Shown: positions 1 to 64,000 of the stretch, in pieces
How positions within the stretch are numbered: the first letter of the stretch is position 1
How the letters are laid out: every line of letters begins with the position of its first letter
DNA from: Devosia sp. Root413D1
GTDB lineage: Bacteria > Pseudomonadota > Alphaproteobacteria > Rhizobiales > Devosiaceae
DNA length: 64,000 bases
NCBI RefSeq assembly: GCF_001425235.1
Contig: NZ_LMEA01000010.1
Coordinates: 254,275 to 318,274, forward strand
Reading direction: 5' to 3'
Position numbers and translations under genes: made by a program
Notes under the pieces: model-generated
The model's database searches: none
Told to the model about the DNA's origin: nothing
What the model saw: the letters and a program-made list of their open reading frames with translations, nothing else

Positions 1-141
1 AGCCGAGACTTCAAGGCGCTTGGCGAGGCGCTGGATCAGGTTGCCCGCAGCGGCCAGGTGGTGGTGCTCGGGTCGGAGAAGGCGATCAAGGCGGCCAACG
101 ACGAGCGCGGGAATTTCCTCAAGGTGACGAAGGTTCTGTAG
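1..141 (+). CDS. 3' end of an unrecognised gene (partial)
   Basis: Only the last 46 codons lie in the window, in frame 1, closed by TAG at 139-141. The tail is hydrophilic with a short beta-like stretch (QVVVLGS) and ends in KVTKVL. I recognise no family from so short a piece. Codon use matches the neighbouring genes, which supports a real gene end rather than a chance reading frame. Confidence 0.55.
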   Translation, partial: SRDFKALGEALDQVARSGQVVVLGSEKAIKAANDERGNFLKVTKVL

Positions 142-173
142 TTCGTTTGGGAGGAAGATTCGCTCCCACCCTC

Positions 174-257
174 GATGTCATCCCAGCGAAAGCTGGGACC
201 CAACTCGCAGCCCGCGCCAGCGGAAGAATGGGTCCCAGCTTTCGCTGGGATGACATC
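174..257. repeat. Long inverted repeat, GTCATCCCAGC family, copy 1
   Basis: Two perfect 29-bp arms (174-202 and 229-257) flank a 26-bp centre. The arms contain the core GTCATCCCAGCGAAAGCTGG. The same arms recur at 3938-4015, and a variant occurs at 52358-52440. The repeat lies downstream of the partial gene and beside the 3' end of the leftward cNMP gene, so it may act as a bidirectional transcript end. Confidence 0.9.
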
Positions 258-292
258 TGTGGGTTGGTGACATCGCGGCCTCTACGAGGCCT

Positions 293-802
293 TCAGTCCT
301 TGTACGCCCCGCCGGTGTCGTCAGTGCCGAACATGTCGGTGCGGGCGATAGTCCTGTAGGTGTTGTCGTCGGCCTGCAGGTGCAGGGCGGAGAGGATCTT
401 GCCGAGCATGTTCTGCTCGGCCTTGCCGCTATGCTGCCGGCTCAGCTCCACAAGGTAGGCGGAGGTGGCATCGAGCCGGCTCGCCATCAGCCAGGCGAGG
501 CGGAAGGTCATCGCCTGGTCCTGCTCGAGGTACTTGCGGGCATCCATGATGACGCGGACGGTGGCGTTGCCGTCGGCCCGCACCGTCGCGCTGTTGGGCG
601 TACCGAGCACCACCGACATCTCACCGACCACCGAGTTCGGCGACGAGATGCTGGCGATGGTAACGCCGTCGCGTTCGACCAGCAGTTGTCCGCTTTCGAG
701 CACAAATAGATCACCGCCCTCACGGCCCTGCGCGATCAGTATTTCGCCCGGCGCCAATGCGCGCGTCGGCTGGGCTGCGGCCAGTTCGAGCAGGCTCTCC
801 AT
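293..802 (-). CDS. Cyclic-nucleotide-binding-domain protein
   Basis: 169 residues. Residues about 15-110 look like the beta-roll cNMP-binding domain of the CRP/PKA family: a glycine-rich start (LAPGEILIAQG), a middle FVLESGQLLVERDG, and a phosphate-binding-cassette-like stretch GEMSVVLGTPNSATV. There is no helix-turn-helix, so it is not a CRP-type transcription factor; the last 60 residues are helical and then polar. The cassette usually has an Arg before Ser-Ala (RSA), and here it is Asn (NSA), so canonical cAMP or cGMP binding is doubtful. It is transcribed away from the ligase-associated exonuclease gene. A role as a small sensor or regulatory module is inference. Confidence 0.8.
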   Translation of the reverse strand: MESLLELAAAQPTRALAPGEILIAQGREGGDLFVLESGQLLVERDGVTIASISSPNSVVGEMSVVLGTPNSATVRADGNATVRVIMDARKYLEQDQAMTFRLAWLMASRLDATSAYLVELSRQHSGKAEQNMLGKILSALHLQADDNTYRTIARTDMFGTDDTGGAYKD

Positions 803-914
803 TATCGGCTCCGTTGATTGTCAGCGCAGCCTATTCGGTGAAATGCAACCGGGATAGGGTTCCGCCGTTGATTTTCCTGCGTCGTTCCGGATTGGAGGAA
901 GTACTTTAGTCCAG

Positions 915-1940
915 ATGGCTTCCCCGTTCCTCGATCGCGACCTCTACGTCCGCCCCATCGACGCCTATATCGATCCCCCGGTGCCCCGGGCCCGGGCGAT
1001 CATCACCCATGGCCATGCCGATCACGCCCGCTCGGGTCACGGTGCAGTGCTGGCGACGCCCGATACCATCGCCATCATGAAAGCTCGCTATGGCGAAGAC
1101 TCGGCCCAACAGTTCCAGCCACTCGAGTTCGATACGCCGTTGCAGGTCGACGACGTCACCATCACGCTGAAGCCGGCCGGCCACATCCTCGGCTCGGCGC
1201 AGGTGCTGATGCAGCACCAGGGCCAGCGCATCGTCGTCACCGGCGACTATAAGCGGCTGCCCGATCGGACGGCGCAGCCGTTCGAGCTGGTCGAATGCGA
1301 CCTGCTGGTCACCGAGGCGACGTTCGGCCTGCCGGTGTTCCAGCACCCCGATCCGCTCGACGAGATCGGCCGGCTGCTGCGCTCGGCTGCCGCCTTTCCG
1401 GATCGCGCTCATGTCATCGGCTGCTACGCGCTGGGCAAGGCACAGCGCGTGATCTCGCTGCTGCGCGACGCCGGCTACGACGCGCCGATCTACCTGCACG
1501 GGGCGATGATCCGGCTCTGCGAACTCTACATCGCCCGCGGTATCCTGCTCGGCGAACTGAAGCCAACGCTCGGCACCAGCAAGGCCGAGCTCGCCGGGCA
1601 GATCGTCATCGCGCCGCCCTCCGCCATCAAGGATCGCTGGAGCCGGCGATTGCCCGATCCGGTGCTGGCCGTCGCCTCGGGCTGGATGAGCGTCAAGCAA
1701 CGGGCCCGGCAATCCGGCGTCGAGCTGCCGCTGGTGATCTCCGACCATGCCGACTGGAACGAGCTGCGCCAGACCATTGCCGAAACCAAAGCCGGCAAGG
1801 TCTGGGTGACGCATGGGCGCGAGGATGCGCTGGTCTATCATTGCCGGCAGCAGGGGCTCGAGGCCGAGCCGCTCAACATCCAGGCGTTCGAGGAGGGCGA
1901 AGAGGGCGAACCGGACGCGCGGGGAGAGCTCGAAGAGTGA
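915..1940 (+). CDS. Ligase-associated DNA exonuclease (metallo-beta-lactamase/beta-CASP fold)
   Basis: 341 residues. The metal-binding motif HGHADH is at residues 32-37, followed by later metallo-beta-lactamase signatures PAGHILGSAQ and VTGDYK and a C-terminal DHADW. These match the mRNA 3'-processing-exonuclease-like proteins found beside ATP-dependent DNA ligases (ligase-associated exonuclease family, from family knowledge). The likely role is trimming of DNA ends during repair in the cytoplasm. Its stop overlaps the GTG start of the ligase gene by 4 bases (GTGA), so the two are almost certainly co-translated. The usual third partner, a ligase-associated Lhr-like helicase, is not adjacent here. 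Confidence 0.92.
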   Translation: MASPFLDRDLYVRPIDAYIDPPVPRARAIITHGHADHARSGHGAVLATPDTIAIMKARYGEDSAQQFQPLEFDTPLQVDDVTITLKPAGHILGSAQVLMQHQGQRIVVTGDYKRLPDRTAQPFELVECDLLVTEATFGLPVFQHPDPLDEIGRLLRSAAAFPDRAHVIGCYALGKAQRVISLLRDAGYDAPIYLHGAMIRLCELYIARGILLGELKPTLGTSKAELAGQIVIAPPSAIKDRWSRRLPDPVLAVASGWMSVKQRARQSGVELPLVISDHADWNELRQTIAETKAGKVWVTHGREDALVYHCRQQGLEAEPLNIQAFEEGEEGEPDARGELEE

Positions 1941-3517
1941 GGCGCTTTGCTCAACTGATGGAGCTTCTGGCGCTCACCCCGTCGCGCAACCGCAAGCTCG
2001 AGGCGCTGACCCAGTATTTTGCCGAGACGCCGGACCCAGACCGCGGTTTCGCGCTCGCCATCCTCACCGGCGCGCTGAGCTTCAAGAACGTCAAACCGGC
2101 GATCCTGCGCGATGTCGTCCTCGCCGAGGTCGACCCGCATCTGTTCGCGCTCAGCTACGACTATGTCGGCGATCTCGGCGAAACCATCGCGCTGATCTGG
2201 CCGCATCATGGTGGGACCGAGCCGCTGCCCTCGCTCTCGGACCTGGTCGAACTGTTCAACATGACCAGCAAGTCCGAACTGCCGCGGCTGATCGGTTCGC
2301 TGCTCACCCGCGCTTCCATCAACGAGCGCTGGGCGCTGGTGAAGTTCGCCACCGGCGCGCTGCGCATCGGCGTCAATGCACGGTTGGCCAAGACCGCATT
2401 GGCCGAAATGAGCGGCAAGGACCTGCAGGAGATCGAGGAGGTGTGGAACGGCCTCACCGTGCCCTACACCGACCTGTTCGACTGGCTCAGCGGCAAGGCC
2501 GAGCGGCCGGATATTGATCATACCGCGCGCTTCCACCCGCTGATGCTCAGTAACCCGATCGACGAGGGCAAGGACCTCGAAAAGCTCGACCCGGCCGACT
2601 TCGTCGCCGAGTGGAAATGGGACGGGATCCGGGTGCAGCTGATTGCGTCGAAGGGCAGGGTCTCGCTGTTCTCGCGTACCGGCGACGATATCGCCGCCGC
2701 CTTCCCCGACGTGACCGAGAGCGTCTTCGGCGACGCCGTGCTCGATGGCGAGCTGCTGGTCGGGGCGGGTTTCGAACCGTTGCCGTTCAACGACCTGCAG
2801 CAGCGGCTCAATCGCAAGGTGGCTACGGCCAAGCACCTCGCCGACTACCCGGGTTTCATCCGCGTCTACGACATGCTGTTCGACGGCAACGAGGATATTC
2901 GCGCCCTCGCGTGGAGCGAGCGGCGGCAACGTCTCGAAGCGTGGTTTCAAAACAACCCGCAGACCCGCCTCGATCTCTCGCCGGTGCTGAGTTACCGCGA
3001 CTGGGAAGATCTGGCCGAGATCCGACGTCGCGGCGCGGCGGAGCAGGGGCATGAAGGGGTGATGGTGAAGCTTCGCGCCGCACCCTACCTGCCTGGCCGC
3101 CCCAAGGGTTTTTGGTACAAGTGGAAGCGCGACCCGAACGTGGTCGACGCGATCCTGATGTACGCGCAGCGCGGCCACGGCAAGCGCTCGTCGTTCTACT
3201 CGGACTACACATTCGGGGTGTGGAAGGGCAACGAGATCGTGCCGATCGGCAAAGCCTATTTCGGCTTCACCGACGAGGAGCTGAAGCAGCTCGACAAATG
3301 GGTGCGTAACAACACCGTCGCCAGCTTCGGCCCGGTGCGCGAGGTGTCGAAGGAGCTGGTGTTCGAGGTGGCGTTCGACAGTGCCCAGCAATCGGGCCGG
3401 CACAAATCCGGCATCGCGCTTCGCTTCCCCCGTATCAACCGGATAAGGTGGGACAAGCCGGCCAGCGAGGCCGCAACGCTCGACGAAATGCAGATTTTCC
3501 TAGAGCCTTTCAATTGA
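1937..3517 (+). CDS. ATP-dependent DNA ligase (exonuclease-associated type)
   Basis: 526 residues from a GTG at 1937 that overlaps the exonuclease stop. This start gives the family-like N-terminus MRRFAQLMELL; an in-frame ATG at 1958 is a weaker alternative. The adenylation motif I is KWDGIR, with the nucleotide-accepting Lys at residue 227. Later motifs include FSRTGDD, LDGELL, EGVMVK and FWYKWKRD, so the adenylation and OB domains look complete. The enzyme would seal nicks with ATP, in addition to the usual NAD-dependent LigA, probably in repair. The last codons lie inside a palindrome (3501-3526) that may end the transcript. Confidence 0.93.
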   Translation: MRRFAQLMELLALTPSRNRKLEALTQYFAETPDPDRGFALAILTGALSFKNVKPAILRDVVLAEVDPHLFALSYDYVGDLGETIALIWPHHGGTEPLPSLSDLVELFNMTSKSELPRLIGSLLTRASINERWALVKFATGALRIGVNARLAKTALAEMSGKDLQEIEEVWNGLTVPYTDLFDWLSGKAERPDIDHTARFHPLMLSNPIDEGKDLEKLDPADFVAEWKWDGIRVQLIASKGRVSLFSRTGDDIAAAFPDVTESVFGDAVLDGELLVGAGFEPLPFNDLQQRLNRKVATAKHLADYPGFIRVYDMLFDGNEDIRALAWSERRQRLEAWFQNNPQTRLDLSPVLSYRDWEDLAEIRRRGAAEQGHEGVMVKLRAAPYLPGRPKGFWYKWKRDPNVVDAILMYAQRGHGKRSSFYSDYTFGVWKGNEIVPIGKAYFGFTDEELKQLDKWVRNNTVASFGPVREVSKELVFEVAFDSAQQSGRHKSGIALRFPRINRIRWDKPASEAATLDEMQIFLEPFN

Positions 3518-3584
3518 AGGGCTCTAGGTTATTGTTTTGACGCGCTTTCGAACCGGAAAAGTCTGCAACTTTTCCTGAAAGCGC
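3501..3584 (+). repeat. Two-hairpin module, copy 1
   Basis: The first hairpin, 3501-3526 (TAGAGCC...GGCTCTA), spans the ligase stop codon. After 15 nt comes the second hairpin, 3542-3584. Its outer arms are GCGCTTTC/GAAAGCGC, its inner arms GGAAAAGT/ACTTTTCC, and its loop is CTGCA. Related copies are at 6451-6530, 9046-9091, 25886-25925, 51739-51833, 54661-54756 and 56913-57077. Because it follows a stop and precedes a new gene, it may end or process the transcript. It resembles in style the mosaic palindromic elements known from rhizobia and Brucella. Confidence 0.85.
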
Positions 3585-3608
3585 TTTGCTCGCCAGCTGA
3601 GGCCGGAC

Positions 3609-3863
3609 ATGTCGCTCGCCGCCATCGAGAGAAAGATCATCGCGCTCGAAGGCGAAATGCTCGCCGCCGTTACCCGCGAGGATTTCGAGAAGGCGGCGCG
3701 GCTGCGCGACGAGATCGCGGCGCTCAAAGGCGGCGCGGTGCGCCAGCCGCCACCGGGCGAAATGGGTTTGGGCACGCAAGTCCCGGTGGTCGAGCCACCC
3801 CAAGGCTGGAAGCGGCCGAAAAAGCCGGACCTGATGACCAATGTGAAGCCGCGGAAGCGGTAG
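3609..3863 (+). CDS. Small UVR-motif (UvrB/UvrC motif) protein
   Basis: 84 residues. Residues about 10-40 form one helical hairpin of the UVR type (ALEGEMLAAVTREDFEKAARLRDEI), the motif by which UvrB and UvrC pair. The rest is proline- and lysine-rich and probably disordered. There is no nuclease or helicase domain, so it is a free-standing UVR module. Its place after the DNA ligase suggests, but does not prove, a repair link. The ATG follows the second hairpin of the upstream repeat by 24 bases. Confidence 0.75.
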   Translation: MSLAAIERKIIALEGEMLAAVTREDFEKAARLRDEIAALKGGAVRQPPPGEMGLGTQVPVVEPPQGWKRPKKPDLMTNVKPRKR

Positions 3864-3937
3864 ATTCTTCACCTCTCCCTTGGGGGCTTACGTGGGCGGT
3901 GGTCGAGCCGACGCGCTGCGATCACCCCACCTACGAT

Positions 3938-4015
3938 GTCATCCCAGCGAAAGCTGGGACCCATCTATCCGCTGGCACAAGTGGCGAGTTGGGTCCCAGC
4001 TTTCGCTGGGATGAC
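3938..4015. repeat. Long inverted repeat, GTCATCCCAGC family, copy 2
   Basis: Perfect 26-bp arms at 3938-3963 and 3990-4015 with the same sequence as the repeat at 174-257, but a different centre. It lies between the convergent UVR-motif gene and the merR gene, where a bidirectional terminator would fit. Confidence 0.9.
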
Positions 4016-4071
4016 AGCCGGTGGGTAGGCAAAAAACGAGGCCAGCTGCTGCGGCCGAGCCGTGAAATGGC

Positions 4072-4461
4072 TTAGGCCCCGACCCGCTCCCCCGCCAGCT
4101 TGCGGATCTCCCTGAGTTCGCCAATCGTCGTCTCAAGATCGGCCTTCTGCCGTTCGAGCAGATGCAGCCGCTCGTCCACCTTGGCGACCAGGAGCTTGGT
4201 CTGGGCGGTCTGCGATTGCGCGTCGTAAAGGCTCAGATAGTCCGAGATGTCGCGCAGCGAGAAGCCCAGTCGCTTGCCGCGCAGGATCAGGATCAGCCGG
4301 GCGCGGTCGCGGCGGCGGAACACGCGGGTGCCGCCGACCCGTTCGGGGTTGAGCAGACCCTTGGCCTCGTAGAAGCGGATGGCGCGGGTCGAGATGCCGA
4401 ACTCCTGGCTGAGGTCGGCGATGGCGAACAGATCGCGGTTTTCGGATTCAGGCCGGTTCAT
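4072..4461 (-). CDS. MerR-family regulator, probable LiuR-type repressor of fatty acid degradation
   Basis: 129 residues. The N-terminal MerR winged helix is clear (FAIADLSQEFGISTRAIRFYEAKGLL, about residues 12-37), followed by the wing (TRVFRRRDRARL) and a long C-terminal dimerisation helix. It has no cysteine, which excludes SoxR-, CueR- or MerR-type metal or redox sensing and fits regulators of acyl-CoA or branched-chain metabolism. It overlaps the end of the acyl-CoA ligase gene by 14 bases and is thus transcribed from the same promoter, which carries a TTGACG-N4-CGTCAA palindrome. Autoregulation and control of fadE are likely. The assignment to the LiuR group is inference from context. 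Confidence 0.85.
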   Translation of the reverse strand: MNRPESENRDLFAIADLSQEFGISTRAIRFYEAKGLLNPERVGGTRVFRRRDRARLILILRGKRLGFSLRDISDYLSLYDAQSQTAQTKLLVAKVDERLHLLERQKADLETTIGELREIRKLAGERVGA

Positions 4462-6163
4462 GCTTGTTCTTGCGCTGGGCGTATTCCTCGCGCAGCTCCT
4501 TCTTGCTCAGCTTGCCGATCAGCGTCTTGGGCAGCTGGTCCTTGAAGATGATTTCCTTGGGCATCTCGATCTTGTTGAGCGTTTCGGCAAGGAATTTCTT
4601 GAGTTCGGCTTCGCTGGCCTGCTGGTCCGGCTTCAGCTTGACGAAGGCGACCGGTGCTTCGCCGCGATACTCGTCGGGCACGCCGATGACGTTGACCTCG
4701 TCCACCGCCGGGTGGTGCAGCATCGCTTCTTCGATAGTGCGCGGATAGACGTTGAAGCCGGAGCAGATGATCAGGTCCTTGATACGGTCGACGAGGAAGA
4801 CGTAGCCATCGCTGTCGACATAGCCGACGTCGCCGGTGCGCAGCCACCCGTCCATGAAGGCATCTTTGGTTGCCTCGGGGTTGTTGTAATAGCCGAGCAT
4901 CACCTGCGGGCCCTTCACCTGCAGCTCGCCGCGCTCACCCAGCGGCACCGTCTCGCCGGTTTCGATGTTGACGAAACGGATGTCGGTGCCGGGCAGCGGC
5001 TGACCGATCGACAGGGGCTTGGACGGCACGCGGAGCGCCGCGCAGCACACCACCGGCGAGGCTTCGGTCAGCCCGTAACCTTCGGCGAGCAGGGAGTTCG
5101 ACACCTTGCTCCAGTTGTGGCGCACTTCGTCCGACAGCGGCGCGCCGCCCGAAACGGTCACCTCGACCGAGACCAGGTGCGGCTTGGCCTTGTCGCCGGC
5201 TTTGGAGAGCGCCTGCACCAGCGTCGGTACGGCCACCAGAATGTTGGCGCCGGTGCGGCTCATCAGGTCGAGAAAGGCCTTGAGCTCGAAGCGTGGCAGC
5301 ATCACCACCTGGCCACCCGCCGCCAGCGGCGTGTTGAGGCAGGCGGTCATCGAGAAGATGTGGAAGAACGGCAGCACCGCGACGGTGCGCGATGGCGCCC
5401 TGAACAAGCCCAGTGCCCAATGGTCGATCTGGCTGAGATTGGCCGCAATGTTGGCATGACTGAGCATGGCGCCCTTGGGCAGCCCGGTGGTGCCACCGGT
5501 ATATTGCTGCACCGCCACGTCCTTTGCCGCATCGATCGGCACCGGCGACGGGCTCAGCTTGCGGTCGATGAGCTTGTCGAAATGCACCACCTTGGCGGCG
5601 ATCCGGCTCTTGTCCGGCTTGCTCATGTCCCTGGCCTTGGCGAGGCTGTAGAGCAGCTTCTTCACGCCCGGCAGGGCATCGGGGAAATGGCAGACGATGA
5701 GTTTTTTGACGTGGCCGGCGTCGACCAGCTCCTCGGCCTTGTCGAACAAGAGCTTCAGGTCGAGCGTTACCATCAGTTCGGCGCCGGAATTGCCGACGAT
5801 GTGGCTCAGTTCCTTGACCGTATAGAGCGGGTTGCAGTTGACCACGATGCCGCCGATCCGCAGCACGGCGTAATAGGCGATGACGTAGAACGGCGTGTTG
5901 GGCAAGAGCAGCGCGACGCGGGTGCCCTTCTTGACCCCCAGTTCGCTCTGCAGCGCGCCGGCAAAAGCGTTGATCAGACGAGCGAGCTCGCCGAAGCGGG
6001 TTTTCTTGCCGAGGAAATCCAGCGCATCGGCATCCGGGGTGCGGGCGCAGGTGGCGAGAATCGTCTCGTGCACCGGGGTGGTGTCGATCGGCACATCCCA
6101 GGAAATGCCCGGGGGATAGTGCTCGGTCCACGGGCGCGTGGCGCCCGCCTTGGTGTTGGCCAT
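4448..6163 (-). CDS. fadD: Long-chain acyl-CoA synthetase (FadD-like)
   Basis: 571 residues from the ATG at 6163, chosen because GAGGAGGAAG lies just upstream; 17 further codons are open before it. AMP-forming ligase motifs are present in order: YTGGTTGLPKGA (nucleotide loop), EGYGLTEASP, DGWLRTGDVGY, DRIKDLI, and a C-terminal Lys in IGKLSKKELR. The enzyme would activate fatty acids with ATP and CoA for beta-oxidation, at or near the inner membrane. It forms an operon with the MerR gene and is divergent from fadE. The promoter at 6202-6230 has its -35 box inside a regulator palindrome. Confidence 0.93.
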   Translation of the reverse strand: MANTKAGATRPWTEHYPPGISWDVPIDTTPVHETILATCARTPDADALDFLGKKTRFGELARLINAFAGALQSELGVKKGTRVALLLPNTPFYVIAYYAVLRIGGIVVNCNPLYTVKELSHIVGNSGAELMVTLDLKLLFDKAEELVDAGHVKKLIVCHFPDALPGVKKLLYSLAKARDMSKPDKSRIAAKVVHFDKLIDRKLSPSPVPIDAAKDVAVQQYTGGTTGLPKGAMLSHANIAANLSQIDHWALGLFRAPSRTVAVLPFFHIFSMTACLNTPLAAGGQVVMLPRFELKAFLDLMSRTGANILVAVPTLVQALSKAGDKAKPHLVSVEVTVSGGAPLSDEVRHNWSKVSNSLLAEGYGLTEASPVVCCAALRVPSKPLSIGQPLPGTDIRFVNIETGETVPLGERGELQVKGPQVMLGYYNNPEATKDAFMDGWLRTGDVGYVDSDGYVFLVDRIKDLIICSGFNVYPRTIEEAMLHHPAVDEVNVIGVPDEYRGEAPVAFVKLKPDQQASEAELKKFLAETLNKIEMPKEIIFKDQLPKTLIGKLSKKELREEYAQRKNKHEPA

Positions 6164-6201
6164 CTTCTTCCTCCTCAGGCTTTTGGCGCCCGTTATTGGG
6201 A

Positions 6202-6230
6202 AATATCCCACCAATTGACGTTAGCGTCAA
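6202..6230 (-). promoter_or_regulatory. fadD promoter with overlapping 16-bp palindromic operator
   Basis: The palindrome TTGACG-TTAG-CGTCAA is at 6215-6230. On the minus strand its outer half is a -35 box (TTGACG, 6225-6230). A 17-bp spacer separates it from GATATT at 6202-6207. Binding there would block RNA polymerase, which suggests repression. The spacer is the normal 17 bp, not the 19 bp of classical MerR-activated promoters. Confidence 0.75.
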
Positions 6231-6316
6231 ACCAACGACGTAGCTCGACGAGCAATCCAGTTGAGGCGGGCAGGGAAACGTGATGGCTGTTGCGCCATAC
6301 ACCTAAGGTCCATTGG

Positions 6317-6345
6317 TTGACGTATACGTCACCCGTTGCTATTTT
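6317..6345 (+). promoter_or_regulatory. fadE promoter with overlapping palindromic operator
   Basis: TTGACG-TATA-CGTCAC at 6317-6332 repeats the fadD operator with one end mismatch. TTGACG at 6317-6322 serves as the -35 box, 17 bp before TATTTT at 6340-6345. The matching geometry on the opposite strand at fadD argues that one repressor controls both directions. Confidence 0.75.
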
Positions 6346-6450
6346 ATGGTGATGGCGCCTGCCCGGGCGGTACAATCGGCAACAAGAATCGGACCGGGTG
6401 CGTTGTTGAGCGGGGGCTCATCTCGCTTATCGACGATGCGCCACGACTTA

Positions 6451-6530
6451 GAGCACTTCCCGAAGTGCTCCAGGTGTTTGACTTTTCACGCTTTCGAACC
6501 GGAAAAGTCTGCAACTTTTCCTGAAAGCGC
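6451..6530 (+). repeat. Two-hairpin module, copy 2 (fadE leader)
   Basis: Hairpin one, 6451-6470, is GAGCACTTC-cc-GAAGTGCTC. After 17 nt comes hairpin two, 6488-6530, nearly identical to that at 3542-3584. It ends 21 bases before the fadE start codon, so the transcribed form would sit directly upstream of the ribosome binding site. Confidence 0.88.
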
Positions 6531-6551
6531 CTAGGTCGAGGAGAGACGTGC

Positions 6552-9038
6552 ATGGTCTGGGCTCTGCTGATCCTGTCGATTGCCCTTTTCGCGGTGCTGG
6601 CAATGCGCCGTGCGCCGCTTTGGCAATGGGCGGTGGCGACGCTGCTGATCGGGGCGCTGACCCGCATCTCGACCGATAATGGTCTCTGGTTGATGACGGA
6701 CGTGCTGGGCTGGGTCTTCGCCCTGCTGCCGGCGGCGATCCTCGGTCTGTTGTCCCTCGTGCCCATCCGCAAGGCGGTGCTCTCCGGCCCGGCCTACGGC
6801 CTCGTCAAATCCATCCTGCCGCGCGTCAGCCGTACCGAGCAGGAGGCACTCGATGCCGGCACCGTCGGCTGGGACGCCGAGCTGTTCTCGGGCCGGCCGG
6901 ACTGGAGCAAGCTGCTCGGGGTGCGAAAGCCCACCCTATCGACCGAAGAACAAGCCTTCCTCGATGGGCCGTGCGAAAAAGTCTGCGCCATGATCGACGA
7001 CTGGGACACGCGCAACAACCGCGCCGACATGTCCCCGGCGGTCTGGACCTATCTCAAGGAACAGGGCTTTCTCGGCATGCTGATCGGCCGCGAACATGGC
7101 GGCCTCGGCTTTTCGGCGCAGGCGCAGAGCCAGGTGGTCAGTAAGATCGCCTCGCGCTCGATCGCTGCAGGGATCACCGTGATGGTGCCCAACTCGCTGG
7201 GGCCGGGCGAACTGCTCGAGAAATACGGCACCGAGGAACAGAAGAAGAAGTACCTCACCCGCCTCGCGAAGGGGCAGGAAGTGCCGTGCTTCGCGCTCAC
7301 CGGCCCGCATGCGGGCTCCGACGCGGCGGGCATGCGCGATGTCGGCGTCGTCTGCTACGACATGTATGAGGGCAAGAAAACGCTCGGGGTGAAGCTCAGC
7401 TGGGACAAGCGCTACATCACGCTGGCGCCGGTCGCGACGCTGCTCGGCCTCGCCTTTCATCTCCATGACCCCGACCACCTGCTCGGTGAAGTCGACAATA
7501 TCGGCATCACGCTGGCGCTGGTCCCCGCCAAGCACAAAGGCGTCAAGATCGGCCGCCGGCATTATCCGGCACGCTCCGCTTTCATGAACGGCCCGACCCA
7601 GGGCCGCAACGTCTTCATCCCGATGGATTTCCTGATCGGCGGTACCGAATATGCTGGGCAGGGCTGGCGCATGCTGATGGAGTGCCTCGCCACCGGCCGC
7701 GCCATCTCGCTGCCGGCCATCGGCACCGTCTCGATCAAGCACGCGCTGCGCGTCACCTCGGCCTATGCCCGAATCCGCCGGCAGTTCGGCATCCCGGTGG
7801 GCCTGATGGAGGGCGTCGCCGAGCCGCTGAGCCGCATGGTGCGCTTCGCCTATACCTACGAAGCGTCGCGCGGCCTCACCGCCTCGATGGTTGACGAGGG
7901 CCAGCGCCCCTCGGTGCTGTCGGCGCTGCTCAAGTACCGCACCACCGAAGCGATGCGGCTTGCCTTCAACGACGCCATGGACATCCATGGCGGCCGCGCC
8001 GTGCAGGATGGCCCGACCAACTACCTGTTCTCGGGCTACATGACGACGCCGGTGGCGATCACCGTCGAAGGCGCCAACATCCTGACCCGCACGCTGATCA
8101 CCTTCGCCCAGGGGGCGCTCAGGGCGCACCCATACCTCTATGCCGAAATCTCGGCGGCGCAGTACAAGGACAGGAAGGCCGGCATCGCCGCCTTCGACAC
8201 CGCCTTCGCCGGCCATGTCAGCTTCATGCTGCGCAACATGGTGGGCAGCTTCCTCCATGCCGTCAGCTTCGGCGCCTTCGCCTCGACCCCGGTCGATCAC
8301 GAGATGGCGCGCTGGTACAAGCAGCTCAGCCGCTACAGCCAGAGCTTTGCGCTCTGCGGCGACTGGACCGTGGCGTTTCTCGGCGGTGACTTGAAGCGCA
8401 AACAGCGCCTCTCGGGCCGCATGGCCGATATCCTCTCCGACCTATACCTGCTCTCCTCGGTGCTCCGCCGCTATGAGGATGACGGGCGGCTCGCCGAAGA
8501 CCGGCCGGTGGTCGAGGCGGTCGCTCGCGACCTCTGCTATTCGCTGGAGCAGAGCTTTGCCGCGGTGTTCGCCAACTTCCCGAACTTCGCGCTCAGGAAC
8601 CTGATGCGGGTTCTGGTGTTCCCCCTCGGTCGCCACGCCAAGCCCGCCTCCGACCGCGAGACCTATCGGCTGGCGCGCTCGGTGATGGTGCCCGGCGCTT
8701 TCCGCGACCGGTTGACCAAAGGAACTTATGTCTCGATGGACCCCAAGGACCCGACCGGCGTCCTTGAAGACGCGCTGCTCAAGGTCACCGGCGCCGCCGA
8801 GATCGAAACCAAGTTCGTGCGGGCGATCAAAAAGGGCGTGGTCGAGCGCCGGCTCGATCGCGACGCGATCAGCGATGCGGTGGAGGCGGGTGTCCTGACC
8901 GAAGCCGAGGCCGCAACGCTCAGGCTCGCCGACCAGGCGACCGACCGGGTGATCAAGGTCGACGATTTCGATTTCGATGAACTCGGCTCCAAGCAGTTGC
9001 GCCGCGAGCCGGCCGCCATCGACGCCGCCGCCGAGTAG
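6552..9038 (+). CDS. fadE: Acyl-CoA dehydrogenase, FadE type
   Basis: 828 residues, close to the 814 of E. coli FadE. The N-terminus has two hydrophobic segments (about residues 1-20 and 25-75), as in FadE proteins. The dehydrogenase core follows, with the flavin/substrate loop ALTGPHAGSDAAGMRD and a later IHGGRAVQDGP. A C-terminal DUF1974-like extension (about 550-780) completes the family architecture. It oxidises acyl-CoA to trans-2-enoyl-CoA with FAD in the first step of beta-oxidation. It leads a row followed by the FadJ- and FadI-type genes, and its promoter carries the shared palindrome. Confidence 0.95.
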   Translation: MVWALLILSIALFAVLAMRRAPLWQWAVATLLIGALTRISTDNGLWLMTDVLGWVFALLPAAILGLLSLVPIRKAVLSGPAYGLVKSILPRVSRTEQEALDAGTVGWDAELFSGRPDWSKLLGVRKPTLSTEEQAFLDGPCEKVCAMIDDWDTRNNRADMSPAVWTYLKEQGFLGMLIGREHGGLGFSAQAQSQVVSKIASRSIAAGITVMVPNSLGPGELLEKYGTEEQKKKYLTRLAKGQEVPCFALTGPHAGSDAAGMRDVGVVCYDMYEGKKTLGVKLSWDKRYITLAPVATLLGLAFHLHDPDHLLGEVDNIGITLALVPAKHKGVKIGRRHYPARSAFMNGPTQGRNVFIPMDFLIGGTEYAGQGWRMLMECLATGRAISLPAIGTVSIKHALRVTSAYARIRRQFGIPVGLMEGVAEPLSRMVRFAYTYEASRGLTASMVDEGQRPSVLSALLKYRTTEAMRLAFNDAMDIHGGRAVQDGPTNYLFSGYMTTPVAITVEGANILTRTLITFAQGALRAHPYLYAEISAAQYKDRKAGIAAFDTAFAGHVSFMLRNMVGSFLHAVSFGAFASTPVDHEMARWYKQLSRYSQSFALCGDWTVAFLGGDLKRKQRLSGRMADILSDLYLLSSVLRRYEDDGRLAEDRPVVEAVARDLCYSLEQSFAAVFANFPNFALRNLMRVLVFPLGRHAKPASDRETYRLARSVMVPGAFRDRLTKGTYVSMDPKDPTGVLEDALLKVTGAAEIETKFVRAIKKGVVERRLDRDAISDAVEAGVLTEAEAATLRLADQATDRVIKVDDFDFDELGSKQLRREPAAIDAAAE

Positions 9039-9045
9039 AGACCCC

Positions 9046-9091
9046 GAGCGTTTCGGGAAAAGTCGCAGACTTTTCCGGTTCGAAAGCGCTC
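9046..9091 (-). repeat. Two-hairpin module, second hairpin only, reversed (copy 3)
   Basis: Read on the minus strand this is the second hairpin of the module. Inner arms GGAAAAGTC/GACTTTTCC surround GCA, with outer arms GAGCGCTTTC/GAAACGCTC. It fills the gap between fadE and the next fad gene and ends 20 bases before that gene's ATG. The first hairpin of the module is not recognisable here. Confidence 0.8.
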
Positions 9092-9111
9092 TAGAGAACG
9101 AGGAGCCGGAA

Positions 9112-11082
9112 ATGGCCCATCCGCAAATGCCGTCAAGTCGTGCCTGGAGCTTCGAGCTCGATTTCGAGGGCATCGGCTGGCTCACCATCAACACGCCGGA
9201 CTCGCCGGTGAACATGCTGAGCCGGGAGGCCTTGGCAGAGTTGGTCCCCATCGTCTCGGCGATCGAAGAGTTGGTGAACAGTGGCGAGCTGAAGGGCGTG
9301 GTGCTGTTATCCGGCAAGGACTCCGGCTTCATCGCCGGCGCAGACGTCACCGAGTTCGACGACATGTCCGATCCGGGCGTCCTTAACGCGGCGCTGGTGC
9401 GCACGCATGCCCTGTTCGACCGCATCGAAGCCCTGAAAGTACCGGTGGTCGCCGGCATCCACGGCTTCTGCCTCGGCGGCGGGCTCGAGCTGGCGCTGGC
9501 CTGCCGCTACCGGATCGCTGTCAACGACGACAAGACGCGGATCGGCTTCCCCGAGGTCAATCTCGGCCTCTTCCCCGGCTTTGGCGGGGCCGGGCGCTCG
9601 ATCCGGCAGGCCGGACCGGTCGATGCGATGCAGATCATGCTCACTGGCAAGCTGCTGCGCGCCGGGCAGGCCCGGCGCATGGGGCTGGTCGACAAGCTGG
9701 TCCGCCACCGCGACACGCTGCGCTGGGAAGCCCGCAAGGCGATACTGCAGAACAAAAAGAGCAGCGAGGCGCCGCTTGCCAAGCGGGCCGCCGCGTTCGG
9801 GCCGGTGCGCGGCTATATCGCCAACAAGATGCGCGAAGAGGCAAACAAGAAAGCCAACCCGGCGCATTTCCCGGCGCCCTATGCGCTGATCGACCTGTTC
9901 GAAGAGCACGGCAATGACTGGCGGGCCATGAAGCAGGGCGAGATCGCCCGTTTCGTGCCGCTGATGGATACGCCGACCTCGAAGAACCTCCGCCGGGTGT
10001 TCTTCCTCTCCGAGAGCCTGAAGAAGCAGGGTGTGCGCGGCAAGGACAAGCCGGTGTTCCGGCGGGTCCACGTGGTTGGCGCCGGCGTCATGGGCGGCGA
10101 CATCGCCGCGTGGTGTGCGCTGCGCGGCATGGGCGTGACGCTGCAGGATCTCGACATGGAGCGCATCAAGCCGGCGCTCGAGCGGGCGAAGAAGCTGTTC
10201 AGCAAGCGGCTTCGTTCGAAGACCGAGATCGATAATGCTGTCGCCCGGCTCGAGGCCGATGTGACCGGCAAGGGTATCGCCCGGGCCGATGTGATCATCG
10301 AGGCGGTGGTCGAAAAGCTCGAGATCAAACACAAGGTGTTCATCGACGCCGAGCTCAAGGCCAAGCCCGGAGCGATCCTTGCCACCAACACATCCTCGAT
10401 CGAGCTCGAACGCATCGCCGAAGGGCTGACCAATCCGAGCCGGTTGATCGGGCTGCATTTCTTCAACCCGGTGGCGCAGCTGCCGCTGGTCGAGGTGATC
10501 CGCTCGAGCTTCAACTCCGATGACGACATCGCCCGCGGCGCCAGCTTCGCGCTCGCCATCGGCAAATCGCCGGTGGTGGTGAAATCGGCGCGCGGCTTCC
10601 TCGTCAACCGGGTGCTGATGCCCTACATGCTCGCCGCCGTGCAGCGGGTCGAGGGTGGGGCCAGCAAGGAGCAGATCGACGCTGCGGCCGTGGCCTTCGG
10701 CATGCCGATGGGCCCGATCGAGCTGATGGACACAGTCGGGCTCGATGTCGGCAAGTTCGTCGCCGAGGAACTGGGCAGTCCGGTGTCTCCGGCCAGCGAT
10801 TTCGCCCGGCTGGTCGCCGAGAACAAGCTGGGCCGCAAGACCGGGCAGGGGTTCTATACCTGGACCAACGGCAAGGCGGTGAAGGGCGAGGCGCCACCGC
10901 ACCCGGACCTTGCCGGGCTCGGGCGCGAGCTGGTGCAACCGCTGGTCGATGCCACCGAGATTGCCGTGGCCGAGGGCGTCGTCGCCTCGGCCGACCTCGC
11001 CGATATCGGCGTCATCTATGGGACCGGTTTTGCGCCGTTCCTCGGAGGGCCGATGCAGGCCCGCAAAGACGGGAGAGCCTGA
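9112..11082 (+). CDS. fadJ: Beta-oxidation multifunctional protein: enoyl-CoA hydratase / 3-hydroxyacyl-CoA dehydrogenase
   Basis: 656 residues from the ATG at 9112, which follows GAGGAG; earlier in-frame codons overlap fadE and the repeat. Residues about 15-200 are a crotonase domain with both catalytic acids, Glu126 (in GGGLEL) and Glu148 (in GFPEVNLG). The NAD-binding dehydrogenase domain starts near 318 with GAGVMG (323-328), then ATNTSSIE and GLHFFNPVAQLPLVEVI, then the C-terminal dehydrogenase domain. It is some 60-75 residues shorter than E. coli FadB/FadJ, mostly at the C-terminus. It hydrates enoyl-CoA and oxidises the hydroxyacyl product. The thiolase ATG begins one base after its stop. 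Confidence 0.93.
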   Translation: MAHPQMPSSRAWSFELDFEGIGWLTINTPDSPVNMLSREALAELVPIVSAIEELVNSGELKGVVLLSGKDSGFIAGADVTEFDDMSDPGVLNAALVRTHALFDRIEALKVPVVAGIHGFCLGGGLELALACRYRIAVNDDKTRIGFPEVNLGLFPGFGGAGRSIRQAGPVDAMQIMLTGKLLRAGQARRMGLVDKLVRHRDTLRWEARKAILQNKKSSEAPLAKRAAAFGPVRGYIANKMREEANKKANPAHFPAPYALIDLFEEHGNDWRAMKQGEIARFVPLMDTPTSKNLRRVFFLSESLKKQGVRGKDKPVFRRVHVVGAGVMGGDIAAWCALRGMGVTLQDLDMERIKPALERAKKLFSKRLRSKTEIDNAVARLEADVTGKGIARADVIIEAVVEKLEIKHKVFIDAELKAKPGAILATNTSSIELERIAEGLTNPSRLIGLHFFNPVAQLPLVEVIRSSFNSDDDIARGASFALAIGKSPVVVKSARGFLVNRVLMPYMLAAVQRVEGGASKEQIDAAAVAFGMPMGPIELMDTVGLDVGKFVAEELGSPVSPASDFARLVAENKLGRKTGQGFYTWTNGKAVKGEAPPHPDLAGLGRELVQPLVDATEIAVAEGVVASADLADIGVIYGTGFAPFLGGPMQARKDGRA

Positions 11083-11083
11083 G

Positions 11084-12367
11084 ATGGCCGAACTGCGTAA
11101 AGTCGCCATCGTGGGCTCGGCCCGCATTCCCTTCGCACGCGCCTATACCGGCTATGCCGAGGAGGGGAACCTCTCGATGCTCGGCGCGGCGCTGGGCGGG
11201 CTCGTCGACAAGTACAACTTGAAGGGCGAGGCGATCGGCGAAGTCATGGCTGGCGCCGTGCTGAGCCACAGCCGCGACTTCAACCTCGCCCGTGAGGCGA
11301 GCCTCGATGCGGGCCTCTCCCCCCGCACCCCCGGCACCAATGTGCAGATCGCCTGCGGTACCTCGCTGCAGGCAGCGCTCAGCCTCGGCGCCAAGATCGC
11401 CACGGGCGAGATCGACAGCGCCATCGCCGCCGGCTCCGACACGGTTTCGGATAGCCCGGTGGTGTTCGGCGACAAGTTCCAGCACCGGATGATCGAGCTC
11501 AGCCGGGCCCGCACCACCGGCGAGAAGTTCAAGGTGTTCAGAGGCTTCAATCTCGGCGAGCTGACGCCGATCGCGCCTTCGACGCAGGAGCCGCGTACCG
11601 GGTTGTCGATGGGCCAGCATTGCGAGCTGATGGCCCGGCAATGGGGGATCACCCGCGAGGAGCAGGACGCGCTGGCGCTCAAGAGCCATCAGAACGCCGC
11701 CCGCGCCTATGACGAGGGTTTCCACGATGACCTGATCGTGCCGTTCGCCGGCGTGCTGAAGGACAATAATGTCCGCGCCGATACCAGCCTCGAGAAGATG
11801 GCGACGATGAAGCCGGCCTTCGACAAGAGCTCGGGCAAGGGGACGCTCACCGCCGCCAACTCCACGCCGCTGACCGATGGCGCCGCTTCGGTGCTGCTGG
11901 CCAGCGAGGAGTGGGCCAAAGCGCGTGGCCTGCCGGTGCTCGCTTACCTTACGCTCGGCCAGGTGGCGGCCAACGATTTCGCCCACGGCGAGGGCCTGCT
12001 GATGGCGCCGACCATTGCCGCGTCGGAAATGCTGCGCCGCTCCAACCTGACGTTCGATGATATCGACCTGTTCGAAATCCATGAGGCGTTTGCCGCGCAG
12101 GTGCTGGCGACGCTCAAGGCCTGGCGCGACCCCGACTACAACCGGAACGTCCTTGGCCGCGAAACTCCGCTGGGCGAGATCGACCCGGAGAAGATCAACC
12201 AGAAGGGCTCGAGCCTCGCCTATGGCCACCCGTTCGCCGCCACCGGCGCCCGCATCCTCGGCCTCACCGCCAAGCTGCTCAACAGCACCGAAAAGCAGCG
12301 CGCCCTGATCTCGGTCTGCACGGCCGGCGGCATGGGCGTGACGGCGCTGGTCGAGCGCGCGGCATGA
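11084..12367 (+). CDS. fadI: Acetyl-CoA C-acyltransferase (FadI-type thiolase)
   Basis: 427 residues from the ATG at 11084; the E. coli FadI has 436. The acyl-accepting Cys is Cys91 in IACGTS. The other thiolase residues are visible in FEIHEAFAAQ, YGHPFAATGAR and the C-terminal CTAGGMG. It cleaves 3-ketoacyl-CoA to acetyl-CoA and a shortened acyl-CoA, completing the pathway begun by FadD and FadE. It forms the beta-oxidation complex with the FadJ-type protein encoded one base upstream. No clear terminator follows; 45 bases later comes a third regulator palindrome. Confidence 0.94.
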   Translation: MAELRKVAIVGSARIPFARAYTGYAEEGNLSMLGAALGGLVDKYNLKGEAIGEVMAGAVLSHSRDFNLAREASLDAGLSPRTPGTNVQIACGTSLQAALSLGAKIATGEIDSAIAAGSDTVSDSPVVFGDKFQHRMIELSRARTTGEKFKVFRGFNLGELTPIAPSTQEPRTGLSMGQHCELMARQWGITREEQDALALKSHQNAARAYDEGFHDDLIVPFAGVLKDNNVRADTSLEKMATMKPAFDKSSGKGTLTAANSTPLTDGAASVLLASEEWAKARGLPVLAYLTLGQVAANDFAHGEGLLMAPTIAASEMLRRSNLTFDDIDLFEIHEAFAAQVLATLKAWRDPDYNRNVLGRETPLGEIDPEKINQKGSSLAYGHPFAATGARILGLTAKLLNSTEKQRALISVCTAGGMGVTALVERAA

Positions 12368-12412
12368 GAACTATCCACAGCCAAGTATAGTTTCCCACGG
12401 CTCGTGTAACAC

Positions 12413-12428
12413 TTGACGCTTACGTCAA
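12413..12428. promoter_or_regulatory. Third copy of the fad palindrome, upstream of the peptide transporter
   Basis: TTGACG-CTTA-CGTCAA, a perfect 6+6 palindrome identical in design to those at 6215-6230 and 6317-6332. It lies 140 bases before the oligopeptide-binding protein gene. A -10 box at the right distance is weak (CTTGTC around 12436), so whether it controls the transporter operon is uncertain. Confidence 0.7.
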
Positions 12429-12567
12429 TGTCCCGCTTGTCAGCGAAAACCTGATGCCATAGGGTCCGTACCCAATCCGGCGGTTCCGACCAGTCGGCAC
12501 AAAAAGAGGCATGGCATGCTAATCGCCGTGCCCGTCAGGAAATGTCTTTCATGGAGATGGGACAAGA

Positions 12568-14184
12568 ATGAAAATAACACAGGTCCTCAAAGCGGTGACG
12601 ACCGCCGGCGCGTTAGCGCTGATGATGTCGAGCGCGGCTCTCGCCGTGACGCTCAACCTGGGCAATGGCGGCGAGCCCGGCTCGCTCGACCCGCACAAGG
12701 TTTCGGGCGACTGGGAGAATCGTATCGTTTCCGAGTATCTCGAAGGCCTCGTGACCGAGGACGCCCAGGCCAAGGCAGTCGCCGGCCAGGCGGAATCGTG
12801 GACCATCTCCGACGATGGCCTCGTCTACACTTTCAAGATCCGCGGCGATGCCGTGTGGTCCGATGCCGTGCCGGTGACGGCGCAGAACTGGGTCGACGCC
12901 TTCCAGCGCCTGTTCGACCCCAAGACCGCGTCCGAGTACGCGTATCTACAGTACCCGATCAAGAACTCGTCCAAGATCGCGGCCGGTGAGATCACCGATT
13001 TCAGCCAGCTCGGTGTGAAGGCCGTCGACGACAAGACCCTCGAGATCACGCTCGAAGCGGCGACGCCGTTCTTCCTCGACGCGCTCACGCACTACACTGC
13101 CTTCCCGATCCGCAAGGATATCATCGAGAAGTTCGGCGACCAGTGGACGCAGCCGGAGAACATCGTCGGCAACGGCCCCTACAAGATCGTCGAGTGGGTG
13201 CCGGGTTCGTACCTGCGTGGCGTCAAGTCCGACAGCTATTACGGCAAGGACACCCTGAAGATCGACGAGATCCGCTGGGACAACACCGAGGACCTGACCG
13301 CGGCGCTGAACCGCTATCGCGCCGGCGAGCTCGATATCCTCACCGACTTTCCCGCCGACCAGTACAAGTTCCTGCAGGACAACTACCCGGGCCAGGCCCA
13401 CGTGGCGCCGTTCCTGGGCATCTACTACTACGTGCTGAACCAGGAAAAGCCGCCGCTGGACAACATCAACATCCGCAAGGCCCTCTCGATCTCGGTGCTG
13501 CGTGATGTGATCGGTCCGGACGTGCTGGGCACCGGCGAACTGCCGGCCTATGGCTGGGTCCCGCCGGGCACCGGCAACTACGAAGGCACCCCCTATGCGC
13601 CGGATTGGGCCGAGATGCCCTATGACCAGCGCGTCGAGGAAGCCAAGAAGCTGATGGCTGAGGCCGGTTACTCGCCGGAGAAGCCGCTGAAGCTGCAGCT
13701 GCGCTACAACACCAATGAGAACCACCAGCGCATCGCCGTGGCCATCTCCGACATGTGGAAGCAGATCGGCGTCGAAGTCGAACTGTTCAACGCCGAAACC
13801 GCCGTGCACTACGATGCGCTGCGCGCCGGTGACTACAATGTCGGCCGCGCCGGCTGGCTGCTCGACTATGATGATCCGTCCAACACCCTTGACCTGCTGA
13901 AGACCGGCACCAAGGGCAGCGACGGCACCATCAACTGGGGCAACAACTACGGCCGCTATTCGGACGCCAAGTTCGATGAGCTGATGACCGCAGCCTCCAG
14001 CGAGCTGGACCTGGTCAAGCGCGCCGGCCAGATGCACGAAGCCGAAAAGATCGCCATGGACGCCTTTGCGGCCATCCCGATCTACTGGTACGTGTCCAAG
14101 AACGTCGTCTCGCCCAAGGTTACGGGCTTCGAAGACAACGCCAAGGACATTCACCGTGTCCGCTGGATGACTAAGTCGGAATAA
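12568..14184 (+). CDS. oppA: Periplasmic oligopeptide-binding protein (OppA-like)
   Basis: 538 residues. A signal peptide of about 26 residues ends in SSAALA-VT. The mature protein is a family 5 solute-binding protein: it opens with LNLGNGGEPGSLDPHKVSG and includes a GNGPYKIVEWVPGSY stretch typical of OppA. It would capture peptides in the periplasm and deliver them to the permeases encoded next. It is the first gene of a five-gene operon. A strong hairpin (14196-14224) after its stop would allow more of this protein than of the membrane parts. Confidence 0.93.
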   Translation: MKITQVLKAVTTAGALALMMSSAALAVTLNLGNGGEPGSLDPHKVSGDWENRIVSEYLEGLVTEDAQAKAVAGQAESWTISDDGLVYTFKIRGDAVWSDAVPVTAQNWVDAFQRLFDPKTASEYAYLQYPIKNSSKIAAGEITDFSQLGVKAVDDKTLEITLEAATPFFLDALTHYTAFPIRKDIIEKFGDQWTQPENIVGNGPYKIVEWVPGSYLRGVKSDSYYGKDTLKIDEIRWDNTEDLTAALNRYRAGELDILTDFPADQYKFLQDNYPGQAHVAPFLGIYYYVLNQEKPPLDNINIRKALSISVLRDVIGPDVLGTGELPAYGWVPPGTGNYEGTPYAPDWAEMPYDQRVEEAKKLMAEAGYSPEKPLKLQLRYNTNENHQRIAVAISDMWKQIGVEVELFNAETAVHYDALRAGDYNVGRAGWLLDYDDPSNTLDLLKTGTKGSDGTINWGNNYGRYSDAKFDELMTAASSELDLVKRAGQMHEAEKIAMDAFAAIPIYWYVSKNVVSPKVTGFEDNAKDIHRVRWMTKSE

Positions 14185-14195
14185 CCGGCTCAACA

Positions 14196-14224
14196 GGGAC
14201 CGCGGGGCTGACCCCCGCGGTCCC
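14196..14224 (+). terminator. Strong intercistronic hairpin between oppA and oppB
   Basis: A perfect 12-bp stem (GGGACCGCGGGG with CCCCGCGGTCCC) and a 5-nt loop. No T-run follows, so it is more likely a partial terminator or an RNA-stabilising stem after the binding-protein gene, a common arrangement in ABC operons. Confidence 0.7.
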
Positions 14225-14289
14225 AGATTGCATTTTGCCGCCGGCTTACGGCGTTGCCCCGCGGGCTGGCGGGAAAGGTCACACACAAC

Positions 14290-15213
14290 ATGTTCGGTTA
14301 TGCGCTCAGGCGCGTGCTTACGGCTATTCCGATCGTGCTCATCACGATTACGGTCTGCTTCTTCATTTTGCGGCTGGCGCCCGGCGGTCCCTTCGATGGT
14401 GAACGCGCGCTGCCACCCGATCAGCTGAAGAACCTGCGCGCTTACTACCATCTCGACGAACCGCTGATCATGCAGTTCTTCGGCTATATCGGCGGGGTGC
14501 TGCGCGGCGATTTCGGCCCCTCGATGGTGATGAAGGATTTCAACGTCTCGCGCCTCATCGGTATCGGGCTGCCCTTCACCCTGACGCTCGGCTTTTCCGC
14601 CTTCATCGTCGGCACCATCGGCGGCATGATCGCCGGTGCGGTCGCCGCGGTGAACCAGAACAAGTGGCCCGATTACCTCCTGGTCGCCATTGTGCTGGTC
14701 GGCATCATCATCCCGAACTTCCTGATGGCGAACCTGGTGCAGCTGTTCTTCGGGGTGTACCTGAAGTGGCTGCCGGTGGGTGGCTACCAGCCCGGCTCAC
14801 TGATCCACCTGGTGCTGCCCGTCTTCATCCTGGCGCTGCCGCATGGCGGGCGCGTCGCCCGACTGGTGCGTGGCTCGATGATCGAGGTGCTGGGCACCAA
14901 TTATGTGCGCACTGCCAGGTCCAAGGGCCTCGGCACCAGGCTGATCCTGGCTCGGCACGCGCTGAAGCCGGCGCTGCTGCCGGTGGTCTCCTATCTGGGG
15001 CCCGGCCTCTCCTACCTCCTCACCGGTTCGCTGGTGGTGGAGCAGGTGTTTTCGCTGCCGGGGATCGGCAAGTACTTCATTACCGCCGCGCTGAACCGTG
15101 ATTACGGGCTCGTGCTCGGCACCACCATTCTCTACGTTTTCATCATCCTGGCGCTGAACCTGCTCGTCGACATCCTCTACGCCTGGCTGGATCCCAAGGT
15201 GAGGTACCGCTGA
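14290..15213 (+). CDS. oppB: Oligopeptide ABC transporter permease OppB
   Basis: 307 residues from the ATG at 14290; E. coli OppB has 306. It starts with a membrane helix (FGYALRRVLTAIPIVLITI) and has about six helices in all. The EAA loop that contacts the ATPases is visible as NYVRTARSKGLGTRLILARHALK. It forms half of the inner-membrane channel. Its stop overlaps the next start by one base (TGATG). Confidence 0.94.
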   Translation: MFGYALRRVLTAIPIVLITITVCFFILRLAPGGPFDGERALPPDQLKNLRAYYHLDEPLIMQFFGYIGGVLRGDFGPSMVMKDFNVSRLIGIGLPFTLTLGFSAFIVGTIGGMIAGAVAAVNQNKWPDYLLVAIVLVGIIIPNFLMANLVQLFFGVYLKWLPVGGYQPGSLIHLVLPVFILALPHGGRVARLVRGSMIEVLGTNYVRTARSKGLGTRLILARHALKPALLPVVSYLGPGLSYLLTGSLVVEQVFSLPGIGKYFITAALNRDYGLVLGTTILYVFIILALNLLVDILYAWLDPKVRYR

Positions 15214-16130
15214 TGGCCGGGATTACTGGCAAGGACGCGGCGCTGACCGCCTACGCCAACGCACTGGCGGCCGAGGCGCCCAAGGGGCGCTCGCTGACCC
15301 AGGATGCGCTGAGGCGCCTGTTCAACAACAAGGCCGCCCTGGTCTCGATCTTCGTCCTGATCGCCATCGTGCTGTTCGCACTGATCGGGCCGTACTTCCT
15401 GCCCTGGGCCTATGACAAGATCGACTGGGCCGGCATCCGCAAGCCGCCGGACTGGGCCAAGGGCCACTATTTCGGCACCGACCAGAACGGCCGCGACATG
15501 CTGGCCCGCACCCTGCAGGGCACGCAGATGTCGCTGCTGGTGGCGGCCGTCGCTACCTTCGTGTCGGTGGCGATCGGCATCCTCTATGGCGCCATTGCCG
15601 GCTATTTCGGCGGCAAGGTCGACGCCATCATGATGCGCTTCGTCGATATCATGTACGCGCTGCCCTACATCCTGTTCGTCATCATCCTGGTGGTGATCTT
15701 CGGGCGCTCGCCGGTGCTGCTGTTCGTGGGCATCGGTTGCCTCGAGTGGCTGACCATGGCGCGTATCGTGCGCGGGCAGACGCTGTCGATCAAGCAGCGC
15801 GAGTTCATCGAGGCGGCGAAGGCCGGTGGAGCAGGGCCCTTCACCATCATCTTCCGCCACATCGTGCCCAACCTCACCGGTCCGGTGGTGATCTATGCGA
15901 CGCTCACCATTCCCGAGATCATCATCACCGAGAGCTTCCTGAGCTATCTCGGCCTCGGCGTACAGGAACCGCAGACCTCGCTCGGCACGCTGATCTCGTT
16001 CGGCGCGCCGGTTGCCGAGTCGCTGCCCTGGATGCTGTTCACGCCCGCCGCCATCCTCGTCGTCACGCTGCTCTGCCTGTCCTACCTGGGCGACGGCCTG
16101 CGTGACGCACTCGACCCCAAGGACCGATAG
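15213..16130 (+). CDS. oppC: Oligopeptide ABC transporter permease OppC
   Basis: 305 residues, the usual OppC length. A cytoplasmic N-terminus precedes the first helix (ALVSIFVLIAIVLFALIGPYF), then the DppC/OppC signature GTDQNGRDMLARTLQGTQ and an EAA loop (REFIEAAKAGGAG). It pairs with OppB to form the channel. Translation is coupled to oppB by a TGATG overlap, and oppD starts two bases after its stop. Confidence 0.94.
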   Translation: MAGITGKDAALTAYANALAAEAPKGRSLTQDALRRLFNNKAALVSIFVLIAIVLFALIGPYFLPWAYDKIDWAGIRKPPDWAKGHYFGTDQNGRDMLARTLQGTQMSLLVAAVATFVSVAIGILYGAIAGYFGGKVDAIMMRFVDIMYALPYILFVIILVVIFGRSPVLLFVGIGCLEWLTMARIVRGQTLSIKQREFIEAAKAGGAGPFTIIFRHIVPNLTGPVVIYATLTIPEIIITESFLSYLGLGVQEPQTSLGTLISFGAPVAESLPWMLFTPAAILVVTLLCLSYLGDGLRDALDPKDR

Positions 16131-16132
16131 AC

Positions 16133-17116
16133 ATGGCCGATGTGCTTGTCGTCGACAATCTCGACGTAACTTTCGCGCTGCACCAATCCGAGGTGAAGGC
16201 AGTTTCCGACCTCGATTTCACCCTCGCCGAGGGTGAAACGCTCGCCGTGGTGGGTGAGAGCGGCTCCGGCAAGAGCCAGGCCTTCCTCTCCATCATGGGG
16301 CTGCTCGCCCGCAACGGCAAAGCCTCAGGCCGCGCCATGCTCGGCGATGTGAACCTCATCGGCATGTCACCCGACCGGCTGGACCGTTATCGCGGCAAGG
16401 ACATCGCGATGATCTTCCAGGATCCGATGACCTCGCTGAACCCGACGCTCAAGGTCAAGACGCAGCTGGCCGAGGTGCTGGTGCGCCATCAGGGCTACAC
16501 CGCCGAGAAGGCCAACCGCGCCGTGATCGAGATGCTGGAGCGGGTCGGCATCCCCGAACCGGTGAAGCGGGCCAATGCCTATCCGCACGAGCTCTCGGGC
16601 GGCATGCGGCAGCGTGTGATGATCGCCATGGCGCTGCTCTGCAAACCCAAGGTGCTGATCGCGGACGAGCCGACCACCGCGCTCGACGTGACCGTGCAGG
16701 CGCAGATGCTCGACCTGTTCAAGAACCTCACTAATGATTTCGGCACCGCGCTGGTGCTGATCACCCATGATCTGGGCGTGGTCGCCGGCGTCGCCGATCG
16801 GATGATGGTGATGTATGGCGGCCGCTGCATCGAGAAGGGACCGACCGACACGCTGTTCTACGACCCGCGCCATCCCTATACGCTGGGGCTGCTGCACTCG
16901 ACGCCGCATGTGGCCAAGCGCGCCAAGCGCCTCGACCCGATCCAGGGTCTGCCGCCCAGCCTCGAGCACCTGCCCAAAGGCTGCGCCTTCCACCCACGCT
17001 GCGCTTTCCGCTTCGAGCGCTGCTTCGAAGAACGACCGCCGCTGCTGCCGGTGGAGGACGTGCGCGAAAAGGCCTGCTGGTACCAGGGCGAACTCAAGTA
17101 TGAGGCGGTCGCATAA
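16133..17116 (+). CDS. oppD: Oligopeptide ABC transporter ATP-binding protein OppD
   Basis: 327 residues. The nucleotide-binding domain has Walker [10 protein letters not shown]-loop [12 protein letters not shown], signature [15 protein letters not shown], Walker [13 protein letters not shown] and the switch His in LITHDLG. The C-terminal oligopeptide-transporter extension has a cysteine cluster ([14 protein letters not shown]) that in this family often binds an iron-sulfur cluster. It drives peptide import with ATP together with OppF. Its last base is the first base of the oppF start. Confidence 0.95.
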
Positions 17117-18123
17117 TGCTTGATCGTACCGAAGACTTGCTGAAGATCGAGAACCTCTCGAAGAACTTCTCCATCTCCGCCGGCCTGTTCGCCAAGCCCT
17201 TCCAGCTGCGCGCCCTGCAGGACATCAGCTTCACCGTGAAGCGGGGCGAAACGCTTGGTATCGTGGGGGAAAGCGGTTGCGGCAAATCAACCCTCGGGCG
17301 CTGCATCCTGCAGCTGCTGGCCCCCGACGAGGGGCGCGTGTTGTGGCTGGGGCAGGACATCACCAAGCTGCCGGCCGAACAGATGCGGCAGAAGCGTCGC
17401 GACTTGCAGATCATCTTCCAGGATCCGCTGGCCTCGCTCAACCCGCGGATGACCGTGGGCGAGATCATTGCCGATCCGCTCAGGACGCTGATGCCCGAGA
17501 TCGACGCCAAGGGCCGGCGCGAGCGGGTGCTGCGGACCATGGAGGCGGTCGGCCTCCTGCCGGAAATGATCAACCGCTACCCGCACGAGTTCTCGGGCGG
17601 GCAGGCGCAGCGCATCGGCATCGCCCGGGCGTTGATCAGCGAGCCCAAGCTGATCGTCTGCGACGAACCGGTGTCGGCGCTCGATGTCTCGATCCAGGCC
17701 CAAATTCTCAATCTGCTCAGCGATCTCAAAGATGAGTTCGGGCTGACGCTGATCTTCATCTCGCACAATCTGAGCGTGGTGCGGCACGTTTCCGACCGCA
17801 TTCTCGTGCTCTATCTCGGCCGCATCGTCGAACTCGCCGATGGCGACGACCTCTATGACGATCCCAAGCACCCCTATACCAGGGCGCTGCTGACGGCGGT
17901 GCCGATCCCCGATCCGAAACGGGCGCGACAACGCACCATCGAGGGGCTGGTGGGCGAAATTCCGTCGCCGATCAACCAGCCCTCGGGCTGCACGTTCCGG
18001 ACGCGATGCCGCTATGCGGAGGAACGTTGCGCCCAGGTCAGGCCGCCGCTCGAAACGCTCGCCAATGGGCGACGCGTCGCCTGCATCCGCTGGCAGGAGC
18101 TCGACCTCAAGCCAGGCGGTTGA
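17116..18123 (+). CDS. oppF: Oligopeptide ABC transporter ATP-binding protein OppF
   Basis: 335 residues. Walker A GESGCGKS, Q-loop IIFQDPLASLNP, signature FSGGQAQRIGIARAL, Walker B LIVCDEPVSALD and His switch FISHNLS are all present, followed by the C-terminal extension with CTFRTRCRYAEERC. It is the second ATPase of the importer. It ends the operon and faces the convergent receiver-protein gene, with only 32 bases between; a CTGCCC/GGGCAG inverted repeat lies in that gap. Confidence 0.95.
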   Translation: MLDRTEDLLKIENLSKNFSISAGLFAKPFQLRALQDISFTVKRGETLGIVGESGCGKSTLGRCILQLLAPDEGRVLWLGQDITKLPAEQMRQKRRDLQIIFQDPLASLNPRMTVGEIIADPLRTLMPEIDAKGRRERVLRTMEAVGLLPEMINRYPHEFSGGQAQRIGIARALISEPKLIVCDEPVSALDVSIQAQILNLLSDLKDEFGLTLIFISHNLSVVRHVSDRILVLYLGRIVELADGDDLYDDPKHPYTRALLTAVPIPDPKRARQRTIEGLVGEIPSPINQPSGCTFRTRCRYAEERCAQVRPPLETLANGRRVACIRWQELDLKPGG

Positions 18124-18155
18124 GCTACTGCCCCTCAGGGGAGAAGGGCAGGAAC

Positions 18156-18644
18156 CTAGCCTCTCGAACGGCGCTCGCCGCCCTTGTGGTCGGCGCGCTT
18201 GCGCCGGCGGTCCGGGCCGACAAAGGCCTTGGCTTCGATGAAGGCGCGGGGCGCCGCGAGGATGGCGACCAGCCGAGTTTCGATGTGCTGGGTGGCGAAT
18301 GGCTTGCGCAGGAACTCGGTGACGCCGGCATCGCGCGCGGTGGCGATCTCGGCGGCATCGGGAGCGGCCGACATCATGATCACCGGGGTGTCGCGGTTCA
18401 GCCCCTCGGACGCGGCGCGCAGCGCCTTCACCACGGCGACGCCACTCATCGGCGCCAGCACGTCGTTCATCATGATGGCGCCGAAGCGGTGGGTCTGCAG
18501 CAGCATGGCTGCGCCGTCGGAGCTTTGCACCTCATCGATGCGGCGCACCTTGAGGTGGCGCAGCATCTGGCCGATCAGCGCTCCCATGTGCGGCGAGGGA
18601 TCGACCACGAGCACATCGAGCTTGGAAAAGCTGGGTTTCTGCAT
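18156..18644 (-). CDS. Single-domain response regulator (CheY-like receiver)
   Basis: 162 residues from the ATG at 18644; a longer start at 18689 adds 15 residues. Residues about 8-125 form a receiver domain: LDVLVVDPSPHMG, the probable phosphorylation site in MMNDVLAPMSG, MMSAAPD, and the conserved Lys in LRKPF. Two points are odd: the usual acidic pair has Pro in the second place, and the phospho-site loop is one residue shorter than usual. The C-terminal tail is basic (RRRKRADHKGGERRSRG). No output domain or histidine kinase is nearby, so its partner is unknown. Confidence 0.82.
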   Translation of the reverse strand: MQKPSFSKLDVLVVDPSPHMGALIGQMLRHLKVRRIDEVQSSDGAAMLLQTHRFGAIMMNDVLAPMSGVAVVKALRAASEGLNRDTPVIMMSAAPDAAEIATARDAGVTEFLRKPFATQHIETRLVAILAAPRAFIEAKAFVGPDRRRKRADHKGGERRSRG

Positions 18645-18714
18645 TCGGCGAGTGTCGCACTGGCGCCTTGCCGCCCGGTTAACCGCCATAGCCCGGAAAA
18701 CCGGCGGAAGGGCG

Positions 18715-18743
18715 TTGACAGCAAGGGTTTTTGCCCTTAATCA
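18715..18743 (+). promoter_or_regulatory. Probable sigma-70 promoter of rpmJ
   Basis: TTGACA at 18715-18720, a 17-bp spacer, and TAATCA at 18738-18743, about 57 bases before the rpmJ start. A consensus -35 box fits a constitutive ribosomal-protein gene. Confidence 0.6.
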
Positions 18744-18799
18744 CGGCCCCAATTCGAGGGCGCGCGGCGCCTGTTTTTATTTCAGTTCCGAGGTTCGGC

Positions 18800-18925
18800 A
18801 TGAAAGTCACCAATTCGCTCAAGGCTCTGATGGGTCGCCATCGCGCCAACAAGCTCGTGCGCCGCCGCGGCCGCGTGTACATCATCAACAAGGTGGACAA
18901 GCGCTACAAGGCCCGCCAGGGCTGA
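18800..18925 (+). CDS. rpmJ: 50S ribosomal protein L36
   Basis: 41 residues, starting [15 protein letters not shown] and ending KRYKARQG. It is the L36 form without the zinc-binding Cys-Cys-Cys-His set, as is usual in Hyphomicrobiales. It binds 23S rRNA in the large subunit. It stands alone with its own consensus-like promoter upstream and an intrinsic terminator downstream. Confidence 0.93.
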
Positions 18926-18953
18926 GCTGCTGCTCACGACTGCACGTAGTTTG

Positions 18954-18983
18954 AAAGGCCCGCGCAAGCGGGCCTTTGTTTTT
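18954..18983 (+). terminator. Intrinsic terminator after rpmJ
   Basis: AAAGGCCCGC-gcaa-GCGGGCCTTT followed by GTTTTT, 28 bases after the rpmJ stop. A textbook rho-independent terminator. Confidence 0.92.
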
Positions 18984-19097
18984 GGGTGCAGACTGAAGCA
19001 GACGGCCCCCTCCTTTGCCATTCGAGCGTAGCTCTCATGGCCTTCTCGCCTCAAATCGCTCCACTGGAGCGATTTGCCCTGCGGGACGGTTCGAAGT

Positions 19098-19182
19098 CCC
19101 CCATAAAGGGGGAGGTGCCCCGCCGGTGCATTCGGCACGATCGAAGACGGGCCTCGACTCTTCACCTCCCCCTTTATGGGGA
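19098..19182. repeat. CT/GA-rich inverted repeat between convergent genes
   Basis: Arms of about 20 bp (CCCCCATAAAGGGGGAGGTG and its complement with one base change) lie at 19098-19117 and 19163-19182. This sits between rpmJ and the convergent dipeptidase gene. It belongs in style with the repeats at 26251-26355, 34026-34155 and 58711-58840. Confidence 0.75.
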
Positions 19183-19219
19183 GGCCGGGAGGGGGGCGTC
19201 TCTATCAGTCGGCGTGCGT

Positions 19220-20608
19220 CTACTCCGCAAATCCCGCGATGATGCGCAGCCAGGAGCGGATGCCCTTGTGGAAGCTCGTGAGGTTGTACTTCTCGTTGGG
19301 CGAGTGGATGCGGTCGTCGTCGAGCGCGAAGCCGATCAGCAGCGTATCGAGCCCGAGAGTCTTCTTGAATTCGCCGGCTACGGGGATCGAGCCACCTGAG
19401 CCGATCAAAGCTGCCTCATTGCCCCACTCATCCTTCAGCGCCGCCGCGGCCTTGGCGACGAACGGGCCGTCGGTCGGCACCGACACGGCCGGTGCGCCGC
19501 CATGCTCATGGAAGCTCGCAGTGGCGTCGGGCGGTAGCCGGTCGGTGACGTGCTTGCGGAACGCCGCGCGGATTTTCTTCGGATCCATGCCGGACACCAG
19601 CCGGAACGAGATCTTGGCGCTGGCCTTGGCCGGGATCACCGTCTTGAAGCCGTCGCCGGTATAGCCGCCGGTGATGCCGTTGATCTCGCAGGTCGGGCGG
19701 GCGCGGGTCTGCTCGAGCACCGAGCGCCCCTGTTCGCCAGCCGGCGTGGTCAGCCCGGCGCCGCGCATGAAGGCTGCCTCGTCGTAGGGCAGGCGCTTCC
19801 ACTGCGCCGCGATCTCGGGCGGCAGTTCGGCGACATCATCGTAAAAGCCCTCCAGCGCCACGCTGCCATCGGGATTGCGCAGCGAGGCGATGATGTCGGC
19901 CAGCACCTGGATCGGGTTGCGGGCGGCATTGCCGTACATGCCGGAATGGAGGTCATGGCTGGCGCAGGTGATCACCACCTCTTCGCCAACCAGGCCGCGC
20001 AGCGAGGTGACGATGGCCGGGGTGTCGCGGTTCCACAGGTCGGTGTCGCAGACCAGTGCGATATCGGCGCCACCGAGCTCGGCCTTGTTGGCCTCGAGGA
20101 AGCCCGGCAGGCTCTTACCGCCCGACTCTTCCTCGCCCTCGAAGAACAGCGTCACCTTGATCGGCAGCGGGCCGTTGACCGCCTTCCAGGCGCGGCAGGC
20201 CTCGACGAAGGTCAGGAGCTGCCCCTTGTCGTCGGAGGTGCCGCGCCCGACGATGCGGGTCTCGCCGTCCTCGCCCTTCGTCAGCGTCGCGGTGAACGGG
20301 TCGGTGGCCCAGAGGTTCAGCGGATCGACCGGCTGCACATCGTAGTGGGCATAGAACAGCACGTGCGGTCCGTCAGCTGACTGATCATGCGCCACCACCA
20401 TCGGGTGTCCCGGGGTCGGGCGCACCGAAGCATCAAAGCCCAGCGCGTCGAGATCGGCCGCCAGCCAGTTCGCGGCTTTATGCACCTCGCCGGTATAGGC
20501 CGGGTCGGTGGAAATCGACTTGATGGCCACCAGCGTCTGCAGCCGCGCGACGCTGTCGTCGAGATGGGCGTCGGCATGGGCAAGGGCGGCGTCGAGGGCG
20601 GTGGACAT
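19220..20608 (-). CDS. M20-family metallo-dipeptidase
   Basis: 462 residues. Two-zinc M20 ligands and catalytic residues appear in order: YAHYDVQP (His and Asp), GRGTSDDKG (bridging Asp), EGEEESG (catalytic Glu and ligand Glu), and VCDTDLW. A late His (HSPNEKYN) completes the site. The lid domain between about 200 and 330 is present. It has no signal peptide, so it is probably a cytoplasmic dipeptidase acting on imported peptides; this fits an organism with a nearby Opp system, though the two are not in one operon. The exact substrate cannot be told from sequence. Confidence 0.9.
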   Translation of the reverse strand: MSTALDAALAHADAHLDDSVARLQTLVAIKSISTDPAYTGEVHKAANWLAADLDALGFDASVRPTPGHPMVVAHDQSADGPHVLFYAHYDVQPVDPLNLWATDPFTATLTKGEDGETRIVGRGTSDDKGQLLTFVEACRAWKAVNGPLPIKVTLFFEGEEESGGKSLPGFLEANKAELGGADIALVCDTDLWNRDTPAIVTSLRGLVGEEVVITCASHDLHSGMYGNAARNPIQVLADIIASLRNPDGSVALEGFYDDVAELPPEIAAQWKRLPYDEAAFMRGAGLTTPAGEQGRSVLEQTRARPTCEINGITGGYTGDGFKTVIPAKASAKISFRLVSGMDPKKIRAAFRKHVTDRLPPDATASFHEHGGAPAVSVPTDGPFVAKAAAALKDEWGNEAALIGSGGSIPVAGEFKKTLGLDTLLIGFALDDDRIHSPNEKYNLTSFHKGIRSWLRIIAGFAE

Positions 20609-20635
20609 CAGGGCAATCCATTACTGAAAGCGAAA

Positions 20636-20686
20636 ATCCCTCCCCCAGGGTAGGGGACGCTATCGCGTCTCCTAGGGGGGAGGGAT
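20636..20686. repeat. G/C-rich inverted repeat between pyk and the dipeptidase gene
   Basis: ATCCCTCCCCC...GGGGGGAGGGAT, arms of about 22-25 bp with an ACGC-tatc-GCGT centre. It lies downstream of pyk and just upstream of the dipeptidase start, both on the minus strand, so it could end the pyk transcript. Confidence 0.7.
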
Positions 20687-20714
20687 CGAGAAGGTACAGC
20701 CTGGGCAGACAGGA

Positions 20715-22151
20715 TCAAGAGGATCCGGCGCCATCCTGGCGGACGAAGGCAATGCGCAGCATGTTGGTCGCCCCGGGCGTTCCAAGCGGGATGCCGGCGG
20801 TGATGGCGATGCGGTCGCCGGGGCGGGCGAGGCCCTCGTTGTAGGCGATGACGCAGGCGCGATCGACCATGTCCTCGAGGTTCACCGCATCGGGCGATTC
20901 CACGCAGTGGATGCCCCACACCACCGAGAGGCGGCGGACTGTGCGGAGGTTCGGCGACAGCGCCAGGATCGGCTTTGAAGGCCGCTCGCGGGCCGCGCGG
21001 ATGGCGGTCGAGCCGGACGAGGTGTAGGTGACGATGGCCGCCAGATCGAGCGTCTCGGCCACCTGACGGGTCGCCGCTGAGATGGCATCGGCAGCAGTCG
21101 CCTCGGGCTCGGCGGCCTGGGCGCGGATGATGCCGCGATAGTTCGGATCGCCTTCGACCGCCACGGCAACCTTGTTCATCATCGCCACGGCTTCGACCGG
21201 GTACTGGCCCGAGGCGCTTTCGGCCGAGAGCATGACGGCGTCAGCGCCTTCGAACACGGCAATCGACACGTCCGAGACTTCGGCGCGGGTCGGCACCGGC
21301 GAGGTGATCATCGATTCCAGCATCTGGGTCGCCACCACCACGGGCTTGCCGTAGCGGCGGGCGATACGGATCATGCGCTTCTGCAGGCCCGGGACCTGCT
21401 CGAGCGGCATTTCCACGCCGAGATCGCCGCGCGCCACCATGAAGGCGTCGCAGAGCTTGATGATCTCCTCGAGCCGTTCCACCGCCTGCGGCTTCTCGAT
21501 CTTGGCCATGACGCCGGCGCGGCCCTGGACGATCTTCCTGATATCGATGATGTCTTCGGGCCGCTGCACGAAGCTGACGGCGATCCAGTCGGCTTCCGCC
21601 TCGAGGCCCTTCAACAGGTCGGCGTGGTCCTTCTCGGTCAGCGCGCCCATCGGCAACAGCGTATCGGGCAGGCTCACGCCCTTCTTGTCGCTCAGCTTGC
21701 CGCCATAAATCACCTCGGTCTCGACCTGCCCGCCGCCGACTTTGGTGGCGCGGAGCTGGAGCTTGCCGTCATCGAGCAGCAGGCGATCGCCCACCGAGAC
21801 GGACTCGAGGATTTCCGGGTGCGGCAGGAACACGCGCTCGGCAGTGCCTGGAGCTTCCGAGCTGTCGAGGGTGAATTTGCCACCGGCGACCAGTTGCACC
21901 GCGCCTTCGGCGAAACGGCCGACACGCAGCTTCGGGCCCTGCAGGTCGACCAGGATACCGATCGGGTGGTGCAGCCGCGCCTCGACATTGCGGATATAGC
22001 CGACGGTCTGCTTCAGCAGCTCATGGCTGGCGTGGCTCATGTTGATGCGGAAGACGTCCGCACCGGCACGCGCCAGCTTCTCGATCGTGGCTTCGTCGTT
22101 GGACGCGGGGCCCAGGGTCGCGACGATCTTCACGCGTCTCAAGCGTTTCAT
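20715..22151 (-). CDS. pyk: Pyruvate kinase
   Basis: 478 residues, full length. The start VKIVATLGPAS, the substrate/metal motifs FRINMSHAS and VARGDLGVEMP, the Lys in AKIEKPQAVE and KPVVVATQMLESM are all standard. It converts phosphoenolpyruvate and ADP to pyruvate and ATP. Its start codon overlaps the stop of the upstream DUF1036 gene by an ATGA, so the two are co-translated. Confidence 0.96.
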   Translation of the reverse strand: MKRLRRVKIVATLGPASNDEATIEKLARAGADVFRINMSHASHELLKQTVGYIRNVEARLHHPIGILVDLQGPKLRVGRFAEGAVQLVAGGKFTLDSSEAPGTAERVFLPHPEILESVSVGDRLLLDDGKLQLRATKVGGGQVETEVIYGGKLSDKKGVSLPDTLLPMGALTEKDHADLLKGLEAEADWIAVSFVQRPEDIIDIRKIVQGRAGVMAKIEKPQAVERLEEIIKLCDAFMVARGDLGVEMPLEQVPGLQKRMIRIARRYGKPVVVATQMLESMITSPVPTRAEVSDVSIAVFEGADAVMLSAESASGQYPVEAVAMMNKVAVAVEGDPNYRGIIRAQAAEPEATAADAISAATRQVAETLDLAAIVTYTSSGSTAIRAARERPSKPILALSPNLRTVRRLSVVWGIHCVESPDAVNLEDMVDRACVIAYNEGLARPGDRIAITAGIPLGTPGATNMLRIAFVRQDGAGSS

Positions 22152-22780
22152 TCGGAATCTGCACCTTCATCAGTAGGAGTGTCGTCGGCCGGCTGGTCGC
22201 CGCCGTCGGTAGGCAGGTCGCCCTCGAGTGGAACGGTTTCGCCGGAGGCGTCGGTGTCGCCGCTCACGACCTCGCCATCGGTCAGCTGCAACGTCCAGTC
22301 GCTGCGATTGTTGGTATCGACTTCGAAGAAGCCGGTGCGTTCGTAGCCGCGCGCCAGGCAATCCTCAACACCGAAGATGGTGAAGGTCTCGTCGCGGGTG
22401 CACATGAACACGCTGCCGTCCCAGGCGCCGCCGCTGACATCGTCGGCGGCATACACATAGTAGTAGCGGCGGGCTTCGAGGTTGCCGCGATAGATGGTGA
22501 CGCAGTTATCGGGTTCGGCCACCCACCAGCCTTCCGATTGCCAGCCCTTCTCGGCGCGGTAGCCGAAGGCGACGGAGACCTTGTTGCCGGTCTCGTTGCA
22601 GACGCGGAAGCTGCCTTCGCCGGTTTCGGCGTTCTGGTCAGCCGCGGTTGCAGACTGGGCCTGCTGCGCTTGCGCCGAAGCAGCACTGAGCGGCGCGTCG
22701 GCACGCGGCAGGAAAATCCAGATGGTGATGGCTACGAACGCGGCGGCGAGCACACCAGCGATGGCCAGGATGTAGCGCAA
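22148..22780 (-). CDS. DUF1036 membrane-anchored protein
   Basis: About 210 residues from a TTG at 22780; the true start is uncertain because no ATG lies between the divergent gapR gene and the membrane segment. A second TTG at 22858 would add 26 residues. A helix (LRYILAIAGVLAAAFVAITI) anchors a DUF1036 domain with four cysteines and aromatic repeats (GWQSEGWW, RRYYYVYAADD). The C-terminus is acidic and Asp/Thr/Pro-rich. DUF1036 proteins have no known activity. It is coupled to pyk by an ATGA overlap, which is odd for an envelope protein. Confidence 0.8.
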   Translation of the reverse strand: MRYILAIAGVLAAAFVAITIWIFLPRADAPLSAASAQAQQAQSATAADQNAETGEGSFRVCNETGNKVSVAFGYRAEKGWQSEGWWVAEPDNCVTIYRGNLEARRYYYVYAADDVSGGAWDGSVFMCTRDETFTIFGVEDCLARGYERTGFFEVDTNNRSDWTLQLTDGEVVSGDTDASGETVPLEGDLPTDGGDQPADDTPTDEGADSE

Positions 22781-22985
22781 TGGACCGTCCGGGTTGGATT
22801 GCCTGAAATCGTTTGCAGCGCGCGAGGTGTTTGTGCTCAGCGCTCCGCTCGCTGTCAACCGGTAAACGCGGCTTTTGTCGGAATTACGAACCTCATCACC
22901 ACGCGATGTGGATTGATGTCGAATGGGCTTGAACGAGCGTCGACGAACGGGTTGAACGGGGGCCGAAACGAAGAGGAATTCGACT

Positions 22986-23258
22986 ATGGCAACCGTCTCC
23001 CCCGATAGCGTCGCCCAGGACCAGATCAAGGCCTTCATCGAACGCATCGAGCGGCTCGAGGAAGAGAAGGCCGCAATCGCCGGTGACATCAAGGAAGTCT
23101 ATGCCGAAGCCAAGGGCAACGGCTTCGACACCAAGGTGCTGCGCAAGATCGTGTCGATCCGCAAGCAGGACCATGCCGAGCGCATGGAGCAGGAAGCGCT
23201 GCTCGAGCTCTACCTCACCGCGCTGGGCATGGCGGCCGCGCCGAGCGACGACGAGTAA
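22986..23258 (+). CDS. gapR: GapR-family nucleoid protein (DUF2312)
   Basis: 90 residues. The sequence from [17 protein letters not shown] through [12 protein letters not shown] is the highly conserved GapR core, a helical dimerising domain. In Caulobacter, GapR binds AT-rich, overtwisted DNA ahead of replication and transcription and stimulates topoisomerases; that function is from the family. A short tail ending DDE follows. It is divergent from the DUF1036-pyk pair and followed by its own terminator. Confidence 0.95.
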
Positions 23259-23307
23259 GCGTCGCGCTGGGCGACGACGAGTAAGCGCCGCCGCACGAGA
23301 CGGAACG

Positions 23308-23336
23308 AGGGCCGCCCATCGGGCGGCCTTTGTTTT
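23308..23336 (+). terminator. Intrinsic terminator after gapR
   Basis: GGCCGCCC-atc-GGGCGGCC followed by TTTGTTTT, 50 bases after the gapR stop and before the convergent GGDEF/EAL gene. Confidence 0.9.
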
Positions 23337-23347
23337 GCGGAAGCGCC

Positions 23348-25690
23348 CTAGCTGGCCTTGCGGGTCTGCAGGCCGACGTAAGTAGCGATTGGCGCGGGGT
23401 GGCCGAACAGAAAGCCCTGTGCAGTGGCGCAGCCTTCCGCCCGAAGGAAGGCCAGCTCTTCCTGCCGCTCGACGCCTTCGGCGACCACCGGGGTGCCGAG
23501 ATAGCGCCCGAGCTCGACGACGGCGTGGACGATTGCTGCCGATTGCGGGTTGCGGTCGAAGGTCCTGACGAACGACTGGTCGAGCTTGATGCGCGAGAAC
23601 GGGAACGCGCTGAGGTGGGTCAGCGACGAGTGGCCGGTGCCGAAATCGTCGATGGCGACGCGCACCCCGAGCGCCCGTACCTGCCGCAGCGTCGTCACCG
23701 CCCGCACCAGGTCGCGCACCAGCGCGGTTTCGGTTACCTCGATCTCCAGCCGCGCCGGAGAGAGGCCGGTTTCGATCAGCACTTCGTGGATCAGCCGGGC
23801 GAAGGCCGGATTGTGGATCTGCGCTGCCGAAACGTTCACCGAGATGCCGAGCGGTACCCGCCAGCCGGCCGCCTCCGCGCAGGCGGTCCGCAGCACCCAT
23901 TCGCCGATCCCAAGGATCAGCCCGTTCTCCTCGGCAATGGGCACAAAGACGCCGGGTGATACGTCACCGCGCTGCGGATGATGCCAGCGGAGCAGCGCCT
24001 CGAACCCGGTGACGTCGCCGGATGCGAGATCAACCTGCGGCTGGTATGCGAGGTCGAGCTGTCCCGCGTCGGCAGCATCCGCCAGGTCATTGGCGACCAG
24101 CCGGCGGTCCCGCAGTTCGTCGTTCATCGCCGCTTCGAACAGCCGATAGCCGCCGCGCCCCTCCTGCTTGGCCCGGTAAAGCGCCATGTCGGCGGCCGAC
24201 ATCAGCTGCTCGGCGCTCTCGGCGTCGCCGGGGAAGGAGGCGATGCCGATCGAAGCGGAGATCACGGCGTCGTCTGCGGTCTCGGCGACATCGTGGGCAA
24301 ACGCCTGCAGTAAACGCTGCGCTACGCGGTTGGCGGCATCGAGGTTCTCGGTGGCGTTGAGGACCACGGCGAACTCGTCGCCGCTCAGTCGCGCCGGATA
24401 GCCGATCTCCGTCACCTCGCGCTGCAGGATCAACCCGACCCGGCGCAACAGCGCATCACCGGCCGCGTGGCCGTAGAGGTCGTTTACTTCCTTGAACTTG
24501 TCGAGGTCGAGGCACAGCACGCTGCAGCTCTGGCCGTCACTGCGGGCCCGGTCGATGGTTTCGTTCAGCCGCCGGCCGAAGCTCACCCGGTTGGGCAGCC
24601 CGGTCAGCGCATCGTGGTGGGCGAGGAAGCGGATGTGGTCTTCGGCCTGCTTGCGGACCGACACATCGCGGATGGCGATGGCCCGCTGCCGCACGCCCTG
24701 AAATTCGATCTCATGCGCCACCGCCTCGACCGGGACATCGCCGCCGGCGACTTTCAGCGCGGCGTCGATGGTGGCGTTGGCAGTGCGATCGAGCGCCTCG
24801 CAAGCAGTGGCGTCGAGAAAATCGAGCAGCGGCCGACCGCTGGCATCGGCCTCGGAGCCCACCAATTGCCTGAAACTGCGATTGGTGGCGCTGATCGTGC
24901 CTTGCCGCACAATGACGATGCCTTCGACCGCGGCGTCCGCCAGTTCGCGCATCCGCACGCTTTCAGCGCTGTGACGCCGGTCCCTGAGGTCGAGCAGGGT
25001 GCCGCCCATGGCGAGGCCCAGGATGACGGTCGAGGCGAGCGACAGCACCAGCCAGAGCCAGGTCGGGGTGCCCTCAGCGACGATCGAGTAGCAGTCGGCG
25101 AAGCCGGCGGCGCCCATGGCGGTGAAATGCATGGCGCAGATGGCGAGGGTGAGCAGAACCGGCGCGCCGACGCGGCCGCGCAGCGTCGAGGCGCGCGCCA
25201 GCCACAGCGCTGCAGCGCCCAGCGCCATGCCGGTCAGGATTGAAAACGCGACGAGATTGCCGTCCCAGAGGATGCCGCCGCCGACGATTACCGCCGCCAT
25301 GCCGGTATAGTGCATGGCGGAAATGCCGAGCCCGACCACCGCGCCGGCGAGGACAGAGTCGCCGGCTGACGTGCCGACGGCGGCAAACCACAGTCCGCCG
25401 CCGACAATGGCGATGGCCAGCGACAGCGAGGCCAATGTCGTCGGCAGGTCGTAGCCGACCGCAACGCCGGGGTGAAACGCCAGCATGGCGACGAAGTGGG
25501 TGGCCCAGATGCCGAAGCCGACGGAAACCGCCGCGACGCCCAGCCACACCAGCTGCATCCCGCCGGCGGTCCGCCGGGCGTGGTGCAGCAGCGATATTCC
25601 GGCGAACGACGAGAGCGCGCATAACAACGCCGCCACGACGACCAGCGCCATGTCATGGTTGTTCAGTAGTGTGTTGACGACGGCCTGCAA
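23348..25690 (-). CDS. MHYT-PAS-GGDEF-EAL membrane signalling protein
   Basis: 780 residues. The first 240 form a seven-helix MHYT sensor with the His-containing motifs ATHFVAM, AMHYTGM and AMHFTAM; this module is thought to bind copper and sense a diatomic gas. A PAS-like segment (about 245-340) leads to a GGDEF domain with active-type site SGDEF. The EAL domain has EALLRW, EVTE, DDFGTG and EGVE, so the phosphodiesterase residues are present. It would make and/or break cyclic-di-GMP in response to an inner-membrane signal, affecting motility or biofilm. It stands alone. Confidence 0.93.
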   Translation of the reverse strand: MQAVVNTLLNNHDMALVVVAALLCALSSFAGISLLHHARRTAGGMQLVWLGVAAVSVGFGIWATHFVAMLAFHPGVAVGYDLPTTLASLSLAIAIVGGGLWFAAVGTSAGDSVLAGAVVGLGISAMHYTGMAAVIVGGGILWDGNLVAFSILTGMALGAAALWLARASTLRGRVGAPVLLTLAICAMHFTAMGAAGFADCYSIVAEGTPTWLWLVLSLASTVILGLAMGGTLLDLRDRRHSAESVRMRELADAAVEGIVIVRQGTISATNRSFRQLVGSEADASGRPLLDFLDATACEALDRTANATIDAALKVAGGDVPVEAVAHEIEFQGVRQRAIAIRDVSVRKQAEDHIRFLAHHDALTGLPNRVSFGRRLNETIDRARSDGQSCSVLCLDLDKFKEVNDLYGHAAGDALLRRVGLILQREVTEIGYPARLSGDEFAVVLNATENLDAANRVAQRLLQAFAHDVAETADDAVISASIGIASFPGDAESAEQLMSAADMALYRAKQEGRGGYRLFEAAMNDELRDRRLVANDLADAADAGQLDLAYQPQVDLASGDVTGFEALLRWHHPQRGDVSPGVFVPIAEENGLILGIGEWVLRTACAEAAGWRVPLGISVNVSAAQIHNPAFARLIHEVLIETGLSPARLEIEVTETALVRDLVRAVTTLRQVRALGVRVAIDDFGTGHSSLTHLSAFPFSRIKLDQSFVRTFDRNPQSAAIVHAVVELGRYLGTPVVAEGVERQEELAFLRAEGCATAQGFLFGHPAPIATYVGLQTRKAS

Positions 25691-25991
25691 CAGGCGCCCC
25701 CGGATACTTCGATGCCGGCGATAGTTCGCATCGCGAGTGAACAGACGATTACCCGCTCCTCCGAACCGCCATCGGTTTGTCGCATGGGTGAATCAGCCGT
25801 CTGGAGCACTGCAGGTATAACTGCGTAGGTGTTTGGCCGGACGGCAGCAGGCGGGGCTGAGACGCCCCCAGGCCCTTGATTCGTCTCGCTTTCCAACCGG
25901 AAAAGTCCGCAACTGCACCTGAAAAGCCTGCAGTGGCGATGGAACGAGAAGCCGGCCGGCAAGTTTTGCTGCGGGGCTTTCAGGAGCAGTT
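25691..25991. other. 301-base intergenic region
   Basis: Divergent space between the GGDEF/EAL gene and a small hypothetical gene. It contains a decayed copy of the second hairpin of the repeat module (25886-25925) and is otherwise without clear structure. No convincing gene or consensus promoter was seen. Confidence 0.5.
25886..25925 (+). repeat. Degenerate second hairpin of the two-hairpin module (copy 4)
   Basis: The sequence keeps the linker and left inner arm (CTTTCCAACCGGAAAAGT) and a CGCAACT loop, but the right arm is broken. It is recognisable as family by alignment with 3542-3584, and probably no longer folds. Confidence 0.6.
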
Positions 25992-26228
25992 ATGACGCAG
26001 CGCACGTTTGGGCCGGAGAAGCGCGACGGCCGATGGTATTTCTACGCCTATCTCGACGGACAACAGGTCGAGTGGGGTCCGTATTCGAGCGAGGAATTCG
26101 CCAAAGGGGCCAAAGACGCGATCGAGCGCCGGCTTGGTGAGGAGGATCAGGCGAGCGCTCCGCAACCGGCGGCCGCGCCGGCAGGCGACGAGCCGGCAGA
26201 GCAGGGCGCCCCAGCCGAAGGCGAGTAG
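25992..26228 (+). CDS. Small hypothetical protein
   Basis: 78 residues. The N-terminal half is compact and aromatic (FGPEKRDGRWYFYAYLDGQQ, then EWGPYSSEEFA) and looks like a small folded module of two beta strands and a helix. The C-terminal 30 residues are Ala/Pro/Glu-rich and probably disordered. I recognise no family. Codon use is like that of its neighbours. It is followed by a long inverted repeat and the convergent alkylhydroperoxidase-like gene. Confidence 0.6.
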   Translation: MTQRTFGPEKRDGRWYFYAYLDGQQVEWGPYSSEEFAKGAKDAIERRLGEEDQASAPQPAAAPAGDEPAEQGAPAEGE

Positions 26229-26250
26229 CCCACAACCGGTGGTTGGCCGA

Positions 26251-26355
26251 CCCCACCCCTGTCCCGTCCCCTGAGAAGGGGGAGGGAGACCAAAACACCA
26301 GCGTCTCAGCATGCGTCTCCCTCCCCTTCTTTAGGGGGAGGGGACAGGGGTGGGG
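26251..26355. repeat. CT/GA-rich long inverted repeat, copy A
   Basis: Arms of about 40 bp (26251-26290 and 26315-26355) begin CCCCACCCCTGTCCC and end GGGACAGGGGTGGGG. The sequence just inside the left arm, GAGACCAAAACACCAGC, also occurs at 34026-34155, so the two copies share recent ancestry. It lies between convergent genes. Confidence 0.88.
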
Positions 26356-26378
26356 GCAGCCCGCGCCGCCGTTGAGGC

Positions 26379-26984
26379 CTACCCAGCCGCCGGGGTCGGT
26401 TCGCCCAGCGATAGCATCAGCCGGTTGGCCCAGTTGAAGAACGCGGCGCTCTGGATCAGGTCGGCGATGGCGAGGTCGTCGAGCCCAGCCTCTTTGAGGT
26501 CGGCGATCTGTTCGCCGCCAAAGGCCGAGGGCGTCTCGGTCAGGGCGACGGAGGCGGCGACCAAGGTATTCCAGCGATCGCCGAGATCGACGTCTACGCC
26601 ACCGTCGAGCAGCCGCTGCACATCCTCGCCGCGCTTCGAATAGGTCGAGGCGAAGCGGGCATGCACCGAGGCGCAGAAGATGCAGCCATTGGAGCGCGAG
26701 GTCGCCGCGGCAGAGAGCTCGCGCTCGGCGCGGGGCAGGCCGGCGTCGGGGTTGTAGAAGATATCCTTGTCGGTGCGGGTACGTGCGCCGAGGATATCGG
26801 GATCACGGGCCAGCAGCATGAAATAGGGCGATTTGGCGCGCGACGCCTCGGTCAGCCCTTCCCAGTGCCGGTCGGTGAGTTCGGACTCGTCGAGCGGCTG
26901 CAGCCACGGGGCCCAGCCGATCTGCTCCTGGGTGAAGACCACCGGGCGGTCGGCGAGGTCGTAGGTGATGGCTTTATCGGTCAT
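26379..26984 (-). CDS. Alkylhydroperoxidase-domain protein (Avi_7169-like)
   Basis: 201 residues. A carboxymuconolactone decarboxylase/AhpD-like fold is indicated by the CxxC...H site in CIFCASVHARF (about residues 100-110), preceded by the helix RAERELSAAATSRSNG. In AhpD the two cysteines and His form a peroxidase or disulfide-reducing centre. Its N-terminal 80 residues, with a conserved DKDIFY-type segment, match as I recall the Avi_7169 subgroup (TIGR04030). It closes an operon with a second CMD protein, a flavin monooxygenase and an ABC importer, so it may detoxify peroxides formed by the monooxygenase. That role is inference. Confidence 0.85.
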   Translation of the reverse strand: MTDKAITYDLADRPVVFTQEQIGWAPWLQPLDESELTDRHWEGLTEASRAKSPYFMLLARDPDILGARTRTDKDIFYNPDAGLPRAERELSAAATSRSNGCIFCASVHARFASTYSKRGEDVQRLLDGGVDVDLGDRWNTLVAASVALTETPSAFGGEQIADLKEAGLDDLAIADLIQSAAFFNWANRLMLSLGEPTPAAG

Positions 26985-26992
26985 TTCGGGCC

Positions 26993-27643
26993 TCAGGCTG
27001 CAGCGACGGGGCTGATCGGGGTGGTGGCGTAGGCGACGCTCGCGGCCTGCTGCGAAGCGGCGAGGGCCCTGAGCCCGATCACCACGCGGATCTGGAAGGC
27101 GAGGAACGCCACCAGCTGGCTCAGGGTCACGATGTCGGTGGTCGACCAGCCGGCGTTGAGGAGCTTCTGCAGCTTGTCGGGGCTGGCGTCGCGCGGCCGG
27201 AAAACCAGGAAGTGGGCGTGGGCCAGCGCCGCGCCGAGGCGCCCGAGCACCTCGCGGTTTGCCGGGTCGGGCTGATACTCGAGGCCCGGCTTGTCTTCGG
27301 CGCTGAGCGGACCGGCGGGGTAGTGGCCATAGGGGCCGACCGTCTCGCCACGACGGATCTCAGCACTGATGGCGCCGATCAGGCCATTGCGGTCGTGGTG
27401 ACCCAGCTGCTCCTTGTAGAACGCGGCGATCGCTTCGTCCTTGTGCAGCGCGGCGACGAAGTAGGCGATGGCAAACCGCTCTTCGAGCAGCACCGTGCCG
27501 GCATCAGCGGGCGCGAACAGCGCCTCAAAACTCTTCTGCGCATTGTCGCGGGCAGTCGGGCGCCCATTGCGCACCGCATCCAGTGCGCTGCCGGGGAGCA
27601 CGCCCACCAACTGGTCGATGACGTCCTTGCTCTTGTCGCTCAT
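26993..27643 (-). CDS. CMD-domain protein (Avi_7170-like)
   Basis: 216 residues, the partner of the alkylhydroperoxidase-like protein encoded 8 bases downstream. The sequence has the helical CMD/AhpD layout (FAIAYFVAALHKDEAIAAFYKEQ and the C-terminal VTLSQLVAFLAFQIRVVIGL) but lacks a CxxC pair, so it cannot work as a classical AhpD. I recall this as the Avi_7170 subgroup (TIGR04029), which occurs with the Avi_7169 type. A structural or regulatory partner is plausible. Confidence 0.82.
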   Translation of the reverse strand: MSDKSKDVIDQLVGVLPGSALDAVRNGRPTARDNAQKSFEALFAPADAGTVLLEERFAIAYFVAALHKDEAIAAFYKEQLGHHDRNGLIGAISAEIRRGETVGPYGHYPAGPLSAEDKPGLEYQPDPANREVLGRLGAALAHAHFLVFRPRDASPDKLQKLLNAGWSTTDIVTLSQLVAFLAFQIRVVIGLRALAASQQAASVAYATTPISPVAAA

Positions 27644-27680
27644 GGGGATGTTCCTTTCGAGAGCTTGGTCTTTGGTTTGG

Positions 27681-28727
27681 TCAGCGCACCACGCTCAGGC
27701 GTGGCGAATGCGGCTTGTCGGCCTTGGACCAGCCGAGGGAAGGGGCGACTTTCTCGGCGATCAGTTCGATCGAGCGGAGCACCAGCTCGTGCGGCGGATC
27801 GACCGAATGCACCTGGAAGACGATGTCGGTGACGCGCGGCAGCGTGGTGTCGCGATGGAGGCTCTCCAGCACGTCGTCGACGGTGCCGACATGCGTGTCG
27901 GTGGCAGCGATCAGATCATCGAGATCGTCGCTTTCGAAGCGGTGGCCGCCCTTGGCGAGGCCGATAGCAGCCTTCTTCAAGCCAACCGCGGCGAAGCGGC
28001 GGGCTTCCTCGCGGTTGTCGGCGACGAACAGGGTACGCGAGGCGACGATACGCGGCGCGATCTCGCGCGGCAGGTGCGCGAAATAGCCATCGATGATCGG
28101 GTGCTGCAGGTCGGGCAGGCTCGCCTTGGGATTGTCGGCCGGACGCGGCTGGGTGCGCGACAGCATCAGCCCGTCGCCGGCCTTGCCGGCCCGAATGCCG
28201 CCAGCCACCGAGAAGGTGGCCTGCCAGAAGCGCTCGAGCAGGTGCGGCGCCGCCGGGTAGAGCTTGACGTCGCCGACGATCGGCGAGCCGGAGAGCGCGG
28301 TGCGGAAAGTCGCGAGGTGCCGCTCATAGATGGCGGCCTTGTCCTTCACGTCGTAACCAAAGGCGGTGAACGAATCCGGGGTGCCGCCCGAGCCGGTGCC
28401 GAGCTCCAGCCGGCCTCCCGACAACAGGTCGAGCACCGCCGCATCCTCGGCGGCGCGGATGGCGTTTTCGAGCGGCAGGGTGATGATGCCGGTGCCGAGC
28501 CGGATGCGGGTGGTGCGCGACGCCACATAGGAGAGGAACACCAGTGGGGAGGGCAGCCCGCCCTCATCGCGGTGGAAATGGTGCTGCGCCACCCAGGCGC
28601 TGTCGAAGCCATTGGCTTCGGCGTGGACGATCTGTGTCGCGGCATTGTGATAGCGCTCGCCGGCGCTGGTGTCGTCGAGCAGCCGGGTGAAGAAGCCGAG
28701 GCGCTTAGGCAGTGTTGGGTCAGACAT
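27681..28727 (-). CDS. FMN-dependent luciferase-like monooxygenase (KPN_01858-like)
   Basis: 348 residues with the bacterial-luciferase TIM-barrel features: GFFTRLLDDTSAG near the N-terminus, SAWVAQHHFHRDEGG, IRLGTGIITLPLENAIRAAEDAAV (flavin-binding region) and GGRLELGTGSGG. It probably needs reduced FMN supplied by a separate reductase; none is encoded here. Such enzymes often oxidise sulfonates, thioethers, amines or N-heterocycles. I recall a matching uncharacterised family (TIGR04027). The gene overlaps the end of the ABC ATPase gene by 8 bases, tying the enzyme to the imported substrate. Confidence 0.87.
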   Translation of the reverse strand: MSDPTLPKRLGFFTRLLDDTSAGERYHNAATQIVHAEANGFDSAWVAQHHFHRDEGGLPSPLVFLSYVASRTTRIRLGTGIITLPLENAIRAAEDAAVLDLLSGGRLELGTGSGGTPDSFTAFGYDVKDKAAIYERHLATFRTALSGSPIVGDVKLYPAAPHLLERFWQATFSVAGGIRAGKAGDGLMLSRTQPRPADNPKASLPDLQHPIIDGYFAHLPREIAPRIVASRTLFVADNREEARRFAAVGLKKAAIGLAKGGHRFESDDLDDLIAATDTHVGTVDDVLESLHRDTTLPRVTDIVFQVHSVDPPHELVLRSIELIAEKVAPSLGWSKADKPHSPRLSVVR

Positions 28728-30345
28728 TGGCGTGGCTCCGTTGGCCGGGAATGGCGTCGATCAGTTCGCGCGTGTAGGGGCTTTGCGGGTTGCGGAAGAC
28801 CTCGGCGACTGGCCCGGTTTCCACCTGCCTGCCGTTCTGCAGTACCGACACGGTGTCGGAGATCTGCCGCACCACGGCGAGGTCGTGCGAGACGAAGAGG
28901 TAGGTAAGGCCGCGCTCGCGCTGCAGCTCGTCGAGCAGCTTCAGGATCTGCGCCTGCACCGTCACGTCGAGGGCCGACACCGCCTCGTCGAGCACCACCA
29001 CCTCGGGGTCGAGCACCAGGGCCCGGGCGATGGCGACACGCTGCCGCTGTCCGCCGGAGAGAGCTCGTGGCCGGCGCTGGCGCAAAGCTTCGGGCAGCCC
29101 GACCCGTTCCAGCAGCGCGTTGACCTTGTCGGCGCGCGCCGCGGCATCGAGGCGGCCGAAATTGCGCAAGGGTTCCTCGACGATCGAAAACACCGTCTGG
29201 CGCGGATCGAGCGACGAGAAGGGGTTCTGGTAGACCAGCTGGATCTTCTGGCGGAACTGGCGCAGCGCATCGCCCTTCAGTGAGGCGATATCGGTGCCGG
29301 CAATGCTGATCCGGCCCGAGGTCGGGCGACCGAAACCGACGACGTCGCGTACCGTAGTGGTCTTGCCGGAGCCGGACTCGCCGACAATGGCGTGGGTGGT
29401 GCCACGGCGCACCGCGAACGAGATGTCGTCGACGGCGCGGAAATTCTTCCTGCCATCAATCTGGAAGTCGTGGACGAGGTTTTCGACCAGGATTGCATCC
29501 TCACTGGCAGGGATGACAGCCGCTGGGTAAGGAGATCTCGCGGCTCTGGTACCAGCCGACAGCGAGGGCGCATCGGCGAGCAGTTGCCGGGCATAGGCGC
29601 TTTGCGGCGCCGCCAGCAGCTGGCGCGCCGCGCCGGTTTCCTGGATGCGGCCGCCCTGCAGCACGACGATGCGGTCGGCCCGGTCGGCGGCGACCCCGAG
29701 ATCGTGGGTGACCAGCAGCACGGCGGTGCCGGTATCGCGGCGCAACTCGTCGATCAAATCGAGGATGCGGCGCTGCACGGTGACGTCGAGCGCGCTGGTC
29801 GGCTCGTCGGCAATGATCAGTTGCGGCTTCAGCGCAATGGCAATGGCGATCAGCACGCGCTGCTTCATGCCGCCCGAGAGTTCGTGCGGATATTGCCGGG
29901 CCCGGAGCTCGGGGTCGGACAAGCCGACGCGGGCCAGGAGTTCAATCACCCGCGCGGCGATCGCCTTGCCGTCGCGCTCGCCATGGATGCGGAGGATTTC
30001 GCCGACCTGCGCGCCGATGGTTTTCACCGGGTTCAGCGAACTGGTGGGATCCTGCGGGATCAGGCTGATCTGGCGGCCGCGGATGGCGTCGAAGCGCTTG
30101 CCGGTCCAGTGGGCGATATCCTCGCCGTTGAGCCGGATGGCGCCATGCTCGATGCGGCCATTCTCGGGCAACAGCCCGATCACCGCCTGGGCGGTAGTGG
30201 TCTTGCCCGAGCCGGACTCGCCGACCAGCGCCACGACTTCGCCCGGCTCGACGCTGAAGCTCACGTCGTGGGTGACGCGGGCATAGCGTTCGGCTTCCTT
30301 GTAGGCGACCGAGAGGTTCTCGACCGAGAGGAGGGGAGTGCTCAT
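28720..30345 (-). CDS. ABC importer ATPase, two fused nucleotide-binding domains
   Basis: 541 residues from the ATG at 30345, which overlaps the permease stop (ATGA). Two complete ATPase domains lie in tandem. Domain one (about 1-260) has GESGSGKTTT, LSGGMKQRVLIA and LIIADEPTSALD. Domain two (about 285-541) has GESGSGKTTT, LSGGQRQRVAIA and VVVLDEAVSALD. This is the DppD-DppF (or GsiA-type) fusion of peptide/nickel-type importers. It would energise uptake through the two permeases of this operon. Confidence 0.94.
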   Translation of the reverse strand: MSTPLLSVENLSVAYKEAERYARVTHDVSFSVEPGEVVALVGESGSGKTTTAQAVIGLLPENGRIEHGAIRLNGEDIAHWTGKRFDAIRGRQISLIPQDPTSSLNPVKTIGAQVGEILRIHGERDGKAIAARVIELLARVGLSDPELRARQYPHELSGGMKQRVLIAIAIALKPQLIIADEPTSALDVTVQRRILDLIDELRRDTGTAVLLVTHDLGVAADRADRIVVLQGGRIQETGAARQLLAAPQSAYARQLLADAPSLSAGTRAARSPYPAAVIPASEDAILVENLVHDFQIDGRKNFRAVDDISFAVRRGTTHAIVGESGSGKTTTVRDVVGFGRPTSGRISIAGTDIASLKGDALRQFRQKIQLVYQNPFSSLDPRQTVFSIVEEPLRNFGRLDAAARADKVNALLERVGLPEALRQRRPRALSGGQRQRVAIARALVLDPEVVVLDEAVSALDVTVQAQILKLLDELQRERGLTYLFVSHDLAVVRQISDTVSVLQNGRQVETGPVAEVFRNPQSPYTRELIDAIPGQRSHANV

Positions 30346-31214
30346 CGTCCGACCTTCCCCAGCGCCTGGCTGATGCGATTGGCCGACAGCACCACCAGCA
30401 CCACGACGAGGCCTGGAGCGGTGGTCAGCCACCAGGCGGTCGAGATGTAGTTGCGTCCCTCGGCGATCAGGAGGCCCCATTCCGGCGTCGGCGGTGGCGC
30501 GCCATAGCCGAGGAAGCCGAGTGTCGAGATGGCGAGGATGGCGCCGCCGAACTGCAATGCGGCGAGGGCCAGCACCGAGGTCAGCGAGTTGGGCAGCACA
30601 TGTCGCCACAGCACCGAAAGAAAGGTGCCGCCGCTGCCGAACGCCGCCTCGACATATTCCGAGCGCCGCACCCGCACCACTTCGGAGCGCGACAGGCGGG
30701 CGAAGCCGGCGACCGAGGTGATGCCCACGGCGATGGCGGCATTCACCGTGCCGAAACCGAGCAGGATAATGATCGAGAGCATCAGCAGCAGGCCGGGAAT
30801 CGACAGCAGCACGTCGACGACGCGCATCACTGCCTCTTCGACCAAGCCGCCGACGGCGCCGGCGAACAGCCCGAGCGTGGTGCCGACGACGAGGCCAACC
30901 AGCACCGCGACGAAGGCGCCGGTCAGCGAGTGCACCGCGCCATAGACGATGCGGGCGAAGAGATCGCGGCCCAGCGCGTCGGTGCCGAGGATGTGGATGA
31001 GGCTCGGCGCCTTGAGTTTTTCCGCCGGTACGCCCTGCACCGGGTTGAAGCTGGTGAACAGCGAGGGCGCGACGGCGAACAGCACCACCAGGGCAATGAT
31101 GCCCCAGGCCAGCACCAGGCTGGGCGAGACGCCGCGCAAGCGCTGCAGCAGCGGGTTACCCGCGGCGTTGCGCGGCTTACTGACGAGGATGTCGGTGGAT
31201 CCGATGCTGGTCAT
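30342..31214 (-). CDS. ABC importer permease (DppC-like)
   Basis: 290 residues from the ATG at 31214. After a cytoplasmic start there is a first helix, then the DppC signature HILGTDALGRDLFARIVYGA, a helix-rich core and an EAA loop (RRSEYVEAAFGSGG). It forms the channel with the DppB-like protein. It overlaps its neighbours on both sides by ATGA, so the three membrane and ATPase genes are tightly coupled. Confidence 0.93.
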   Translation of the reverse strand: MTSIGSTDILVSKPRNAAGNPLLQRLRGVSPSLVLAWGIIALVVLFAVAPSLFTSFNPVQGVPAEKLKAPSLIHILGTDALGRDLFARIVYGAVHSLTGAFVAVLVGLVVGTTLGLFAGAVGGLVEEAVMRVVDVLLSIPGLLLMLSIIILLGFGTVNAAIAVGITSVAGFARLSRSEVVRVRRSEYVEAAFGSGGTFLSVLWRHVLPNSLTSVLALAALQFGGAILAISTLGFLGYGAPPPTPEWGLLIAEGRNYISTAWWLTTAPGLVVVLVVLSANRISQALGKVGR

Positions 31215-32155
31215 GCTGGGGCACCCTTCAGGCGGCGGAGGCGGGGATCGAAAACGGGGTAGAGCAGGTCGACGATGAGGTTCACCGCGACGAAGCAGAG
31301 GGCGGAGAACACCACGATCGCCTGGATCACCGAGGTGTCCTGGAAGCGCACCGAGCGCTCGGTCAGCCCGCCAATGCCGTTGAGGCCGAACACCGTCTCG
31401 GTGATCACCGCGCCGGCCAGCAGCTCGCCGAACAGGATGCCGGCAATGGTGAGGGTAGGGAGCAGCGCGTTTTTCACCACGTGGCGCCACAGCACCCAGC
31501 TGGGCGAGGCGCCTTTGGCGCGAGCCACGGCGACGAAGGGCTGGGTCGAGACCTCGTCGATATTGCGGATGAGGATCTGCGCCAGTGGCGCCGAGATCGG
31601 GATGGCGAGGGTAATTACCGGCAGGATCAGCCCTTCGAACTCGCCCGGGTTGATCACCGAGATCCATTTGAGCCGGAACGAGAAGATCTGGATCAGCATG
31701 ATGCCGAGCCAGAACACCGGCAGCGACACGAACAGCGACGGGATCGACTGGATAGCGGTGCGCAGCCAGGCAAAGGGCGCGAGCGTCGCAAGGAAGGCGA
31801 GGCCGAGTGCGATGATCACTGCGAGGGTGAAGCCGAGGCTGGCGAGCCGGGCGGTTGCCGGCAGATTGGTCAGGAGTTCATGCGCCACGGGCACGCTGCC
31901 GACGACGGAGTAGCCGAAATTGCCGGTGAGGAAATTGCCCAAAGCCTGCAGGTATTGCTGCCAGAGCGGGCTATCGACGCCATAGGCGTCGCGGAGCGCG
32001 GCGATCTGTTCCGGGCCGAGGCCCAGTTCAGGGTTCTGGAACTTGATCAGGATCGCATCACCGGGCAGCGCCTGCAGTAAGAGGAACGAGGCGGTGAAGG
32101 CGATCCACAGGACGAGCAGGGCCTGTCCGATCCGGCCGATGATGTAGCGCGACAT
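31211..32155 (-). CDS. ABC importer permease (DppB-like)
   Basis: 314 residues with about six helices: an N-terminal IIGRIGQALLVLWIAFTASFL, the family phrase LPGDAI, an EAA loop (TQPFVAVARAKGASPSWVLWRHV) and a terminal VNLIVDLLYPVFDPR. It is the first permease of the cluster, 56 bases downstream of the binding-protein gene on the minus strand. Confidence 0.93.
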   Translation of the reverse strand: MSRYIIGRIGQALLVLWIAFTASFLLLQALPGDAILIKFQNPELGLGPEQIAALRDAYGVDSPLWQQYLQALGNFLTGNFGYSVVGSVPVAHELLTNLPATARLASLGFTLAVIIALGLAFLATLAPFAWLRTAIQSIPSLFVSLPVFWLGIMLIQIFSFRLKWISVINPGEFEGLILPVITLAIPISAPLAQILIRNIDEVSTQPFVAVARAKGASPSWVLWRHVVKNALLPTLTIAGILFGELLAGAVITETVFGLNGIGGLTERSVRFQDTSVIQAIVVFSALCFVAVNLIVDLLYPVFDPRLRRLKGAPA

Positions 32156-32211
32156 GGCGGCGCTCCAGAAAGAGGGAGAGGCCCGGGCTCAGCGCCCGGG
32201 CCGGGATCAGG

Positions 32212-33843
32212 TCAGTGGGCAGCGACCCAGGTGTTGTAGAAGCTCGGGCGGCCAACCGCCTCGAACTCCAGCCCGTTCACGTAGGGCGCGGTGGCGAAAG
32301 CCTGCGGCTCCTCGAAGAACGGGATGGTGTAGGCCTCATCGAGCACGTGACGCTGGATGTCGCCGGCGATGGCCAGGCGCTTCTCGCGATCGGTCTCGGC
32401 GGCAAGGCCTTCGAGCAGCGCGTTCAGCTTGTCGTCGACGAAGTTGGTCTTGTCGGACGAACCGCCCTTCTGCAGCAGCCAGTCGCGGTTTTTCGGGTAG
32501 TAGGCCGACTTGATCACGTCCGGATCGGCGCGGCCGACCATGGTGACGTTCACCGGGGTCTTCAGCGGATCGAGCAGGTCGAGGGTACGGCTGCCGGCGT
32601 CACCGGCGAGCACGTTGAGCTTGACGCCGACCTGGGCCCACTGCTGGGCGAGCAGCTGCAGCACGCCTTCGTTCTGCGGCTGGGGCAGCGAAACATAGAC
32701 CGTCAGGTCGAGCTTCTGGCCATCCTTTTCGAGGATGCCATCGGCGCCCGGGGTCCAGCCGGCCTCGGCGAACAGCGCTTTGGCCTTGTCCTGGTCGTAG
32801 ACGAGCTTGTCGGAGAGATCGACATAGCCGGCGGCTTGCGAGGAGAGCACCGACGTCGCGAGCGGATAGTTCGCCGAGAACAGGGTGTCGACGATCTCCT
32901 TGCGGTTGGTGGCGTAGAGCAGGGCCTGGCGCACCTTCAGGTCGGCGACCAGCGGATTGTCCGGACGGAAGCTGATGGCGTTGTTGAGGCCGCGGGTGCC
33001 CGGCGCGTAGATCGGGAAACCGGCGTCGATCACCTGCGGCTCGTCATAGGCCTGGATCTGGCGGATCGCGTCGGCCTGGCCGGCGAGCAGTGCGCCGATG
33101 CGTACGCTGTCCTCGGGGGTGATGATGTACTTGATGCCGTCGAGATAGGCGCGGCCCTGGTGGGTGAACTTGACCGGGCCCCAGTTGTAGTCCTCGCGCG
33201 CCTTGAGGTTGAGCTCCTTGCCGAGCGTCTCGCTCTCGACCACGAAGGGGCCGGTGCCGATGATCTTGGTGGCGTCGCCGAGTTCGTCATAGGGCAGGGC
33301 CAGCGTCGAGGCGGCAACGATGCCCGAGCCGATCACCGCGGTGCCCTGCAGGAAGCCCGGCGAGGGCTTGTTGAAGTGGAACTTGATGGTCAGGTCGTCG
33401 ATGACCTCGGCGTGGTCGTAGTTGTTGATGACTTCCGAGACCGGGTATTTCAGGTCCTTATTGCCGAGCCCGAAAGTGTCGTAGTTCAGCGCCACGGTCT
33501 TGGCGTCGAGCGGCGTGCCGTCCGAGAAGGTGATGCCGGGGCGGAGCTTGAAAGTGTACTCGGTGGCGGTGTCGTTGACCTGCCACGACTCGGCCAGCCA
33601 GGGCTCGATCTCGAGCGTCTGCGGGTTCTGGTAGGTCAGCTTGTCGGTGATCTGGTTGAGCACGCCGCCGTTCGGGTAGAAGCCGCCCGCCGGGGGATAG
33701 AGGTTCGTGTGGGCCTGCTGCTCGAGGTAGATCAGGGTGCCGCCCTGAACCGGGGTATCCTGGCCAAAGCTGGGGCCGACGATGGTGCCGGCGAGCAGCA
33801 GAGCGGCGAGCGCTCCGAGCGTGCGGCGCTTGATTGATGTCAC
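32212..33843 (-). CDS. ABC importer substrate-binding protein (KPN_01854-like)
   Basis: 543 residues. A signal peptide of about 27 residues ends in GPSFG-QD. The mature protein is a family 5 solute-binding protein (peptide/opine/nickel type) that begins PVQGGTLIYLEQQAHTNLYPP. This opening resembles, as I recall, a family found only with the monooxygenase and CMD proteins of this operon (TIGR04028). It leads the operon and so defines the substrate, which is unknown; a sulfur- or nitrogen-containing organic compound is a guess. A TCCC-TAT-GGGA palindrome lies in its upstream region. Confidence 0.9.
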   Translation of the reverse strand: MTSIKRRTLGALAALLLAGTIVGPSFGQDTPVQGGTLIYLEQQAHTNLYPPAGGFYPNGGVLNQITDKLTYQNPQTLEIEPWLAESWQVNDTATEYTFKLRPGITFSDGTPLDAKTVALNYDTFGLGNKDLKYPVSEVINNYDHAEVIDDLTIKFHFNKPSPGFLQGTAVIGSGIVAASTLALPYDELGDATKIIGTGPFVVESETLGKELNLKAREDYNWGPVKFTHQGRAYLDGIKYIITPEDSVRIGALLAGQADAIRQIQAYDEPQVIDAGFPIYAPGTRGLNNAISFRPDNPLVADLKVRQALLYATNRKEIVDTLFSANYPLATSVLSSQAAGYVDLSDKLVYDQDKAKALFAEAGWTPGADGILEKDGQKLDLTVYVSLPQPQNEGVLQLLAQQWAQVGVKLNVLAGDAGSRTLDLLDPLKTPVNVTMVGRADPDVIKSAYYPKNRDWLLQKGGSSDKTNFVDDKLNALLEGLAAETDREKRLAIAGDIQRHVLDEAYTIPFFEEPQAFATAPYVNGLEFEAVGRPSFYNTWVAAH

Positions 33844-33930
33844 GATGCGATCCTTTCGGGTGCGAAACTGGCGTTCCGGTGCCTGCCCGGAAGGTGCCCA
33901 GATCGTAGCCCGATCGGCGGTTCACTCAAT

Positions 33931-33945
33931 AATCCCTATGGGAAT
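33931..33945. promoter_or_regulatory. Palindrome AATCCCTATGGGAAT before the importer operon
   Basis: An exact TCCC-TAT-GGGA inverted repeat with partly matching flanks, 88 bases upstream of the binding-protein start in an AT-richer stretch. It could be an operator for a LysR-type or other regulator, but no regulator gene is adjacent. Its function is inferred from position only. Confidence 0.4.
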
Positions 33946-34025
33946 GATAGACTAAATAGGCGAAAGCCGGTGAGATTTGAATCACGCGGTTCCGCCTGGG
34001 CGGAGAAAAAGGCCTACTAACGCCG

Positions 34026-34155
34026 GTGCGGGCTGACCCCCACCCCTGTCCCCTCCCCCTAAACATGGGGAGGGAGACCAAAACACCAGCATCGAGGTTG
34101 GCGTCTCCCTCCCCTTTCTTAGGGGGAGGGGACAGGGGTGGGGGGCAGCCCGCAC
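34026..34155. repeat. CT/GA-rich long inverted repeat, copy B
   Basis: Outer arms GTGCGGGCT/AGCCCGCAC enclose CCCCCACCCCTGTCCCCTCC and its complement. The inner sequence GAGACCAAAACACCAGC is shared with the copy at 26251-26355. It lies just after the 3' end of the HerA-like gene, a position that suits a terminator. Confidence 0.88.
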
Positions 34156-34186
34156 CGCAACTGCCGTTCAACACACCAGTGAAGCA

Positions 34187-35680
34187 CTACTCGGCGGCGG
34201 CCCGATCGTCGTAGTCGGGCGCATCGGGGCTGCCCGGGGCGGTTTCGGTGCCGAGATCGGGGAAGGCGACGATGCGCTGGTTGCGCAGGTCCATGCGCAC
34301 GACCAGCAGCCCGCGTTCCTCGAAATAGGCGAGGAGGCGTCGGGCGCGGCCGGTGGAATGAGTGCCGTAGGCACGGGCCAGCGCGGCATCGGAAGGGCAG
34401 GGCAGCCCCTCTAGCGCAGCCCGCGCCAGTACCAGGAACACGCCCTGCACATCGTCGGCGAGCTGGGTGGAGAGCGACAGCGCGGTCTGCCAGGTCTCGG
34501 ACTGCGCCGTTTCCTCGGCAACGCCGGCCCGAACCACGGCAAGCTTCCTGCGGAAGGCCGGCAGCGCCAGCGCTTCGCCGGGGACGCGCCGGATGCGGCA
34601 GCGGACAAGGAAATCCTGATAGAGCACGGCGACCGAGCGATAGGCCGCGTCGCGATCCTCGAGCAGTTCGCGGACCACGTCGTCGATGGCCCGATCGCGC
34701 TCGGCGATGTCGACCGGGGGCTCGTCGGCACGCGGCTGCTGCGGCACCTGGGTGCGCACCAGCTGGGCGAGGAGATCGTTGGTCGAGGGCGGTGGCGGCG
34801 GTGGCGGTCGGCGCACCGGGCGCACGGCTTCCGGAACCGGTGCGAAGATCAGGTCCCGGGCGTCGATCGACGCATCCGGCATCGGCATCAGCTTGGGGCT
34901 CGACGAGCGCGCCGAGGTTTCCACCGCACCGATCACCATGGGCAGCGGGCGGCGCGACATGGCAGGCCCGAGGGCAATGAAATGGCCGCGGTTCAGATCG
35001 CGGAACATTTCGGCCTGCCGGCGCTCCATGCCGAGCAGGTCGGCGGCGCGGGCCATGTCGATATCGAGGAAGGTGCGGCCCATCAGGAAGTTCGAGGCTT
35101 CGGCGGCGACGTTCTTGGCGAGCTTTGCCAGCCGCTGCGTGGCGATCACCCCGGCAAGGCCGCGCTTGCGGCCACGGCACATCAGGTTGGTCATGGCGCC
35201 GAGCGATAGCTTCCGCGCTTCGTCGGAGACTTCGCCGGCAATGGCGGGGGCGAAGAGCTGTGCTTCATCGACCACCACCAGCATCGGGTACCAGTAGTCG
35301 CGATCGGCATCGAACAGGCCGCCGAGGAAGGCGGCGGCGCAGCGCATCTGCTGCTCGACATCCAGCCCTTCGAGGCTCAGCACCACCGAGACGCGGTGCT
35401 GGCGGACGCGGGCAGCGATGGTGGTGAGTTCGCTCTCCGAACGCGAGGCATCGACCACCAGGTGCCCGTATTTGTCGGCGAGGGTGACGAAGTCGCCCTC
35501 GGGGTCGACGATGCATTGCTGCACCCAGGGGGCGCTCTGCTCGAGCAGGCGACGCAACAGGTGGGATTTGCCGGAGCCGGAATTGCCCTGCACCAGGAGG
35601 CGCGTGGCCAACAGTTCCTCGAGATCGAGCTTAGCCTCGGCGCCACCCTGCGCCACACCCATGTCGATCGCGACCTGCAT
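34187..35680 (-). CDS. HerA-like (DUF87) ATPase
   Basis: 497 residues. A HerA/FtsK-type RecA domain covers about residues 1-260, with Walker A GNSGSGKSH (about 32-40), Walker B MLVVVDEAQLF and a sensor region GVIATQRLAKLAKNV. The C-terminal half has a proline-rich linker (RPVRRPPPPPPP) and a helical part with a probable winged-helix end (LARAYGTHSTGRARRLLAYFEERGLL). HerA proteins are hexameric DNA translocases that usually work with the nuclease NurA or with antiphage partners; none is adjacent here. The DNA target and role are therefore open. Confidence 0.85.
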   Translation of the reverse strand: MQVAIDMGVAQGGAEAKLDLEELLATRLLVQGNSGSGKSHLLRRLLEQSAPWVQQCIVDPEGDFVTLADKYGHLVVDASRSESELTTIAARVRQHRVSVVLSLEGLDVEQQMRCAAAFLGGLFDADRDYWYPMLVVVDEAQLFAPAIAGEVSDEARKLSLGAMTNLMCRGRKRGLAGVIATQRLAKLAKNVAAEASNFLMGRTFLDIDMARAADLLGMERRQAEMFRDLNRGHFIALGPAMSRRPLPMVIGAVETSARSSSPKLMPMPDASIDARDLIFAPVPEAVRPVRRPPPPPPPSTNDLLAQLVRTQVPQQPRADEPPVDIAERDRAIDDVVRELLEDRDAAYRSVAVLYQDFLVRCRIRRVPGEALALPAFRRKLAVVRAGVAEETAQSETWQTALSLSTQLADDVQGVFLVLARAALEGLPCPSDAALARAYGTHSTGRARRLLAYFEERGLLVVRMDLRNQRIVAFPDLGTETAPGSPDAPDYDDRAAAE

Positions 35681-35783
35681 GGGATGTGGTTAGCTGATTC
35701 TTGGGGGCAGGGTTGGTCCGCAACGCAGCTTATCACCGGGCGGTGGAGGCAGACTGGACGCTTGATGAGGTGAGCCGGCCCTT

Positions 35784-35830
35784 GCAGTCGGCGTACCCTC
35801 TCCCGCCTGCGGGGGAGGGTCGCCGACTGC
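35784..35830 (-). terminator. Strong hairpin after dxs
   Basis: GCAGTCGGCG (35784-35793) pairs exactly with CGCCGACTGC (35821-35830). Inside it CCCTC-t-CCCGC pairs with GGGGGAGGG around a CTGC loop. It starts 17 bases after the dxs stop on the minus strand. There is no good T-run, so it may be a processing or stability hairpin rather than a strict terminator. Confidence 0.65.
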
Positions 35831-35847
35831 CGGCAGCAGCGCGGATG

Positions 35848-37770
35848 TCAGGCCTTCGTCGTCCGCGGCACGGCGGCCGTATCGATGCCCAGCGTGGTGA
35901 GCGTCGTCGCGACGATGCCGGCGCGGTCGAGCCCGGCCGCGGCGTACATATCGTTGACCCCGGCCTGTTCGGTGAAGACGTCGGGGATCATCAGCGGGCG
36001 GAATTTCAGTTTGCCGTCGAGCAGGCCGTGGCTGGCGAGGAAGGTCGCGACGTGGCTGCCGAAGCCGCCAATGCCGCCTTCCTCGATGGTGATCAGCACC
36101 TCGTGCTCCTTAGCCAGCCGGGCGAGCAGGGTCTCGTCGAGGGGCTTCAGGAAGCGCATGTCGGCAATGGTCGGGTTCAGCCCATAGGCCATGAGCTTTT
36201 CGCCGGCGGCGATCACTTCGCCGAGCCGGGTGCCGAAATTGACCAGCGCCACCGACTTGCCTTCGCGCAGGATCCGGCCCTTGCCGATCTCGAGCACCGT
36301 GCCGCGCGGCGGCAGGTCGACGCCCAGCCCATCGCCCCGCGGGTAGCGGAAGGCGATCGGGCCCTCGTCATAGGCGGCGGCGGTCGCCACCATGTGGCGG
36401 AGTTCGGCTTCGTCACCGGCGGCCATCACCACCATGCCGGGGATGGCGCCGAGATAGGCGGCGTCATAGTTGCCGGCATGGGTCGGGCCGTCGGCGCCGA
36501 CATAGCCGGCGCGATCGATGGCGAAGCGAACCGGCAGGCCCTGCACTGCGACGTCATGGATCACCTGGTCATAGGCGCGCTGCAGGAAGGTTGAGTAGAT
36601 GGCGCAGAACGGCTTCAGCCCCTCGGTCGCCATGCCGGCGGCGAAGGTCACGGCGTGCTGCTCGGCAATGCCGACATCGAAGATGCGGCTGGGGAACAGC
36701 TCGGCGAACTTGTCGAGGCCGGTGCCGTTGGGCATGGCGGCGGTCACGGCGACGACGCGGTCGTCGGCCTTGGCCTCCTCGATCAGGCTCTGCGCGAACA
36801 CCGAGGTATAGGACGGGGCGTTCGACTGCGGCTTGCTCTGCGCGCCGGTGATGACGTTGAACTTGTTGACGCCGTGATACTTGTCGGCGGAGTTCTCGGC
36901 CGGCCCGTACCCCTTGCCCTTCTTGGTCACCACGTGGATGAGGATCGGGCCGGATTCGGCGTCGCGCACGTTCTGCAGCACGTCGAGCAGGTCGTTGAGG
37001 TTATGGCCGTCGATCGGGCCGACATAGAAGAAGCCGAGCTCCTCGAACAGCGTGCCGCCGGTAAAGAACGAACGGGCAAACTCTTCGGTCTTGCGTGCCG
37101 TCTCGTGGATGAGCTTGGGCATCTTCTCGGTGATCGATTTGGCGGTGTCGCGGAAGCCGCGGTAGAACGGGCCGGAAACCAGCTTCGCCAGGTAGGAGCG
37201 CATCGCCCCGGTCGGCGGGGCGATCGACATGTCGTTATCGTTGAGGATGACGATCAGCCGGGCGTCCATGGCGCCGGCATTGTTCATCGCCTCATAGGCC
37301 ATGCCGGCCGACATGGCGCCATCGCCGATCACCGCGATGACGTTGCGCTTCTCGCCCTTCAGCTCGGAGGCTACGGCCATGCCGAGGCCGGCGGAAATCG
37401 AGGTGGAGGAATGGCCGGCGCCGAACGGATCGTATTGGCTCTCAGCGCGGCGAGTGAAGCCACTGAGCCCGTCTTTCTGGCGCAGCGTGCGGATGCGGTC
37501 GCGGCGGCCGGTCAGCACCTTGTGCGGATAGGCCTGGTGGCCGACATCCCAGATCAGGCGGTCGTTGGGGGTATCGAAGGTGGCGTGGATGGCGACGGTC
37601 AGCTCGACCACACCGAGCCCGGCGCCGAGGTGCCCGCCGGTCACCGACACGGCATCGATCACTTCGGCGCGGAGCTCGTCGGCGACTTGGCGCAGCTCAT
37701 CGCGTGACAAGGATTTCAGGTCGGCTGGCGCCGATACGCGATCGAGCAGCGGGGTCTGCGACGTGTCCAA
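35848..37770 (-). CDS. dxs: 1-deoxy-D-xylulose-5-phosphate synthase
   Basis: 640 residues, the usual length. Thiamine-diphosphate motifs are present: [29 protein letters not shown], and [18 protein letters not shown] for the metal site. The transketolase-type pyrimidine domain includes [15 protein letters not shown]. It joins pyruvate and glyceraldehyde-3-phosphate in the first step of the MEP isoprenoid pathway, also feeding thiamine and pyridoxal synthesis in many bacteria. Confidence 0.96.
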
Positions 37771-37861
37771 AATACCGATCCTTCGCCGGAACGGGCCGGT
37801 CTCTCATTGAGAGACTTAGAGGCTTGGGTTCGGCATTGCAACGCCCAGCGGGCGCGGCCTT

Positions 37862-39532
37862 TTAGCGTTCTGCGACGAGCTGCAAACCATCCGTCACGAA
37901 ACGGTCATAGGCGGGAATTGCGGCGTTGTCGGGAAGGAAGGCGACGCGGCCGGTGAGCGGGCCGAGTTCGGTGCCCTTTTCGAGGTAACCCTCGGCTTCG
38001 GTCATCTCGGCCCAGAACGCGGTGGTCATCGGAACCGGCTGCACCAGGGTGTCGTTGACGTGGTCGATCTCGGGCGCCACCAGATCCATGGGCCTGAGCT
38101 CGATCGACTGGTTCGGCTGACGGCTCAGCGCCAGGTCGGCAAGGGCCTGCTGCATCGGCTCAGAAGCCGCATTGCCGGTCAGCGAGTTGAAGGTCATGTC
38201 GAACATGCCCTTCAGCGTCGAGAAGGTCTCGGGGCCGCCGAGCGAGGCGGTCTGGACATTGCCCGAACCCAGCAGCTGATCGCGGGTCGGCAGTTCCGGC
38301 ACCACGGCGTTCTCGCGCTCGATGATCATCTTCAGCGCCTGCTCGGCGCCCGGATCGGGGCTGGTCGCGACATAGGCGGTGACCATCTCGTCGGCCTTGG
38401 GCGACATCAGGACGCGCGGCTTGGGCAGCGGCTGGTCGATCGCGGCGAGCGCCGCGACAGCGGTCTGGCCGCCCTCGTCGCCGAGCGGCGCGCGGGTGGC
38501 GAGCTGGATGCGAGCGGATTTGGTTGCCGGGATCGGCGCGCCGACGGCTTCGAAGGCCTTGGTGTCGATGCCGGGCGGCAGGGCGGCAACGCTAATGCCG
38601 TCTTCGGAGCGGCGGAACACCGGCACTGGCGCCACCACATCGAAGGTCGGCACGACGCGCTGCGCCGGCTCTTCGGCAGACGCCAGCATGATGGTGGCGT
38701 CGCCGCCAAGGGTGCGCGGACGGAGCGCCGGGATCGGCGCGGCCTCGCCGGCATTGTCGGCCAGCATGATCGCCGGGGCGCTCTCGAAGATGGCGTCGCC
38801 ATCGCACGGGACGGTGCGGCACTTGGACCACTGGGCCTGAGCGTAGGCACGGCCCTCGTTGGAGAGCGGCTTGCCGTCGGTGGGCAGATGCAGGGTCTTA
38901 CCGTCGGGGAAGACCTTTTTCAGCTGGGCGCGGGTCATGCGCGGCCAGGCACGGACATTGCCGGTATCCATGTGGACGAATGGGCTGCCCGAGGTGGGGT
39001 AGAAGCCGACGCCGCCGACCTGGTGCTTCATTGCGGTTTCACGGAGCTTGGAGAGGTTCACCCCGGGGATGAACACGTCCATCGCCTTGCCGCGCATGTG
39101 CTGGCTGTTGTCGGCAACGCCTGACGACCTGGACGCCAGCATCTTGTTGGTCTTGGGCGAACGGTAGGACGAAACGATGTTGTAGGGCTGGCGGCCGCCG
39201 ACTTCCTGGTACACTTCCCAAAGCAGGTCGAAGAGGGCTGGGTCCATCTTCGTGGGTTCTTTGGTGCGCCAGTCGGCGAGGAAAATGTTGAGCTCGCGCA
39301 AGACCTTCTGGTCATACTGGCCGTTGCGCTTGAAGGTGAAGCTGCCGGTCTGGCCGGTATGGGTGTGGTGCAGGTACAGCGTCCGGTCGCCGCCGCCATT
39401 GGCAGCGCTCACCGGCACGACGCTCGGCGGCAGAACGACGGTCAACGCCATCGTCGCGGCAAAAAACAGCCGCGGTAGAGCCCGCCATATCCCCAACAGT
39501 TTTCCCGACACGCCCCGAACGACCCGTTGCAA
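37862..39532 (-). CDS. DUF882 (M15-like) envelope peptidase homologue
   Basis: 556 residues from a TTG at 39532; a GTG seven codons later and an ATG 27 codons later are alternatives. A signal or anchor segment (FFAATMALTVVLPPSVVPVSAA) is followed by a DUF882/YcbK domain at about 50-215. Its metal-site motifs are SSYRSPKTN, SQHMRGKAMDVF and FVHMDTGNVRAW, as in zinc D,D-carboxypeptidases of the M15 clan. The remaining 340 residues are low-complexity, Ala/Pro-rich, and probably disordered or wall-spanning. It likely trims peptidoglycan peptides. An L,D-transpeptidase gene lies upstream in the same direction. Confidence 0.85.
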   Translation of the reverse strand: MQRVVRGVSGKLLGIWRALPRLFFAATMALTVVLPPSVVPVSAANGGGDRTLYLHHTHTGQTGSFTFKRNGQYDQKVLRELNIFLADWRTKEPTKMDPALFDLLWEVYQEVGGRQPYNIVSSYRSPKTNKMLASRSSGVADNSQHMRGKAMDVFIPGVNLSKLRETAMKHQVGGVGFYPTSGSPFVHMDTGNVRAWPRMTRAQLKKVFPDGKTLHLPTDGKPLSNEGRAYAQAQWSKCRTVPCDGDAIFESAPAIMLADNAGEAAPIPALRPRTLGGDATIMLASAEEPAQRVVPTFDVVAPVPVFRRSEDGISVAALPPGIDTKAFEAVGAPIPATKSARIQLATRAPLGDEGGQTAVAALAAIDQPLPKPRVLMSPKADEMVTAYVATSPDPGAEQALKMIIERENAVVPELPTRDQLLGSGNVQTASLGGPETFSTLKGMFDMTFNSLTGNAASEPMQQALADLALSRQPNQSIELRPMDLVAPEIDHVNDTLVQPVPMTTAFWAEMTEAEGYLEKGTELGPLTGRVAFLPDNAAIPAYDRFVTDGLQLVAER

Positions 39533-39710
39533 CCCGATATACGACTGAGCCTAGCGCCAGTTCGATGAGAATACATTAACGCTAACGCCTGGTAACCCAA
39601 GTGAGGCGGCTACCATGCGGGTTTCTAGGCAGAAAATCCGGCTGAACCAAGGCCGAATTCCTAAGCAGTCGTAAACGCTTGGCCGGCCTACCTGCCACGA
39701 TATCATAGCA

Positions 39711-39744
39711 GAAGGGCCGGCGCCTCACGGCACCGGCCCTCGTT
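39711..39744 (-). terminator. Hairpin after the L,D-transpeptidase gene
   Basis: GGGCCGG...CCGGCCC with a GCC/GGC inner pair, 25 bases past the stop on the minus strand. The following minus-strand sequence is CTTCTGC, a weak T-run. On the plus strand TCGTTTCT follows. Probable terminator. Confidence 0.6.
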
Positions 39745-39768
39745 TCTAGTCCCGAAACGCTCGGATTG

Positions 39769-41457
39769 CTATTCGGCCAGCAGTTCTTTCAACCGCTGGT
39801 TCATGCCGTACACGTCGCCATAGGAGCGGATGGTGCCGTCGGCATCGACGCGCAGGGTGAAGTAGGAGATGTGCACCGGGATCTTGGTCTTGAGGTTGAA
39901 CCAACGCTCCTTGTCGCCGAATGCCGCTTCCAGCGTTCCGGCGTTCATCTCGGGCTCGAGCGCCAACAGCGCGTCGGCGAAATCCATCGGGTTCTCGACG
40001 CGCACGCAGCCATGGCTGTAGGCGCGGAACGAGCGCGAGAACAGCGACTTGGACGGCGTATCGTGCAGGTAGATGTCGTGCTGGTTGGGGAACAGGAACT
40101 TCACCCGCCCCAGCGCATTGCCGGCGCCCGGCTTCTGCCGGATGTGGAAGCGGTTGATGTTGGTCTGCGTCCAGTCGATGGCCGAGGCGTTGATCACCTT
40201 GCCGCCCGACAGCATTTCCATGTTCTGGCTGGCGAGATAGCCCGGATTGGCGATCAGATGCGGCTTGATCTCGTTGGTGGCGATCGAGGACGGCACGTTC
40301 CAGTACGGGTTGACGACGATATGCTCGATCTCGTCGTTGAACACTGCGGTCTGGTTCTTGGGCGTGCCCACCACCACGCGGGTGGTGTAGTGGACCTCGT
40401 CCTTGTTCATGATCCAGAGGCGGAATTCGGGGATGTTCACCGTCACCTGGAAGTCGCCGTAGTCGTTCGGCTCCCAGCGCCAGCGCTCCATGTTGGCGAC
40501 GATATCTTCCTTGGTGGTGGCCGAGCCGCCATTCAGCGCGGCGATGGTCGCCGGCCCGATGACGCCGTCACCATTGAGGCCGAGGCTCTCCTGGAAGGCC
40601 TGCACTGCTGCGACCAGCGGCTCGTCATAGTTGATGTCGACGGTCACCGCGGCGCCGGCGGTCTCCGGGATATCAGGCTCGGGCACATCGAGGCGCTGGC
40701 GCAGCAGCGTGACGCGCTCGTCCTGCATGCCGGGCTTGAGCAGCTTGCCCTCGGGAATGGTGATCGCTGCATCCATCACGGCGCCGTCGTAGAACTTGGC
40801 GAGCGCCGCCTTCAACCCGAGGAACTCCGGCTGGGTCGGCGACAACGCCAGGAGCAGCTTGTCCGGCTCGCTGCTGTCGGCGAGCTTCACCAGCATTTCG
40901 GCTTCGTTGATGCGCTTGGGCGCGATGGTCCAGGTCTTGTTGACGTCGAGCGGCGAGATGCGGCCGCCGAAAGCATCCTGCGCGTAGCGGATCGCCGCCG
41001 TGGAGAAGGCTGTCTCGAGCGCAGCGAGCTTCATCGGATCGGTGCCGGCGGCGGCAACGTCGAGGTCGGCGGTCAGGTAGTCGGACGGACGGAAGCCTTC
41101 GAGCTCGGAGTCCTTGAAGACCTGGATGATCCTCTCCGCATTGGGCGAGAAGGCGATGGAACCATCATCCGCCTTGCTCAGCCACAGCGGCTCGAAGTGG
41201 CGGGCGCCATAGAAGAAATAGAGCTTCTGGGTCTGCTGATAGGTCCGGGTACCCTTCTCGGCCGCGGCATAGGCGGTGGAGAGGCCGGCCTTGATGATCC
41301 GCGCCAGCTCGGTCTTGGGCGGCGCGATCACGATGCGCGTGGTTTCGATGCCGGCGACCGTGACGGTTTCCTGGGCAGAGGCTGCTTGCGTGAAGATCGC
41401 AAATGGCGATGCGAGCGCCACCGTGCCCGCCAACAACAAGGCCTTCAGCATAGTCAT
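39769..41457 (-). CDS. L,D-transpeptidase (YkuD domain, YcbB-like)
   Basis: 562 residues from the ATG at 41457, which has GGAG six bases upstream; a second ATG follows at 41451. A signal peptide (MLKALLLAGTVALASPFAIF...ASA-QE) comes first. Then come a scaffold domain typical of YcbB-type enzymes (about 60-230), a peptidoglycan-binding helical segment (about 235-310), and a YkuD domain with the catalytic Cys in YSHGCVRVENP. It forms 3-3 cross-links in peptidoglycan, or attaches envelope proteins, in the periplasm. Polar growth with abundant 3-3 links is known for this order. Confidence 0.92.
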   Translation of the reverse strand: MTMLKALLLAGTVALASPFAIFTQAASAQETVTVAGIETTRIVIAPPKTELARIIKAGLSTAYAAAEKGTRTYQQTQKLYFFYGARHFEPLWLSKADDGSIAFSPNAERIIQVFKDSELEGFRPSDYLTADLDVAAAGTDPMKLAALETAFSTAAIRYAQDAFGGRISPLDVNKTWTIAPKRINEAEMLVKLADSSEPDKLLLALSPTQPEFLGLKAALAKFYDGAVMDAAITIPEGKLLKPGMQDERVTLLRQRLDVPEPDIPETAGAAVTVDINYDEPLVAAVQAFQESLGLNGDGVIGPATIAALNGGSATTKEDIVANMERWRWEPNDYGDFQVTVNIPEFRLWIMNKDEVHYTTRVVVGTPKNQTAVFNDEIEHIVVNPYWNVPSSIATNEIKPHLIANPGYLASQNMEMLSGGKVINASAIDWTQTNINRFHIRQKPGAGNALGRVKFLFPNQHDIYLHDTPSKSLFSRSFRAYSHGCVRVENPMDFADALLALEPEMNAGTLEAAFGDKERWFNLKTKIPVHISYFTLRVDADGTIRSYGDVYGMNQRLKELLAE

Positions 41458-41617
41458 TAAGTACTCCGTGCCCGGCTCGAGGGCTGGCAAGGGGCGGCGT
41501 GACGGGGAGGATTCGGCACTTTTGCCCCAGATATGCATTTTGCTTAGCCCACAAATCTTAACGCTGACAATTCCTCGCGATTTTGTGAGTTCGGTCTGTG
41601 GACTTGGTGCAACTAGC

Positions 41618-43102
41618 CTAGGCGGCGTCGCTCTCCAAACCCTCGTCCAGGCCGTACTCGCGGAGCTTGCGATAGAGCGTCGACCTGCCGATGCCGAGCG
41701 CCCGCGCCACTCGCGACATGCGGTAGCCATAGTGGCGCAACGCGAACACGATCAGTTCGCGCTCGACATCGGCGAGGGCGGCGACTTCGCCACTCTGGGC
41801 CATGAAGCGGTCGCTGACCGCTGTCTTGTCCACAACCTCGCGTAGAGAGGCGATAGCCTCATCGATGTGAACCGGGCCTGAAGGGCCAGGCGCCGCCGAG
41901 GTCAACCGCAACGCCTCGGCGCGACCGGCGCTCAAGGCGACGATCTGCGGGAAGTCGGCGGTTTCGAGATAGGCGGCGTCGCTGAGCACCACGGCGCGGT
42001 AGACCGCATTCTCCAGCTGCCGGACGTTGCCCGGCCAGTCATAGTCGCGCAGCAGCTTGAGGGCCGGCTCGGAAACCCCGACGATGCGCTTGCCGGCTTC
42101 GGCAGCGAGACGCGCGACGAAGTGGTTCACCAGCACCGGCAGGTCCTCCATGCGGTCGCGCAGCGGTGGCACATAGAGCGGAAAGACATTGAGCCGATAG
42201 TAGAGATCCTCACGGAAGGCGCCGGCCTTGGTCAGGTTGAGCAGCCGCCGGTTGGTCGCCGAGATGAGCCGCACATTGACCCGCACCGGCTTGTCGGCGC
42301 CGGCGGGTTCGATCTCGCCATCCTGGATCACCCGCAGCAGCTTGACCTGCGTTTCCATCGGCAGCTCGCCGACCTCATCGAGGAAGATGGTGCCGCCATG
42401 CGCCTCGAGGAACTTGCCGGGGTGGTCGGCGACGGCGCCGCTGAAGGCGCCCTTCCGGTGCCCGAACAGCGTCGATTCGATGAGGTTGGCGGGGATCGCT
42501 CCACAATTGACGGTGACGAAGGGTTTGCCGGCTCGATCACCCGAGCCCTGGATCACCCGGGCAATGAGCTCCTTGCCGACGCCGGTCTCGCCTTCGATCA
42601 ACACCGGGATGGTGGATTTCGCCGCCTTGGTGCAAAGCGACAGCACCCGGTCCATGCTCGGGGCGCGGGTGACGATATCGGTGAGGCTCATGGTGCCGCT
42701 GAGCCGGCTGCGATCGGTGCGCACCATGGTCTCGAGTTCGCCGAGCTTCAGCGCGTTCCTGAGCGACATGATCAGCCGCTCCGGGGCGACCGGCTTGACG
42801 AAGAAGTCGGCGGCGCCCTGGCGCATGGCGGTTACGACAGTATCGAGCGAGGAGTGGCCGGTCTGGACGATCACCGGGGTCGCGAGGCCATCGCGGCGCA
42901 TCGCTTCCATCACCGCCATGCCGTCGAGATCGGGCATCACCAGATCGAGGACCATGGCGCCGATGCCGGGATCGGCGTCGAGCAGTTCGAGGGCCTGTCT
43001 GCCGCTGGTGGCCGTAACGGCAGAGAACCCGGCCCGGTTGGCGACCTCGGAGGTGAGCCTGAGCTGCACCAGGTCGTCATCGACTATCAGAACGCGCGTC
43101 AT
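41618..43102 (-). CDS. NtrC-family response regulator (receiver, AAA+, Fis-type HTH)
   Basis: 494 residues from the ATG at 43102, which follows TTGGAGG at good spacing. The receiver domain (1-120) has VLIVDDD and phospho-Asp in VLDLVMPDLDG. The AAA+ domain (about 145-380) has Walker A GETGVGKE, Walker B IFLDEVGELP and the sigma-54 contact loop as GAFSGA instead of GAFTGA. A Fis-type helix-turn-helix (RVARALGIGRSTLYRKLREYGL) ends the protein. It would activate sigma-54 promoters when phosphorylated. No histidine kinase is adjacent, so its signal is unknown. Confidence 0.93.
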   Translation of the reverse strand: MTRVLIVDDDLVQLRLTSEVANRAGFSAVTATSGRQALELLDADPGIGAMVLDLVMPDLDGMAVMEAMRRDGLATPVIVQTGHSSLDTVVTAMRQGAADFFVKPVAPERLIMSLRNALKLGELETMVRTDRSRLSGTMSLTDIVTRAPSMDRVLSLCTKAAKSTIPVLIEGETGVGKELIARVIQGSGDRAGKPFVTVNCGAIPANLIESTLFGHRKGAFSGAVADHPGKFLEAHGGTIFLDEVGELPMETQVKLLRVIQDGEIEPAGADKPVRVNVRLISATNRRLLNLTKAGAFREDLYYRLNVFPLYVPPLRDRMEDLPVLVNHFVARLAAEAGKRIVGVSEPALKLLRDYDWPGNVRQLENAVYRAVVLSDAAYLETADFPQIVALSAGRAEALRLTSAAPGPSGPVHIDEAIASLREVVDKTAVSDRFMAQSGEVAALADVERELIVFALRHYGYRMSRVARALGIGRSTLYRKLREYGLDEGLESDAA

Positions 43103-43282
43103 GGTCCTCCAAGGACTTTGTAGTTGCACGCTTCGCCCGCAGTGCGAATCGCGCTGTGCCGTTTTGGAGCAGCATGTGTGGGGTGGGTTAAGAGGCGATT
43201 AAGCCTGAGCAAACCGCCTTCGGCTTCCCATCCGCTGGCCCTCTGGATAAGGTCGCGCCCGCTTTGAGACTGAGGTGATGAA

Positions 43283-45115
43283 TTGCTAAAGATCGAAATG
43301 ACGCGCGCGCCGGAAGCCACAGCCCAGCGGGGACACAACCAGCTCGGCAACATGCCGACCTGGAACCTCGACGATCTCTACACCAGCAACGACTCGCCCG
43401 CGCTGAAGGCGGATCTCGCCGCGGCGCAGGCCGACGCCAAGAGCTTTGAGGCCGACTACAAGGGTAAGCTCGAGGGGCTGGCAAAGGCTGGTAAGCTGCT
43501 CGATGCGATCAAGCGCTACGAGGCGCTCGGCGATCTCAGCGGCAAACTCGGCTCCTACGCGTTCCTGCAATATGTGCGGAACACCCAGGATGCGGACAAG
43601 GTGAAGTTCCTCGGCGATCTCAGCCAGGCGCTCACCGACCTCTCGACCGGCCTGATCTTTTTCGGACTCGAGCTCAACCGCATCGACGAAACCGTGCTGG
43701 AAGCGGCGCTCGAGGGCAACCCCGAGCTCGGCCGCTATCGCCCCTGGTTCACTGAGCTGAGGAAGGCCAAGCCCTATCAGCTCGAGGACAAGATCGAAGA
43801 GCTGTTCCACGAGAAATCGGTGACCGGCGCCGGCGCCTGGAACCGGCTGTTCGATGAGACCATGGCCGCCCTCAAGTTCAATGTCGACGGCGAGGAGCTC
43901 AACCTCGAATCGACGCTCAACTTCCTCTCCGACAAGGATGAGCTGAAGCGCGAAGCGGCGTTTAGCGGCCTGTCGAAGACGCTGCACGGCAACGAGAAGC
44001 TGTTCACCCACATCACCAACGTGCTCGCCAAGGACAAGGAAATCGCCGACCGCTGGCACGGCTTCCAGGATATCGCCGACAGCCGCCACCTCGAGAACTC
44101 GGTGGAGCGCGAAGTGGTCGATGCGCTGCAGACCGCGGTGCGCGCCGCCTACCCGCGGCTCAGCCACCGCTATTACGCCATGAAGGCAAAGTGGTTCGGC
44201 AAGACGCAGCTCAATGCCTGGGACCGCAACGCCCCGCTGCCGACCAGCGACGACCGCATCTATGACTGGCCGACCGCGAGGGATACGGTGATGGAGGCTT
44301 ACGCCACCTTCTCGCCGAAACTGGCCGAGATCGCCGAGCCGTTCTTCGAGAAGGGCTGGATCGACGCCCCGACCAAAGACGGCAAGTCCCCGGGCGCCTT
44401 CGCCCACCCGACCGTGCCCTCGGCGCACCCCTACCTGATGCTCAACTACCTCGGCAAATCACGCGACGTGATGACGCTGGCGCATGAGCTGGGGCATGGG
44501 GTGCACCAGGTGCTGGCTGGCCCGCAGGGGGCGCTGATGGCGCCGACGCCGCTGACGCTGGCCGAAACCGCCTCGGTGTTCGGCGAGATGCTGACCTTCC
44601 GCTCGATGCTGGCCAAAACCACCGATCCGACGCAGCGCTTCGCCATGCTGTCGAGCAAGGTTGAGGACATGCTCAACACCGTGGTGCGGCAGATCGCCTT
44701 CTACACGTTCGAGCGCGAGGTCCACACCCGGCGTAAGCAGGGCGAGCTGACCACCGTCGATCTCAACCAGATCTGGCTCGATGTCGGCGCCGAAAGCCTT
44801 GGGCCAGCGATCAAGCTCAATGAAGGCTATGACATCTTCTGGGCCTATATCCCGCACTTCATCCATTCGCCGTTCTACGTCTATGCCTATGCCTTCGGCG
44901 ATTGCCTGGTGAACTCGCTCTACGCGCAATACGAGAAATCGAGCGAAGGTTTTGCCGAGCGCTATTTCGAGTTGCTGAAAGCCGGTGGCTCGAAGCACCA
45001 CTCCGAACTGCTGGCGCCGTTCGGGCTCGACGCCCGCGACCCGGGCTTCTGGTCGCTGGGGTTGGGGATGATCGAACGGCTGATCAACGAGCTCGAAGCG
45101 ACGCAGCCAGCCTGA
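43283..45115 (+). CDS. pepF: M3-family oligoendopeptidase (PepF-like)
   Basis: 610 residues from a TTG at 43283 that has GAGGTGATG just upstream; an ATG at 43298 is possible with a weaker site. The zinc motif HELGHGVHQ lies near residue 398, with the third ligand region ETASVFGEM about 25 residues later. The N-terminal helical domain (WNLDDLYTSNDS) is typical of PepF/M3B peptidases. It cleaves short peptides in the cytoplasm. It is divergent from the NtrC-type regulator gene. Confidence 0.93.
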   Translation: MLKIEMTRAPEATAQRGHNQLGNMPTWNLDDLYTSNDSPALKADLAAAQADAKSFEADYKGKLEGLAKAGKLLDAIKRYEALGDLSGKLGSYAFLQYVRNTQDADKVKFLGDLSQALTDLSTGLIFFGLELNRIDETVLEAALEGNPELGRYRPWFTELRKAKPYQLEDKIEELFHEKSVTGAGAWNRLFDETMAALKFNVDGEELNLESTLNFLSDKDELKREAAFSGLSKTLHGNEKLFTHITNVLAKDKEIADRWHGFQDIADSRHLENSVEREVVDALQTAVRAAYPRLSHRYYAMKAKWFGKTQLNAWDRNAPLPTSDDRIYDWPTARDTVMEAYATFSPKLAEIAEPFFEKGWIDAPTKDGKSPGAFAHPTVPSAHPYLMLNYLGKSRDVMTLAHELGHGVHQVLAGPQGALMAPTPLTLAETASVFGEMLTFRSMLAKTTDPTQRFAMLSSKVEDMLNTVVRQIAFYTFEREVHTRRKQGELTTVDLNQIWLDVGAESLGPAIKLNEGYDIFWAYIPHFIHSPFYVYAYAFGDCLVNSLYAQYEKSSEGFAERYFELLKAGGSKHHSELLAPFGLDARDPGFWSLGLGMIERLINELEATQPA

Positions 45116-45302
45116 GGCTGCTGCGACGAGCGGCTTGGCAATTGGTGCAGCGTGGCGAACCGCCGCGCTGCGCTTGTGCGGCACTGCCGCGCGAAGTATG
45201 AGAGGCGGAGTGGGGCGGTCTGATCTTCGGCGTTCGCGTGCTATCGCGGCGTGATGGTTCGGGGATCGGTGTCCCGAAGACGATCAATGGACTGAGGACC
45301 TA

Positions 45303-45548
45303 ATGGCCAAGAAACCCGCCGCCGCTGCTACGCACGAACTGCCGCCCGCCATGGACTACGCTCAGCATGAGGCGACCTATGCCGGCTTCATCACTTTCGT
45401 GAAGTGGGGCATCGTGTCGATGGTGTTCGTGGCGCTGTCGCTCTACGCCTTCATCGAGGCGCATCAGCCGATCATCGGGGCGTTGCTGCTGCTGGCCATT
45501 CCAGTGCTCATCATCGGTGTGATGGTGATGGGATCCCGCCGCAGCTGA
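45303..45548 (+). CDS. aa3-type cytochrome c oxidase subunit IV
   Basis: 81 residues. A soluble N-terminus with the conserved phrase DYAQHEATYAGFITFVKWG is followed by two membrane helices. This is the small alphaproteobacterial subunit IV of aa3 oxidases. The main oxidase genes are not in the window; the gene sits directly before pntAA, an order I recall from related genomes. It helps stabilise the oxidase in the inner membrane. Confidence 0.9.
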   Translation: MAKKPAAAATHELPPAMDYAQHEATYAGFITFVKWGIVSMVFVALSLYAFIEAHQPIIGALLLLAIPVLIIGVMVMGSRRS

Positions 45549-45608
45549 CGGCGGGATTTTTCTATCCGGTGACCGACACGGTCGGCGTCTGACGCTCTGG
45601 AGACTTCC

Positions 45609-47054
45609 ATGAAGATTGCAGTGTTGCGGGAACGCGCCGAAGGGGAGACGCGTGTCGCGGCGACGCCCGAGACGGTCACCAAGCTGATCGGGCTCGGCGC
45701 CGAAGTTGCCATCGAGGCAGGGGCGGGTGACCTCGCCCGCTTCCCCGACAAGGACTACGCCGCCGCGGGCGCCAGCGTCGGCAACGCCGCGGCGACCATC
45801 AAGGGCGCCGATATCGTGCTCACCGTGCGCCGTCCGACCGCCGCCAGCCTCTCTGGTGCCGCTGCCGGTGCGCTGGTGATCGGCGCGATGGACCCCTATG
45901 GCAACGAGGCTGAGATCGCCGCGTTGGCGAAGGCCGGCGTTACCACCGTCGCCATGGAGTTCATGCCGCGCATCACCCGCGCCCAGGTGATGGATATCCT
46001 CTCGAGCCAGGCCAACCTTGCCGGCTACCAGGCGGTGATCGATGCCGCCGGCGCGTTCGATCGCGCCATGCCGATGATGATGACCGCTGCCGGTACGGTG
46101 CGCCCGGCCAAGGTGTTCGTCATGGGCGCCGGCGTTGCCGGGCTGCAGGCGATCGCTACGGCGAAGCGCCTCGGCGCTGTGGTCACCGCCACCGACGTGC
46201 GCGCCGCGGCCGGCGAGCAGGTCGAATCGCTCGGCGCCAAGTTCATCATGACCGAGGCGTTGAAGGATGCCTCGGGCACTGGCGGCTATGCGCGCGAGCT
46301 GACCAAGGACGAGCAGGCGGCACAGGCTGAGCTGGTCGCGGGCCACATCGCCAAGCAGGATATCGTCATCACCACGGCGCTGATCCCCGGCCGCCCGGCG
46401 CCCAAGCTGGTGACCAAAGCCATGGTCGAATCGATGGCGCCGGGTTCGGTGCTGGTCGACCTTGCAGCCGAGCGCGGCGGCAATATCGAGCTGACCCAGC
46501 CGGGCAAGACCATCACCACGGCCAATGGCGCGACGATCATCGGCTTCACCAATGTCGCTGGCCGGCTCGCCACTTCGGCCAGCCAACTCTACTCGCGCAA
46601 CCTCGTCTCCTTCCTCGAAACGCTGGTCGACAAGAAGGAGAAGGTGCTGGCGGTGAACTGGAACGACGAGCTGGTGAAGGCCACCGTGCTGACCCGCGAT
46701 GGCGCCATCGTGCATCCCAACATCAAGTTCGACGCCGCGCCGGCTGCGGCCAAGCCCGCGGCTGCAAAGGCTGCCGAGCCGAGCAAGGCTGCGGCGCCCA
46801 AAAAGGCGGCGGCTCCCAAAGCCGAGGCAGCCCCGGCAAAGGCCGCTGCCGTGGCCAAGACCATCGGCGGCAAGGTGAAGAAGGCGGCGCCGGTCGTCGC
46901 GCCGATCGCCAAGGCTGCAGCGTCCAAGGCGGCGGCTGCGCCCAAGCAGGCTGCCGCCAAGCCGGCTGCCGCGAAAGCTGCTGCCAAGCCCGCCGCCGCC
47001 AAGGCGGCCAAACCGGCTGCGGCAAAGCCCTCGACCGCCAAGGGGAAGAAGTAA
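45609..47054 (+). CDS. pntAA: NAD(P) transhydrogenase subunit alpha part 1 (NAD-binding)
   Basis: 481 residues. Residues 1-375 are the soluble NAD(H)-binding domain I: RERAEGETRVAATPETV at the start, the Rossmann motif GAGVAGLQA, and SMAPGSVLVDLAAERGGN. The split-type subunit is normally about 375-390 residues. Here about 106 extra residues follow, almost only Ala, Lys and Pro with a few Glu, Val and Ser, resembling histone H1-like tails. With PntAB and PntB the enzyme uses the proton gradient to move hydride from NADH to NADP. It is the first pnt gene and abuts pntAB without a gap. Confidence 0.94.
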   Translation: MKIAVLRERAEGETRVAATPETVTKLIGLGAEVAIEAGAGDLARFPDKDYAAAGASVGNAAATIKGADIVLTVRRPTAASLSGAAAGALVIGAMDPYGNEAEIAALAKAGVTTVAMEFMPRITRAQVMDILSSQANLAGYQAVIDAAGAFDRAMPMMMTAAGTVRPAKVFVMGAGVAGLQAIATAKRLGAVVTATDVRAAAGEQVESLGAKFIMTEALKDASGTGGYARELTKDEQAAQAELVAGHIAKQDIVITTALIPGRPAPKLVTKAMVESMAPGSVLVDLAAERGGNIELTQPGKTITTANGATIIGFTNVAGRLATSASQLYSRNLVSFLETLVDKKEKVLAVNWNDELVKATVLTRDGAIVHPNIKFDAAPAAAKPAAAKAAEPSKAAAPKKAAAPKAEAAPAKAAAVAKTIGGKVKKAAPVVAPIAKAAASKAAAAPKQAAAKPAAAKAAAKPAAAKAAKPAAAKPSTAKGKK

Positions 47055-47444
47055 ATGGAACAGACCGCTGCGCACACTGCGGATGCCATCACTGCGGCGG
47101 TCAGCGCCGCCACCGGTGGCGCCATCGACCCGTTTGTCTTCCGCCTGTCGATCTTCGTCCTCGCCATCGCGGTGGGGTACTACGTGGTGTGGAGCGTCAC
47201 CCCGGCGCTGCACACGCCGCTGATGAGCGTCACCAACGCCATCTCATCGGTGATCGTGGTCGGTGCGCTGCTCGCTGTCGGCGTGCCGCTCGCCGCCGAC
47301 AGCAACTGGGTATCAAAACTCTTCGGTTTCCTCGCGCTGGTGCTCGCCAGCGTCAACATCTTCGGTGGCTTCCTTGTCACCCAGCGCATGCTGGCGATGT
47401 ACAAGAAGAAGGAAGCGCCGGCCGGCAAGACGGGAAAACACTGA
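47055..47444 (+). CDS. pntAB: NAD(P) transhydrogenase subunit alpha part 2 (membrane)
   Basis: 129 residues with about four helices, beginning near [21 protein letters not shown] and including [15 protein letters not shown], the conserved part of the proton channel. Its stop overlaps the next ATG (TGATG), so translation continues into the secreted-protein gene. Confidence 0.94.
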
Positions 47445-47989
47445 TGTTCAAGCGCCTCTTCGCCGCCATTGCGGTTTTCGCCGTCCTCGCCACGCCGGTC
47501 TTTGCCGCCGAGTTCACCGACGAGCAGCTCGAAGGGCTAGCCGCCCGGATCGAGAGCTTCGATGCGGCGATGAAGGCCAGCGACATGTCGCAGGTGATGG
47601 ACGTGGTGCCGCCCAAGGTGCTCGACAAGATCGCCGCCAATTTCAACGTCACCACCGAGCAGCTGATCGAAGCGACGCAGCAGCAGATGGATCAGGTGAT
47701 GAAGGACGTGGAAATCGTTTCCTTCGCCATGGACCTCGAAGCGGCCGAGTATTTCGAAACCGCTGACGGCACCCCCTATGCGCTGATCCCGACCGAGACG
47801 GTGATGGATCTGGGCGAAGCGGGCGGCAAAGTGAAGGCGACGTCGTCGACGCTTGGCCTGTTCGACGAAGAGACCTGGTACCTGGTGCGCGTCGAAGATG
47901 CGCAGCAGGTGGCGATCCTCAAGGAAGTCTACCCCGCCTTTGTCGACGTGGAGTTCCCCACCGGCAGCATGGAGCCCGTCACGGAATGA
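47444..47989 (+). CDS. Secreted hypothetical protein inside the pnt operon
   Basis: 181 residues from the ATG at 47444. A signal peptide ([23 protein letters not shown]) is followed by a helical stretch (LEGLAARIESFDAAMKASDM) and a mixed domain (VMKDVEIVSFAMDLEAAE, LFDEETWYLVRVED). No cysteine and no known motif is present, and I cannot name a family. It overlaps pntAB by one base upstream and pntB by 4 bases downstream (ATGA), so it is made together with the transhydrogenase. A periplasmic accessory role is possible. Confidence 0.8.
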   Translation: MFKRLFAAIAVFAVLATPVFAAEFTDEQLEGLAARIESFDAAMKASDMSQVMDVVPPKVLDKIAANFNVTTEQLIEATQQQMDQVMKDVEIVSFAMDLEAAEYFETADGTPYALIPTETVMDLGEAGGKVKATSSTLGLFDEETWYLVRVEDAQQVAILKEVYPAFVDVEFPTGSMEPVTE

Positions 47990-49392
47990 TCGACGCCAGT
48001 TTCGCCGCCGTTCTCTATCTCGTCTCGGGCGTGCTGTTCATCCTGGCGCTGCGCGGGCTCTCGAGCCCGGCCTCGTCGCGGCAGGGCAATACTTTCGGCA
48101 TGGTCGGCATGGGCATCGCCATCGTCACCACGCTCTTGGTGGCGGGCGTTTCCGACTGGCTGAGCTGGGTGCTGATCATCGGCGGCCTCGCCATTGGTGG
48201 CGGCATCGGAGCCGTGCTGGCGCGCAAGGTCAAGATGACCGACATGCCGCAACTGGTCGCCGCGTTCCACTCGCTGGTCGGTCTTGCCGCGGTGTTCGCC
48301 GCAGCGGCAGCGCTTTATGCGCCCGAGGCCTTCGGCATCGGCACGGTGGGGCATATCCACGCGCAGGCGCTGATCGAGATGAGCCTCGGCGTCGCCATCG
48401 GCGCCTTCACCTTCACCGGTTCGGTCATCGCCTTTGCCAAGCTCAACGGCAATATGAGCGGCAAGCCGATCATCCTGCCGTTCCGCCACATCATCCACAT
48501 CGCGCTCGGCCTCTTGCTGCTGGTGCTGATCTGGGCCTTTGCGGTCACCGTTGATCCCTTGTGGTTCTGGGCCATCACCGTTGTGGCGCTGGTGCTGGGC
48601 GGGCTGATGATCATCCCGATCGGCGGCGCCGATATGCCGGTGGTCGTCTCGATGCTCAACTCCTACTCGGGCTGGGCAGCGGCGGGCATCGGCTTCACGC
48701 TGGGCAATACCGCGCTGATCATCACCGGCGCGCTGGTCGGCTCGTCCGGCGCCATCCTCAGCTACATCATGTGTAAGGCGATGAACCGCAGCTTCATCTC
48801 CGTGATCCTGGGCGGTTTCGGCGGCGACAGCGCTGCCGCCGGCGCGGGCGAAGAGGAGACGCGGCCGGTCAAGCAGGGCTCGTCCGAAGATGCGGCCTTC
48901 ATGATGAAGAACGCCGGCAAGGTCATTATCGTGCCCGGTTACGGCATGGCGGTGGCGCAGGCCCAGCATGCGTTGCGCGAAATGGCGGATCTGCTCAAGG
49001 CCGAGGGCGTCGAGGTGAAATACGCCATCCACCCGGTAGCCGGCCGTATGCCGGGCCATATGAACGTACTGCTCGCCGAAGCGAACGTGCCATATGACGA
49101 GGTGTTCGAGCTCGAAGACATCAACTCCGAGTTCGCCCAGACCGATGTCGCCTTCGTCATCGGCGCCAACGATGTCACCAACCCGGCCGCCAAGACCGAC
49201 AAGACCTCGCCGATTTACGGCATGCCGGTGCTGAACGTCGAAGATGCCGGCACGGTGCTGTTCATCAAGCGCGGCATGGCGGCGGGTTATGCGGGCGTGC
49301 AGAACGAGCTGTTCTTCCGCGACAACACCATGATGCTGTTCGGCGACGCCAAGAAGGTCACCGAAGATATCGTCAAGGCGCTGGGGCATTAG
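47986..49392 (+). CDS. pntB: NAD(P) transhydrogenase subunit beta
   Basis: 468 residues. The first 270 form about nine helices with the conserved ARKVKMTDMPQLVAAFHSLVG and GSVIAFAKLNG. The C-terminal domain III binds NADP: VPGYGMAVAQAQ, HPVAGRMPGHMNVLLAEA and GANDVTNPAA. It completes the proton-pumping transhydrogenase. A terminator hairpin follows at 49428-49453. Confidence 0.96.
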   Translation: MIDASFAAVLYLVSGVLFILALRGLSSPASSRQGNTFGMVGMGIAIVTTLLVAGVSDWLSWVLIIGGLAIGGGIGAVLARKVKMTDMPQLVAAFHSLVGLAAVFAAAAALYAPEAFGIGTVGHIHAQALIEMSLGVAIGAFTFTGSVIAFAKLNGNMSGKPIILPFRHIIHIALGLLLLVLIWAFAVTVDPLWFWAITVVALVLGGLMIIPIGGADMPVVVSMLNSYSGWAAAGIGFTLGNTALIITGALVGSSGAILSYIMCKAMNRSFISVILGGFGGDSAAAGAGEEETRPVKQGSSEDAAFMMKNAGKVIIVPGYGMAVAQAQHALREMADLLKAEGVEVKYAIHPVAGRMPGHMNVLLAEANVPYDEVFELEDINSEFAQTDVAFVIGANDVTNPAAKTDKTSPIYGMPVLNVEDAGTVLFIKRGMAAGYAGVQNELFFRDNTMMLFGDAKKVTEDIVKALGH

Positions 49393-49427
49393 GCACAACT
49401 TACTTCCGCCGCCGCCGATACTGAATT

Positions 49428-49453
49428 AGAGTCGCCCTGAGGGCGGCTCTTTT
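49428..49453 (+). terminator. Intrinsic terminator after pntB
   Basis: AGAGTCGCCC-tga-GGGCGGCTCT followed by TTT, 35 bases after the pntB stop. Confidence 0.85.
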
Positions 49454-49502
49454 CATTTCAGGACTTGCAAGATCAATCTCCCGGCTGCCCGTGGGGACCG
49501 TC

Positions 49503-51119
49503 ATGGCAAGAAAACCTGCGTCGAGGCCTGCAGCCGAGCCGATCAAGCGGCAGGCAATCGTCGTCGTGCACGGCCAGGGCCAGCAGCGGCCGATGGGTAC
49601 GATCCGTGATTTCGTGGCGGCGCTGTGGGCGTCCAACCCGGATGTGACGCCGGATCCGCCCTACAGCAAGGACAACACCTGGATCGTCCCCGACAGCAAG
49701 AGCGGGCTCTATGAAATGCAGCGGATCACCACGCCGCCGCATGACAAGGGTCGCCGCACCGACTTCTTCGAGCTCTACTACGCTGACCTGTTGGCCGATA
49801 CGCCGCTCCGGAACCTCTGGCGCTGGCTCGAGCGGCTGTTCTGGATCAGCCCGCTGCAGGTGCCCAGGCGCATGTACGGGCCGTGGCTGGCTTTCTGGTT
49901 GCTGTGCCTCGCCGCCATCGCGATGACGCTCTGGGTCATCCTCGAAATCCCGCAACTGCTGCAGGCGAACTGGCTGGCGCCGTTCCAGGACCGCAATCGG
50001 CTCGATGCACTGCTCGGGCTCGCGATCATTGCGGTCGCTGTGCTGACGCTGGTGGTGCCGAAGTTCTTTCCCGCCACGGCGCAGGCAAAATCGATCCCGC
50101 GCGGTGCCATCCTCCTAGCGTTGATCGTCGGTGTCGGCTTCATCTCCTGGCAGACGCCGGTGATCGTCGCCGCCCTGATCATGGGCGTGGTGCTCTACCT
50201 GTTCACCAACGACCTGCTGCCGCTGTTCGGCGATGCCGCCAGCTACCTGAGCGCGCAGACCGAGACGGTGCGTAGCCGCCAGGCCCTGCGGGAGCGTGGC
50301 CTGGCGCTGCTCAAGGCCCTCCACAACGATACCGATTACGACCGCATCGTGGTGGTGGCCCACTCGCTGGGGACGGTCCTCGCCTATGACCTGCTGCAAC
50401 TGCTCTGGCACAGCGTCGGGCCCACCAAGGACAACCCGCCGGATGCCGACGCGGTCGCCGCCATCGAGGCGGTGGAGCGTTTCGCCAGCAAACCCGTGGC
50501 CGAATGGACGCCTGCCGATGTCGAGACCTACCAGACCCTGCAATGGGCAGCGTTCTCGGCGCTGCGGCGGCAGAAGCCGGCCGACCCTCCGCCCGAGGGC
50601 AAGCCGGCCGGCTTGTCGGGATGGAAGGTCAGCGATTTCGTGACGCTCGGCTCGCCGCTCGCCAATGCCGAGTTCCTCGTCACCGAGGGGCTCGAGGACT
50701 TCCTGCGGATGAAGCACGAGCGGGTGCTGCCGATCTCGCCGCCCGAGCCGCGCGGCGACGCGGAAGGCTTCATCTATGAGGAGAACGGCCGGATGGTAAC
50801 ACACCATGCGGCAGTGTTTTCCACCGTGTGCTGGACCAACATCTACGACAAGTTCAATCCCAGCTGGTTCCTCAGCGGCGACGTCATTTCCGGCGCGGTT
50901 GCCGAGTTGTTCGGTCCCGGTATCAAGGACATCAACGTGACCATCCTCGACAGCGGCAAGCGTAGCTTCAGCCACAACCTCTACTGGGTCGACACCAGGT
51001 CGGAGCCGGCGCGCCAGGGAGGGCCGGCCGGTCCCGACGATGCCCACAAGGTCCGGGCAGAAGCGGCGGCACCGCAGATCCAGCATCTGCGCGACGCGGT
51101 CGGGATGAGCCGCAGCTAG
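49503..51119 (+). CDS. Membrane-associated alpha/beta-hydrolase-like protein
   Basis: 538 residues from the ATG at 49503, which has GTGGGGA upstream; a GTG at 49491 is an alternative. The protein begins with a hydrolase first strand (QAIVVVHGQGQQRPMG). Three to four membrane helices follow (about 125-240). Then comes the nucleophile motif VVVAHSLGTVLAYDLL near residue 285, with FVTLGSPLANAEF, as in lipases. A late His (SFSHNLYW) could complete a triad. The substrate is unknown; an inner-membrane esterase or lipase is likely. The LysE-type gene starts three bases downstream. Confidence 0.75.
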   Translation: MARKPASRPAAEPIKRQAIVVVHGQGQQRPMGTIRDFVAALWASNPDVTPDPPYSKDNTWIVPDSKSGLYEMQRITTPPHDKGRRTDFFELYYADLLADTPLRNLWRWLERLFWISPLQVPRRMYGPWLAFWLLCLAAIAMTLWVILEIPQLLQANWLAPFQDRNRLDALLGLAIIAVAVLTLVVPKFFPATAQAKSIPRGAILLALIVGVGFISWQTPVIVAALIMGVVLYLFTNDLLPLFGDAASYLSAQTETVRSRQALRERGLALLKALHNDTDYDRIVVVAHSLGTVLAYDLLQLLWHSVGPTKDNPPDADAVAAIEAVERFASKPVAEWTPADVETYQTLQWAAFSALRRQKPADPPPEGKPAGLSGWKVSDFVTLGSPLANAEFLVTEGLEDFLRMKHERVLPISPPEPRGDAEGFIYEENGRMVTHHAAVFSTVCWTNIYDKFNPSWFLSGDVISGAVAELFGPGIKDINVTILDSGKRSFSHNLYWVDTRSEPARQGGPAGPDDAHKVRAEAAAPQIQHLRDAVGMSRS

Positions 51120-51122
51120 CCG

Positions 51123-51761
51123 ATGCTGGAAACCCTGCTGCCGTTCATTCTGACGTCGTTCGCCATCGAACTCACGCCCGGGCCGAACATGGGGTACCTC
51201 GCGGTGCTCAGCCTCGATCGGGGCCGCATCGCCGGGTTCGCCGCTGCCGCTGGCGTGGCGCTCGGCCTGCTGGTGCTCGGGCTGGTGGCCGGGCTCGGGT
51301 TCGGCGCGCTGATCAGCGAGACGCGCTGGCTCTACGAGGCGCTGCGCTGGGGTGGCGTAGCCTATCTGGTCTGGCTCGGCTGGGACAGCTATCGCGACAC
51401 GCAGAAGCCGCTCGAGCCCGAGGATGTGCAGAAGAACCTGGCGGGTTATTTCGGCCGCGGCCTCGCTTCGAACCTGCTCAATCCCAAGGCTGCGGTGTTC
51501 TACATCGCGGTGCTGCCGAACTTCGTCTCCGGCACGGCGCCGGCCATCCCACAACTGCTCAGCCTGACCCTAGTGTATGTCGCAGTAGCGACGATCATTC
51601 ACCTGGGGATCGTCCTGCTCGCCAGCACGCTGCAGCCGGTACTGTCATCGGACCGGATCCGCAGTCGGGCCGGTATCGTCTTCGGCGTGACGCTCGTGCT
51701 CATCGCCATCTGGCTCGCCGTCACCACGCATCGGACCTGGAGCGTTTCACCGCTTCAATGA
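51123..51761 (+). CDS. LysE-family exporter
   Basis: 212 residues with six membrane helices. The N-terminal signature TPGPNMGYLAVLS is characteristic of LysE/RhtB amino-acid exporters, and NLLNPKAAVFYIAVLPNF is the second conserved block. It would export an amino acid or related metabolite. It is probably transcribed with the hydrolase gene. Its last seven codons lie inside the first hairpin of a repeat module (51739-51776). Confidence 0.93.
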   Translation: MLETLLPFILTSFAIELTPGPNMGYLAVLSLDRGRIAGFAAAAGVALGLLVLGLVAGLGFGALISETRWLYEALRWGGVAYLVWLGWDSYRDTQKPLEPEDVQKNLAGYFGRGLASNLLNPKAAVFYIAVLPNFVSGTAPAIPQLLSLTLVYVAVATIIHLGIVLLASTLQPVLSSDRIRSRAGIVFGVTLVLIAIWLAVTTHRTWSVSPLQ

Positions 51762-51833
51762 CCGGCGGAGCGCTCCAGTTTCTCGATTCGGTCGCGCCTT
51801 CGAACCGGAAAGTCTGCAACCTTTCCTCAAAGC
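51739..51833 (+). repeat. Two-hairpin module, copy 5
   Basis: Hairpin one (51739-51776) has arms GGAGCG...CGCTCC and an imperfect inner stem, and overlaps the lysE-type stop codon. After 17 nt comes a worn second hairpin at 51794-51833 with inner arms GGAAAG.../CTTTCC and the usual CTGCA centre. Confidence 0.72.
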
Positions 51834-51838
51834 ACCTA

Positions 51839-51869
51839 TTGACCTCAACTTCACTTGAGGTCGTATCCA
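51839..51869 (+). promoter_or_regulatory. SoxR-type promoter and operator
   Basis: TTGACC at 51839-51844, a 19-bp spacer, and TATCCA at 51864-51869. The dyad CCTCAACTTCACTTGAGG (51843-51860) matches the E. coli soxS SoxR box CCTCAAGTTAACTTGAGG at 16 of 18 positions. The 19-bp spacer is the hallmark of MerR-family activated promoters. The next start codon is at 51900. No soxR gene is in the window. Confidence 0.78.
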
Positions 51870-51899
51870 GACTGCCTTCCAGCAAAGGGCACGGCAGTT

Positions 51900-52304
51900 A
51901 TGGATCTCACGTTCAATATCCTTCTCATCATTCATCTGGCGGCCTTCGGGCTGGCCATTACCACCACCATCGCGGCGCCGCTGATCGGCAGCCGCATCGG
52001 CGCGGCCCCGCCCGATGCCCGACCGCTGCTCGGCGGCATCGGCAAACGCCTCAGCATCAACGCCCGCATCGCCTTCGGCCTGCTGCTGCTAACCGGCATC
52101 GCCATGGTCTATGTCCGCTATGGCGGCTTCGAGGGGCAGAGCGTCTGGTTCTTCATCAAGATGGGGCTGGTGGTCGTGGTGCTGATCGCCATGATCATCG
52201 GCATCGTCGCCAAACCGGGCACCATCAGCCCGCAGGTGATGGGCTGGATCACCCGGCTCGCCATGGCCGGCATCGTCATCAGCGCGGTGATGGCGTTCAA
52301 CTAG
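51900..52304 (+). CDS. Four-helix membrane protein under SoxR-type control
   Basis: 134 residues from the ATG at 51900; an upstream in-frame start at 51855 would lie inside the promoter. Four helices are evident (FNILLIIHLAAFGLAITTTI, IAFGLLLLTGIAMVYV, FIKMGLVVVVLIAMIIGIV, ITRLAMAGIVISAVMAF). A conserved-looking His (position 11) and Arg/Gly loop occur, in the style of small CopD/DUF2269-like proteins, but I cannot assign a family. The SoxR-type promoter suggests a role under redox-cycling compounds. Confidence 0.78.
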   Translation: MDLTFNILLIIHLAAFGLAITTTIAAPLIGSRIGAAPPDARPLLGGIGKRLSINARIAFGLLLLTGIAMVYVRYGGFEGQSVWFFIKMGLVVVVLIAMIIGIVAKPGTISPQVMGWITRLAMAGIVISAVMAFN

Positions 52305-52357
52305 AGCATTTCGCGATTGGACCGCACCCGAACTCTGGCCCTGGACGTACTCACCGG

Positions 52358-52440
52358 GTCATTCCCGCGAAAGCGGGAACCTCGGTTTTCTTGGCCGCGC
52401 CACCATCGCAAACGGAGATCCCCGCTTTCGCGGGGATGAC
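52358..52440. repeat. Long inverted repeat, GTCATTCCCGC variant
   Basis: Arms of 25 bp (52358-52382, 52416-52440) around a 33-bp centre. The core is GTCATTCCCGCGAAAGCGGG and its complement. Compared with 174-257, the arm bases have changed in pairs or nearly so, keeping the stem. It lies between the small membrane protein and the FrnE gene. Confidence 0.88.
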
Positions 52441-52544
52441 ACCGCGGGTAGGGAGTTCGATAGGCAGTTTGGCGGATGCAGGTTACCTCGGTGTGCGTTC
52501 TTGCGCCGCCGGGGTTCAGCCGCCATGTGTGGCCGGTTCAGCCA

Positions 52545-53216
52545 ATGAGGACCACCGTGCCGCGCACTGTCAAGATCGACCTGTTTACCGATACTGTCTG
52601 CCCGTGGTGCCTCGTTGGCTCGGCACGGCTCGACCAGGCGATCGCCGCATTGCCGGATGACGTGGTGGTCGAGGTGGAGAACCATCCGTTCTATCTCGAT
52701 CCCAACACGCCCGAGGAAGGCGTGGTGGTCGCCGACATGCTGCGCGAGAAGTATGGCCGTGACCCCAAGGAGATGTGGGCGCGCGTCGAGGGCGAGGCGA
52801 AGACGTCCGGGATCGACCTCGATCTCAGCCAGCAGCCGCGCTCGTTCCCGACCCGTAAGGGCCACACGCTGGTGCGCCTCGCCAAGGCCAAGGGCACCCA
52901 GCACGCGCTGGCCAATGCCATCGCCTGGGGCTACTTCATGGATCACCAGCTGATCAATGACGACGAAGTGCTGGCCGGCATCGCCGCGCAGCACGGCTTC
53001 ACCCACGCCGAGGCGCTCGACGCGGTACGCGACCCGCGCGAGCTGGCGATTACCCACGAACTGGCGGTCGCCGCGGCGCAGCAGGGCATCCAGGGCGTGC
53101 CATTCTTCGTGTTCGACAACAAGTTCGCGGTTTCCGGCTGCCAGCCGGCCGAAGTGTTCGAGCGGGCCTTCGCGTTCGCGCTCGATCCCGAGAAGATGAA
53201 GGCCGCGCAGGGCTGA
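52545..53216 (+). CDS. DsbA-family oxidoreductase (FrnE-like)
   Basis: 223 residues from the ATG at 52545; a GTG at 52557 is possible. The thioredoxin-fold active site is DTVCPWCLVG, near residues 16-25, and the cis-Pro region is GIQGVPFFVFDNKFAVSGCQP. The helical insertion between them is typical of FrnE rather than periplasmic DsbA, and there is no signal peptide, so it acts in the cytoplasm. FrnE proteins have disulfide isomerase activity and are linked with oxidative stress. The nearby SoxR-type promoter drives the preceding gene and could read through. Confidence 0.88.
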   Translation: MRTTVPRTVKIDLFTDTVCPWCLVGSARLDQAIAALPDDVVVEVENHPFYLDPNTPEEGVVVADMLREKYGRDPKEMWARVEGEAKTSGIDLDLSQQPRSFPTRKGHTLVRLAKAKGTQHALANAIAWGYFMDHQLINDDEVLAGIAAQHGFTHAEALDAVRDPRELAITHELAVAAAQQGIQGVPFFVFDNKFAVSGCQPAEVFERAFAFALDPEKMKAAQG

Positions 53217-53264
53217 CATCGCTCCGCCGCCATGGCATGCCCTTTCGGCAACGGAGGGCATGAG

Positions 53265-54083
53265 ATGCAGCGGCTGGGACGGATCGCCATCGGGGCCGGC
53301 ATCGTCGCGGTGCTGGCCTATGCCATGGTGCTGGGCGCCATGTATTTCTTCCAGCGCGACTTTCAATACGACCGCGGCGGGCGGCTGCTGGCGCTGAGCG
53401 AGACCAAGCTCACCGCGGCGGAGCTGGTGAGCATCCCGAGCGCCGACGGCTCGTTCCTCACCGGTTGGTACCAGCCGCCGGCTGCCGGCAAGCCGCTGAT
53501 CGTCTATTTCCGCGGCAATGCCCAGAGCTTCTCACGTGAGCATGAGCGCTTCGCGGCCTTCGTCGCCGACGGCTATGGCTTTCTCGCCTTCGACTATCGC
53601 GGCTTTCCCGGCTCGCCCGGCGAGGTGAGCGAGGCGAACATCCTCGCTGACGGCCTGGCGGCCTATGACTGGGCGGCCGACAAAGGTTTTCCGATTGTCC
53701 TTTGGGGCCGTTCGCTCGGTTCGGGGCCCGCCACCTATGTGGCGAGCCTCCGGGAGGCCGATGCGCTGCTGCTGGAGACGCCGTTCGACTCGGCTGTCTC
53801 GGTGGCCGCCGACCGTTACTGGTTCCTGCCGGTCGGGCTGCTGATGGCCGACCAGTTCGCGGTGGACCAGTGGATCAAGGATGTGACCGAGCCGGTCTAT
53901 GTGGCGCACGGCACGGCCGATCGCACCATTGGGGTCAGCCACGGGGAGCGGGTCTACGCGCTGGCGCCGAACCAGGATGAGCTCTGGATCGAACCCGGGG
54001 CAGGACATAGCGACATGTGGGCGCGAGGACTGTGGGAGCGGGCGAAGGGGTTTTTCGTTCGGGCTGAGGCTGGGGCGCGCTAG
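53265..54083 (+). CDS. Membrane-anchored alpha/beta hydrolase (BEM46/ABHD13-like)
   Basis: 272 residues from the ATG at 53265, preceded by CGGAGGGC. One N-terminal helix (IAIGAGIVAVLAYAMVLGAMY) anchors the protein. Then follow the strand VYFRGNAQSF, the nucleophile elbow WGRSLGSGP, the acid in AHGTADRTI and the His in EPGAGHSDMW: a full Ser-Asp-His triad. The substrate is unknown; family members are serine hydrolases with acyl-ester activity. It faces the DUF992 gene across a bidirectional terminator. Confidence 0.87.
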   Translation: MQRLGRIAIGAGIVAVLAYAMVLGAMYFFQRDFQYDRGGRLLALSETKLTAAELVSIPSADGSFLTGWYQPPAAGKPLIVYFRGNAQSFSREHERFAAFVADGYGFLAFDYRGFPGSPGEVSEANILADGLAAYDWAADKGFPIVLWGRSLGSGPATYVASLREADALLLETPFDSAVSVAADRYWFLPVGLLMADQFAVDQWIKDVTEPVYVAHGTADRTIGVSHGERVYALAPNQDELWIEPGAGHSDMWARGLWERAKGFFVRAEAGAR

Positions 54084-54110
54084 ATGCGCGGCCCGCACCG
54101 GCCCAAAATG

Positions 54111-54140
54111 AAAACGCCGGCCCCAAGGGACCGGCGTTTC
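54111..54140. terminator. Bidirectional terminator between the hydrolase and DUF992 genes
   Basis: AAAACGCCGG...CCGGCGTTT with a CCC/GGG inner pair. T-rich sequence lies on both sides, so it can serve both convergent genes. Confidence 0.85.
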
Positions 54141-54162
54141 AATTTCAGCGCTGTGCGCCGGC

Positions 54163-54627
54163 TCAGTACAGGGTCAGACCCGCGAAGGCGACCGAGTAGT
54201 TGAGGCCGGTCTGGCCCTGGATCGACCACGGCTGCAGGGCGAAGCCCTTGCGCGAGCCGCCGATCAGCCAGTTGCCGCCGAGGCCGACGCCGAGCGTGGC
54301 TTCAGCCGAACCGCCGACATAGGTGCCGGCCAGCGAGCCCTTGCCGTACTTTGTATTGGAGGCCGAGAACACCAGCCAGACGATCTCGGTGCGGCCGGTG
54401 ACGCCGATGTCGATGCCGAGCTTCTTGATGTTGCCCTGGTAGCGCTCGGTCTTGTAGCCGTCGCGCTTGAAGCGGCAGGTCATATCCTTGGACGAGCCGA
54501 TGATGAAACCGATACCGGGATCGACGGTGCAGCTGAGTACGCCGACCTTTACCTGGGTGGCGGCCTGGGCGGCGCCGGCGGTCATGAGCATGACGGCAGC
54601 TGCAGCCGCGGCGATGAACTTCTTCAT
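54163..54627 (-). CDS. DUF992 secreted protein
   Basis: 154 residues. A signal peptide (MKKFIAAAAAAVMLMTAGAAQA) precedes a DUF992 domain: VKVGVLSCTVDPGIGFIIGS, CRFKRDG, IGVTGRTEIVWLVF and ASNTKYGKGSLAGTYVGGSA. Two cysteines could pair. The domain is common in Hyphomicrobiales and has no known activity; glycine-rich strands suggest a beta-barrel-like or envelope fold. Confidence 0.88.
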   Translation of the reverse strand: MKKFIAAAAAAVMLMTAGAAQAATQVKVGVLSCTVDPGIGFIIGSSKDMTCRFKRDGYKTERYQGNIKKLGIDIGVTGRTEIVWLVFSASNTKYGKGSLAGTYVGGSAEATLGVGLGGNWLIGGSRKGFALQPWSIQGQTGLNYSVAFAGLTLY

Positions 54628-54660
54628 GTTGGAGTCCTCAATGTTTGACGCGTTTTATCA

Positions 54661-54756
54661 GAGCAGGATTGCGTTTCGTTGAAGCGCACTCCTGCTCCAA
54701 GTCCTAGTAGTCGCGAGATCTAACCGGAAAGGTCTGCAACCTTTCCTGATCTCGCT
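54661..54756 (+). repeat. Two-hairpin module, copy 6, with compensatory changes
   Basis: Hairpin one (54661-54697) has arms GAGCAGGA/TCCTGCTC. After 15 nt comes hairpin two (54713-54756), with outer arms GCGAGATC/GATCTCGC, inner arms GGAAAGGT/ACCTTTCC and loop CTGCA. Compared with the copy at 3542-3584, both stems have changed on both sides while the linker TAACC/GAACC and the loop are kept. Confidence 0.88.
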
Positions 54757-54865
54757 CTAGTTCGACCCAGAGTGGATCGGGAGTCTATCCGTTGCCGCCA
54801 ACGGCACAAGGCCTCATCCGGTTGCGCACAACTGCACAAATATGAGCAAGTTCTGGCGGTACGTA

Positions 54866-54895
54866 ACAAAAACGCCGCCCTTGTGAGGCGGCGTT
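54866..54895 (-). terminator. Intrinsic terminator after rpsU
   Basis: On the minus strand AACGCCGCC-tcacaag-GGCGGCGTT is followed by TTTGTT, 24 bases after the rpsU stop. Confidence 0.92.
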
Positions 54896-54918
54896 CCTGA
54901 ACCAAATCTGAACGCCTC

Positions 54919-55161
54919 TTACGGGCGTGCCGGACGCGCTGCCGCGGCAGGGGCGGGCAGGCCGCCTTCACGCTGGGCGCGCTTGCGAGCCAGCTTGCGG
55001 GCGCGGCGCACGGCCTCCGCCTTCTGGCGAGCCTTCTTCTCGGACGGCTTCTCGTAGTAGTTGCGAAGCTTCATCTCGCGGAAGACGCCTTCGCGCTGGA
55101 GCTTCTTCTTCAGTGCGCGCAGCGCCTGGTCAACATTGTTATCGCGAACAACTACTTGCAA
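54919..55161 (-). CDS. rpsU: 30S ribosomal protein S21
   Basis: 80 residues from a TTG at 55161, chosen because it gives the family start (M)[22 protein letters not shown] lies a few bases upstream. A longer frame from 55212 is open but does not match the family. The core [13 protein letters not shown]...[18 protein letters not shown] is standard for alphaproteobacteria. The last dozen residues ([12 protein letters not shown]) form an Ala/Pro extension. It binds the small subunit near the 16S 3' end. Confidence 0.92.
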
Positions 55162-55303
55162 GCGCAACCGCCCTTCGTAATCAGTCAGAACTGTTTGAGG
55201 TGAACGCCCCAAAGGAGCGCCGACCGGCTGAACCGGTCATTCGTGGGCGGCTATATAGGCCAATCGAAACGGCTTGTCCACACCGGCAAGCGTCCGAAAT
55301 CGC

Positions 55304-56392
55304 TCATTTTGCGCGCTTTTTCAACGCAACCCGGTTGATGTGACCCATTTTCCGGCCGCGGCGCGACTCGGCTTTGCCATAGGCATGCGGCTGGATGTTG
55401 GGGCCAAGCCGTTCGGGAATCGCGGTGATTTCGTCGCCGATCAGGTTCTCCATCACCACGTCGGCCATGCGGCCCGGGTCGCCCAGCGGCCAGTTGACCA
55501 CGGCGCGGATATGCTGCTCGAATTGGTCGGTGATGGCCACGGCCTCGGTCCAGTGCCCGGAATTGTGGACCCGCGGCGCGATCTCGTTGACGAGGAGCTT
55601 ACCGCCCGGCAGCACGAAGAACTCGACCCCGAGCACGCCGACATAGTCGAGCGCGACGGCGATTTGTTGCGCGATCTCGACCGCCTTCTTCGCAGTCTTT
55701 GAACTGATGTCGGCGGGCACCGTGCTGGTCTTGAGGATATGGTCGCGATGGACATTTTCGGCGGGGTCGAACGCCGCGACTTCGCCGAGCGCGTTGCGCG
55801 CCACCACTACCGAGATTTCCTTTTCGAAGGCGATGAAGCCTTCCAGCACCAGCGGCCTGGGCGACAGCAACTCCCAGGCGAGGGCGGCGTCTTCCATATT
55901 GTGGACGATGCGCTGGCCCTTGCCGTCATAGCCGAGCCGGGTGGTCTTCAGCACCGCCGGGGTGCCGATCTCTTCGAGCTCGGCCTCGAGCCGGTCGAGG
56001 TCGGCGATCGCCGCGAACGGCGCCACCGGGATGCGGTTGATGGTGAGGAAGGCCTTCTCGGCCAGCCGGTCCTGCGACACGGCCAGCGCATTGGCGCCGG
56101 GGCGCAGCGGCTTCAGGTTGGCGAGGAAGGCGGCGGTCTTGGCCGGGACGTTCTCGAACTCGTAGGTGACCACGTCGACGCCGGCGGCGAACGCGGCGAG
56201 CGCAGCCTCGTCGTCATAGGCGGCGACGGTCTTCAGCGGCGTCACGTCGAAAGCCGGGCTTTCAGGATCCGGGCAGTAGATATGGGTCCTCATCCCCAGC
56301 CGGGCGGCGGCGAGCGCCAGCATGCGGCCGAGCTGGCCGCCGCCGAGGATACCGATGGTGCTGCCCTGCGGCAGCGGCGTGGCGTCAGACAT
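55304..56392 (-). CDS. purK: 5-(carboxyamino)imidazole ribonucleotide synthase
   Basis: 362 residues from the ATG at 56392, overlapping purE by 8 bases. The ATP-grasp enzyme begins with [21 protein letters not shown] and contains [23 protein letters not shown] and [14 protein letters not shown]. It uses ATP and bicarbonate to carboxylate aminoimidazole ribonucleotide in purine synthesis, then hands the product to PurE. Confidence 0.96.
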
Positions 56393-56879
56393 CGTCGGAT
56401 GGAAACTCGGGGATGGAGGCGGTCTGGTCGGCGCGGAAATCGTCGAGCGCCGAGGCGATTTCAGGATCAGAGAGCGCGAGGATAGCGGCGGCCAGCAGGG
56501 CGGCGTTGATGGCGCCGGCGCGGCCGATGGCGAGGGTCCCCACCGGAATGCCGGGCGGCATCTGGACGATGGAGAGCAGGCTATCCTCACCGCCGAGCGC
56601 CGCGGTCTGTGCCGGCACGCCCAGCACGGGCAGGGGGGTCAGCGCGGCCACCATGCCGGGCAGATGCGCGGCGCCGCCGGCAGAGGCGATGATCACCTGA
56701 AAGCCCTCGGCTTTGGCGCCCCTGGCGAATTCATACATCCGGTCGGGCGTGCGGTGCGCCGAGATGATGCGCGCTTCGTAGTCGATCTTCAGCGCGTCGA
56801 GGGTCTCGGCGGCATGGCGCAGGTTCGGCCAGTCGGACTGGCTGCCCATGATGATGGCGACGGGTGGCGAGGTCGGCAC
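56385..56879 (-). CDS. purE: N5-carboxyaminoimidazole ribonucleotide mutase
   Basis: 164 residues. The phosphate-binding start [22 protein letters not shown] and [16 protein letters not shown] are the class I PurE signatures. It moves the carboxyl group from N5 to C4 of the imidazole ring, after PurK. The gene order purE-purK with overlap is standard. A triple 57-bp tandem repeat lies just upstream of its start. Confidence 0.96.
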
Positions 56880-56912
56880 TTAGGTCCCCCGGAAGGCGCG
56901 GCTCATGCCTAG

Positions 56913-57077
56913 TTTGTCGCGCAGTCGAACCGCAAAAGTCTGCAACTTTTGCTGACTACGCTCGCGACGTTTGTCGCGCAGTCGAATCGCAAAAGTCTGC
57001 AACTTTTGCTGACTACGCTCGCGACGTTTGTCGCGCAGTCGAATCGCAAAAGTCTGCAACTTTTGCTGACTACGCTC
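56913..57077 (+). repeat. 57-bp tandem repeat, three units, from the second-hairpin family
   Basis: Units start at 56913, 56970 and 57027; the third is slightly short. Each holds a hairpin with inner arms GCAAAAGT/ACTTTTGC, loop CTGCA and outer arms GCGCAGTC/GACTACGC. The inner first pair differs from other copies (GC/GC for GG/CC), again with pairing kept. The units differ by one base (GAACC in the first, GAATC in the others). The array lies upstream of purE and past the tetR 3' end. Confidence 0.92.
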
Positions 57078-57141
57078 CGTGGTTTTCACCCTTAGGGAAG
57101 AGCCCCGCCGAGCGCAAGCGGCTAGCCCTTGTCCTTTGTGG

Positions 57142-57858
57142 TCAGGCAGCGGTCGGCGGCCGGTCCAGGGCGCAGGCCAGCGCATCGAGCGCGCTGCGAT
57201 CGGCCAGTTCGATCGAGCCCTCCGGCAGCCCGAGGATACGGTCGATGACGGTGCCCAGATATTCCATCTTGTCGAGCAGGCGCTGCGACAGCCGCTCGAA
57301 ATGCAGCCGGTCGCGGGTCTGGTAGAGCTCGACGATCAACTCCCGGTTCGAGGTCATCAGGTGCATGATGGTCTCGGCGGCGCTTTCCGGATCCGGCGTA
57401 TCGAAGGTCTGCTCGGCAACGCCTTCGACAATGATGCGCGTCAGGATCGGCCGCACCACTTCGGTGACAGCGCGCTGGGTGCGCTCGAACAGCTGCAGGT
57501 TCTCGGCCCGGAACATCGGTTCGAACGTGGCGCGCAGTTCCGCCGCGGTCTCGGTCTTATGGCGGCGCATGGTGCCGAGGAAACCGGCGAGCTTGGAGAA
57601 CGCATCGAGCGTTGGGTCGGAGAGTTCGGCTTCGGTCAGCGCTGCGGTCTGGCGCGCATAGCGGCAGGCGAGGGCCTCGACCAGGTCCTCTTTCGATTCG
57701 AAGTGGTGGTAGAATGCCCCCTTCGAGACGCCGACGGCGGCGATGATCTGACTGACCGAGGTCGAGTCATAGCCATTGCCGGCGAACAATCGCTGCGCCG
57801 CATCAAGGATTTCGTCGCGCCGCGCCGGGGCGCTCTTCACAATTCGAGGAAACGGCAT
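57142..57858 (-). CDS. TetR/AcrR-family regulator
   Basis: 238 residues from the ATG at 57858, preceded by TGGGAGGGCGG. The N-terminal helix-turn-helix is clear (RRDEILDAAQRLFAGNGYD, then SQIIAAVGVSKGAFYHHFESKEDLVEA). The remaining 180 residues are helical ligand-binding and dimer domain. A perfect palindrome 40 bases upstream (57898-57916) is a likely operator, implying autorepression. No transporter or enzyme gene is divergent from it, so the regulated target is not evident. Confidence 0.9.
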   Translation of the reverse strand: MPFPRIVKSAPARRDEILDAAQRLFAGNGYDSTSVSQIIAAVGVSKGAFYHHFESKEDLVEALACRYARQTAALTEAELSDPTLDAFSKLAGFLGTMRRHKTETAAELRATFEPMFRAENLQLFERTQRAVTEVVRPILTRIIVEGVAEQTFDTPDPESAAETIMHLMTSNRELIVELYQTRDRLHFERLSQRLLDKMEYLGTVIDRILGLPEGSIELADRSALDALACALDRPPTAA

Positions 57859-57897
57859 TCCGCCCTCCCAAGGACAGTCGCACGCGTCAATATCATG

Positions 57898-57916
57898 GAC
57901 CGACCAGCGGTCGGTC
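57898..57916. promoter_or_regulatory. Perfect TetR-type palindrome
   Basis: GACCGACC-AGC-GGTCGGTC, an exact 8+8 dyad with a 3-bp centre, 40 bases upstream of the tetR start. Size and form fit a TetR-family operator. Confidence 0.75.
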
Positions 57917-58030
57917 AGCTGTGTAGCACGCCACGTGATGAATGTGGAGCGCGGCGCGCCGACGCAGGCAGGTCTTTGATGCGGCGCTCAGACGGGAAGC
58001 GGCTGCTTGGTTTCCGGAGGCGCCCTGCCG

Positions 58031-58246
58031 TCAGGCGATGATGTCGGGCAGCAGGATGTTCTCGAGCTGCACGATCCGATCCTTCAGGGTGAGCTTGCGC
58101 TTCTTCATGCGCTGAATCAGCATCTGGTCGGAGTAGCCGGACGATGAGAGGGTGTGAATGGCGGCGTCGAGGTCGGCATGTTCCTGGCGTTTTGCAGCCA
58201 GTTCCAGACCCAGCGCGGCTTCTTGTTCCTTGGTGAGCGGCAGCAT
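58031..58246 (-). CDS. DUF465/YdcH-family small helical protein
   Basis: 71 residues forming a helical hairpin: QEAALGLELAAKRQEHADLDAAI, then MKKRKLTLKDRIVQLEN. The second half is the DUF465 signature (LKKRKLxLKDxI). The function is unknown in the family. It is divergent from a second, shorter DUF465 gene, 178 bases apart. Confidence 0.88.
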   Translation of the reverse strand: MLPLTKEQEAALGLELAAKRQEHADLDAAIHTLSSSGYSDQMLIQRMKKRKLTLKDRIVQLENILLPDIIA

Positions 58247-58424
58247 CGCAGCGGTTGACGAGGTCCCTCAGCGAGGCGAAATGCCCGTGCGAAAAGGGTT
58301 AGCCGATCGGTCGGAGATTTGCACCTGATTTTGCACCAGCGGCGATGTGTTGCAGTCTTGCACATCGACAGCGCGTGAAATTTTTGTGACGATCACTGCG
58401 TCGAAAAGCTGGAGAGGAGTTGTC

Positions 58425-58595
58425 ATGACGACTGAAGGCCACGTCGAATCGCTCGAGCGGCGTCACCGGGAATTGGACCGGAAGATCGAGGATGAAATGA
58501 GCCACCCCAGCCACGATGACTTGTACGTCGCGGCACTGAAGCGGAAGAAACTGGAGATCAAGGACGAGCTGACGCGAATGCTCAGCGAGGCCTGA
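58425..58595 (+). CDS. DUF465/YdcH-family small helical protein (second copy)
   Basis: 56 residues from the ATG at 58425, after GGAGAGGAG. The pattern HVESLERRHRELDRKIEDE ... LKRKKLEIKDELTRM is the same helical hairpin as in the divergent neighbour. It ends with a strong terminator at 58624-58654. Confidence 0.88.
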   Translation: MTTEGHVESLERRHRELDRKIEDEMSHPSHDDLYVAALKRKKLEIKDELTRMLSEA

Positions 58596-58623
58596 GGAAA
58601 CAAACAGAATCCCATGCAGTTGT

Positions 58624-58654
58624 GAGGGCCACGGCAAGCGCCGCGGCCTTTTTT
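58624..58654 (+). terminator. Intrinsic terminator after the second DUF465 gene
   Basis: GGCCACGGC-aagc-GCCGCGGCC followed by TTTTTT, 29 bases after the stop. Confidence 0.92.
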
Positions 58655-58710
58655 CATGGGGGTCTGGAGCGCGGGGCCACCCCACCCAGCTGCGCTGCGC
58701 TACGCTGCCG

Positions 58711-58840
58711 CCGGTGGCTGTGGACCCCCACCCTTGATCCCTCCCCGCAAGGGGGAGGGAGACGACAGCCCCGATATCAGAGTGAGGGTCTCCCTCCCCC
58801 TTGCGGGGAGGGGACAGGGGTGGGGGTCCACAACCACCGG
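58711..58840. repeat. CT/GA-rich long inverted repeat, copy C
   Basis: Arms of about 50 bp run from CCGGTGGCTGTGGACCCCCA to its complement ending CCACCGG. They surround a short centre. It lies between convergent genes (second DUF465 and VOC), like the copy at 26251-26355. Confidence 0.85.
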
Positions 58841-58857
58841 CGCTCCGGGGTGGACGC

Positions 58858-59244
58858 TCACCTGAAATCGTTGATCTCGAACCAGTAGCCGTTGGGGTCC
58901 TCTACGAACACAGCTCGCATGCCGTCGGGGCGGGTGTTCACCGCGCCGGGGTTGCCCTGCATGTCGGAGAACGGCGTGCCCAGCGCCCGCAGATGCTCGA
59001 GCACTGCCTCGAAATCCGGAGCGGAGAGCGCGAAGTGCGTGCGCTTTTCCACATGGGTGCGGCTGATGTCGCCCGCCTGGATATGGAAGCGCTGGCTGTT
59101 GCCGAACTCGAACCAGCGGATATGGGTGCCGCCCATCGGGTCGGGCACTTCGCGGATCTGCAGCACCTCGGTGAGGAATTTCGCCGTCTCGTCGAGGTCG
59201 CGAACCAGGAGCGCGATATGGTCGAGGCGATAGTCGATGCTCAT
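58858..59244 (-). CDS. VOC-family (glyoxalase/dioxygenase-like) protein
   Basis: 128 residues with the paired beta-alpha-beta-beta-beta modules of the vicinal-oxygen-chelate fold: YRLDHIALLVRDLDETAKFL, then THFALSAPDFEAVLEHLRALG. Likely metal ligands are His9, His in THFAL and Glu in YWFEIND. Family members include glyoxalase I, fosfomycin-resistance proteins and dioxygenases; the sequence does not decide between them. It is a single gene with its own start signal. Confidence 0.85.
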   Translation of the reverse strand: MSIDYRLDHIALLVRDLDETAKFLTEVLQIREVPDPMGGTHIRWFEFGNSQRFHIQAGDISRTHVEKRTHFALSAPDFEAVLEHLRALGTPFSDMQGNPGAVNTRPDGMRAVFVEDPNGYWFEINDFR

Positions 59245-59375
59245 GTTCTTGCTCTTGTTGCACCCTGGAGGTCAGGAAAAGCCCGTCTCGCGAAGGCGGG
59301 GATCACAGGCCCTTCCGATTCGAAAACGCGACCAAGTCAAAGACTGAGAGCATCTCACCGAAATGGTGGGATGCG

Positions 59376-60146
59376 TTAGGCAGCGGAGCTGGTGAAGAAC
59401 ACCCCGACGGCGCCATCATAGATCAGCTTCAGCGACAGCAGGAACACCAACCAATACGTAAGCTGGTAAAACCGCTTCACTGAAATGCGCCGCACCAGCC
59501 AGACGCCGATGATCACCCCGGCAATGGCGAGTGGGGCGAGTATCGCGGCCCGTTCCAGATTGGCGACGTTGAGCTGGCCGAGGAAGAAGTAGGGGACCAG
59601 CTTGGCGGTGTTGACGATGGCGAAGAAGAAGGCAGTGGTGCCTGAAAAGATCACCGGCGTCAGCTTCTGCGGCAGCACATAGATCTGGAAGGGCGGCCCA
59701 CCGGTGTGGCTGATGAAGCTGGTGAAGCCGGCCGCGCCGCCCCAGAACATGCCCCAGGGTTTTGACGGCGGCAGCCCCTCGAGCTTCTTGCGCAGCGGCA
59801 GCAGCGCATCGAGGATGAACAGCAGCGTCAGGATACCGACGAACAGCAGCACCATGGCGTCGGAGACAAAGCTCCACAGCACCCAGCCGACAACGGTCCC
59901 CACGAAGGCGCCGGGCAGCATGATCTTGAGGATGCGCCAGTCGGCATCCTTGCGGTAGGTCCAGACGGCAATGGCGTCCATGACCAGCAGCAGGGGCAGC
60001 ATCATCCCCGCGGCGTCGCGCGCCGGCATCACCAGGCTGAGGAGTGGCACCCCGACCAGCCCGAGACTCCCTACCAGCCCGGATTTGCTCAGGGCGACAA
60101 TGAAGACCGCGAGGACTGCGACGGTCCAGAAATAGAGATCGGGCAT
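59376..60146 (-). CDS. TauE/SafE-family membrane transporter
   Basis: 256 residues from the ATG at 60146 (MPDLYFWTVAVLAVF); longer frames only add a charged lead. About eight helices form two repeats, with GLVGVPLLSLVMPARDAAGMMLPLLLVMD and GAAGFTSFISHTGGPPFQIY as the family signatures. Proteins of this group export sulfite, sulfoacetate or other organosulfur anions. No sulfur gene is adjacent, so the substrate is not determined. Confidence 0.9.
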   Translation of the reverse strand: MPDLYFWTVAVLAVFIVALSKSGLVGSLGLVGVPLLSLVMPARDAAGMMLPLLLVMDAIAVWTYRKDADWRILKIMLPGAFVGTVVGWVLWSFVSDAMVLLFVGILTLLFILDALLPLRKKLEGLPPSKPWGMFWGGAAGFTSFISHTGGPPFQIYVLPQKLTPVIFSGTTAFFFAIVNTAKLVPYFFLGQLNVANLERAAILAPLAIAGVIIGVWLVRRISVKRFYQLTYWLVFLLSLKLIYDGAVGVFFTSSAA

Positions 60147-60183
60147 GGGGAAAGGGGGCGACCGGTGGGAAGACAGACAGGCG

Positions 60184-62073
60184 CTACTCGGAGGCCCGCG
60201 GCGCCTTGTTGTCAATATCGCCTTCAGCAGAATGCCCCGGTTCCGGCTGTTGTTCTCGATCCGCCTTCATCACCGCATCGAGCATTTCGGTGGAGCGGCG
60301 GACAAAGCCGATATAGGCGGCCTGGTCGTGCCGCACGGCGTAGCTTTCGTGCAGCATGCGGGTGTCGTGCTGCTCGAACGCCTCGGCCACCCGGTGGGCC
60401 TCCGCCTTGTCGCGACCGAGCGCCAGCAGCGCGTCCTCGCCCAGCTTGATGGCGGCGCGGAAGGTCTCGCGCTCGATCACCTGTACGCCGAGCGCCATCA
60501 GGTCGTGGGCATGCGAGCGGTCGACGGCACGGGCGGCGACGATGACGTCGGGATAGTTGCGGCGGATCAGCTCGGCGATGCCGAGGATGCGCTCACCGCC
60601 GGCCACGGCGATGACGATCATCCTGGCCTTGTCGGCGCCTGCGGCGCGCAGAATCTCGAGGCGCCCGCCATCCCCATAGAACACCTTGACGCCGAAGCGC
60701 TTGACCAGCTCGATCTGCGCCGGATCGTCGTCGATCAGCGTCATCTCGAAGCCCTGGGCGCGCAGCAGCCGCGTGACGATCTGGCCGAAGCGGCCGTAGC
60801 CGAGGACGATCACCCGGTCATGCGGGTTGGGCACGTCGGGACCGGGCGGCAGCTCGGTTTCGTCGCTGCCATTGCGGTTGAGACGCGGCGCCCACAGCCG
60901 GTCGTAGAGGAAGATCAGGAACGGCGTCGTCGCCATCGAGAGCGCCACCACCACGGTCAGGAGTTCGACCTCCGGACCCGAGAGGTTCCCGGCGGTACGG
61001 GCGAACTGCAGGATGACGAAGGCGAACTCGCCGGCCTGGCTGAGCAGCACCGCGAGCAACAGCCGCTCGGCGACGTGCATCTTGAAGAAGGTGGCGAGGA
61101 CGAACAGCACCAGCATCTTGAGGCTGATCAGCGCCACCACCAGTGCCAGCACCAGCAGCGGGTTCTCGATCACGACGCTGAAGGCGATCGACATGCCCAC
61201 GGTGATGAAGAACAGCCCGAGCAGCAGGCCCTTGAACGGCTGCAGGTTGCTCTCGAGCTCGTGCCGGTACTCGCTGTCGGCCAAGAGCACGCCGCCGAAG
61301 AACGCGCCCAGCGCCGGCGACAGCCCGAAGCTTTCGGTGACCAGCGCGGCGCCGATCACCAGCGCCAGCGCGAAGGCGGTAAACGCCTCGGGCACGCGGG
61401 TGCGCGCCAGCCAGCTCATCAGCGGCCGGATGACGAAGCGCGAGCCGAGCAGCGCCGCGGCAAAGGCGCCGACCACCACCAGGGCGATCCACCAGTCGAT
61501 CGGGTTGTCGACTGCTTCGATCACATTCTCGCCGATCGCCTCGATGGGCGAGCCGCCCATGGCGGTGAGCAGCGGGATGATGGCGAGGATGGGGATTACC
61601 GCCACGTCCTGCACCAGGAGGATCGCCAGCGAGGCGCGGCCGGTGTCGGTCTTGGTGATGTTGCGCTGGTCGACCGACTGCATGGCGATGGCGGTGGAAC
61701 TCATCGCCAGCGCCAGGCCCACCACCACGGCATCGGCCCAGACGAAGCCGATCAGCCGGGCCAGGATCGCGACGACGACGGTGGTCGCCGCCATCTGGGT
61801 CAGGCCGAGGCCGAACACCTTGTTGCGCATGCGCCAGAGTTCGCTGCCATCGACCTCGAGGCCGATCAGGAACAGCATCATGACGATGCCGAATTCGGCA
61901 ATCTGGTGAATGAGGTCGGTGTCGGAGACCAGCGCCAGCCCATAGGGGCCGATCAGCACACCGGCGGCGAGGTAGCCGAGGATGGTGCCGAGCCCGGCCC
62001 ACTTGAACAGCGGGACGAGCAATACCGTTGCGGCAAGGAGAACGAAAATCGCGAGCAGCAGGTTTATTTCCAT
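60184..62073 (-). CDS. CPA2 cation:proton antiporter with TrkA-N domain (KefB/KefC-like)
   Basis: 629 residues. Residues about 1-385 form some twelve helices with FGIVMMLFLIGLEVDG and LALAMSSTAIAMQ. A cytosolic RCK/TrkA-N domain follows with Rossmann motif VIVLGYGRFGQIV near residue 420. The last 60 residues are polar. It probably exchanges K+ or Na+ for H+ at the inner membrane, gated by a nucleotide or glutathione adduct as in KefC. A KefF/KefG partner gene is not seen. Confidence 0.92.
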   Translation of the reverse strand: MEINLLLAIFVLLAATVLLVPLFKWAGLGTILGYLAAGVLIGPYGLALVSDTDLIHQIAEFGIVMMLFLIGLEVDGSELWRMRNKVFGLGLTQMAATTVVVAILARLIGFVWADAVVVGLALAMSSTAIAMQSVDQRNITKTDTGRASLAILLVQDVAVIPILAIIPLLTAMGGSPIEAIGENVIEAVDNPIDWWIALVVVGAFAAALLGSRFVIRPLMSWLARTRVPEAFTAFALALVIGAALVTESFGLSPALGAFFGGVLLADSEYRHELESNLQPFKGLLLGLFFITVGMSIAFSVVIENPLLVLALVVALISLKMLVLFVLATFFKMHVAERLLLAVLLSQAGEFAFVILQFARTAGNLSGPEVELLTVVVALSMATTPFLIFLYDRLWAPRLNRNGSDETELPPGPDVPNPHDRVIVLGYGRFGQIVTRLLRAQGFEMTLIDDDPAQIELVKRFGVKVFYGDGGRLEILRAAGADKARMIVIAVAGGERILGIAELIRRNYPDVIVAARAVDRSHAHDLMALGVQVIERETFRAAIKLGEDALLALGRDKAEAHRVAEAFEQHDTRMLHESYAVRHDQAAYIGFVRRSTEMLDAVMKADREQQPEPGHSAEGDIDNKAPRASE

Positions 62074-62096
62074 CTCTGCTGCCCGCGCCTTAGCTC

Positions 62097-62819
62097 TTAC
62101 TCTTCGGAATCGCCCTTCAGCGACTTCAGCTTGGCGAACACCGAGTCGGCGTCCAGCTCTTCCTCGCGCTCGGGGCGGCGTTCGGTATGCTCGTCGTCCT
62201 CGGCATGGTCCATGCCGGCACGGCCATGGGCGCCAGCCAGCGCTTCCTCTGCGGTCAGCAGCATGGTGCCCTGTTCGGCGATATCGCCCGGGGCAGCGCC
62301 CTTCGAGGCACGGCTCACTTCCAGATCGAGGTCGATCTGGCTGGCAAGACCGAGCGTCACCGGGTCCATCGGGGTGATGTTGGCATTGTTCCAGTGGGTG
62401 CCCTCACGCACCGCGTCGATGGTCGACTTGGTGGTGCCGACGAGGCGCATGATCTGCGCGTCCTTCATCTCGGGGTGGTTGCGCAGCAGCCACTTGATGG
62501 CGTTCGGGCGCTCGTTGCGGCGCGAGATCGGCGTGTAGCGCGGACCTTTGCGCTTGGGCGCGGCGACGCGGACCTTGGGGTCCGAGATCTTCATGCGGTA
62601 GCTCGGGTCGGCCTCGGCCTTCTCGATCTCCTCGCGGGTCAACTGGCCGTTCTGCAACGGGTTGACGCCCATGATGCCGCTGGCCACGTCGCCGTCGGCG
62701 ACGCCCTGCACTTCAAGCGGGTGCAACCCGCAAAAGGCGGCGATCTGCTCGAACGAGAGCGCGGTGTTGTCGACCAGCCAGACGGCGGTTGCCTTGGGCA
62801 TCAGTAGGGGCGTGGCCAT
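62097..62819 (-). CDS. DUF1013 cell-cycle regulator (TrcR-like)
   Basis: 240 residues from the ATG at 62819, preceded by AAGGAGAG. The start MATPLLMPKATAVWLVDNTALSF is typical of DUF1013, with ISRRNERPNAIKWLLRNHPEM and IMRLVGTTKSTIDAVREGTHW as further conserved blocks; the second resembles a helix-turn-helix. The C-terminus is acidic and disordered. The Caulobacter homologue is, as I recall, a cell-cycle transcription regulator called TrcR that associates with RNA polymerase. It is the first of a leftward pair with the antiporter gene. Confidence 0.88.
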   Translation of the reverse strand: MATPLLMPKATAVWLVDNTALSFEQIAAFCGLHPLEVQGVADGDVASGIMGVNPLQNGQLTREEIEKAEADPSYRMKISDPKVRVAAPKRKGPRYTPISRRNERPNAIKWLLRNHPEMKDAQIMRLVGTTKSTIDAVREGTHWNNANITPMDPVTLGLASQIDLDLEVSRASKGAAPGDIAEQGTMLLTAEEALAGAHGRAGMDHAEDDEHTERRPEREEELDADSVFAKLKSLKGDSEE

Positions 62820-62915
62820 GATAAATCTCTCCTTGAGGCGCGGCCGGGTTCTTCCGGTCCGCCCCGCCTCGTGGTTCATCCTGAGGGGGAATAATGCGCC
62901 TATATACCCGCGGGT

Positions 62916-63959
62916 TCAGGCCGATTCAATCGGATTGTCGCTATCATCAGCAGTCTCGCCCCATGGCGTGACGAGGATCAGCTTGCCGTAATTGCCGGGT
63001 TGCTCCAGTTCGACATGACCACGCGCAGCCTCGGCGAGCGGCACAGCCCGGATCCGCGGGCGGACCATGCGGCCATCGGCCAGCGCCGGCCAGGCCGATT
63101 TTGCGAGGCTCCGGGCGATCGCCGCCTTCACCTCGCGGCTCTGTGGTCTCAGGGTCGAGCCCGAGAGCGTCAGCTGCTTCATCAGGATCAGGCTGGCATT
63201 GATCTCGGATTTCGGACCGGCCAGCGTCGAGACGATGACGATATGGCCGAAGCGGGCCGCGGCGCGGATGTTCTTTTCCAGCGCATCGCCGCCGACGATA
63301 TCGACGATGCGGTCGGCGCCTTTGCCGCCGGTGATCGACAGCGTCCGGGCGACGAAATCCTCGTTCGAGCGGTCGATGGTCTCGATGGCGCCGAGCGCGC
63401 GGGCATAGGCCGCCTTCTCAGGGTCCGAAACGATGGCGATCGGGTGGGCGCCGTGCAGCCGGGCGATCTGGATGGCGGCCCCACCAATACCACCGGCGGC
63501 GCCGTGGATCAGCACCTGCATGCCGGCGGTGACACCTGCCCGCATCACCAGCGTCTGCTCGATGGTGAAGAAGGTCTCGGGCAGGGCGGCGCCAGCGAGC
63601 ATCGACCAGCCGGTGGGAACCGGCAGCACCTGCCCGGATGGGACCGCGACATATTCGGCATAGCCGCCGCCATGGGTCAGCGCCACCACCTGGTCGCCGA
63701 GCGACCAGCCGCGCACGCCCCGGCCGATGGCCGCGATCTCACCGCCGACTTCGAGGCCGGGCAGGGGTGAGGCATCGGGCGGTGGGTTGTAGGTGCCGCG
63801 GCGCTGGCCGAGATCGGGCGCATTGAGACCAGCGGCCGCAACACGGATTAGCACTTCGCCGGGGCCCGGTTGCGGCACCGGCAAGCGCACCGGCTGCAGT
63901 ACCTCGGGGCCACCGAACTGGGTGATGGAGATCGCGGTCATTTCGGCGGGGATCGGCAT
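62916..63959 (-). CDS. NAD(P)H:quinone oxidoreductase (zinc-independent MDR, PIG3-like)
   Basis: 347 residues from the ATG at 63959; an ATG at 63941 would start at MTAISITQFGG. Medium-chain dehydrogenase features are present: PGEVLIRVAAAGLNAPDLGQRRG, PGLEVGGEIAAIG and the NADPH-binding loop VLIHGAAGGIGGAAIQIA. The structural and catalytic zinc ligands of alcohol dehydrogenases are absent, which marks the quinone-oxidoreductase group. It reduces quinones or enones with NADPH in the cytoplasm. It is upstream of the trcR-like gene, with about 96 bases between them. Confidence 0.9.
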   Translation of the reverse strand: MPIPAEMTAISITQFGGPEVLQPVRLPVPQPGPGEVLIRVAAAGLNAPDLGQRRGTYNPPPDASPLPGLEVGGEIAAIGRGVRGWSLGDQVVALTHGGGYAEYVAVPSGQVLPVPTGWSMLAGAALPETFFTIEQTLVMRAGVTAGMQVLIHGAAGGIGGAAIQIARLHGAHPIAIVSDPEKAAYARALGAIETIDRSNEDFVARTLSITGGKGADRIVDIVGGDALEKNIRAAARFGHIVIVSTLAGPKSEINASLILMKQLTLSGSTLRPQSREVKAAIARSLAKSAWPALADGRMVRPRIRAVPLAEAARGHVELEQPGNYGKLILVTPWGETADDSDNPIESA

Positions 63960-64000
63960 GAGCATAGCTAGGACCATGCGGCGCACGCTGGCAATCGGCT

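Follow-up and report, generated by a model that had tools for sequence, protein, structure and literature searches.

A two-hairpin palindromic repeat in Devosia sp. Root413D1 that behaves as a mobile element and mostly follows one chromosome strand

Intergenic palindromes of the RIME and Bru-RS type have been known since the 1990s. RIME1, reportedly described by Osteras in 1995 as the Rhizobium-specific intergenic mosaic element, holds two palindromes in an intergenic element of 108 bp, and the Bru-RS1 and Bru-RS2 repeats of Brucella are said to go back to Halling and Bricker in 1994. The CIR repeats of Caulobacter carry GANTC, the CcrM site. In the relevant portion of one paper, RIME1 is annotated as a rhizobial intergenic repeat, and such repeats are called of unknown function (PMC2573895). 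Passages of two others give Bru-RS1 and Bru-RS2 as palindromic repeats of 103-106 bp, with a copy of IS711 at a YTAR site in Bru-RS1 (PMC3163539, PMC10800456). CGTC-tagged REPs are, according to excerpts of their description, mostly alphaproteobacterial hairpins of 20-40 bp with stems of 8-9 bp and loops of 4-5 nt, mostly arranged as head-to-head dimers and lacking a dedicated transposase; TGTC is a variant of the tag (Di Nocera, 2013; PMC3733652).

The repeat described here was found in a window of 64,000 nucleotides (the whole stretch of DNA that was analysed) from Devosia sp. Root413D1. A full copy is about 90 bp long and consists of hairpin 1, with arms of the GAGC or GGAGC type, a linker of about 15 nt, rich in T and often ending with GTC, and an imperfect hairpin 2. 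The latter is built from two 8-bp stems, outer and inner, and a CTGCA loop, with unpaired GAACC on one side facing a single unpaired T. Its inner stem and loop are almost invariant among copies, and shorter forms made of hairpin 2 only also occur. The window holds eight strong and two weak copies (Table 1). Four of these (3501-3584, 6451-6530, 51739-51833 and 54661-54756) had been listed in a preliminary description of the window, and they are present with the stems named there; one of the stem pairs, GCAAAAGT/ACTTTTGC, lies outside the four, in the array at 56904-57078. The earlier count has to be raised by four strong copies (the three units of the array and 9045-9104) and the two weak ones. 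The ORFs upstream of copies 1 and 3 (1295-3517 and 51123-51761) end within hairpin 1, and copy 2 is intergenic, shortly before the start of ORF 6552-9038. Folded as DNA and compared with shuffled sequences, copies 1, 2 and 4 gave z-scores of -4.1 to -7.7, and copy 3 (51739-51833) was barely more stable than its shuffles (-1.5 and -2.1). A 22-mer with up to three mismatches was found eight times in the window against 0.00 expected. For a 17-mer core, at most two mismatches being allowed, the genome gave 113 occurrences, and the reversed pattern gave 0; the window copies are therefore beyond chance.

Table 1. Copies of the two-hairpin element in the 64-kb window of Devosia sp. Root413D1.
Feature	Position	Strand	Remarks
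Copy 1, whole element	3498..3588	+	Hairpin 1 at 3499-3528, then linker, then hairpin 2
Copy 1, hairpin 2	Outer arms 3542-3549, 3577-3584; inner arms 3555-3562, 3568-3575; loop 3563-3567	+	
Copy 2, whole element	6446..6536	+	Hairpin 1 stem 6451-6470; hairpin 2 6488-6530
Reverse-orientation copy	9045..9104	-	Shared with G003
Weak, diverged hairpin-2 copy	25871..25930	+	24.3 bits
Copy 3, degenerate	51737..51838	+	Hairpin 1 51737-51778; hairpin 2 decayed
Copy 4, whole element	54659..54760	+	GAGCAGGATTGCG / GCGAGATC subtype; hairpin 1 54661-54697
Copy 4, hairpin 2	Outer arms 54713-54720, 54748-54755; inner arms 54726-54733, 54739-54746	+	
Array of three hairpin-2-only units	56904..57078	+	Head-to-tail, period 57 bp; inner stem GCAAAAGT/ACTTTTGC
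Weak copy	59267..59344	-	78 nt; 25.5 bits

Compared by layout only, the element is like RIME1 in its intergenic place, its length of about 100 bp, its two palindromes and its occurrence in Rhizobiales, and the two-palindrome layout of the RIME1 type is present in the window copies. It is like Bru-RS1 and Bru-RS2 in size and in its palindromes, and its exact hairpin-2 core occurs in Brucella and Ochrobactrum. The resemblance to RIME and Brucella palindromes seen in the preliminary description is borne out by layout and by this core; we claim a likeness to RIME1 and Bru-RS1/2 and not membership by sequence. Immediately before the outer stem, the tetramer is TGTC in 49, GGTC in 28, GTCG in 20 and CGTC in 4 of 137 copies; in CGTC REPs the tag next to the stem is CGTC, TGTC or CCTC. 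With those REPs the element shares a mostly alphaproteobacterial range, stems of 8-9 bp and, for the three families searched, the lack of a dedicated transposase (PMC3733652). Unlike those REPs, the element has two hairpins in about 90 bp and occurs mostly as single copies in one orientation; its outer stem encloses the inner hairpin, and its net insertions are 48-116 bp. With REP/RAYT systems of the E. coli type it shares an abundant, extragenic, imperfect palindrome with a conserved core, possibly a single-strand hairpin substrate, but no Y1 transposase was found in 19 genus genomes and its polarity is independent of the replication arms. A GTAG tag at the hairpin foot was not among the 12 commonest tetramers before the outer stem in 137 copies. 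GANTC, as in CIR repeats, was present in 28 of 137 elements and 19 of 137 neighbouring stretches, which is no clear enrichment.

Covariance model R1 was built from 35 copies (35 of 38 in the MAFFT alignment, three insert variants being left out) and gave at least 149 matches at E<=0.001 in the Root413D1 genome (5.85 Mb, 14 contigs), a lower bound with 150 candidates scored. All eight contigs above 350 kb carry copies. We fetched 142 of the 149 copies (7 were not) and located the core in 137 of the 142. Hairpin 2 is the most conserved part, and in many copies hairpin 1 and the other end vary or are absent; an upstream hairpin scoring at least 9 was present in 47 of 137 copies, against 0 of 137 shuffles and 10 of 137 downstream flanks. 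Under stricter filters R1 matched in 26 of 41 genomes (Root413D1 and 40 relatives, the latter given below by genome number), and copy number in genus genomes ranged from 0 to 132; G006 and G016 had no match. Sequence relatives that keep the layout are present in Brucella/Ochrobactrum, Mesorhizobium, Phyllobacterium, Rhizobium and other Hyphomicrobiales. A scan of named genomes found the exact core, among the matches listed, in Brucella, Ochrobactrum, Mesorhizobium, Phyllobacterium, Rhizobium and Pleomorphomonas, and also in Beijerinckia, Methylocella, Pelagibacterium, Devosia and several metagenome bins. In these genomes the outer stem is often GCATGATC/GATCATGC, with core and layout kept, and loci of Devosia insulae have stems like those of Root413D1.

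In 143 copies aligned to the model, an alignment that is itself fitted to structure, 143 cells had changed on both sides of the stem (30 in shuffles; 0 of 500 shuffles as high), 25 had changed on one side and still paired, and 94 were unpaired. Paired cells made up 95.9% against 87.4% in shuffles, and the signal was lost when the stem partner position was slid. The covarying hairpin-2 stems of the preliminary description, with their fixed core and loop, thus hold genome-wide, and so does an excess of compensatory over single-sided changes, which is modest (143 against 119, that is, 25 + 94). The MAFFT alignment of 35 copies gave 36 two-sided, 2 one-sided and 27 unpaired cells. The outer stem has more than 10 sequence types with one geometry, in a stem-type table that leaves aside 31 of 137 copies, and it changes in blocks of 3-4 bases (CTTT/AAAG, AGAT/ATCT). 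Such blocks would fit template switching between the arms during replication, which could make paired changes with no need for selection on pairing. Strand-wise conversion of one arm by the other, as named in the preliminary description, may also be their source. We consider this explanation unlikely; the conserved core and loop and the more than 10 stem types of like geometry point to constraint on form, and other genera keep the layout with other stems (GCATGATC/GATCATGC and others). Paired change together with a fixed core and loop means that the folded form is maintained.

Mismatches in the stems are unequal between strands. As written, hairpin 2 has 68 A.C against 27 G.T mismatches and hairpin 1 has 35 against 15. 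An A.C in the written strand is a G.T in its complement. The skew in hairpin 2 persists when identical stems are collapsed (54 against 26, p 0.002), and it gives a hint that the folding strand is the complement of the written one; it is only a hint because removal of one stem position leaves 35 against 24 (p 0.19).

A maintained fold may act in RNA or in DNA, and the preliminary description allowed for either. The element could act as RNA (terminator, mRNA stabiliser or 3'-UTR element), having multiplied by copying and been retained through selection on transcripts. RNA folds of two copies are stable on both strands (z -5.6 to -7.7), two window copies contain the stop codon of the upstream ORF, and transcripts of REPs are reported for S. 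meliloti in part of one paper (PMC2873474). Gene context argues otherwise. Outside called genes lie 106 of 142 copies, of which 38 are sense, 38 antisense, 16 divergent and 13 convergent, with 1 having a single neighbour in view; this count leaves aside the 36 copies inside called ORFs, and genes were called with a simple codon-usage script at a coding density of 84%. Because copies are equally often sense and antisense to flanking genes, and divergent and convergent contexts are similar in number, an RNA role is unsupported. Orientation instead tracks the chromosome strand in sense and antisense contexts alike, which shows that it is independent of neighbouring genes. Wobble intermediates are scarce (the 25 G.U-type cells changed on one side), unlike the usual trace of selection on RNA. 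No Rfam family was found in the window at the gathering threshold, and a relaxed E-value brought up two sub-threshold matches, mir-980 and BASRCI408. We therefore keep the part of the earlier proposal that concerns a maintained fold and drop the transcribed RNA, which we regard as improbable.

Comparison with sister genomes can show whether copies were gained at a site. Flank queries were made for 142 Root413D1 copies, and 22 had a comparable site among the sister-genome loci covered. Seven have a counterpart of like orientation in one or more relatives and are therefore older. Two (C11:869637 and C1:781400; contig and position in Root413D1) had a site of about full length with no R1 match, and 13 copies, or 11 loci with the window array counted once, had a shorter site with no R1 match. 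Root413D1 sites were 48 to 116 bp longer than the empty ones, the array excepted. At copy 1 (3501), G003, G011 and G012 have no element and G010 has a copy in the opposite orientation. The site of copy 2 (6451), which is among the seven, is empty in G003 and G014 and filled in the same orientation in G011. The copy at 9045-9104 is common to G003 and cut to a short hairpin in G011, and G007 has another subtype in the opposite orientation at the 9056 site. In G014 the site of copy 3 is shorter and of different sequence with no R1 match, that of copy 4 (54661) is empty, and that of the array (56904-57078) has no R1 match. Copies 1, 2 and 4 are clean cases of absence, as are C1:135683, C7:244151, C1:452010 and C11:21751, whose sites are empty in G014. 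At C9:237643 the upstream hairpin is close to one already at the empty site in G014, and a few "first hairpins" may therefore be local. The element behaves as a non-autonomous mobile element, which we read as RIME/Bru-RS-like and MITE-like. Mobility, like the polar orientation described below, goes beyond the preliminary description.

Consensus ends are YTRGAGC (24 copies) and GCTCYRG (116 copies). Two empty sites have CTAG (TTATCTAGCC, CTTCTAGCAA), one has TTAG, and the others have no clear motif; exact CTAG stands at the 3' end of 10 of 137 copies, and left and right CTAG copies have mostly drifted, so that any target duplication is blurred. These ends are inverted repeats and would suit the conventional MITE model, in which the element derives by deletion from a DDE transposon (IS5/IS427 or IS630 type), bears short inverted repeats at its termini (GAGC...GCTC), targets TA or CTAG, and has hairpins only as a by-product of these termini. 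IS711 of Brucella, found in Bru-RS1, is a parallel, as it uses YTAR with TA duplication according to passages of one paper (PMC3163539). We hold this origin to be rather unlikely. A palindromic target with symmetric ends offers no cause for an orientation ratio of 84:16, and it is hairpin 2 that is best conserved, not hairpin 1 with the other end. Transposase searches in Root413D1, G014, G011 and G003 point the same way. DUF4096 (PF13340), which we take to be the IS427-type marker, had no match in Root413D1, G014, G011 and G003, and four in G010; DDE_3 (PF13358), presumably the IS630 marker, had none in five genomes searched, including Root413D1, G014, G011 and G003. The Y1/RAYT transposase (PF01797) was found in 0 of 19 genus genomes and in 5 of 41 genomes overall, the five being relatives with no R1 match, and in 5 of 14 control genomes, including E. 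coli and Caulobacter. None of these three transposase families thus provided a mobiliser. A literature search found no report on intergenic palindromic MITEs of Rhizobiales.

On the eight main Root413D1 contigs, 121 of 144 copies (about 84:16; 5 of the 149 copies lie outside this count) are on the majority strand. Dominance is strong on C7 (18 of 19 minus), C10 (16 of 18 plus) and C12 (11 of 13 plus), and on C9 (13 of 18) and C13 (7 of 8) copies also lean to one strand, neither contig being significant alone. A replication-arm (leading-strand) polarity was suggested by the agreement of 122 of 146 copies with the GC-skew sign of their contig (3 of the 149, on small contigs, being outside the count), and it was rejected, as there is no flip at parS or at the KOPS-defined terminus. 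Around parS of Root413D1, which a match to the parS pattern places at 391 kb of C1, copies are 8 minus and 2 plus to the left and 14 minus and 4 plus to the right. Where the majority strand agrees with KOPS it holds 48 of 56 copies, and where the two are opposed it holds 73 of 88, contigs having been assigned to arms by their own KOPS counts. The FtsK-type octamer GGGCAGGG, which ranked first among replichore-polar 8-mers when these were counted unguided, does flip (39:2 against 1:65 on the two arms of Root413D1, and 24:2 against 2:25 in G014). KOPS is weak on C9, and GGGCAGGG is 4:4 on C1 right of parS; when the count is confined to C7, C8 and C12, the majority strand has 46 of 52 copies.

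Relatives differ in this respect. G014 is a single contig of 5.03 Mb. Its parS is at 2.21 Mb and its KOPS switch at 4.5-4.75 Mb, and minus copies outnumber plus copies by 22 to 5 on one arm and by 31 to 7 on the other (53 of 65 on the majority strand). In G011, KOPS flips at 0.2-0.4 Mb of C1; all 5 copies before 0.3 Mb are minus, and so are 10 of the 13 beyond it. On C2 of G035, of another family in the same order, all 10 copies that precede parS are plus, and so are 3 of the 5 that follow it; this is weak. Mesorhizobium sp. AR07 has 21 minus and 13 plus, G040 has 11 plus and 9 minus, and G019 has 10 plus and 6 minus among the 16 matches listed, with a minus-rich stretch right of parS that is nearer to an arm pattern. 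Polarity is clear in Root413D1 and in single-contig G014, weaker in two relatives and not seen in three. It is alike across score bands (50 of 59, 37 of 45, 34 of 40), and of the 11 loci at which a relative has an empty site, 9 conform to the majority strand; polarity is therefore not a matter of age.

Base composition and gene direction were compared with this pattern. Along the element-majority strand of Root413D1, with elements masked, GC skew amounts to +0.049 in one group of contigs and +0.022 in the other; in G014 it is +0.036 and +0.020. It is positive on both arms, so part of the GC skew does not flip. The GC skew of AR07 is slightly negative in most of 20 stretches. Unidirectional replication was considered and not adopted: genes lean to the KOPS direction on one arm (215 with and 167 against in Root413D1, 82 and 60 in G014) and not on the other (112 and 123, 66 and 73). 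The direction of tRNA genes is uninformative (11 with, 8 against); searches gave no rRNA genes in any of five genomes, and scanning for core genes by motif gave no match. A survey of complete genomes, in the part relevant here, predicts 77 unidirectional replicons among 16,103 large ones (PMC7858055); such replication is therefore thinkable, and gene direction here speaks rather against it.

Inheritance can explain part of the polarity. Had one arm been inverted in an ancestor, uniform polarity would follow, and 9 of 13 Root413D1/G014 segment pairs have the same sense relative to the majority strand. The remaining 4 of 13 are of opposite sense, and within such segments two copies absent from G014 (C7:244151 and C11:299485) follow the Root413D1 strand. 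This favours a current insertion bias behind the polarity, an argument that rests on two copies. Selection, not insertion, would keep the orientation if copies served a nucleoid or segregation protein as polarity or organising sites, as their strong uniform polarity and their presence on all eight contigs above 350 kb might suggest. Sites known to mark polarity change strand at the origin and the terminus, GGGCAGGG being an example here. Copy number in the genus runs from 0 to 132, and G006 and G016 have no match; such a function is most improbable.

Taken with the maintained fold, we lean, with reserve, towards a non-autonomous mobile DNA element that is mobilised in trans as a folded single-stranded hairpin and inserted with strand bias. 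An enzyme supplied in trans, or since lost, would recognise the hairpin as folded single-stranded DNA. To this enzyme the outer stem would matter by its shape and the core and loop by their sequence, and the outer stem would thereby be free to drift in pairs. The folded strand may be the complement of the written one, as hinted by the mismatch types. The 84:16 orientation would arise if insertion took place mainly while one particular chromosome strand was exposed or templated. This single-strand model is weakened because the three families searched yielded no mobiliser, because target duplication is blurred and some empty sites lack CTAG, because the strand-tolerance signal falls to 35 against 24 (p 0.19), because a double-strand transposon with terminal inverted repeats fits the ends equally, and because G010 and G007 hold opposite-orientation copies at Root413D1 sites. 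We know of no single-strand mechanism with a polarity that ignores replication arms.

Intergenic palindromes of this type now become testable, as the element is mobile, its fold is kept and its orientation is a clean statistical signal. A literature search found no report on strand orientation of palindromic repeats in Rhizobiales, and the portions of papers found on Devosia GC skew held nothing on such polarity. An orientation set mostly by the chromosome strand, regardless of genes and replication arms, is unusual. Tentatively, and with more doubt than for the single-strand model, the lineage may have a persistent chromosome strand identity that ignores both replication arms, with the element as its recorder. 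If this is true, some process treats the whole circle as one directed molecule, and candidates would be strongly asymmetric or unidirectional replication, or directed single-strand transfer. Arm-independent polarity, if real, would mean that the two strands differ along the whole chromosome, which is not expected under standard models of bidirectional replication.

Some hairpin-2 copies of the element have additional bases, resembling GATCCCCGGATCAAGTCCGAGGA, in the internal loop adjoining the inner stem; because this variant carries them, the two-hairpin element is a mosaic. Short tandem arrays of hairpin-2 units are not confined to the three-unit array at window 56904-57078. Both forms are located in the table.

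Hairpin-2 variants and short tandem arrays beyond the window array
Feature	Genome	Location
Hairpin 2 with GATCCCCGGATCAAGTCCGAGGA-like internal-loop bases	Source genome	Loci L001, L006 and L017; matches 79-84 nt long
Short hairpin-2 tandem array	Source genome, contig C8	495090 and 495158
Short hairpin-2 tandem arrays	Mesorhizobium, Phyllobacterium and Pleomorphomonas	Loci L041, L063 and L039

A hairpin-2-only copy in the source genome (contig C9, 237643) has an upstream palindrome similar to a hairpin present at the empty site of the single-contig relative G014 (locus L151), and some "first hairpins" may therefore be part of the host locus. Two compared genomes, G010 (locus L296) and G007 (locus L287), each carry a copy at the same intergenic site as a source-genome copy but in reversed orientation. 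This pattern resembles what would arise if the element had inserted more than once at favoured sites.

Directly downstream of element copy 1, at window 3896-4045, lies a second, abundant palindromic repeat. Among the matches listed, many occur on both strands in the source genome, G014, G011, G003, G006, and other genomes. This repeat is a family separate from the two-hairpin element and is present at numerous sites within the genus.

Part of the GC skew keeps the same sign across origin and terminus (G014 single contig, source-genome contigs, and G041). When G014 was sampled in 20-kb stretches at even spacing, 17 of the 20 had negative skew.

Two upstream ORFs terminate within hairpin 1 of an inserted copy (window 3515-3517 and 51759-51761); the stop codon therefore lies in the element, whose insertion altered the last residues of the encoded protein.
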